From contig NZ_RYFI01000010.1 of the NCBI RefSeq assembly GCF_004103825.1, positions 311 through 35,653 on the forward strand: 35,343 nt of DNA, in the 5' to 3' direction. The translations under genes and the position numbers were made by a program. Origin of the DNA: Hansschlegelia zhihuaiae (GTDB lineage: Bacteria; Pseudomonadota; Alphaproteobacteria; Rhizobiales; Methylopilaceae). This document shows positions 1 to 35,343 of the stretch, piece by piece. Position 1 is the stretch's first letter. Each line of letters opens with the position of its first letter. The notes below the pieces were generated by a model. That model saw only the letters and a program-made list of their open reading frames with translations. It was not told where the DNA came from and searched no databases.

Positions 1-64
1 CGTCCGGGTGTCGCCAAGCCCCGCCAGACTCGGAAAAACCCTCGTCGAGCTGCTGAAGGGTTGA
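1..64 (+). CDS. sucD: Succinyl-CoA ligase alpha subunit, C-terminal end (partial)
   Basis: Only the last 20 codons and the TGA stop (62-64) lie in the window. The frame starting at base 2 reads VRVSPSPARLGKTLVELLKG, which matches the usual end of alphaproteobacterial SucD (a SPA-x-LGKTLVE-x-LKG tail). SucD is the CoA-binding subunit that makes succinyl phosphate in the TCA cycle. Its position directly before sucA fits the mdh-sucC-sucD-sucA-sucB order of Rhizobiales. A terminator-like hairpin follows at once, so sucA probably has its own promoter. The call rests on a short tail plus the neighbourhood. Confidence 0.8.
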   Translation, partial: VRVSPSPARLGKTLVELLKG

Positions 65-79
65 GGCCTCGGGCCTTCG

Positions 80-120
80 GGGACGGGGCGGCGTTCGCCG
101 GCTCCCGTCCCTCGTTTGTT
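80..120 (+). terminator. Rho-independent terminator after sucD
   Basis: GGGACGGG (80-87) pairs with CCCGTCCC (104-111), with a further CGGCG/CGCCG stack inside, and is followed by the T-rich tail TCGTTTGTT. It sits 15 bases after the sucD stop. The tail is interrupted by C and G, so termination may be partial. Confidence 0.6.
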
Positions 121-134
121 AATCAATCGTTAAC
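119..134 (+). promoter_or_regulatory. CtrA-type binding site (TTAA-N7-TTAAC)
   Basis: TTAA (119-122), seven bases, then TTAAC (130-134) matches the full consensus of the alphaproteobacterial cell-cycle regulator CtrA. It lies between the sucD terminator and sucA, about 310 bp before the sucA start. This is a sequence match only; full-consensus copies should be uncommon in DNA this GC-rich. Confidence 0.45.
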
Positions 135-446
135 CATCGGCGGCCGATGGTCCGGCCGTGGCTTAGGCCCGAGGCGGCGTCCGCGGACTTTCGACGATCG
201 ACGCGGACGTCGCCTCAACCACAGCTTGCCCCAATCCATCCGCCCCCGTGCAGGCTGCCCCGGTCCGGTCAACTCGCCGGACGCTGCCATTTCGCTCGCG
301 TATCTGAAACGAACGGCAGCGATCCGTGATCGCGGCTGGCCGCACCGCCACGGCATTTCCTCATTTCCATCGTTCAAATCCGAACGCTCTGCGCCTATAT
401 TGCGCTGCGAAACGCCAGCAACCGATCCGATCTCAAGGCTTTTCCG

Positions 447-3401
<2,955 letters not shown>

Positions 3402-3409
3402 CCGACCTC

Positions 3410-3456
3410 ACGATTTCGCGTGACCCGGCTCAAGCGAAATCGTCTATGACCGGGTC
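3410..3456 (+). repeat. Interleaved inverted repeats between sucA and sucB
   Basis: ACGATTTCGC (3410-3419) is the exact reverse complement of GCGAAATCGT (3434-3443). GACCCGG (3422-3428), inside that loop, pairs with CCGGGTC (3450-3456) beyond it. The order A-B-A'-B' allows either two competing hairpins or an H-type pseudoknot in the sucA-sucB transcript. It could equally be the remains of a dispersed intergenic repeat. No T-run follows, so it is not a standard terminator. Confidence 0.55.
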
Positions 3457-3556
3457 GGAAAATCGTATCGCGCCGCCTAGAGTGCATGCGGCGAGCGGCG
3501 CCGTCCGGCGTCCGCGTCCTTGAACAGGGGAGGTCCCTCGGGCGAGGGGCGATCTG

Positions 3557-4864
3557 ATGGCCACTGAAATCCGCGTTCCGACGCTCGGCGAGTCCGTCAC
3601 CGAGGCCACAATCGGCCGCTGGTTCAAGAAGCCCGGCGAGGCGGTCAAGCAGGACGAGCCCGTGGTCGAGCTCGAGACCGACAAGGTCACGCTCGAGGTT
3701 CCGGCGCCCGCCGCCGGCGTGCTCGGCGCGATCGAGGCCGGCGACGGCGAGACCGTCGGGGTCGGGGCGCTGCTCGGCTCGATCGAAGCCGGCGAGGGCG
3801 CGGCCGCCAAGGAGGCGCCGAAGGAGCCCGCCAAGAAGGAGGCCAAGGCCGAAGAGCCGAAGCCGATCAAGGACGACGCCAACGAGACCAAGTCAAGGGC
3901 CAAGGAAGACGCGAAGCCCAAGGCCAATGGCGGCGCCGCGCCGGCCGACGCCGGGCTCGCGCCCTCGGTGCGCCGCATCTCGGACGAGGCCGGGATCGAT
4001 CCGTCCACGGTGAAGGGCACGGGCAAGGACGGCCGCGTCACCAAGGGCGACATGCTGGCGGCGGCTGAGGGCGGCGGGCAGGCCAAGGCGCCTGAGCGAC
4101 CGTCGGCCCCGCAGCCTCAGGCGCCGACCCCGCAGTTCCGCGCGCCCTCCGCGACCGACGATGCGGCGCGCGAGGAGCGCGTCCGGATGACGAAGCTGCG
4201 CCAGACCATCGCGCGCCGCCTCAAGGACGCCCAGAACACCGCGGCCATGCTCACGACCTTCAACGAGGTCGACATGACCGAGGTCATGGCGCTGCGCGCC
4301 AAGTACAAGGACACGTTCGAGAAGAAGCACGGCGTGAAGCTCGGCTTCATGGGCTTCTTCGTGAAGGCGGTGATCCAGGCGCTGAAGGACATTCCGAGCG
4401 TCAACGCCGAGATCGACGGGACCGACCTCGTCTACAAGAACTACTACCATGTCGGCATCGCGGTCGGCACCGAGCGCGGCCTCGTGGTGCCGGTGGTGCG
4501 CGACGCCGACCTGATGGGCCTCGCGGGCATCGAGAAGACGATCTCGGACTTCGGCCGCCGCGCCCGCGACGGCAAGCTCGGCATCGAGGAGATGCAGGGC
4601 GGCACCTTCACGATCACCAATGGCGGCATCTACGGGTCGCTGATGTCGACCCCGATCCTCAACGCGCCGCAGTCCGGCATCCTCGGCATGCACAAGATCC
4701 AGGAGCGGCCGATGGCGATCGGCGGCAAGGTCGAGGTCAGGCCGATGATGTATCTCGCGCTGAGCTACGACCACCGCATCGTCGACGGCAAGGAAGCCGT
4801 GACCTTCCTCGTCCGCGTAAAGGAAAGCCTGGAGGACCCGGCGCGGCTGGTGATGGATCTGTGA
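3557..4864 (+). CDS. sucB: Dihydrolipoyllysine-residue succinyltransferase (E2 of OGDH)
   Basis: Core of the 2-oxoglutarate dehydrogenase complex; it transfers succinyl from its lipoyl arm to CoA. Domains in order: a lipoyl domain with [14 protein letters not shown] (lipoylated Lys43), an Ala/Lys/Glu-rich linker to about 130, the E3/E1-binding domain near 134-170, a second Pro/Ala linker, and the catalytic domain from about 210, ending with SYDHRIVDG (His406 and Asp410). There is one lipoyl domain, as usual for E2o, and 435 residues is normal. A strong GAGGGG ribosome site (3544-3549) precedes the ATG. Its stop overlaps the next gene by four bases (GTGA). Confidence 0.97.
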
Positions 4865-5145
4865 GCGTCGTCGACCCGCCGGCGGTCGCCGCCGAGATCG
4901 ACGCGATGAAGCGGGCCTGGGACCGCCGGATGGTCCTCGCCTGCCTCACCATGGCGGCGATCGTCGCGTTCTTCGCGATCGATCTCTGGGGCGATGAGGG
5001 CATGGCGGGCGAGCTCATGACGATCGCCCCGTGGTTTCTGGGCCTCGCGCTCGCCATCTTCGCGACGACCAGGCTCGCGGTCGCGCATCAGGCGAAACAG
5101 ATACGTGCGAAGGGCGCGGGCGGCCGCGTTTCGTCGGCGAAGTGA
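4861..5145 (+). CDS. Small two-helix membrane protein, function unknown
   Basis: A 94-residue protein starting with GTG inside the sucB stop (GTGA overlap), which points to translational coupling. It has an N-terminal amphipathic stretch, two hydrophobic segments (about 24-42 and 54-73) joined by an acidic loop (DLWGDEG), and a basic tail ([14 protein letters not shown]), so both ends probably face the cytoplasm. I recognise no domain. Its place between E2 and E3 genes suggests co-transcription with the complex but does not show a role in it. Confidence 0.75.
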
Positions 5146-5151
5146 GGAGCG

Positions 5152-5583
5152 ATGCCCGACACTGACCAGCATCCCCCCGTCCAGCCTCACCTCTGCGTCA
5201 AGGGCGGATCTGCGGCGCTCGCCTTCTACCAGAAGGCGTTCGGCGCCCAGATCTCCATGAAGGTGCCGGCGCAGGACGGGGTCCGCCTGATGCACGCGAC
5301 CGTTCGCCTGTTCGGCGGCGAGGTGCTGATCCACGACGAGTTCCCCGAGCACCATGGCGACGGCAAGGTCCTGTCGCCCAAGACCGCGGGCGGCCCGAGC
5401 GTCGCGATCAACGTCAATCTCGGCTCGGCCGCCGACGTCGACGCCGCGATGGAGAAGGCCGAGGCCGCCGGCGCCGTCATCGTGATGCCGGCCGAAAACA
5501 CCTTCTGGAACGCCCGCTATGGGCGCATCCTGGACCCGTTCGGCCATGTCTGGGCCTTCAACGCCCCGCTGGCGGACGCCTGA
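5152..5583 (+). CDS. VOC-fold (glyoxalase/PhnB-like) protein
   Basis: A 143-residue protein of the vicinal oxygen chelate superfamily. The N-terminal [21 protein letters not shown] and C-terminal [13 protein letters not shown] are the usual beta-alpha-beta-beta-beta signatures of the PhnB/YycE-like branch. Such proteins bind metal or small ligands and include glyoxalases, bleomycin-type resistance proteins and many of unknown substrate. It starts six bases after the small membrane protein and ends 46 bases before lpdA, so it is probably part of the sucAB-lpd transcript. Substrate and activity cannot be assigned from sequence. Confidence 0.85.
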
Positions 5584-5629
5584 CTCGACGTCTCACCGCC
5601 CCTCCTCGAACGAAATCCGAAAGAGAGCA

Positions 5630-7030
5630 ATGGCCTACGATCTCGTCGTCATCGGCACGGGCCCCGGCGGCTATGTCTGCGCGATCCGCGCGGCGCAGCT
5701 CGGCCTCAAGGTCGCCGTGGTGGAGAAGCGCGCGACCCACGGCGGAACTTGCTTGAACGTCGGCTGCATCCCGTCCAAGGCGCTGTTGCACGCCTCCGAG
5801 CTGTTCGACGAAGCGGGCCACGCCTTCGAGAAGATGGGGATCGTCGGCCCGAAGCCCGACCTCGACCTCAAGAAGATGATGGCGTTTAAGGACGAGGGCG
5901 TCGCCGGCAACGTCAAGGGCGTCGAGTTCCTGCTCAAGAAGAACAAGGTCGAAGCGCATCGCGGTGCGGGCAAGATCCTCGGCGCCGGCAAGGTCGAGGT
6001 CACGGCCGAGAATGGCGAGACGTCCACGCTCGAGACCAAGTCGATCGTGATCGCGACCGGTTCCGACGTCGCGCGGTTGAAGGGCCTCGAGATCGACGAG
6101 ACCAAGATCGTGTCGTCGACGGGCGCGCTGGCGCTGCCGGCCGTGCCCAAGAAGCTCGTCGTCGTGGGCGGCGGGGTGATCGGGCTGGAGCTTGGCTCGG
6201 TCTGGCGGCGGCTCGGCTCGGAGGTGCTGGTGGTCGAGTTCCTCGACCGCATCCTGCCGGGGATGGACGCGGAGATGTCCAAGCAGTTCCACCGCATCCT
6301 CGGCAAGCAGGGGATCGGGTTCAAGCTCGGCTCGAAGGTCACGGGCGCGGAGAAGGCGGGCGAGCGGCTCAAGGTTGCGATCGAGCCCGCCAAGGGCGGC
6401 GACGCCGAGACCGTCGAGGCCGACGTCGTGCTGGTCGCGATCGGGCGCGCTCCCTACACGGAAGGGCTTGGCCTCAAGGAGGCCGGCGTCGAGCTCGACG
6501 AGCGCGGCCGCGTGAAGACCGACGGCCATTTCAAGACTAATATCGACGGGATCTACGCCATCGGCGATGTGATCGCCGGCCCGATGCTCGCCCACAAGGC
6601 CGAAGACGAGGGCATCGCGATCGCCGAGATCCTGGCGGGCAAGGCCGGGCACGTGAACTACGGGGTGATCCCCAACGTGGTCTACACCTACCCGGAAGTC
6701 GCCTCGGTCGGCCGCACCGAGGAAGAGCTGAAGGCCGACGGCGTCGACTACAAAGCCGGCAAATTTCCGTTCACCGCCAATGGTCGCGCCAAGGCGAACG
6801 CGACCACGGACGGCTTCGTGAAGATTCTGGCCGACGCCAGGACCGACCGGGTGCTGGGCGTCCACATCGTCGGCCCGCGCGCCGGCGACCTGATCGCCGA
6901 GGCCGCGATGGCCATGGAGTTCGGCGCGTCGTCCGAGGACATCGCCCGCACCTGCCACGCCCATCCGACGCTCGCGGAGGCGGTCAAGGAGGCGGCGCTC
7001 GCCGTCGAGGGCCGCGCCATCCACATGTGA
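5630..7030 (+). CDS. lpdA: Dihydrolipoyl dehydrogenase (E3)
   Basis: FAD-dependent enzyme that reoxidises the dihydrolipoyl arms of the 2-oxoacid dehydrogenase complexes with NAD+. The start chosen is ATG 5630, giving 466 residues and [25 protein letters not shown] as the FAD-binding start, preceded by AAAGAGAG. The longer in-frame start at 5519 would overlap the VOC gene and add non-conserved residues. The redox pair is Cys41/Cys46 in [13 protein letters not shown], a second dinucleotide fold ([11 protein letters not shown]) follows, and the C-terminal catalytic His445-Glu450 lies in HPTLAE. It is the last gene of the sucA-lpdA group and converges on the next operon with a 10-bp gap. Confidence 0.96.
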
Positions 7031-7040
7031 GGCGGCGGCC

Positions 7041-8411
7041 TCAGAACAAATGGCTGTAACGCTCAGTCTCCCAGGGAGAGATCGTCGCGTGGTATTCGCG
7101 CCACTCCTCGCGCTTCAGCTCGACGAAGGCGTCTCGCAGTTCTCGGCCGAGCGTCTTCTCGACCAGCGGGTCGGCCTCGAAGGCGTCGACCGCCTCCGCC
7201 AGCGTCTGGGGCAGGAACTCGATGCCGCGCCGCGCCCGCTCGGCCTCGCTGATCTCGTACAGATTGTCCTCGTTGGGCTCGCCTGGATCGAGCCTTTCGC
7301 GCACGCCCTCCAGTCCCGCGGCGAGCGCCAGCGCCGCGGCGAGATAGGGGTTCGCGGCCCCGTCCGCGTTGCGGCTCTCGCAGCGGCCGCCGCCCATCGG
7401 CACGCGGATCGAGTTGGTGCGGTTGTTCGAGCCGTAGGAGTTGAACACCGGCGCCCATGAGAAAGTCGCCATCGCGCCCCGGCGCGTGAGGCGCTTGTAG
7501 GAGTTCACGGTCGGTGCGAAGGCCGCGCAGAGCGCCCTTCCGTGGCGGATGACGCCGGCGATGAAGTGATAGCCGGTCTCCGACAGTCCGAGCCCGCGCG
7601 GGTCGTCGCCTGCTGCGCGGGCGAACAGGTTCTTGCCCGTCTCGGCGTCCGACAACGACATGTTGAAATGCGCGCCATTGCCCGTCCGGTTCGCGAAGGG
7701 CTTCGGCATCATCGTCGCGACCAGCCCGAAATCGGCGGCGTATTGCTTCGCCATCAGGCGGAAGAAGGTCAGGCGGTCGGCGGTCGTCAGCGCGTCCGAA
7801 TAGGCGAAGTCGAATTCGAACTGGCCATTGGCGTCCTCGTGGTCGAAGGAATAGAGGTCCCAGCCGAGCGCCTGGATGGTCTCGGCCATCCGGTCGACCC
7901 AGCCGAAATTGGAAAGGAAGCCGCGGACGTCGTAGCAGGGCTTCACGAGCCTGTCGTCGGGGTCGGGGATCGAGAGCGAGCCGTCGGCCTCCTTCCTCAG
8001 CAGGAAGATCTCGCACTCGATGCCGAGGTTGAAGCCGAAGCCGAGCGCCCGCGCCTCCTCCATCACGCGCTTCAGCACGACGCGGGTCGAGAGCGGATAG
8101 GGCTCGCCCTTCAGCGTCACGTCGGCCGGCGCCCAGGCGATCTTGGGCTCCCAGGGCAGCTGGATGAAGCGGTCGAGGTCCGGCACGGAGGCGAACTCGT
8201 CGTCGTTCGGCTTCTGGCCAAGCCCGTCGAGCGCATAGCCGGTGTAGAGCTCGGAGCCCGCCGCCATCTGCGGCAGGTGGTCGAGCGGCACGACCTTGCC
8301 CTTCTGCGCGCCGTGCAGGTCGACATAGGCCCCGATGCAGTATTTCACGCCGCGGGCGCGCAGGTCGTCCATCACGGCTTTGACGTCGTCGCTGGCTTCC
8401 ATGGCACTCAT
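7041..8411 (-). CDS. glnT: Type III glutamine synthetase-like (GlnT/GMAS family) ligase
   Basis: ATP-dependent ligase of 456 residues that joins ammonia or an amine to the gamma-carboxyl of glutamate. It resembles rhizobial GlnT and the gamma-glutamylmethylamide synthetases of methylotrophs: an N-terminal beta-grasp region with [33 protein letters not shown] near 190, the substrate-binding [18 protein letters not shown] near 235-255, [10 protein letters not shown], and [17 protein letters not shown] near 345-360. The start ATG 8411 overlaps the creatininase stop (ATGA). It is the last gene of the five-gene operon, so its amine substrate may come from the amidohydrolase. Whether it uses ammonia or another amine cannot be told from sequence; the gene symbol denotes the family. 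Confidence 0.85.
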
Positions 8412-9184
8412 GCTTTCACGGGGATCGCCGCGGGCTCGTCATAGCCATGCGGCAGGGGAGGGGATTCGGCGAGGCCGCGCCGGACGATCGCCGCGAGGTC
8501 CTCGACCATCCAGACGAAGAGGCGCGCGCCCTTCTCGGCGCTTGCGCTGCTAGGCGTTCCGGTCACCCCGTTGCGGCTGGTGCGGTTGACCGGGTGGGCG
8601 AAGACGAGGCCCTCCGTGCGATCGGGGTCGTCGGCGTCGGCGAGGCGGTCGGGCCGGACGACGCCGGGCGCGAGCGCCATCATCAGCGAGGTCTCGGCGT
8701 CGTTCGCATGCCAGTCGGCGGCGTCGGCGAAATGCGCCTCGCGCACCCGCTCGCTCAGGGTCGCGGTGTTCAGAAGCGCGACCATCAGGTCGTCATGAGC
8801 GGCGCGCAGGAGCTCGAGCGCGGACCTCAGCGGCGCGGCGTTGGTGACATGCGCGTTGACGATGAAGAGCCGCCGGACGCCCGAGGCGTAGGCGCCCTCG
8901 CCGACCGCGGCGACCAGGCGGGTCGTCAGGACGGGATCAAGCGCGATGGTCCCGGGCCAGCGCCGGCTGTGGCCGAGAGAGCAGCCATAGGGGACCGTCG
9001 GCAGCATCGGCACGCCGGTCGCTTCCGCGACGTCGCGGCAGAGCCGGTCGGCGAGCAGGAAATCCATGCCCGCGCCGAGATGCGGCCCGTGCTGCTCGGT
9101 CGCCCCGACGGGCAGGATCGCGGCGTTCGCGGCGGCGGCGAGGTCGCCCGGCAGTTCCTCCCAGGTCCGCTCCGCCCAGAGCAT
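8408..9184 (-). CDS. Creatininase-family amidohydrolase
   Basis: A 258-residue metal-dependent amidohydrolase. The family signature [17 protein letters not shown] gives metal-ligand candidates Glu30, His32 and Asp41. IVNAHVTN (His112) stands where the family usually has NGHxxN, and [14 protein letters not shown] (His159, Glu164) stands where HAGExETS is usual, so the core is intact but the subtype is not the common one. Family members open creatinine or deformylate formamidopyrimidines. It starts one base after the transporter ATPase stop and overlaps the ligase gene by four bases, so all three are made together. It probably hydrolyses the imported compound in the cytoplasm; the substrate is unknown. 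Confidence 0.87.
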
Positions 9185-9185
9185 G

Positions 9186-10088
9186 TCAGTCGACCCCGTG
9201 GCCGACGCTGTCGAGCTTCACCACCGGCGGCGCGGGCTCGTCGTCCTCGGCGCCCGCCTGTTCGTGGGCGTGGATCAGGCTTTCGAGCCGGGCGAGCGTC
9301 GCCTCCAGCGCCGGGTCGTCGAGGCTCCGGCCGCCGGGCGGACGGAGCGCCGGCACCTCCATCAGTTCCACCACCTCGCCGGGATTGGCCTTCAGCACCA
9401 GGATGCGGTCGGCGAGCAGCACCGCCTCGTCGAGGTCATGGGTGATGAACAGGATGGTGACGTCGATTTTGCGCCAGATGTCGACCAGATAGGCCTGCAT
9501 GCGCGCGCGGGTGCGGGCGTCGAGCGCCGAGAACGGCTCGTCCATCAACAGGATGCGCGGCTGGATCGCGAGCGCGCGGGCGATCGCGACGCGTTGCTTC
9601 ATGCCGCCCGACAGTTGCGCCGGATAGGCGTCGGCGTAGGGCTCGAGCCCGACCAGCGTGAGCCACTGACGCGCCTGCCGATCGGCCTCGGCCTTGGGCA
9701 GGCCGGCCATTTCGAGGCCGAACATGACGTTGCGCAGCACGCTGAGCCAGGGGAACAGCGTGTAGCCCTGGAACACCATGGCGCGGTCGGGTCCCGGACC
9801 GTGCACAGGCCGGCCCGTGACCAGGATGTCGCCGCCCTGCGCCTCCTCGAGGCCTGCGATGGTGCGGATCAGCGTCGACTTCCCGCAGCCTGACGGGCCG
9901 ACCACGCACAGGAATTCGCGCCGGTGGGTGACGAGGTCGATCCCGCCGAGAATGGTGCGTTCGCCCGAGCCGCTCGGGACGCGCTTCACGAGGCCGCGGA
10001 CCTGCAGTATCTCCTCGCGGGCCTTGATGCGCGCGAAGCGGGCGCGGACGTCTTCGCTCTGCTCGGGAAGCGCAAGCGACCCGCTCAT
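9186..10088 (-). CDS. ABC transporter ATPase, NitT/TauT type
   Basis: ATP-hydrolysing subunit of the importer, related to the nitrate/taurine/sulfonate class (NrtD, TauB, SsuB). In 300 residues it has Walker A GPSGCGKST (64-72), VFQGYTLFPWLSV (Q-loop), signature LSGGMKQRVAIARAL from 159, Walker B ILLMDEPFSALD from 179, and ITHDLDEA (H-loop). A C-terminal extension of about 60 residues follows the nucleotide-binding fold. The start at 10088 forms an ATGA overlap with the permease stop; the open frame runs further upstream, but only as a shadow of the permease gene. Confidence 0.94.
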   Translation of the reverse strand: MSGSLALPEQSEDVRARFARIKAREEILQVRGLVKRVPSGSGERTILGGIDLVTHRREFLCVVGPSGCGKSTLIRTIAGLEEAQGGDILVTGRPVHGPGPDRAMVFQGYTLFPWLSVLRNVMFGLEMAGLPKAEADRQARQWLTLVGLEPYADAYPAQLSGGMKQRVAIARALAIQPRILLMDEPFSALDARTRARMQAYLVDIWRKIDVTILFITHDLDEAVLLADRILVLKANPGEVVELMEVPALRPPGGRSLDDPALEATLARLESLIHAHEQAGAEDDEPAPPVVKLDSVGHGVD

Positions 10089-11086
10089 GCGCTGGTCGCC
10101 TTCCAGGGGAACAGCCAGCGGCCGAGCCGGGCGAGCAGCAGGTCGGAGCCGAAGCCCACCACGCCGAGGATCAGGATCGCGGCGTAGACATTCTCGAAAT
10201 GCTGGTAGCGCGCCTGCTGGGTGATGAAGAAGGTGATGCCCGACGAGGTGCCGACCAGCTCGGCGACGATCAGGTAGGTCCAGGCCCAGCCGAGCAGGAT
10301 GCGCTGGTCGTTGTAGAGGTCCGGCAGGATCGCCGGCACCACGACGCGCCGCACCAGCCGGAGGTTCCGAGCGCCGAGCGTCTGGGCGGCCTCCAGCAGC
10401 GCGTATTCCACGCGGCGCGTGGTGGCGGCGATGATCAGCACCTGCTGGAAGAACGTGCCGATCACCACGATCGCGATCTTCGGCCCGTCGTAGATGCCGA
10501 GCACCGCCACCGCGAGCGCGCCGAAGGCAGGCGCCGGCAGGTAGCGGAAGAACTCGACGAAGGGCTCGGTCAGCCGGCCGATCGAGGAGTAGGCCCCGCA
10601 GAGGACGCCGAGCGGCACGCCGACGGCGGAGGAGATGAGGAAGGCCCAGAAGATGATCTGGACCGAGTGCCAGAAGGCGCCGAGCAGGGAGGTTCCGCCG
10701 CCCTCGGCCGGGAACACGGCCTTCCACAGCGCGACCGCGACCTCGTGCGGGGCCGGCAGATAGACCGGGTTCGCCGGGACGCCCTGCGGCGGCGCCTGGC
10801 CGCCGGCCTTGGCGGCCTCGACCTCGGCCGCGAAGGCGTCGCCCGGCGCCCGCATCCCCTTCTCGAAATAGGCGACGTCGCCGGGATCGGTGATCTCGAT
10901 CAGCGGATGCCAGAGGAAGGGCAGGTAGGAGACCGCCGACCATATCGCGAGCGGCAGCAGGAAACTCAGCACGCCGAGGATGAGCCGCGCGCGCGGGCTC
11001 GGCGCCCGGCCGACCGCGAACCAGCCGGCCGAGACCGGCCGACTCTTTCGCGCGCCGGCCGGCTGCGGGATCGCGGCCTCCGCCAC
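10085..11086 (-). CDS. ABC transporter permease, NitT/TauT type with periplasmic insert
   Basis: Inner-membrane subunit, 333 residues, starting with GTG six bases after the binding-protein gene. The first membrane helix is at about 34-54. It is followed by an unusual polar segment of about 50 residues (about 60-110, rich in Ala, Gly and Pro) before PAPHEVAVALWK, where the ordinary family sequence resumes. The later half carries the EAA coupling loop EAAQTLGARNLRLVRRVVVP and about five more helices. From memory, a similar insert occurs in permeases linked to urea or guanidine metabolism. It pairs with the ATPase and binding protein beside it. Confidence 0.92.
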   Translation of the reverse strand: MAEAAIPQPAGARKSRPVSAGWFAVGRAPSPRARLILGVLSFLLPLAIWSAVSYLPFLWHPLIEITDPGDVAYFEKGMRAPGDAFAAEVEAAKAGGQAPPQGVPANPVYLPAPHEVAVALWKAVFPAEGGGTSLLGAFWHSVQIIFWAFLISSAVGVPLGVLCGAYSSIGRLTEPFVEFFRYLPAPAFGALAVAVLGIYDGPKIAIVVIGTFFQQVLIIAATTRRVEYALLEAAQTLGARNLRLVRRVVVPAILPDLYNDQRILLGWAWTYLIVAELVGTSSGITFFITQQARYQHFENVYAAILILGVVGFGSDLLLARLGRWLFPWKATSA

Positions 11087-11092
11087 GACGTC

Positions 11093-12103
11093 TTACTTCG
11101 CCGCGGCCTTGGCGGTGGCGGCCTTCGCGATCGACGGCTCTATATAGGACTTCACGTCCTGCGCGTCCTTGTAGACGCCGTATTTCACGTTGAACGCGTC
11201 GGCGTTGCGCGACGAGCCGTAGAGCGAGCCAAAGCCGTCGGAGTCCTCGAAGACCTTGGCGCCCTCGGCGAGACTGAGCAGCCGGGTCCCCTTGAGGAGC
11301 TTCGCGTAGCTTTCCGGCGGCACGCCGACGCGGTTCGCCATCATCTTGACGGCGTCGTCCTTGGTCTTCGGGTCGGAGATATAGGCCACGACCTTGTCCC
11401 AGACCTTCACGAACTTGGCCCAGTCCTGCTTGCGGGCCGCGAGGCTCGTCGGCGAGACCGTCACCACGTCGTAGATCAATCCCGGCTGGTCGGCCGAGGT
11501 GTAGAGCGGCCGCGACCCCGGAGCGGCGCGCATCGCGGCGCCCGCGATCGGCTGCCAGGCGCCGATCGCCGAAACGTCCGGGGTTCCGAAGACCTGCGGG
11601 GTCTCGTTGGTCTTGACGTTGACGATCTCGACGTCGGTCTCCTTGAGGCCGGCCTTTTCGAGGCCGTTCAGGATCAGCAGGTGCTCGACGAGGCCCGACT
11701 CCAGTCCGACCTTCTTGCCCTTAAGGTCCGCGAGCGACTTCAGGCCCGGCTTGCCGACGATGATGTCGTTGCCGTTGGAATAGTCGGTGAGCATGATCAT
11801 CACGCTCTTCGACCCGTTCGCGCCCATCACCAACGCGTCGCCATTGGTGACGGTGACGGCGTCGATCTTGCCGGCGCCGAACGCCTCCATCGAGGCCGAA
11901 TAGTCGAACCATTCGAACTGGACGTCGACGCCCGCTTCTTTGAACCAACCCTTGTCGATCGCGACCTGCCACGCCACCCAGCCCGGCCAGTCGCTGTAGC
12001 CGACGCGCAGGGGCCCGTCGGCGGCCCGTCCCGGCGACGCGACCGCCCCGACCGCCAGAAGCGCGAGCGCCGCGGCGCGAATGAGTTTTCCCAGCGAACC
12101 CAT
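11093..12103 (-). CDS. Periplasmic substrate-binding protein, NMT1/NitT-TauT type
   Basis: First gene of the operon, 336 residues. It has a signal peptide (LIRAAALALLAVGAVASPGRA, cleavage near 27) and no lipobox Cys, so it is a soluble periplasmic protein. The mature part starts LRVGYSDWPGWVAWQVA and contains VTVTNGDAL and TDYSNGNDIIVG, which resemble the binding proteins of urea-carboxylase/guanidine-linked importers more than true taurine or nitrate binders. A ribosome site (AGAGGA) precedes ATG 12103. The palindrome at 12121-12150 lies 18 bases upstream and is probably its operator. The ligand is not known. Confidence 0.9.
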   Translation of the reverse strand: MGSLGKLIRAAALALLAVGAVASPGRAADGPLRVGYSDWPGWVAWQVAIDKGWFKEAGVDVQFEWFDYSASMEAFGAGKIDAVTVTNGDALVMGANGSKSVMIMLTDYSNGNDIIVGKPGLKSLADLKGKKVGLESGLVEHLLILNGLEKAGLKETDVEIVNVKTNETPQVFGTPDVSAIGAWQPIAGAAMRAAPGSRPLYTSADQPGLIYDVVTVSPTSLAARKQDWAKFVKVWDKVVAYISDPKTKDDAVKMMANRVGVPPESYAKLLKGTRLLSLAEGAKVFEDSDGFGSLYGSSRNADAFNVKYGVYKDAQDVKSYIEPSIAKAATAKAAAK

Positions 12104-12120
12104 GCGATGTCCTCTCGCCA

Positions 12121-12150
12121 GTTATTACGAATTCCGATATTCGTAATAAC
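12121..12150. promoter_or_regulatory. Perfect 12+6+12 bp palindrome, probable operator of the NikR-like regulator
   Basis: GTTATTACGAAT (12121-12132), spacer TCCGAT, then ATTCGTAATAAC (12139-12150) is an exact inverted repeat in the 83-bp gap between the divergent importer and regulator genes. Read as GTTATTAC-N14-GTAATAAC it has the half-site length and spacing reported for NikR operators (compare GTATGA-N16-TCATAC in E. coli). Its AT-rich arms stand out against the surrounding GC-rich DNA. It probably controls both directions. Confidence 0.75.
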
Positions 12151-12176
12151 GAGAGTCATGCACGGGGCGTGCCAGC

Positions 12177-12181
12177 GGAGG
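12177..12181 (+). promoter_or_regulatory. Ribosome-binding site fixing the NikR-like start
   Basis: GGAGG lies five bases before ATG 12187. The alternative GTG at 12169 precedes this site and has none of its own, so the ATG is preferred. Confidence 0.6.
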
Positions 12182-12186
12182 GGGCG

Positions 12187-12690
12187 ATGGCGGAGGGACG
12201 GGGGAGAGGCTCACGCGGGGCGGCGGCGGACGGGCGTCGCGACGCTCTCGATCGCGTCAGCCTGTCCTTGCCGGCGGCGCTGGTGCGCGACATCGACGCA
12301 ATGACGGCGCGCCGGAAATTCGCAAGCCGGTCGCAGGCCGTAGCCGAGACCCTGCACCGCGCGCTCGTCGATGACCGCACCGAGCTCGGCGAGGAGGTGA
12401 TGGTGGGCTCCATCACCCTGTTCTACGGCCAGCTTTCGACCGGCGTGGAGCAGCGGCTCGGCGACCTACAGCGCGCCCATATCGACGAGGTCATCGCCTC
12501 GTTCCACGTCCATCTCACGGAGAACCGGACCTTGGAGACGGTTCTGGTGCAAGGGCCCGCGCACAAATTGCAGGCGATCGCCGATGAAATGATAGCCGTG
12601 CGCGGGGTGATCTCGGGTCGGCTTCACGTGGTGGCGGCCATCATCCCGCAGCTGCACCCCTTCATTCGGGATGGCGTGCAGAGGGGCTAG
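12187..12690 (+). CDS. NikR-family ribbon-helix-helix regulator with altered metal site
   Basis: A 167-residue protein: a basic, Gly/Arg-rich N-terminal extension (1-20), a ribbon-helix-helix DNA-binding domain (about 22-62, RVSLSLPAALVRDIDAMTARRKFASRSQAV), then an ACT-like metal-sensing domain. It aligns without gaps to E. coli NikR around the nickel site. His107 and His109 (FHVHL) match ligands H87 and H89, but H76 is Arg96 and C95 is Thr115. A His lies at 98, two residues from the H76 position. Half of the square-planar nickel site is therefore gone. It is divergent from the importer operon with a palindrome between, and its stop overlaps the stop of the convergent efflux gene (CTAG). Confidence 0.88.
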   Translation: MAEGRGRGSRGAAADGRRDALDRVSLSLPAALVRDIDAMTARRKFASRSQAVAETLHRALVDDRTELGEEVMVGSITLFYGQLSTGVEQRLGDLQRAHIDEVIASFHVHLTENRTLETVLVQGPAHKLQAIADEMIAVRGVISGRLHVVAAIIPQLHPFIRDGVQRG

Positions 12691-14354
12691 TGCGCCGGCG
12701 TGGCCGCGGCGCCGGGCGTTGGCCGCCGCACCAGCGGAACCAGCACGACGATCACCGCAAACAGGATCGTCAGCGCCCAGAACAGGTCGCCGAAGGACAG
12801 CACCAGTCCCTGCTGGCGGACGTTGTTGGAAAGCTGCTTCACCGCGCCGAGCTCGGCGTCAGAGCCGAGCCGGTCCGACAAGGTCTGCGTCATCCCGGCG
12901 AGCCGCTCCTCCGCGACCTGCCGGCCCCAGGTCACGTGCTCGCGCAGATGCAGCATGTGGATATCCTGCCGCTCGTTCAGGAAGGTGTTGATGAAGGCGA
13001 GGCCGAAGGCGCCGCCAAGGTTGCGCATCAGGTTGAACAGGCCGCTGGCGTTCTTGAGCTTGTCGGGCGGCAAGGTGGCGAGCGACACGACGTTGATCGG
13101 CACCATGCACATCATCAGCGAAACGCCGCGCAGCGCCTGCGGCGCGAACAGCTCCCAGAACGCCCAGTCCTTGGTGATGTAGCTGAGGTCGATGCAGGAC
13201 AACGCAAAGCCGAGGAAGCCCGCGGCGATCAGGTAGCGCGGGTCCATCTTGCGCGACAGGATGCCGACGACGGGCGCCGTCAGGAACATGAAAAGCCCGG
13301 AGACGAACACCGTCTCGCCGATCTGCAGGCTGTCATAGCCTCGCACCCGGCCGAGGAAGACCGGGTAGAGATAGGTCATGCCGTAGAGGCCGATGCCCAT
13401 CGTGAAGGTGAGCGCCGAGCCGACCGCGAAATTGCGGTTCTGATAGGCGCGCAGATCCACCAGCGGCTCGCGGGCCGTGAAGCAGCGCCAGAAGAACAGC
13501 GCCGCGCCGAAGACGCTGGCGACCGTCAGGAACCGGATCGTGTCGTCCTGGAACCAGTCGTCCCGCGACCCCTCCTCGAGCACATATTCGAGCGGCCCGA
13601 GGAACACCGCGAGGCCCAGCAGCGCCGCGAGGTCGAGACGCTTCAGGAGGCTCCAGTCGGGCTGGTCGAAGTCGACCATGGTCCAGGCGATCAGCGTCGC
13701 GGCGGCGCCGGGCACGACATTGATCAGGAACAGCCAGTGCCAGGAGAGCAGCTCGGTGAGATAACCGCCCACCGTCGGGCCGATGGTGGGGGCGAGCGTC
13801 ACGGTCAGGCCGACCAGCGCCATGATGGCGGGCTGCAGGCGGCGCGGGAAGATCGTGTAGGCGGCCGCGAAAGCCGTCGGGATCATGCCGCCGCCGATGA
13901 AGCCTTGCAGCGCTCGGTAGGTGATCATCTCGGGCAAGGTGGTGGCGGTCGCGCAGAGCACGCTCGCGGCGGTGAAGCCGGCGGCCGAGATCGAGAACAG
14001 CACGCGCGTCGACATCGCCCGGGCGAGATAGCCCGAAAGCGGGATCATGATCACTTCGGCGATCAGATAGCTGGTCTGGACCCAGGAGATCTCGTCGGGG
14101 CTCGCCGACAGGCCGGCCTGGATCTCGGACAGCGAGGACGACACGATCTGGATGTCCAGGATCGCCATGAACATCCCGAAGACCAGCGCGAAGAACGCGA
14201 TGAGGCGCCGCGGCGTGACCTCGGGCTCCGGGGGAGCCGGGGGTCCGCCGCGGCTCCCCGCGTCCGGAAGCCCGGAGGAGGAGCCGGCCGCCGGCCGCGG
14301 GGGGACGCGAACCAGGTCGGCGGTCGATCGGTCGCTTGATGCGCCGTCGCTCAT
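12687..14354 (-). CDS. emrB: DHA2-family multidrug efflux MFS transporter (EmrB-like)
   Basis: A proton-driven drug exporter of 555 residues with about 14 hydrophobic segments, as expected for the EmrB/QacA (DHA2) branch. The N-terminal IAFFALVFGMFMAILDIQIVSSSL and the antiporter motif TLAPTIGPTVGGYLTE are typical. It starts 28 bases after the stop of the adaptor gene, so the two form an emrA-emrB operon; with an outer-membrane channel (not in the window) they would span the envelope. A Pro/Gly-rich cytoplasmic N-terminus of about 50 residues precedes the first helix. Substrates are not predictable. Confidence 0.93.
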   Translation of the reverse strand: MSDGASSDRSTADLVRVPPRPAAGSSSGLPDAGSRGGPPAPPEPEVTPRRLIAFFALVFGMFMAILDIQIVSSSLSEIQAGLSASPDEISWVQTSYLIAEVIMIPLSGYLARAMSTRVLFSISAAGFTAASVLCATATTLPEMITYRALQGFIGGGMIPTAFAAAYTIFPRRLQPAIMALVGLTVTLAPTIGPTVGGYLTELLSWHWLFLINVVPGAAATLIAWTMVDFDQPDWSLLKRLDLAALLGLAVFLGPLEYVLEEGSRDDWFQDDTIRFLTVASVFGAALFFWRCFTAREPLVDLRAYQNRNFAVGSALTFTMGIGLYGMTYLYPVFLGRVRGYDSLQIGETVFVSGLFMFLTAPVVGILSRKMDPRYLIAAGFLGFALSCIDLSYITKDWAFWELFAPQALRGVSLMMCMVPINVVSLATLPPDKLKNASGLFNLMRNLGGAFGLAFINTFLNERQDIHMLHLREHVTWGRQVAEERLAGMTQTLSDRLGSDAELGAVKQLSNNVRQQGLVLSFGDLFWALTILFAVIVVLVPLVRRPTPGAAATPAH

Positions 14355-14382
14355 CTTCGGAAATCCGGACGCGGGGATCTGG

Positions 14383-15612
14383 TCAGCGCCGCTCGGTCAC
14401 GGCGCCGGATTCGGGTTTGGGGCTCGTGCGGGTGTCGACCGAGGCGATCACCGAAAGTCCCGGCCGCAGCCGCCCCTTCGCGACGTCGGCCGGATCGACC
14501 CGCACGCGCACCGGCACGCGCTGCACGATCTTGGTGAAGTTGCCGGTCGCGTTCTCGGGCGGCAGCAGGCTGAACTGGGCGCCGGAGGCCGGCGCGAGGC
14601 TGTCCACCACGCCCGTCACATCGTGCTCCGGATAGGCGTCGACCGAGAGCCTGACCTTGGAGCCCGGGGCGACGTCGGCGAGCTGGGTCTCTTTGAAGTT
14701 CGCGTCGACATAGACGCGGTCGAGCGGCACCACCGCCATCACGCGCTTGCCGGGCGTGACGTAGTCGCCCTCCTGAACGGACTTGTTGCCCACCACGCCG
14801 TCGAAGGGCGCGCGGATGACTGTCGCGTCGAGGTCGCGGCGGCGCTGGGCGCGCGCGGTGCGAAGCTCGGCCAAGGTCCGCTCGGCCTCCGCCTTCTGGG
14901 CGATCAGCACCGCGCGGTTGGCCTCGGCGGCCGTTACGCCCGCTTTGGCGGCCTCGACCGAGGCCGCCGTCCGCTGCATGTCGGCGCGCGCCTGGTCGAG
15001 CGCCTGCTTGGACCCGTAGCTCGACTTCGCGAGCGCTTGCGCACGGTCGAAATCCGCCGAGGCGCGGCCTGCGTCGGCGTTCGCGCTGTCGACCTGGGCC
15101 TCCGCCTGCAGCAGTTGGGCGTCTGCGGCCGCGATCTGGCTGTCGAAGCGCGCCACCGCGGCCTGTTGGGTCGCGATCTTGCCGTCGGCAGCTTCCAGCG
15201 CGAGGCGATAATCGCCGTCGTCGAGCACGACGAGCGGGTCGCCGGCCTTGACGCGCGCGTTCTGGGCCGTCGGCACGGCGGCCACGTAGCCCGAAACCTT
15301 GGGGGCCATCACGGCCATGTCCGCGCCCACATAGGCGTCGTCGGTCGTGATTAGGAAGCGGCCGTCCGTCCACCAGTCGTAGCCGTACCAGCCGCCCGCC
15401 GCGATCGCGGCGGCGGCCGCGGCGCCGAGCAGGATCTTCCTGAGCGCGCCGGCGCGGCCCTTGGCCTTCGGTTCAGACGACTTCGGGGCCGGCGCCTCGG
15501 CCGGCGAGGTCTCGGGTTGCCGCGGCGCCTCGCGGCGCGCCTCCGGCGAGGCGTCGCCGACGAGCCGTGGACGCGGCGCGTCCTGAACCATGCTCTGCTG
15601 GGCCTTCGCCAT
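14383..15612 (-). CDS. emrA: HlyD/EmrA-type membrane fusion protein
   Basis: Periplasmic adaptor of the efflux pump, 409 residues from the chosen start. A Pro/Ala-rich cytoplasmic stretch (1-55) leads to one membrane helix (about 59-76), then DDAYVGADMAVMAPKVSGYVAAV (first half of the biotinyl-lipoyl domain), a long Ala/Gln-rich coiled coil (about 145-270), DATVIRAPFDGVVGNKSVQEGDYV (second half) and a beta-barrel domain with VDANFKETQLADVAPGSKVRLSVDAYP. The start is set at ATG 15612, which has GAGG six bases upstream. A longer open frame to 15795 would translate two DNA operators as near-identical TERFGQ repeats and is rejected. ATG 15624 is a possible alternative. Confidence 0.9.
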   Translation of the reverse strand: MAKAQQSMVQDAPRPRLVGDASPEARREAPRQPETSPAEAPAPKSSEPKAKGRAGALRKILLGAAAAAAIAAGGWYGYDWWTDGRFLITTDDAYVGADMAVMAPKVSGYVAAVPTAQNARVKAGDPLVVLDDGDYRLALEAADGKIATQQAAVARFDSQIAAADAQLLQAEAQVDSANADAGRASADFDRAQALAKSSYGSKQALDQARADMQRTAASVEAAKAGVTAAEANRAVLIAQKAEAERTLAELRTARAQRRRDLDATVIRAPFDGVVGNKSVQEGDYVTPGKRVMAVVPLDRVYVDANFKETQLADVAPGSKVRLSVDAYPEHDVTGVVDSLAPASGAQFSLLPPENATGNFTKIVQRVPVRVRVDPADVAKGRLRPGLSVIASVDTRTSPKPESGAVTERR

Positions 15613-15720
15613 GGCGAGCCTCATCGCTGGGATCGAGCGCGGCTTTCGTCGCTCCGACCGCTTCGCCGTCTTGTTTCTCGCAGATCGGCGTTGCGGCCCG
15701 GTTAGGTCACCGAATGCGGA

Positions 15721-15741
15721 TTGACCGAACCGTTCGGTCAA
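15721..15741. promoter_or_regulatory. TetR-type operator O1 of the efflux operon
   Basis: TTGACCGAAC, a central C, then GTTCGGTCAA: a perfect 10+1+10 bp palindrome immediately downstream of the predicted -10 of the emrA promoter (minus strand). A bound repressor would cover the transcription start. Confidence 0.75.
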
Positions 15742-15742
15742 C

Positions 15743-15771
15743 GATTTAGCGCCAGTCGCGACCATGATCAA
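15743..15771 (-). promoter_or_regulatory. Predicted promoter of emrAB
   Basis: On the minus strand TTGATC (15771-15766) is separated by exactly 17 bases from TAAATC (15748-15743), a good sigma-70-type pair. It sits between the two palindromes, with O2 just upstream of the -35 and O1 just downstream of the -10. Confidence 0.55.
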
Positions 15772-15774
15772 GGA

Positions 15775-15795
15775 TTGACCGAACCGTTCGGTCAT
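15775..15795. promoter_or_regulatory. TetR-type operator O2 of the efflux operon
   Basis: A second copy of the O1 sequence, identical over its first 20 bases and with T instead of A at the last, leaving a 9+1+9 bp perfect palindrome at 15776-15794. It starts 54 bp from O1, about five helical turns, so both can be bound on the same face. Confidence 0.75.
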
Positions 15796-16027
15796 TTTTT
15801 TCCGCGCCGAGTGAGAAAAAGCCGCGGCGGGCCGGGGGCGCCGCGCCGCCGAGCTCGCGAAATCGAGCGTCGCCGCCAGACGACTCTTACGATGCTCTTA
15901 TCAAAAACCGAGCCCCGCGCCTTCAAGTTAGAGCAATTATCAATTGGCCCGCTCACCCTTGAAGTCCAAGCTGCGGGAGCCTATTCGCCTCTTGTCCATC
16001 CGATGTGCCTGAATGGAGGTAAGGTCG
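15796..16027. other. Intergenic region upstream of the exb-tonB group, no gene
   Basis: This stretch between the O2 operator and the next start holds a T-run at 15794-15801 and, near 15926-15946, a locally AT-rich part with the small inverted repeat CAATT-ATC-AATTG (15934-15946), a possible operator for the plus-strand genes. It is not a clear Fur, Irr or RirA box. The only long open frame is a translation of the O1/O2 palindromes. I see no TetR gene. Confidence 0.5.
16015..16020 (+). promoter_or_regulatory. Ribosome-binding site suggesting a TTG start
   Basis: GGAGGT lies seven bases before TTG 16028. The upstream in-frame ATG (16013) overlaps this site and has none of its own, so the TTG is the more likely start of the secreted protein. 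Confidence 0.5.
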
Positions 16028-16459
16028 TTGCAGCCTTATGATCTCACGCGCGCCCGGCGGTTTGCGCTCGTGGCCGCGTCGGCCGCGACGCTCTCGGCGC
16101 CTCTTCCGGCCGCCGCGGCCTCCGGCGTGTCGATCGAGCTGAACCGGCTCGAGGCGCGCGACCAGTCCTGCCGGGTCTCGCTGGTGGTGGCCAATCCGGG
16201 CGACAAGGCGATGGACAGCCTGAAGCTTGATCTTGTCTTCTTCGACAAGGACGGCGTGATCTCGCGCCGTCTCGCGGTCGAGGCCGGCCCGGTGCGTGCG
16301 TCGAAGACCTCGGTGAAGCTGTTCGACGCGTCCGACACGCCCTGCGACGGCTTGAGCCGCGTGCTGCTGAACGACGTCACCGCCTGCGGCGGCGCCGAGG
16401 ATTGCCTGTCGATGGTCTCCACGTCGTCACGCGTGAAGGGCGTGGAGTTCGCAAAATGA
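16028..16459 (+). CDS. Small secreted Cys-containing protein, first gene of exb-tonB operon
   Basis: About 143 residues from the TTG start (148 from ATG 16013). A basic N-terminus (LTRARR) and an Ala-rich hydrophobic core ending AAAA-S form a signal peptide, so the mature chain should be periplasmic. The mature part looks like one beta-rich domain (VSIELNRLEARDQSCRVSLVVANPGDKAMDSLKLDLVFF) with four Cys, two of them in CGGAEDC, which could form disulfides. I recognise no named family. Its stop overlaps exbB (ATGA), so it is translationally coupled to the TonB energising system and may act with it. Confidence 0.75.
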   Translation: MQPYDLTRARRFALVAASAATLSAPLPAAAASGVSIELNRLEARDQSCRVSLVVANPGDKAMDSLKLDLVFFDKDGVISRRLAVEAGPVRASKTSVKLFDASDTPCDGLSRVLLNDVTACGGAEDCLSMVSTSSRVKGVEFAK

Positions 16460-17442
16460 TCGTCGTCCGAACGCTGCTGGCCGCCTTGGTCGCCGTGTCC
16501 TGCGCCGGAGCGCCGATGGCGGTCGCACAGGAGCGCCCGGCCGGACAGGCGCAGAGCCAGGCGCCCCAGCCCGCCCAGACCCTGCCTCCGGCGGAGGAGG
16601 TGCAGGCGACGGAGCCCGGTCAGGCTCCTGCGCCCGGCCCGGCCGCTCCCGCGCAGCAGGCGCCCGCCCAGCCCCCGGCGCCAGTCGGAGAGGCGACGGC
16701 CGAACAAAGGTCCTCGCCGACCTTCAGCGGCGCGCAGCTGCCCCACGACCTGTCGCCCTTCGGCATGTTCATGGCGGCCGACTGGGTGGTGAAGGCCGTG
16801 ATGATCGGCCTCGCCTTCGCCTCCCTGCTGACCTGGACGATCTGGGTCGCGAAATCGATCGAACTCGCGGCCGCTGGCCGCAAGGTCCGGCGCGGGCTGA
16901 ACGTGCTCGGAGCGTCTCGCAACCTGAACGACGCGCGCCGCGCGCTTGGCGACCGCAAGGGCGCGGGGCCGATCGCGGGCTTCGTGCGGGCGGCCGACGC
17001 GGAGCTCGCCTATTCCGAGGAAGCGCTGTCGCCCGAAGGCGTGAAGGAGCGCGTCGCCTCGCATCTGTCGCGTCTCGAGGCCCATGCGGCCCGCAAGCTC
17101 ACCATCGGCACCGGCCTGCTCGCCACCATCGGCGCGACCGCGCCCTTCGTCGGCCTGTTCGGCACAGTGTGGGGCATCATGAACTCCTTCATCGGCATCT
17201 CGAACGCCCAGACCACCAATCTCGCCGTGGTCGCGCCCGGCATCGCGGAGGCGCTGCTCGCCACCGCGATCGGTCTCGTGGCCGCGATCCCGGCGGTGGT
17301 GATCTACAATTTCTTCGCGCGGCAGATCGCCGGCCACCGGGCGATGCTGGCCGACGCCTCGGCGGCCGTTCTGCGGATCGTCAGCCGCGACCTCGACCGC
17401 GAGACGGCGGCCCCGATGGCGCGTCGCCGCGCCGCGGAGTAG
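16456..17442 (+). CDS. exbB: TonB-system proton channel ExbB
   Basis: Proton-channel subunit of the ExbB-ExbD-TonB complex that powers outer-membrane receptors, 328 residues. It has a signal-like N-terminus (MIVVRTLLAALVAVSCAGA), a periplasmic Gln/Pro/Ala-rich stretch (about 25-95) as in the long alphaproteobacterial form, then three membrane helices near 110-131, 215-238 and 258-287. The conserved TIGATAPFVGLFGTVWGIMNSFIGI and PGIAEALLATAIGLVAAIPAVVIYNFF segments identify the TolQ/ExbB family. The gene order with exbD and tonB favours ExbB over TolQ. The start ATG 16456 overlaps the preceding stop; the earlier in-frame start would read through that gene. Confidence 0.94.
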   Translation: MIVVRTLLAALVAVSCAGAPMAVAQERPAGQAQSQAPQPAQTLPPAEEVQATEPGQAPAPGPAAPAQQAPAQPPAPVGEATAEQRSSPTFSGAQLPHDLSPFGMFMAADWVVKAVMIGLAFASLLTWTIWVAKSIELAAAGRKVRRGLNVLGASRNLNDARRALGDRKGAGPIAGFVRAADAELAYSEEALSPEGVKERVASHLSRLEAHAARKLTIGTGLLATIGATAPFVGLFGTVWGIMNSFIGISNAQTTNLAVVAPGIAEALLATAIGLVAAIPAVVIYNFFARQIAGHRAMLADASAAVLRIVSRDLDRETAAPMARRRAAE

Positions 17443-17448
17443 CTCCTC

Positions 17449-17886
17449 ATGGCCGCACGGCTCGACCATTCGGGCGGCGACGACCTCGTCGAGACCCACG
17501 AGATCAACGTCACGCCGTTCATCGACGTGATCCTGGTGCTGCTGATCATCTTCATGGTCGCGGCCCCGCTCGCGACCGTCGACGTCGGCGTCGACCTGCC
17601 GGCCTCGACCGCCAAGCCTCAGCCGCGCCCAGACCGCCCTGTCTATCTGACGATCCAGCAGGACCTGAAGCTGTCAATCGGTTCCCGCACGATTGACCGG
17701 CACGCCTTGGCCCAGACCCTCGAAAGCGTCACCAAGGGCGATCGCGAACAGCGCATCTTTCTGCGCGCCGACAAGAAGGTCGCCTATGGCGATCTGACCG
17801 AGGTGATGAACGACCTGCGCCGCGCCGGCTATCTGAAGGTCGCGCTGGTCGCGCTCGAAACCGCCGGCGGCGATGGCGGCCGTTGA
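17449..17886 (+). CDS. exbD: Biopolymer transport protein ExbD
   Basis: Partner of ExbB, 145 residues: a short cytoplasmic N-terminus with ETHEINVTPFIDVILVLLIIFMVAAP, which carries the membrane helix and the proton-carrying Asp in the family motif NVTPFIDV, and a periplasmic domain ending RAGYLKVALVALE. It starts six bases after the exbB stop and overlaps tonB by 14 bases. Confidence 0.95.
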   Translation: MAARLDHSGGDDLVETHEINVTPFIDVILVLLIIFMVAAPLATVDVGVDLPASTAKPQPRPDRPVYLTIQQDLKLSIGSRTIDRHALAQTLESVTKGDREQRIFLRADKKVAYGDLTEVMNDLRRAGYLKVALVALETAGGDGGR

Positions 17887-18871
17887 CGCTCTCAGCCTTC
17901 GCGAGCGCCGCGAGCCCCACAACGTCGTCGGATGGATCGTCGGCGGGGCGTTCGCGCTCGTGCTGCACGCCGGGCTGTTCCTCTACCTGAACCGCTCCCC
18001 GGAGCCAATCGGCTTCGAATCGCAGGTTCCGCTCGAGCTCGACATGATGCCGCCGCCCACCGGCGCCGCGCAGATGGACGAGGCAGGCGCGAACGCGACT
18101 TCGGAGGCGCGCCCGGACGAAGCGCCGAACGTCAAGCCCGAAGAGACCGAAGAGCAGACCGCAGAGCCGCAGGAACTTCAGGAGATCGACGACTCCGAGA
18201 CCCCGCCGCCGCCGGACAGCGAGACGGTCGCGACCGAGGTCCCGGACGAGACGCAGCCGGTCGATCCGACCGACGAGGCCGAGCCCGTGGAGCAGACCGA
18301 AACGGCCGAGGTCGAGACGCCGCCCGACGCCGTGACCACTCCGCCGGACGTCGACGCGGTCGTGACTCTGCCGCCGCAGGAGACCGTGGTTGCCCGCGAG
18401 GAGGAGCCCGAGAAGCCGAAGCCCGCTCCAAAGCCTGTCGCCAAGAAGCCTGAGCCGAAGCGCGAGACCCCGAAGCGTCAGGTCACGCGGCCCGCGCCGC
18501 CGCGCCGCGAGGCCGAGAAACCGGCGGAGCGGCCGTCGCCGGCGACCGCCGCGACCCAAGCGGGCGGCAGAGGCGGCGCATCGCAGAACGCCGGCGCGGC
18601 CCGCGCCGCCGCCGCGGCTTACGATCGACGGATCAGAGGCCTCATAGCGGCTCAGCAGCGTTGCGTGCCGGGCGTTAACGGACGAGCCGTCGTCTCGTTC
18701 AGGATCAGTCGCAGCGGCGGCCTGTTGTCGGTCTCGGCGTCGGGCGGTCCGGTCGCGAGCGCGGCTGAAGCGGCCGTCAGACGCGCGTCCGGATCGTTTC
18801 CGGCGATGCCGGCGGAGGTGACCGTCGGGACGAAAAGCTACACTCTGCCGATGAGTTTCTCGCGCTGCTAG
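17873..18871 (+). CDS. tonB: Energy transducer TonB
   Basis: Spans the periplasm and couples the ExbBD motor to outer-membrane receptors. In 332 residues: a cytoplasmic start, one membrane helix (about 19-40, NVVGWIVGGAFALVLHAGLFLYL), a Pro/Glu- then Pro/Lys-rich rod (about 50-215) in which an acidic half precedes a basic half, an Ala/Gly linker, and a C-terminal beta-alpha-beta domain with GRAVVSFRISRSGGLLSVSASGG. A Cys is the final residue and another sits at RCVPGV, so a disulfide could close the domain. No TonB-dependent receptor is in the window, so the substrate (iron, haem, cobalamin or other) is open. Confidence 0.93.
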   Translation: MAAVDALSLRERREPHNVVGWIVGGAFALVLHAGLFLYLNRSPEPIGFESQVPLELDMMPPPTGAAQMDEAGANATSEARPDEAPNVKPEETEEQTAEPQELQEIDDSETPPPPDSETVATEVPDETQPVDPTDEAEPVEQTETAEVETPPDAVTTPPDVDAVVTLPPQETVVAREEEPEKPKPAPKPVAKKPEPKRETPKRQVTRPAPPRREAEKPAERPSPATAATQAGGRGGASQNAGAARAAAAAYDRRIRGLIAAQQRCVPGVNGRAVVSFRISRSGGLLSVSASGGPVASAAEAAVRRASGSFPAMPAEVTVGTKSYTLPMSFSRC

Positions 18872-19002
18872 TTGAGAGCGCGCTTCGCGGCGGCACGGTT
18901 CGTCGCGGGCATTCCGGCACGTAGTTCTACCGATGGGCGCGCTCTATGGTCTGCGCTACCGTCCCCGCGGCCCCGCCTCGCACTGTGCCCCCGAGGGACG
19001 TC

Positions 19003-20304
19003 ATGATCTTCCAGTTCGTGGTCACCCTGGACTACGCCCTCGGCGTCGACATGACCCGGATGTTCACGGGCGGCCAGACGAAGCCGATGCTCATGCTCGT
19101 GTCGGATTCCGGCGAAGAGGGCTCGGTCGGCTATTATGTCGGAAGCGACAGTTCCGCGGCCTATTTCGCGTCATTCGAGGGCGAGGGCATCGCCTATTCG
19201 CCCGGCCGCGACGATTTCTCGGGCTATGTCGGTTCGATCGCCTGGCAGCGCTCCACCGGCCCCAATCCGGATGACGTCGTCAATTACGCGCATATGAGCG
19301 TCGACCTGGCGGGACTTTCGAAGAACCAGGTCTCGATGGCTTCGGCGGTCAATGTCTCGCCGGACGCGCTGATGGATGCGGCCTTCAATCTGGCCCAGGC
19401 CAGCGGCGCCAGGATGGCCCTCACGGTGCTCGGAACGCCGGGCGCCGACAACGTCATCGGCAGCGACTATTCCGACAATCTCTATGGCGGCGAAGGCCGG
19501 GACACGATGACCGGCTTCGGCGGCGACGACACCTACGGTGTCGGGAGCGCGGACGACGTCATCATCGAGCAGCTCGGTGGCGGAAACGACATGGTGATCG
19601 CGACCGTCAGCTACTCGCTTAGCGAGAACATCGAGACCTTGAGCATGAGCTCGGGGACCGACCCGCAGGACGCGATCGGGAACAAGAGCGACAATTTCAT
19701 CTACGGCAACGCCGGCGCCAATTTCATCGACGGCAAGCGCGGCAGCGACCTGATGGAAGGCAAGGGCGGGAACGACACCTACGGCTACGACAATTACGGC
19801 GACATCATCCACGAGGCCGTCGACGGAGGAATCGACACCGTCCTGTCGTCCAAGCACCTGTTCCTCTTCGAAAACATCGAGAACGGGACGCTCATCGGAA
19901 AGAAGAAGCTGGACCTGGTCGGCAACGAGCTCGCCAACCGGCTCGATGGCAACAAGGCCTCGAACTATCTTTCGGGAGACCACGGCGCCGACACCTTCGT
20001 GTTCGACGACAGGCTCGGCTCCAAGAACGTCGACCGCCTCACCGACTTCTCGCGGAAGGAGGGCGACCGGATCGAGCTCGAGTCCGACATCTTCTTCGGC
20101 TTGAGGCCGAACCGGGTCGTCGCCGAGAGCGCGTTCAAAAATATCGCGGAAGACGACGTCGATCGCGGCGACCGCATCCTCTATGACCAGCGTAACGGCT
20201 GGCTGTACTACGACGAGGATGGCAAGGACGGGCGCGACGCCGTGCATTTCGCGACGCTGAAGCGCGGGACGGCGATCGACCACGACGATTTCTTCGTGGC
20301 CTGA
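19003..20304 (+). CDS. RTX-type calcium-binding protein, probable type I secretion substrate
   Basis: A 433-residue acidic protein with no Sec signal peptide. The N-terminal 130 residues are unassigned. From about 140 come hemolysin-type nonapeptide-like repeats in two blocks (GADNVIGSDYSDNLYGGEGRDTMTGFGGDDTY and the related block with SDLMEGKGGNDTYGY), which bind calcium on folding outside the cell. The last 100 residues (DRLTDFSRKEGDRIELESDIFFGL and the end DHDDFFVA) look like the C-terminal secretion region read by type I exporters. The start is ATG 19003, after GAGGG; ATG 18946 is an upstream alternative. No type I exporter genes are nearby. It lies 131 bp after tonB and may be unrelated to it. 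Confidence 0.82.
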   Translation: MIFQFVVTLDYALGVDMTRMFTGGQTKPMLMLVSDSGEEGSVGYYVGSDSSAAYFASFEGEGIAYSPGRDDFSGYVGSIAWQRSTGPNPDDVVNYAHMSVDLAGLSKNQVSMASAVNVSPDALMDAAFNLAQASGARMALTVLGTPGADNVIGSDYSDNLYGGEGRDTMTGFGGDDTYGVGSADDVIIEQLGGGNDMVIATVSYSLSENIETLSMSSGTDPQDAIGNKSDNFIYGNAGANFIDGKRGSDLMEGKGGNDTYGYDNYGDIIHEAVDGGIDTVLSSKHLFLFENIENGTLIGKKKLDLVGNELANRLDGNKASNYLSGDHGADTFVFDDRLGSKNVDRLTDFSRKEGDRIELESDIFFGLRPNRVVAESAFKNIAEDDVDRGDRILYDQRNGWLYYDEDGKDGRDAVHFATLKRGTAIDHDDFFVA

Positions 20305-20326
20305 GCGAGGACCCGGCCGCGAAGTC

Positions 20327-20701
20327 CTAGCGGACGGCCCTCGCCTTGTTCCCGCGCACGAAGGACTGGGTCGGCGAGGCCGCGACGTCGGCCTTGGGTA
20401 GCTTCTGCGCGATGCCGTAAAGCCGTTCGCGCCGGTCCATCTCGTCATAGACGTCCTGGGGCGACACGCCGGCCGCGGACCACAGGACGACCAGATTGTA
20501 GACCAGGTCGGCGCTTTCCCGGATCAGCGCCTCGCGGGCGCCCGTGACCGCCTCGATGGCGACCTCGGCCGCCTCTTCGGCGACCTTCTTCGCCATCTTG
20601 TTAACGCCCTCGCGCCGCAGCCGCGCGGTTCGCGCGAGCGCGGGATCGTCCTCGGTCGCCTCGCAAACGGCTTGGTAGAGGCGCTCGATCGAATCGGTCA
20701 T
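20327..20701 (-). CDS. hisE: Phosphoribosyl-ATP diphosphatase
   Basis: Second step of histidine biosynthesis: hydrolyses phosphoribosyl-ATP to phosphoribosyl-AMP. The 124 residues carry the MazG-like helical core with KKVAEEAAEVAIEA (metal-binding Glu residues) and RESADLVYNLVVLW. The C-terminal tail (about 95-124) is longer than in the shortest HisE proteins. It stands alone, converging on the RTX gene with a 22-bp gap, away from any other his gene in the window. A related all-alpha NTP pyrophosphohydrolase remains possible. Confidence 0.88.
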   Translation of the reverse strand: MTDSIERLYQAVCEATEDDPALARTARLRREGVNKMAKKVAEEAAEVAIEAVTGAREALIRESADLVYNLVVLWSAAGVSPQDVYDEMDRRERLYGIAQKLPKADVAASPTQSFVRGNKARAVR

Positions 20702-20766
20702 GGTGTCAGTTTGACCCGCCCAACTTGTCCATTGGATGACAGTTCTGATTACGAATCATTTACATA

Positions 20767-20856
20767 GCGCGCCGGTGGGCGGCTGGGGATAGGTAGAACC
20801 GCGCACCACTGCCGGAAATTTCCCGGCGGTGGCCTTTATCCACCAGGATGGCGCGC
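20767..20856 (+). ncRNA. Candidate structured 5' leader of the CNNM gene
   Basis: Nested pairings fit one long stem: GCGCGCC (20767-20773) with GGCGCGC (20850-20856); GGT (20774-20776) with ACC (20842-20844); GGATAGG (20787-20793) with CC-tt-TATCC (20833-20841); and an inner hairpin CCACTGCCGG (20806-20815) with CCGGCGGTGG (20823-20832) around a 7-base loop. The 3' side is almost fully paired, while the 5' side has two internal loops of 10 and 12 bases, an aptamer-like asymmetry. I could not match it to a known riboswitch. High GC makes some chance pairing likely. Confidence 0.4.
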
Positions 20857-20916
20857 GCCTCGGTCGCGGGCGAGGCCATGACGGCTGCCCACAGGGGCGT
20901 TATACTTCTCAATCCG

Positions 20917-20936
20917 GGCGGCCGCATGCGGCCGCC
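20917..20936. repeat. 20-bp perfect palindrome before the CNNM gene
   Basis: GGCGGCCGC, AT, GCGGCCGCC reads the same on both strands and would form a very stable hairpin 18 bases before the ATG at 20955. No T-run follows. It could be an expression platform hiding the ribosome site, or a protein-binding site. Confidence 0.6.
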
Positions 20937-20954
20937 TCCCTCTCCGGACCGTTC

Positions 20955-22289
20955 ATGCCGATCGTCGACATCGCCGTTCTTCTGGGCCTCGTGCTCCTGA
21001 ACGGGTTCTTCGCGCTGTCGGAGCTCGCGATCGTCTCGGCCCGCAGGCCGCGCCTCCGGATGATGGCGGATGCGGGCGACAAGGGCGCCGAACGCGCGGC
21101 GAAGCTTGCGGACGATCCGTCGAGCTTCCTGTCCTCCGTCCAGATCGGCATCACGCTGATCGCGATCTTGACCGGCGTGGTCGGCGAATCCGCGCTCGCC
21201 GACCCGTTCGCCGAGACGCTTAGAGCGTCCACAGGCCTCGGGACCTATGCCGGGCCAGTAGCGAGCGGCCTCGTGGTGTTCGGCATCGGCTATATGTCGC
21301 TGATCCTCGGCGAGCTCGTGCCGAAGCGCATCGCGCTCGCCAATCCCGAACCGATCGCAGCGTTCGTTTCGGGTCCGCTTCGGTTGGTGGCGATCGTCGG
21401 CCGCCCCTTCGTGGTCGTGCTCAACGCCTCCTCTGCGCTCATCCTGAGACTTTTGGGCGTCAAGGAGCAGGACGGGTCGAACGTCACCGAGGAGGAGGTC
21501 CGCAGCGTCATCGCCGAGGGCGTGGCGGCAGGCTCGATCGAGCCGGTCGAAAAACGCATGATCGAAGGCGTGCTCGGCCTCGCGGACCGCCCCGTTCGAT
21601 CAATCATGACGCCGCGGCGCGAGGTGTTCTGGGTCGACGCCACCGACGACCTCGAGACCATCAAGACCGAGCTCGCCGAAAGCCCGTTTTCCCGCATCGT
21701 CGTGGGCAAGGACGGCTCGGTCGACGACCCTGTCGGCATCCTGCACAAGAAGGACGTGCTCGCGCAGGTGCTCGCCGGCGGGACCTTCGACGTCGCTTCG
21801 CAGGTCAAGGATCCGCTTTATGTGCCGGAGGGCGCCTCGGCGCTCAGCCTGCTGGAGCTCTTCAAGTCGCAGCCGTCCTCGACCGCCTTCGTGGTCGACG
21901 AGTTCGGCGGCTTTGAGGGCATCGTCACGTCGCACGATGTGCTCGGCGCGATCGCGGGCGCGCTGCCCGAGGAGCACGAGACCGCCGAGGACCTCGAGAT
22001 CCGGCGACGGGAGGACGGCTCCTACATGGTGGACGGCCGCGCCTCGCTCGACCTCGTGACCGAGACCTTCGCGTTCAACGTGCCGCAGAGCGCCCAAGGC
22101 GAGTTCCACACCGCCGCGGGCCTCGTCATCGCCGAGCTCGGCCGCATCCCGAACGAGGGCGACACGATCGACGTCGGCGGCTGGATCGTCGAGGTGGTCG
22201 ACATGGACGGGCCACGCGTCGACAAGCTGATGTTCCGGGCGCGCACGAGCGGCGAGGCGGGCGCGACGCCCGCGGGCGCCGGCGCCTGA
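20955..22289 (+). CDS. CNNM/CorC-HlyC family membrane protein with CBS domains
   Basis: A 444-residue inner-membrane protein. The N-terminal DUF21/CNNM domain (about 1-190) has several hydrophobic helices (VDIAVLLGLVLLNGFFALSELAIVSARRPRLR; ITLIAILTGVVGESALADPF; GYMSLILGELVPKRIALANPE). A pair of CBS domains follows (IMTPRREVFWVDATDD and the FVVDEFGGFEGIVTSHDVLGAIAG half), then a C-terminal CorC/HlyC transporter-associated domain. Relatives are linked to magnesium or other cation efflux; older annotations call them hemolysins. ATG 20955 is chosen because the frame upstream (to 20829) crosses the structured leader and encodes nothing conserved. The decarboxylase gene follows after 13 bp. Confidence 0.92.
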   Translation: MPIVDIAVLLGLVLLNGFFALSELAIVSARRPRLRMMADAGDKGAERAAKLADDPSSFLSSVQIGITLIAILTGVVGESALADPFAETLRASTGLGTYAGPVASGLVVFGIGYMSLILGELVPKRIALANPEPIAAFVSGPLRLVAIVGRPFVVVLNASSALILRLLGVKEQDGSNVTEEEVRSVIAEGVAAGSIEPVEKRMIEGVLGLADRPVRSIMTPRREVFWVDATDDLETIKTELAESPFSRIVVGKDGSVDDPVGILHKKDVLAQVLAGGTFDVASQVKDPLYVPEGASALSLLELFKSQPSSTAFVVDEFGGFEGIVTSHDVLGAIAGALPEEHETAEDLEIRRREDGSYMVDGRASLDLVTETFAFNVPQSAQGEFHTAAGLVIAELGRIPNEGDTIDVGGWIVEVVDMDGPRVDKLMFRARTSGEAGATPAGAGA

Positions 22290-22302
22290 CCCCGAACCGA
22301 CC

Positions 22303-23730
22303 ATGACCCGAAGCGTCCCGCCGCTCGGGCCGTCGCCCGACGAGCTCGCCGCCGCCTTCGCGCGGCTCGTCGAGACAGCATTGGAGCGCGCGGAGCGGGG
22401 AGGCGAGGCCCCGGTCATCCGGCAAGCTGATCCCGAAACGCTGGCGGCGCTCGCCGCGCCGCCGCCTGCCGCGGGCCGTGCGCTCGACGAAGCCCTGGCG
22501 CGGCTCGACGCCGCGCTTTCGTCGGGCATGAACACCGACCATCCGCGCTTCTTCGCCTTCATCCCGAGCCCGGCCTCGCCGCTCTCCTGGCTCGGGGAGC
22601 TCGCCGCTTCGATCCACAACCAGCATCTCGGCGCCGCCCGCCAGAGCGAGGGCGCGACGGCGATCGAGCGGGGCCTGATCCGCTGGCTCGCCGGCGAGGC
22701 CGGGATGCCGGAGGGCGCCGGCGGCCTGTTCGTCTCCGGCGGCTCGATCGCCAACCTCACGGCGCTGACGGCCGCGCGGGACCAGATGCTCGTCGAGGAC
22801 GAGAGGGCGCAAGGGACGGCATACGTCACCGCCGAAACCCACGCTTCGGTCGCCAAGGCTCTCCGGATCATCGGGCTGACGGATCGCCAGATCCGCGTGG
22901 CGCCTGTCGACGGGGAGCGCCGGATGGACGTGGCGGGGCTGGCGCGTGTGATCGCGGAGGACCGGGCCGCGGGGCTCAAGCCGTTCGTGGTGGCGGCGAC
23001 GGCCGGGACCACCAACACCGGAGCCATCGATCCGCTGCCGGAGATCGCGGATCTCTGCGAGCGCGAGGGACTCTGGATGCATGTCGACGGCGCCTATGGC
23101 GCGTCGGCGCTGCTTTCGCCCGCCCACCGCGACCTTCTGGAGGGCGTCGGCCGCGCCGACAGCCTGAGCTGGGACGCCCACAAATGGCTGTTCCAGACCT
23201 ATGGCTGCGGGGTCGCGCTGCTACGCGACGCGAGCCTGCTCGCCCCGAGCTTTTCGCTCAGCGCCGACTATCTGCGCGACGGGGACGCGGTGGGCGCCGA
23301 TCCGAATTTCTGGGACCTTGGCCCGGAGCTCACGCGCTCCGCACGCGCGGTCCGGCTTTGGCTGACCTTGCAGGCGATGGGACGCGACGGCATGGCGGCG
23401 GCGATCGCCCACGGCTTCGCGCTGGCCGAGGCCACGGAGCGGGCCGTGCGCGAGACGCCGGACTGGCTGGTGGCGTCGCCGGCCCGGATGGCGATCACGG
23501 CGTTCCGCTATGTGCCGGAAGGTCTCGCGACGGACACGGCCGACGCCATCAACGCCGCGGCGGCGCGGAGGTTGATGGAGGAGGGTTACGCCGCGGTCGG
23601 CGCGACGCGGCTCGACGGCCGGGTCGCGCTGCGGGTCTGCGCCATCAATCCGCGGGCGACGGAAACCGACATGCGCGAGACGATCCGGCGTCTCGACGGG
23701 ATAGCGCGCGACCTGAGAGGCGCGGTCTGA
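22303..23730 (+). CDS. PLP-dependent group II amino-acid decarboxylase
   Basis: A 475-residue fold-type I enzyme of the aromatic-amino-acid/glutamate decarboxylase family. The N-terminal HPRFFAFIPSPASPLSWLGELAA, the cofactor-binding GLFVSGGSIANLTALTAARD, WMHVDGAYGASALLS (Asp that binds the pyridine nitrogen) and SLSWDAHKWLFQTYGCG with Schiff-base Lys294 are all present. Members decarboxylate Tyr, Trp, Dopa or related acids to amines, and some act as aldehyde synthases; the substrate is not clear. It is only 13 bp after the CNNM gene and probably on the same transcript. It converges on atpC with a 15-bp gap. Confidence 0.9.
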   Translation: MTRSVPPLGPSPDELAAAFARLVETALERAERGGEAPVIRQADPETLAALAAPPPAAGRALDEALARLDAALSSGMNTDHPRFFAFIPSPASPLSWLGELAASIHNQHLGAARQSEGATAIERGLIRWLAGEAGMPEGAGGLFVSGGSIANLTALTAARDQMLVEDERAQGTAYVTAETHASVAKALRIIGLTDRQIRVAPVDGERRMDVAGLARVIAEDRAAGLKPFVVAATAGTTNTGAIDPLPEIADLCEREGLWMHVDGAYGASALLSPAHRDLLEGVGRADSLSWDAHKWLFQTYGCGVALLRDASLLAPSFSLSADYLRDGDAVGADPNFWDLGPELTRSARAVRLWLTLQAMGRDGMAAAIAHGFALAEATERAVRETPDWLVASPARMAITAFRYVPEGLATDTADAINAAAARRLMEEGYAAVGATRLDGRVALRVCAINPRATETDMRETIRRLDGIARDLRGAV

Positions 23731-23745
23731 AGGCGGCCCGCCGCC

Positions 23746-24147
23746 TTACGACACCACCGCCCGGAACTCCTTCAGGCGGTCGAGCTTCTCCTGGGCGCGA
23801 CGCCTGGCCTCGTCGCCCTCGACGTCCGCGAGGTCGTCCTCGGCGTCCTTGATCGACTGGTCGAGCGCCGAGACGTCGAACTCCGCCATCGGCGTCGCCT
23901 CGTCGGCGAGGATCGTGAGCCCCTTCGGGTTCACGTCCGCGAAGCCTCCGCGGACGAAGAGACGTTCCGGCTCGCCGCCGTCGGTCTTGAACACCTTCAC
24001 GATTCCGGGCCGCAGCGTCGAGAGCAGCGGCGCGTGATGCGCGAGCACGCCGAACTCGCCCTCGGCGCCCGGCACCACGACATGCTCGACCTCTTCCGAG
24101 ATCAGCAGTTTTTCGGGCGAGACGAGCTCGAACTGGAACGTGTCCAT
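23746..24147 (-). CDS. atpC: F1F0 ATP synthase epsilon subunit
   Basis: Central-stalk subunit that couples rotation to catalysis and restrains ATP hydrolysis. In 133 residues it has the beta-sandwich domain with FELVSPEKLLISEEVEHVVVPGAEGEFGVLAHHAPLLSTLRPG and a C-terminal helical hairpin (about 88-133). It is the last gene of the F1 cluster. It is separated from atpD by 174 bp filled with palindromic repeats, while the other atp genes are 35 bp apart or less. Confidence 0.95.
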   Translation of the reverse strand: MDTFQFELVSPEKLLISEEVEHVVVPGAEGEFGVLAHHAPLLSTLRPGIVKVFKTDGGEPERLFVRGGFADVNPKGLTILADEATPMAEFDVSALDQSIKDAEDDLADVEGDEARRRAQEKLDRLKEFRAVVS

Positions 24148-24187
24148 CGAAAGTCCTTCAGATCCTAAAGCGCCGCCGCTGCGTACC

Positions 24188-24211
24188 CCCTCTCCCGCTT
24201 GCGGGAGAGGG
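24188..24211. repeat. Palindromic REP-like element between atpD and atpC (copy 1)
   Basis: CCCTCTCCCGC, TT, GCGGGAGAGGG: an 11-bp perfect stem. The same arms occur at 33037-33060. A short hairpin, GTCTCT/AGAGAC (24223-24239), follows it. Confidence 0.75.
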
Positions 24212-24267
24212 CCGAGGTGAGGGTCTCTCCGAAAGAGACGCCATGTCCTGACGCCCCCTCATCCTTG

Positions 24268-24291
24268 CCTTCTCCCGCACGCGGGAGAAGG
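24268..24291. repeat. Palindromic REP-like element between atpD and atpC (copy 2)
   Basis: CCTTCTCCCGC, AC, GCGGGAGAAGG: an 11-bp perfect stem related to copy 1. It is enclosed by the outer arms GACGCCCCC (24250-24258) and GGGGGCGTC (24290-24298). In the atp transcript the two elements would form strong hairpins ahead of atpC. Confidence 0.75.
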
Positions 24292-24321
24292 GGGCGTCGA
24301 CGTCGCGTCAGTCCGTCGAGA

Positions 24322-26650
<2,329 letters not shown>

Positions 26651-26685
26651 GGGGCCGCCCGAACTCCGTTCTCAAACAGCCGCGA

Positions 26686-28223
<1,538 letters not shown>

Positions 28224-28224
<1 letters not shown>

Positions 28225-28784
28225 CAGCCGACCTCTTTCATCGCGAGTTTGATCGAATTGAGCTTGGTCTTGAGCGAGGCGTCGACCATGCGGCTGCCGA
28301 GCCGCACGATGAGGCCGCCGAGAATCTTGGGATCGACCTTGACGTCGAAGTCGACAGTCTTCCCGGTGATCTCCTTGAGCGCGCCGGCGAGCTCGTCGCG
28401 GCGCTGCTTGGAGAGATCCTCGGCGACCGTGACCTCCGCGGTGATCGCGCCCCTGTCGGCCGCGACCAGGGCGCGGTAGCCCTTGATCATGCCCTCGAGA
28501 GCGAAAAGCCGCCGGTTCACCGCGACGAGGCTCACGAACTTCGCCGTCAGCCCCTTCACGCCGAGCTTGTCCATCACGGCGGAGATCGCCTTCTCCTGCT
28601 CCTCGGCGGAGAACACCGGGCTCCTGGTCAGGCGACGGAGGTCCGCGCTTTCGGCGAGCGCCGCCGACAGCACGTCGAAGTCCTTCGAGACCGCGTCGAG
28701 CGCGTTCTCTTCCTTTGCAAGGTCGAACAAAGCGGACGCGTAGCGTCCCGCCATTCCGGACACGATGGTGTCTTTACCTGCCAC
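28224..28784 (-). CDS. atpH: F1F0 ATP synthase delta subunit
   Basis: Links F1 to the peripheral stalk. From GTG 28784 it has 186 residues, with the [23 protein letters not shown] start shared by Rhizobiales proteins and the C-terminal [33 protein letters not shown] region. A GAGAG lies about eight bases before the GTG. ATG 28754 would drop ten conserved residues, and the longer frame to 28940 has an unconserved extension. It is the first gene of atpHAGDC. The F0 genes are not in the window, as in other alphaproteobacteria where they form a separate operon. Confidence 0.93.
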
Positions 28785-29049
28785 CGAGCGTCTCTCGCTG
28801 GTTGGAGCCGAGGGCTGAAACCGGAGCGGACGCTCCGAACTCCCTGAACCGTTGATTTTTGAGGCCGCACAGGCCCCGCCCCTGGAGCGGTCCCCGGAGC
28901 GCGAGGGGTGACTATCATGACGCGCGGGCCCGCGCAACATCGTGGCGCGGCTGTGGCGCGCTCGGAATTCATAAGAGAAATCAATAGTCTGTTAGTCGCC
29001 GTCAAGAACGGGTCGAAGCCCCTCGACGAACTGTCACACCGCCGTGCGG

Positions 29050-31221
29050 CTAGAGAAAGCTTTGCGGATCGACGTCGACCGCGACCCTGACGCCGCCGCG
29101 CGGCTGGGGCGCGGCGGCCAGCCAGGCGCGCATATAGGCCGGCAGGTCGAAGGTCCGCGGGGCCTGAGCGAGCAGGCGCATCCGGTGACGGCCCCGAACC
29201 ATGGCGAGCGGCGCCTCGGCGGGGCCGAGCACGCGGATGCCCTCGACCTTCGGCGCGGCGCGGGCGAGCGCGCGGCCGTGCGCCTCCGCGGCCTCGCGCG
29301 CCGGCGCCGTGACGATGACCGCGGCGAGCCGGCCGAAGGGCGGCATCATGGCGGCCTTCCGGGCTTCGGTCTCGACGGCGTAGAAGCCCTCCCGGTCGCC
29401 CGCCACCAGCGCGCGGATCGCCGGGTGGTCGGGGTCGAAGGTCTGCAGCAGCGCGCGCCCCGGCCGGTCGCCGCGGCCGGCGCGGCCGGTCACCTGCTGC
29501 AGCATCTGGAAGGTGCGCTCCGCCGCGCGGGGATCCGCGGCCCCGAGCGCGAAATCGGCGTCGACCGCCCCGACCAGAGTGAGCTTCGGGAAATGGTGGC
29601 CTTTGGTCACCATCTGGGTGCCGATCACGATGTCGACGGCGCCGCGCTCGATCGCGTCGAGCTCCGCCGCGAGCCGCTCGCCGGCGCCCATCACGTCGCT
29701 CGACAGGATCGAGATCCGCGCTTCCGGGAAGCGCGCCGCGGCCTCGTCGCGGATGCGCTCGACGCCGGGCCCGAGCGCGACAAGCGCGTCGGCGGCGCCG
29801 CAGGCGGGGCAGGCGTCGGGCGTCGGGCCCGAATGGCCGCAATGGTGACAGACGAGGCTCGCGCGGAAACGGTGCTCGACCAGCCAGGCCGAGCAGTTCG
29901 GGCATTTCATGCGGTGGCCGCAGCGCCGGCAGAGGGTGAGCGGCGCATAGCCCCGGCGGTTCAGGAACAGCAGCGCCTGCTCACCGGCCGAAAGCGTTTG
30001 GGCGATCGCCGAGACCAGCCGGGGAGCGAGCCATTCGCCGCGCGGGGGGCCCGCCACCCGCATGTCGATCGCGGCGATCTCGGGCATCGCGCGGCCGCCG
30101 AAGCGCGCCGGCAGCGCGAGCTTGGCGTAGCGGCCGCGCTCGGCGTTGACGCGGCTTTCGAGCGACGGCGTCGCGGAGGCGAGCACGACGGGCGCGCCCT
30201 CGAGCCGGCCGCGCAGCACCGCCATGTCGCGGGCGTTGTAGAGCACGCCGTCCTCCTGCTTGTAGGCGGCGTCGTGCTCCTCGTCGACGACGATCAGCCC
30301 GAGCTCGCGGAACGGCAGGAACAGTCCGGAGCGCGCCGCCACCACGGCGCGGATCGAGCCGTCCGCCACGCCGCGCCGGACCGCCGTGCGCCCCATGTCG
30401 CCGACGCTTGCGTGCCAGACCGCGGGCCGCACGCCGAAGCGCTTAGCGAAACGGTCGAGGAACGGCACGGTGAGCGCGATCTCGGGCGCCATCACCAGCG
30501 TCTGCCTGCCGCGCGACAGCGCCTCGGCGACGGCCTCGCAATAGACCTCCGTCTTGCCCGAGCCCGTGACCCCGTCGATCAGGACGACGCGGTACTGGCC
30601 GTCCGCGACGGCGCGGCGCAGCGCCTCGGCCGCGTGGGCCTGATGGGGCGTGAGCTTCGGGCCCGGCCGCGCCGGGTCGGGCTGCTGCTGCGGCGGGGGC
30701 GGGGGCAGCGGCGTCAGCTCCAGCGCCCCCTCCGCCGCCAGACCGTCGACGACGGAGGCCGAGACCCCGGCGGCCTCCGCCAGTCTGGCCTTCGGCCGCA
30801 CGACCCCGTCGGCGGCAGCCGCCAGAACCTTCTCGCGCGCCGGCGTCAGCCGCGACGGCGCGGCGCCGGTCGCACGAAACCCCGTCTTCGGCGGCGGCGG
30901 CGTCTCGTCCGCCAGGCCCCTCAGCGCCATGCGGAGCACCTGGCCCCGCGGCGCGAGCGTGTAGTCCGCGATCCAGTCGACGAAGCGGCGCATCGGGCCT
31001 GCGAGCCCGGTCGCCGGGACCCGCCCCTCGAGCGTCTTCAGCCGCGCGCCGTCGACCGCCTCGCCCGCGCCGTCCCACACCACGCCGATCTGGGCGCGCG
31101 AGCCGAGCGGCGCGACCACGACGTCGCCGGGGGCGAGCTCGAGCCCGTCCGGGACCGCATAGGTCAGCGTCCGGTCGAGCGCGACCGGCAGCAGCACCTC
31201 GACGGTCTTGGGAAGTGGCAT
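29050..31221 (-). CDS. priA: Primosomal helicase PriA
   Basis: Superfamily 2 3'-5' DNA helicase that reloads the replisome at stalled forks, 723 residues. In order: the N-terminal DNA-binding domain (VEVLLPVALDRTLTYAVPDGL), a Pro-rich linker near 175-190, Walker A GVTGSGKTE near 215, the DEEH box (LIVVDEEHDAAYKQEDG), SATPSLES, a zinc-binding insert with paired CxxC motifs (CRRCGHRMKCPNC and CHHCGHSGPTPDACPAC), and helicase motifs V-VI (IVIGTQMVTKGHHFPKLTLV; LQQVTGRAGRGDRPG). It lies upstream of and divergent from the transaldolase gene. The 762-codon frame opposite it is a shadow. Confidence 0.96.
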   Translation of the reverse strand: MPLPKTVEVLLPVALDRTLTYAVPDGLELAPGDVVVAPLGSRAQIGVVWDGAGEAVDGARLKTLEGRVPATGLAGPMRRFVDWIADYTLAPRGQVLRMALRGLADETPPPPKTGFRATGAAPSRLTPAREKVLAAAADGVVRPKARLAEAAGVSASVVDGLAAEGALELTPLPPPPPQQQPDPARPGPKLTPHQAHAAEALRRAVADGQYRVVLIDGVTGSGKTEVYCEAVAEALSRGRQTLVMAPEIALTVPFLDRFAKRFGVRPAVWHASVGDMGRTAVRRGVADGSIRAVVAARSGLFLPFRELGLIVVDEEHDAAYKQEDGVLYNARDMAVLRGRLEGAPVVLASATPSLESRVNAERGRYAKLALPARFGGRAMPEIAAIDMRVAGPPRGEWLAPRLVSAIAQTLSAGEQALLFLNRRGYAPLTLCRRCGHRMKCPNCSAWLVEHRFRASLVCHHCGHSGPTPDACPACGAADALVALGPGVERIRDEAAARFPEARISILSSDVMGAGERLAAELDAIERGAVDIVIGTQMVTKGHHFPKLTLVGAVDADFALGAADPRAAERTFQMLQQVTGRAGRGDRPGRALLQTFDPDHPAIRALVAGDREGFYAVETEARKAAMMPPFGRLAAVIVTAPAREAAEAHGRALARAAPKVEGIRVLGPAEAPLAMVRGRHRMRLLAQAPRTFDLPAYMRAWLAAAPQPRGGVRVAVDVDPQSFL

Positions 31222-31384
31222 CCGGGACTTTCGTGGGCGGCCAGGGTCACGCCTCTTCGGCGCATCGCCGCCGGCCCGTCAAGCGCGGCGCAACCTTTCG
31301 CCTTGCGCATCCCGCGGCGTCGGGCCACTTGAAAAGCGCGGGGCGCTTGGCGGCTCCGAACCCTGACCCGAAGGAATTTTCGCG

Positions 31385-32041
31385 ATGAAGTTTTTCGTCG
31401 ACACCGCAGACATCAACGAGATCCGCGAACTCGCGGCGATGGGCATTCTCGACGGCGTCACGACCAACCCCTCGCTCGTGCTCAAGGCGAACCGCCCCTT
31501 CAAGGAGATCATCAAGGAGATCTGCGAGGTGGTGGACGGCCCGGTCTCGGCCGAGGTGGCGGCGACCGATTACGAGACCATCATGAAGCAGGCCCACATC
31601 CTGCGGAAGATCGCCGACAACGTCACCATCAAGGTGCCGCTCACCTGGGACGGCCTCAAGGCCTGCAAGGCGCTCTCCTCGGACGGCACGATGGTCAACG
31701 TCACGCTCTGTTTCTCGGCGCCGCAGGCGCTGCTCGCGGCCAAGGCCGGCGCGACCTTCATCTCGCCCTTCATCGGCCGGCTCGACGATTCCGGGATCGA
31801 CGGCATGGAGCTGATCCAGGACATCCGCACGATCTACGACAACTATTCGGACTTCTCGACCGAAATCCTGGCCGCCTCGATCCGCGGCGTGAACCACGTC
31901 AAGGACGCGGCCAAGGCCGGAGCCGACGTCGCTACGGTGCCTCCGGCGGTGCTGAAGAGCCTCGTCAAGCACCCGCTGACCGACAAGGGGCTCGAACTGT
32001 TCGTGGCCGACTGGGCAAAGACCGGCCAGACCATCGAGTGA
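31385..32041 (+). CDS. tal: Short-type transaldolase / fructose-6-phosphate aldolase family
   Basis: Schiff-base aldolase of 218 residues, the short TalC/FSA class. It begins [20 protein letters not shown] and has GVTTNPSL, the catalytic Lys83 in [12 protein letters not shown], and [32 protein letters not shown]. Most such genes in Rhizobiales are annotated as transaldolase of the pentose phosphate pathway; fructose-6-phosphate aldolase activity cannot be excluded. A good ribosome site (GAAGGA) precedes ATG 31385. Confidence 0.93.
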
Positions 32042-32363
32042 TCGGGGGCCTCTCCGTCTGATCCCGCGCAAGAGCCGCGTCATGCCGGGCGAAGTCCCGC
32101 CATCCATTTCCGCAGTCCTCGCCGAACTCGTCGAAACGCCGAGGAAAGGGGTTCCGGGACGTCGCCCGGAACGACGGCCGGGATGCCGGGCCGTGCCGGG
32201 CATGGCCCTACCTAAATACAGCTAGACTTGCGATCGACTTGGCTGCGGGGAGCCTTCGTGTTCGATCGCTAACAAACTGCAATACAGGGTGAGGGGAGCA
32301 CTGGGGAACCGTTGTTGGCATGCCAGCGTTCTTGCGGCAGATCAACAGTCGGAGAGAAAACCC
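32042..32363. other. Transaldolase-DUF1236 intergenic region
   Basis: These 322 bases contain no gene. The first half holds a palindrome, GTTCCGGG (32151-32158), loop ACGTCG, CCCGGAAC (32165-32172), set in CCGGG-rich DNA like a dispersed repeat. The second half is less GC-rich (CTACCTAAATACAGCTAGACTTGCGATCG from 32209) and should contain the promoter of the next gene, though I cannot fix the -35/-10. GGAGAG precedes the ATG at 32364. Confidence 0.55.
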
Positions 32364-32747
32364 ATGCGCAGCAGCGCCATCGCACTCGCTTTCGCCCTCG
32401 CCGCCGCGGCGCCGATCGCCGCCGTCGCGCAGGAGGGCACGGTCACGGGCGCCGCGGGCGGCGCCGTCACCGGAGCCGTCGTGGGCGGCCCGATCGGCGC
32501 CGCGGTCGGCGGCGTGGCGGGCGCCGTGATCGGCACCGCCGTCGCCCCGCCCAAGGAGGTTCGCGAGTATGTCGTGCGCGAGCGCCAGCCTTCGATCCGC
32601 TACGAGCGCGAGATCGAGGTCGGCTCGACGCTGCCGGAGGACGTCACCGTCTATCGCGTGCCGGACAGCGACTACAGCTACACGGTCGTCAACGACAAGC
32701 GTTACATCGTGAGCCCGAAGCGCAAGGTCGTCGAAGTCGTCGACTGA
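32364..32747 (+). CDS. DUF1236 family exported glycine-zipper protein
   Basis: A 127-residue protein with a signal peptide (MRSSAIALAFALAAAAPIAAVAQ), a glycine-rich zipper-like segment (about 27-66, repeated GAAGGAVTGAVVGGPIGAAVGG pattern) that may insert in a membrane, and a C-terminal DUF1236 domain (VREYVVRERQPSIRYEREIEVGSTLPEDVTVYRVPD through YIVSPKRKVVEVVD). The family is almost confined to Rhizobiales, is often found with stress or envelope genes, and has no proven function. The start ATG 32364 has GGAGAG upstream; an earlier frame start would add residues before the signal peptide. A terminator follows. Confidence 0.88.
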   Translation: MRSSAIALAFALAAAAPIAAVAQEGTVTGAAGGAVTGAVVGGPIGAAVGGVAGAVIGTAVAPPKEVREYVVRERQPSIRYEREIEVGSTLPEDVTVYRVPDSDYSYTVVNDKRYIVSPKRKVVEVVD

Positions 32748-32776
32748 CGCGTTCCCGAGCATCTCAAGTCTCCAGA

Positions 32777-32807
32777 CCCCCGCGGCCCTCCGCGGGGGTT
32801 TTGGTTT
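32777..32807 (+). terminator. Rho-independent terminator of the DUF1236 gene
   Basis: CCCCCGCGG (32777-32785), loop CCCT, CCGCGGGGG (32790-32798), followed by TTTTGGTTT. A perfect 9-bp GC stem 29 bases after the stop. Confidence 0.88.
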
Positions 32808-32946
32808 GTCCCTTCACCGCTGTGGGAGAGGGGAACGCCGCCGCCTATGTCGCGGCCTTTGAACCGTGACCCATCCAGTTCGGCGCTTGCAGAAGGCGCG
32901 TCGTCACACACAAAGCGCCCCTGCAGGCTTTGGTTGCGCCCAATGG

Positions 32947-33200
32947 GTCCCGGCTCAAGGCCGGGACATGAGCGGAGCCTGGCGCCGCGGCCTCCGATCC
33001 CCTCCCCCTGGTGGGGAGGGTGGGGGTGGCGTCCTCCCCTCTCCCGCGTGCGGGAGAGGGCGGCAAGCGCCGGATCGACCCGAGGAGCACGGCCGCCTCC
33101 TCCACCATGCTTCGCATGGTCCCCCTCCTCCGCAAGCGGAGGAGGATCCGGGACGGCGCCGCCTCTGCTCCTCCCCTGCGCAGCGGGGGAGGGGGACCGC
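32947..33200. repeat. Cluster of palindromic REP-like elements
   Basis: Successive hairpins: GTCCCGGC/GCCGGGAC (32947-32967); CCCTCCCC/GGGGAGGG (33000-33020); CCCTCTCCCGC/GCGGGAGAGGG (33037-33060, same arms as between atpD and atpC); ACCATGC/GCATGGT (33104-33120); CCTCCTCCGC/GCGGAGGAGG (33124-33145); an imperfect CTCCCC/GGGGGAG unit near 33172-33192; and ACCGC/GCGGT near 33195. They differ in sequence and spacing, so this is not a CRISPR. It looks like a composite of the short intergenic palindromes common in Rhizobiales. Confidence 0.7.
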
Positions 33201-33779
33201 GAAGCGGTGGAGGGGGCGACGTGGCGCCGCGCTCTCCGACCCCTCCCCTTGGGGACGTTAAGGACGGCGGGCGCGCCTCCTCGTCCGCCGGCCCGGATGG
33301 GCCGTCGCCTCAGTCCTGCTCTGCTCACGCAACCAAGAAGTCAGTGGGAAGGCGCAGGGCGCCGGGCCACCACATGCCGTCAGTCTTCGGCGATCCGGTC
33401 GCCCGGCGCCCCGCGCGCGACGTCTTTGCACCGACCGCTTCGCCAGCTGCTCCGGCGCGGCATCCTGGGTCGGAGACCCAAGACCCCGCCCTTAAGGCGT
33501 CTCGATGACGCGGCCCCGTCATAATGCGGGACGGGCGGCTTTGAGAGCGGGCGACCCAGGCGAGACGTTGCCGTCCCGTCAGACCCACCGCCCCAGCGGC
33601 CGGCGTCCCGGGACCGCGAGCTCCGGTGCTCGCAGGCGCAGGCGCCGCCCCTCGCCCGCATGGCCGGCCGGTCCGGACACGCCTTCCTGACGGGGAAGGG
33701 TCCGCGGACTGGACCATGGATCAGGCGGGATGTCAAGGAATAAAATCATATAACAGGCGCCGGCGTCGCAGCCGGTCGG
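33201..33779. other. Gene-free stretch before the tautomerase
   Basis: I find no credible protein here: the open frames are Arg/Pro-rich and overlap on both strands. One hairpin, TGGGTC/GACCCA (33466-33480), is present. A short AT-rich patch (about 33738-33755, GGAATAAAATCATATAAC) lies next to the tautomerase stop and could act in its termination. The rest may be decayed repeat or old coding DNA. Confidence 0.5.
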
Positions 33780-34217
33780 TCAGGCGATGGCGCGGAGGCG
33801 CTCCTGAAGCTCGGCCGGCAACCTGGCGAACCAAGCCTCCTCCTCGCCGGGCTGCGGGAGGATGTGGCCGAACTCGGTGACGCTCGCGCCGGGAATGTCG
33901 GAGACATAAACCCAGACGCTCTCGCGGGACGCGCCCGAGATGGCGCAGACATCGTCCACGATGCGCGTCATGATCTGCGCCTTCTGCTCCTGCGTGCGCC
34001 CCGTGCGGATGTCGGCGCGGATCCAGATATGGTCGCGCTCGGCCTCCTCGCCGGCGATGAAATGCGACTGCTCGGCGATGTCGCTGAAGATCACCTGCAC
34101 GAAATAGCGGGGCGCCCGCCCGGCCTCGTGATGGATCTCGGTGATGCGCTGCGCGATGCGGCGCCGCTGGTCGCCGGACAGCAGGCCGGTCCGAGCCCAG
34201 CACACATAAGTCGGCAT
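33780..34217 (-). CDS. cis-CaaD/Cg10062-like tautomerase superfamily protein
   Basis: A 145-residue protein of the fused, long tautomerase type. After removal of Met1, Pro1 is the catalytic base. Counting from it, His28, Arg70, Arg73, Tyr103 and Glu114 are all present, the set used by cis-3-chloroacrylic acid dehalogenase, and WVYVSDIPGASVTEFGHILPQPGEEEAWF closely follows the cis-CaaD sequence. The homologue Cg10062 has the same six residues but is a poor dehalogenase, so they do not prove dehalogenation; hydration or decarboxylation of small unsaturated acids is equally possible. The gene stands alone, 40 bp from the divergent xerC. Confidence 0.87.
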   Translation of the reverse strand: MPTYVCWARTGLLSGDQRRRIAQRITEIHHEAGRAPRYFVQVIFSDIAEQSHFIAGEEAERDHIWIRADIRTGRTQEQKAQIMTRIVDDVCAISGASRESVWVYVSDIPGASVTEFGHILPQPGEEEAWFARLPAELQERLRAIA

Positions 34218-34257
34218 TCTTCTTCTCCCATTAAGCGCGCTCGGCCAATCTGGCGCG

Positions 34258-35226
34258 ATGGACCGCCCTGTCGATTCCGCCCCGATCGCGCTTGCCGCCG
34301 CGCCTGACGCGGCCGCGGCCTATGCCGACTGGCTCCGTCGCCTCGGGGCCGAGCGGCGGTTGAGCCCCAGGACGGTCGAGGCCTATGGGCGCGACGTCCG
34401 CATCCTGCTCGGTTTCCTGCAGGGTCATCTCGGCGAGCCGGCCTCGGTCGCCGAGATCGTCGCGCTGAAGCCCCGCGACGTGCGCGCCTTCTTGGCGTCG
34501 CGGCGGAGCGAGGACATTTCCAGCCGCTCGCTGATGCGCGCCCTCGCGGCCGCGCGCTCCTTCGCGCGCCACCTCGCCCGCAGCGGCCTCGGCGAGGTCT
34601 CGGCCTTTTCCGCGGTGCGCAGCCCCAAGATCGCCCGCAGCCTGCCGAAGCCGATCGCCGCCGCGGCGGCGAAGCGCCTGGTCGACGCCGAGGAGCGGGC
34701 AGGGGAGGAGCGCGCGCCCTGGGTTCTGGCGCGCGACGCCGCCGTGCTCGCGCTGCTCTATGGCTGCGGCCTGCGCATCTCCGAGGCGCTGTCGCTGACC
34801 CGCCGCGAGGCTCCGACCGCGGGCGTCGACCGCGTCGAGGTGACGGGCAAGGGCGACAAGCGCCGCCAGCTGCCGGTGATCGCGGCCGTCCAGCGCGCGG
34901 TCGCGGACTATCTCGCGCTCTGCCCGTGGCGGCTCGCGCCCGAGGGGCCGCTGTTCGTCGGCGCGAAGGGCGGCCCGCTCAATCCGCGCATCGTGCAGGC
35001 GGCGGTCGCGCGCATGCGGGGCGGGCTCGCCCTGCCGGACACGGCGACGCCGCACGCGCTCCGCCACTCCTTCGCGACGCATCTCCTGTCGCGCGGCGGC
35101 GATCTGAGGACCATCCAGGAGCTGCTCGGCCATGCGAGCCTGTCGACCACGCAGATCTACACCGAGGTCGACGGCGCGAGGCTGATGGCGATCCACCAGG
35201 CGTTCCACCCGCGGGCGCGGGCTTAG
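34258..35226 (+). CDS. xerC: Tyrosine recombinase XerC
   Basis: Site-specific recombinase that resolves chromosome dimers at dif with XerD, 322 residues. The N-terminal SAM-like domain (about 20-110, LRRLGAERRLSPRTVEAYGRDVRILLGFL) binds the core site. The catalytic domain has Arg173 (GCGLRISEAL), Lys198 (GKGDKRR), His266-x-x-Arg269 (HALRHSFATH), His292 (GHASLSTTQIY) and the nucleophile Tyr301. All active-site residues are present. XerC is preferred over XerD because of overall resemblance and because priA is close by, as in other Rhizobiales. It is probably not a phage integrase: no att-like repeat, tRNA or phage genes adjoin it. Confidence 0.9.
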   Translation: MDRPVDSAPIALAAAPDAAAAYADWLRRLGAERRLSPRTVEAYGRDVRILLGFLQGHLGEPASVAEIVALKPRDVRAFLASRRSEDISSRSLMRALAAARSFARHLARSGLGEVSAFSAVRSPKIARSLPKPIAAAAAKRLVDAEERAGEERAPWVLARDAAVLALLYGCGLRISEALSLTRREAPTAGVDRVEVTGKGDKRRQLPVIAAVQRAVADYLALCPWRLAPEGPLFVGAKGGPLNPRIVQAAVARMRGGLALPDTATPHALRHSFATHLLSRGGDLRTIQELLGHASLSTTQIYTEVDGARLMAIHQAFHPRARA

Positions 35227-35257
35227 GACCTCAGCGGTTCAGAATCAGGCGCGATCT

Positions 35258-35299
35258 CCCTCCCCTTGCAAAGGGGAGGGTGGCCCGGCGTCAGCCGGG
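35258..35299. repeat. Palindromic REP-like elements after xerC
   Basis: CCCTCCCCTT, loop GCA, AAGGGGAGGG (35258-35280), then CCCGGC, GTCA, GCCGGG (35284-35299). The same class of intergenic palindromes as upstream; the first may also help to end xerC transcription. Confidence 0.7.
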
Positions 35300-35343
35300 T
35301 CGGGTGGGGATCGTCCCGAATGGAGCTCGATCCTGCCCCCCGG

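Follow-up and report, generated by a model that had tools for sequence, protein, structure and literature searches.

A guanidine-linked uptake operon of Hansschlegelia zhihuaiae in which a NikR-family protein appears to replace a guanidine-sensing RNA

In a 35,343-nucleotide stretch of the Hansschlegelia zhihuaiae genome (hereafter the window), an ABC importer is encoded together with a creatininase-like hydrolase and a GlnT-like ligase, opposite a NikR-family regulator, which raises the question of what compound this operon handles and what signal controls it. Open reading frames and family matches confirmed the arrangement given in a preliminary description of this DNA, namely five minus-strand genes spaced by 6, -4, 1 and -4 bp and a divergent NikR-family gene. 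The first gene encodes a periplasmic binding protein (SBP; 11093 to 12103, NMT1) whose best NCBIfam match is TIGR03427, "putative urea ABC transporter SBP", at 158 bits, below the cut-off of 333.9. It is followed by a permease (10085 to 11086, BPD_transp_1), by an ATPase of the NitT/TauT type (9186 to 10088, ABC_tran), for which an ATG start was chosen by hand within a longest open reading frame that extends further, and by the hydrolase (8408 to 9184) and the ligase (7041 to 8411). An operator-like palindrome, TTATTAC-N14-GTAATAA (12122 to 12149), precedes the SBP start by 18 nt, and a sigma-54-like (-24/-12) promoter, TGGCACGCCCCGTGCAT, agreeing with the consensus at 9 of 10 positions, occupies 12158 to 12174 on the minus strand. 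The NikR-like reading frame (12169 to 12690, plus strand) opens with a GTG at 12169; since the divergent operon's sigma-54-like element covers this codon, the in-frame ATG at 12187 is the likelier start. The palindrome, the promoter and the linkage to a carboxylase and a riboswitch go beyond the preliminary description.

Comparison with related loci shows that the operon is linked to guanidine. Our sample consisted of the best 80 of at least 556 creatininase relatives, with related organisms counted repeatedly. The GlnT gene stands beside the creatininase gene in 79 of these 80 loci, so the pairing is not due to chance, and the gene set recurs across Alpha-, Beta- and Gammaproteobacteria; the single uptake operon read by the preliminary description is supported. 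A carboxylase is encoded in the same stretch in 45 of the 80 loci, UAAP2 in 43, UAAP1 in 31 and allophanate hydrolase in 31, each of these family names being taken from one or two members. The position that sets guanidine specificity, as defined in passages of PMC11410670, is Asp in 44 of the 45 linked carboxylases, and the 45th reading frame is short. Like the guanidine carboxylase operons (ABC importer, CgdAB, GC and AtzF, with guanidine-I/II riboswitches), the related loci combine the same importer with such genes and riboswitches; unlike them, the window copy has no carboxylase and gave no riboswitch match, and it adds the GlnT-like ligase, the creatininase-like enzyme and the NikR-family regulator.

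In the genome from which the window comes, no carboxylase exceeds the profile cut-off, which counts against guanidine, but an unlinked guanidinase (541.7 bits to PDB 7esr) is preceded by a guanidine-I riboswitch (83.4 bits), with urease genes about 9 kb away, which counts in its favour. The guanidinase (GdmH)-urease route is hence encoded elsewhere in the genome with its own guanidine-I riboswitch, but outside the operon and not under its palindrome, of which no exact copy was found at either the guanidinase or the urease genes. Among 50 tested genomes, the carboxylase is present in 39, a guanidinase in 2 of the 11 others, and neither, at the thresholds used, in 9, of which 6 are labelled as MAGs; one genome that has the operon but neither enzyme at these thresholds is that of Methylobacillus arboreus (G129). 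Guanidine, a waste compound, is very probably the substrate of the importer, an assignment that draws on the relatives and on these other places in the window's genome.

Sixty-two of the related loci have a readable leader upstream of the SBP gene, and their comparison shows that two kinds of control element alternate there. A guanidine-I riboswitch precedes the SBP in 13 of them and a palindrome, GTATTAC-N14-GTAATAC, takes its place in 48; no leader has both and one has neither. The NikR-like gene accompanies the palindrome in 46 of 48 loci versus the riboswitch in 1 of 13, in support of the proposal that this gene encodes the likely regulator. Spacing of the half-sites is strict (85 matches at 14, versus 0 to 4 at each of 8 to 13 and 15 to 20), and at least three switches between palindrome and riboswitch control map on the GlnT tree. 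In the window's genome, the 26-bp core of the palindrome has a single exact match, and further palindromes are at chance level, with 9 places at two mismatches or fewer, the window's included, versus 16 when the reversed sequence served as control. Where the reading head of the NikR-like protein has Thr for Ser, as in two loci, the palindrome is GTATGAC-N14-GTCATAC instead. The NikR-like protein of the window thus appears, from these comparisons, to replace the guanidine-sensing RNA of its relatives. PMC11018352 describes four known riboswitch classes that sense guanidine. Among the matches listed in the literature searched, which covered few subscription journals, we found no protein sensor of guanidine; nothing on a guanidine regulator appeared among the matches listed, and the literature searched contained nothing on glutamylguanidine or, judged by titles and abstracts, on guanidine together with NikR.

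A NikR-family protein might be expected to sense nickel, and in a genome that contains the nickel enzymes guanidinase and urease, and in which no other NikR_C protein was found, it could tie the operon to these enzymes. The protein does have the RHH plus NikR_C fold of the NikR nickel regulators (75.2 bits to PF08753), and its operator-like palindrome has the 7-N14-7 geometry of the E. coli NikR operator. Its predicted structure superposes on the isolated C-terminal domain of 2y3y with a TM score of 0.95 by target length and on full-length NikR chains with scores of 0.51 to 0.74, the model being a monomer with a pTM of 0.55. Unlike in those regulators, two of the four nickel ligands are replaced in the window protein, so that the His/His/His/Cys high-affinity nickel site is not present. 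Across the 56 aligned rows, the Cys ligand is never Cys (Thr or Met in 50) and only 5 rows keep His at the equivalent of His76, whereas the equivalents of two other ligands, H113 and H115, are kept in 55 and 52 rows, respectively; position 104, two residues past the lost nickel His, is His in 37 rows, which makes another metal site possible. The half-site also differs (GTATTAC rather than GTATGAC, two loci excepted), as do the linked genes, which belong to guanidine. With, in addition, a carboxylase that depends on biotin and not on nickel in 39 of the 50 tested genomes, the only exact genomic site at the operon itself and a NikR-linked site that alternates with a guanidine riboswitch, we regard true nickel sensing as improbable.

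A scan for sigma-70 elements around the palindromes gave none that was consistent, and this failure led to the sigma-54 finding. Under a strict rule (GG at -24, GC at -12 and correct spacing), 46 of 49 palindromes have an element immediately upstream, the window's included and L035, L038 and L044 being the misses, versus 55 positives in 3,089 control windows of 60 nt; under a looser rule, all 49 palindrome promoters have one. Such elements also lie upstream of 9 of the 13 riboswitches, versus 248 of 3,076 control windows of 250 nt. Taken singly, the window's element is not rare, as at least one such match occurs in 22 of 100 shuffled windows.

The names of the two enzymes suggest the uptake and degradation of creatinine, which the preliminary description had listed as a candidate substrate among guanidino, ureido and lactam compounds. 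The hydrolase, of an HVTN / WHANDAETS subfamily, matches Creatininase PF02633 at 219.5 bits, has the creatininase fold (TM 0.80) and aligns equivalents of the creatininase residues E34, H36, D45, H120, W174 and H178. It is only 30% identical to creatininase, however, scores 118.3 bits against the NCBIfam creatininase model (cut-off, 235) and has Thr114 and Ala141 in place of E122 and W154, with similar replacements across the alignment (Thr in 78 of 81 rows; Ala, Pro, Gly or Ser in 81 of 81). Since the relatives' riboswitch and carboxylase also indicate guanidine, the guanidino part of the earlier suggestion gains support, and creatinine itself is very unlikely. The window's genome has a second creatininase (C9), 29% identical, that adjoins a pyroglutamyl-peptidase-family gene, and two creatininase genes of Methylobacterium AM1 are listed as upregulated in passages of PMC12797532.

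The ligase belongs to the type III GS/GmaS superfamily (Gln-synt_C; 640.7 bits to TIGR03105, above cut-off), in a creatininase-linked subfamily with the pocket YSFDHED..GQFExDF. The idea that it captures ammonia was set aside, because the ammonium position Asp50' (the Asp50'/Ala48' site being defined in passages of PMC7948447) is Thr, Thr57 in the window protein, in 79 of 82 rows. With GmaS it shares this lack of an ammonia Asp50' and the equivalents of the catalytic Asp177, Glu186 and Arg312, but in 79 of 82 rows Ser stands in place of Gln175 and Asp in place of Asn188 (the remaining 3 rows are different genes of the GlnT family), and a different loop replaces GAGFAGFAxW. Because the amine pocket differs from that of GmaS at these two positions, the proposed capture of an amine is weakened in its methylamine version. 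This bears on whether methylated guanidines are the main substrate, with a GmaS-like GlnT capturing the methylamine released. Glutamate-methylamine ligase is indeed the closest solved structure by sequence and, by name, many hosts are methylotrophs, yet the hosts include Thiobacillus, Aquabacterium and Gallionellales, which are not known as methylamine users. A 2OG-dioxygenase and a partner protein in L039, L073 and L090 are paired as in MgdH/MgdL, a methylguanidine demethylase according to passages of PMC12508155, but demethylation by that pair yields formaldehyde and not methylamine. We consider such a main substrate unlikely.

We propose, with a probability of roughly 0.8, that the operon serves the uptake and processing of guanidine, perhaps of methylguanidine, under the double control of sigma-54 and a NikR-family protein. 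Transcription would start from the sigma-54 promoter, which would fit nitrogen limitation; the NikR-family protein, as the counterpart of the relatives' guanidine-I riboswitch, would bind GTATTAC-N14-GTAATAC at the transcription start and block the operon, and guanidine or one of its products would lift the block. The importer would bring guanidine in, and nitrogen could be released here by the guanidinase and urease encoded elsewhere and, in most tested relatives, by guanidine carboxylase and its partner enzymes. The ligase and the hydrolase would act jointly on a guanidino compound. Our leading scheme for their chemistry, put forward tentatively, is that guanidine is gamma-glutamylated to an acylguanidine, which is then hydrolysed. 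A bolder, doubtful combination is that the pair thereby forms a third guanidine pathway, in which ATP-dependent gamma-glutamylation would lower the pKa of guanidine and so open it to hydrolysis, with glutamine and urea as one example of the products, and, at the same time, that the NikR-like protein is a guanidine-responsive transcription factor repeatedly swapped with the guanidine-I riboswitch on one sigma-54 operon.

Genomes with the carboxylase and genomes with the guanidinase both retain the pair, so it need not be a degradation step, and guanidine might instead be stored harmlessly as a gamma-glutamyl conjugate, to be released later to either enzyme. Also in favour of this reading, creatinine belongs to the acylguanidines, as a cyclic one, and PDB 3a6d is, by its title, a crystal structure of creatininase with 1-methylguanidine. 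Such a cycle would, however, spend ATP with no net conversion and would leave operon genomes in which neither enzyme passed the thresholds, such as that of M. arboreus, unexplained, and we consider it unlikely to be the true function.

Protein and RNA alternating at one operon site amount to a natural experiment in riboswitch replacement. The reaction of the two enzymes may be a hitherto undescribed one of guanidine; to our knowledge, no reaction has been assigned to this GlnT/creatininase-like pair, which is conserved with guanidine genes in three proteobacterial classes. Assigning it would fill a gap in a nitrogen pathway that is also relevant to metformin and guanylurea pollution.

The five minus-strand genes of the preliminary description, which encode a periplasmic binding protein (SBP, 11093-12103), a permease (10085-11086), an ATPase (9186-10088), a creatininase-like hydrolase (8408-9184) and a GlnT-like ligase (7041-8411), were recovered at the same positions, with gaps of 6, -4, 1 and -4 bp, as was the divergent NikR-family gene (12169-12690, plus strand), and the same families were obtained for all of them. 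The operon is flanked on one side by sucA-sucB-lpd (2-oxoglutarate dehydrogenase, 447-7030) and on the other by an EmrB-type efflux gene (12687-14354) with a 4-bp overlap with the end of the NikR-like gene. In a set of 101 genomes from the order, made up of the window's own and 100 relatives, four further proteins are clear orthologues of the creatininase, at 45-85% identity versus 38% for the next match, and each is encoded next to a GlnT orthologue. A scan at one genome per species returned at least 591 pattern matches, at least 556 of them relatives, and the best 80 were kept, a sample of best matches only in which many are MAGs. GlnT is present in 79 of these best 80 loci, where the commonest arrangement is SBP-permease-ATPase-creatininase-GlnT, usually adjoined by the NikR-like gene, and host titles include Methylobacterium, Hyphomicrobium, Methylovorus, Methylobacillus, Methylotenera, Thiobacillus, Aquabacterium and Thioalkalivibrio. 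One locus, L107, is titled Klebsiella pneumoniae MAG, yet its GlnT groups with that of a Cellvibrionales MAG in the GlnT tree, and the label looks wrong. A variant arrangement (L047, L069, L073, L087 and L091) has a diverged GlnT (about 52%) and then creatininase (about 70%); a TetR-like gene, judged by eye, is common to four of the five, and a different importer set to three.

We favor a role in guanidine uptake and processing. Next in conservation among the best 80 loci come four families, which NCBIfam, applied to one or two members of each, identifies as follows: a carboxylase present in 45 loci as urea carboxylase, two DUF-type proteins present in 43 and 31 as urea amidolyase associated proteins (CgdAB, the carboxylase partners), and an amidase present in 31 as allophanate hydrolase. 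According to PMC11410670, K. lactis position 1330 separates guanidine from urea carboxylases, and PMC12186494 also gives the Asp/Asn distinction at this residue. The position is Asp in 44 of the 45 carboxylases, the 45th ORF being short and devoid of the motif. An Rfam scan of 12 loci detected guanidine-II riboswitches in 8, and a more distant pair in genome G015 lies no more than 8 kb from a carboxylase, its other neighbors having been judged by eye. In 150 relatives, the carboxylase is present in 15; among 30 GlnT loci fetched from these relatives, 6 have creatininase adjoining GlnT, and 4 of these 6 genomes contain the carboxylase (Fisher P = 0.0009, for fetched GlnT loci only).

Fifty genomes were tested, 46 of them reached via the loci, mostly via loci without a nearby carboxylase. 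A carboxylase match at E = 1e-170 or better was found in 39, 35 of which exceed the curated cutoff, and a guanidinase in 4, 2 of which lack the carboxylase, so that 41/50 genomes possess one or the other. Neither was detected in 9/50, of which 6 are titled MAG and 5 contain urease. The window's own genome has no carboxylase above the curated cutoff; it encodes a guanidinase orthologue (541.7 bits to the guanidinase structure 7esr and 519.2 to 9fek) preceded by a guanidine-I riboswitch (83.4 bits versus a gathering threshold of 63), with urease about 9 kb away.

Of the 12 loci scanned, 4 have an Rfam guanidine-I hit upstream of the SBP gene; the window gave none. We also derived a guanidine-I model of our own from five Rfam hits; searched against the 80 loci plus the window, it returned 19 matches with E values of 1 or less. 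Of these, 13 lie upstream of an orthologous SBP gene, and 9 of the 13 depend on our model alone (75.5 to 109.1 bits); 5 more adjoin other genes, and the last is weak (18.4 bits). At other loci, the place of the riboswitch is occupied by an inverted repeat, GTATTAC-N14-GTAATAC. Its copy in the window, TTATTAC-N14-GTAATAA, lies at 12122-12149, and the window's leader shows protein-type control only. With up to 2 mismatches and both readings of a site counted, this palindrome gave 85 hits at spacing 14 versus 0 to 4 at any one of the other spacings between 8 and 20; with up to 1 mismatch, it gave 53 hits versus 0 in mononucleotide-shuffled sequence. The distance from the end of the palindrome to the start codon is 14-72 nt (median, 20). 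The 62 loci with an orthologous SBP gene and at least 300 bp upstream comprise 48 with the palindrome, 13 with the riboswitch, none with both and one, L068, with neither (P = 2e-12 for mutual exclusivity, kinship ignored); of the other 18 of the 80, 17 have no SBP match above 50% identity and 1 has a short leader. A GlnT tree of the window and 61 loci requires three or more switches between the two controls.

The NikR-like gene accompanies 46 of the 48 palindromes, the exceptions being L063, whose contig ends within GlnT, and L112, and only 1 of the 13 riboswitches, at L094, whose only palindrome is at another operon (P = 4e-9, kinship ignored); L068 also carries the gene. In the predicted structure (pLDDT 79.5 and pTM 0.55 overall), the NikR_C part is confident, with blocks at 92-96 pLDDT, and superposes on solved NikR domains. 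The aligned Cys and three His positions, which we take to be the nickel ligands of NikR, are partly altered: Cys occurs in 0/56 rows (50 have Thr or Met instead), the first His remains in 5, with a His two residues further on in 37, and the other two His are kept in 55 and 52. The C-terminal tail has Pro160 in 56/56 and His163 in 54/56. Thr replaces Ser in the reading head of two rows, each from a Hyphomicrobium MAG, and the palindromes of both have GTATGAC, the E. coli NikR half-site; this is thin support, from two related genomes, for a possible matched change of reading head and half-site.

A sigma-54-like element lies just upstream of the palindrome, with at least 8/10 positions matched in 49/49 cases (63/1,600 random windows). 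When GG and GC are required, it remains at 46/49 palindromes (misses: L035, L038 and L044) versus 55/3,089 windows of 60 nt, and in 9/13 riboswitch loci one lies in the 250 nt that precede the aptamer, versus 248/3,076 equal-length windows. The weight of the window's element (12158-12174, minus strand) comes from its position and not from the match alone, which recurs in 22/100 shuffles. Since the palindrome sits where transcription should start, its location suggests that it acts in repression of the operon.

At L039, which has a riboswitch in front, a 2OG-Fe(II) dioxygenase and a partner without Pfam assignment (6004-7991) are inserted between the SBP and permease genes; a similar pair lies nearby in L073 (4213-6253), L090 has both families and L040 the partner family. 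By analogy, the pair recalls the methylguanidine demethylase MgdH/MgdL as described in PMC12508155. A fatty-acid-desaturase-family gene, possibly a membrane oxygenase for alkylguanidines, lies at L094:1832-3672, with a NikR-type palindrome just upstream, at 1505; the family recurs beside guanidine loci in L104, L106 and L110, often with a metallo-beta-lactamase-family gene (among these three, only in L104 and L106), and L093 and L107 have genes resembling the set by eye. A xylose-isomerase-like TIM-barrel gene (PF01261) lies beside guanidine genes at L086:5049-6008, and its family does so in L093, L096, L107 and L110.

The GlnT-like protein is closest to glutamate-methylamine ligase (388.2 bits; 340.1 to gamma-glutamylmethylamide synthetase, GmaS) and, like GmaS, keeps the catalytic residues. 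However, Gln175 and Asn188, named as pocket residues in the GmaS paper (PMC7948447), are replaced by Ser and Asp, and the Asp50' position of the ammonia-using enzyme is Thr. Among the 30 fetched GlnT loci of the order, 6 are of the creatininase-linked kind, another 6 (L147-L152) have the Ser/Asp signature but no creatininase within the stretch that was fetched, L154 is mixed and the remainder are GmaS-like. By eye, L147, L149 and L150 have TetR-like and alpha/beta-hydrolase-like neighbors, and L147 one resembling formimidoylglutamate deiminase. The creatininase-like protein, modeled at a mean pLDDT of 90.3, has the creatininase fold (TM 0.80) and its Glu/His/Asp/His core but lacks E122 and W154. 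Creatininase itself opens a cyclic acylguanidine. Judged from its residues, the extra acid and smaller side chain of the ligase pocket would suit a nucleophile that is cationic and bulkier than methylamine and, together with the creatininase analogy, lead us to propose a scheme in which the ligase and hydrolase may act as a pair by way of glutamylguanidine.
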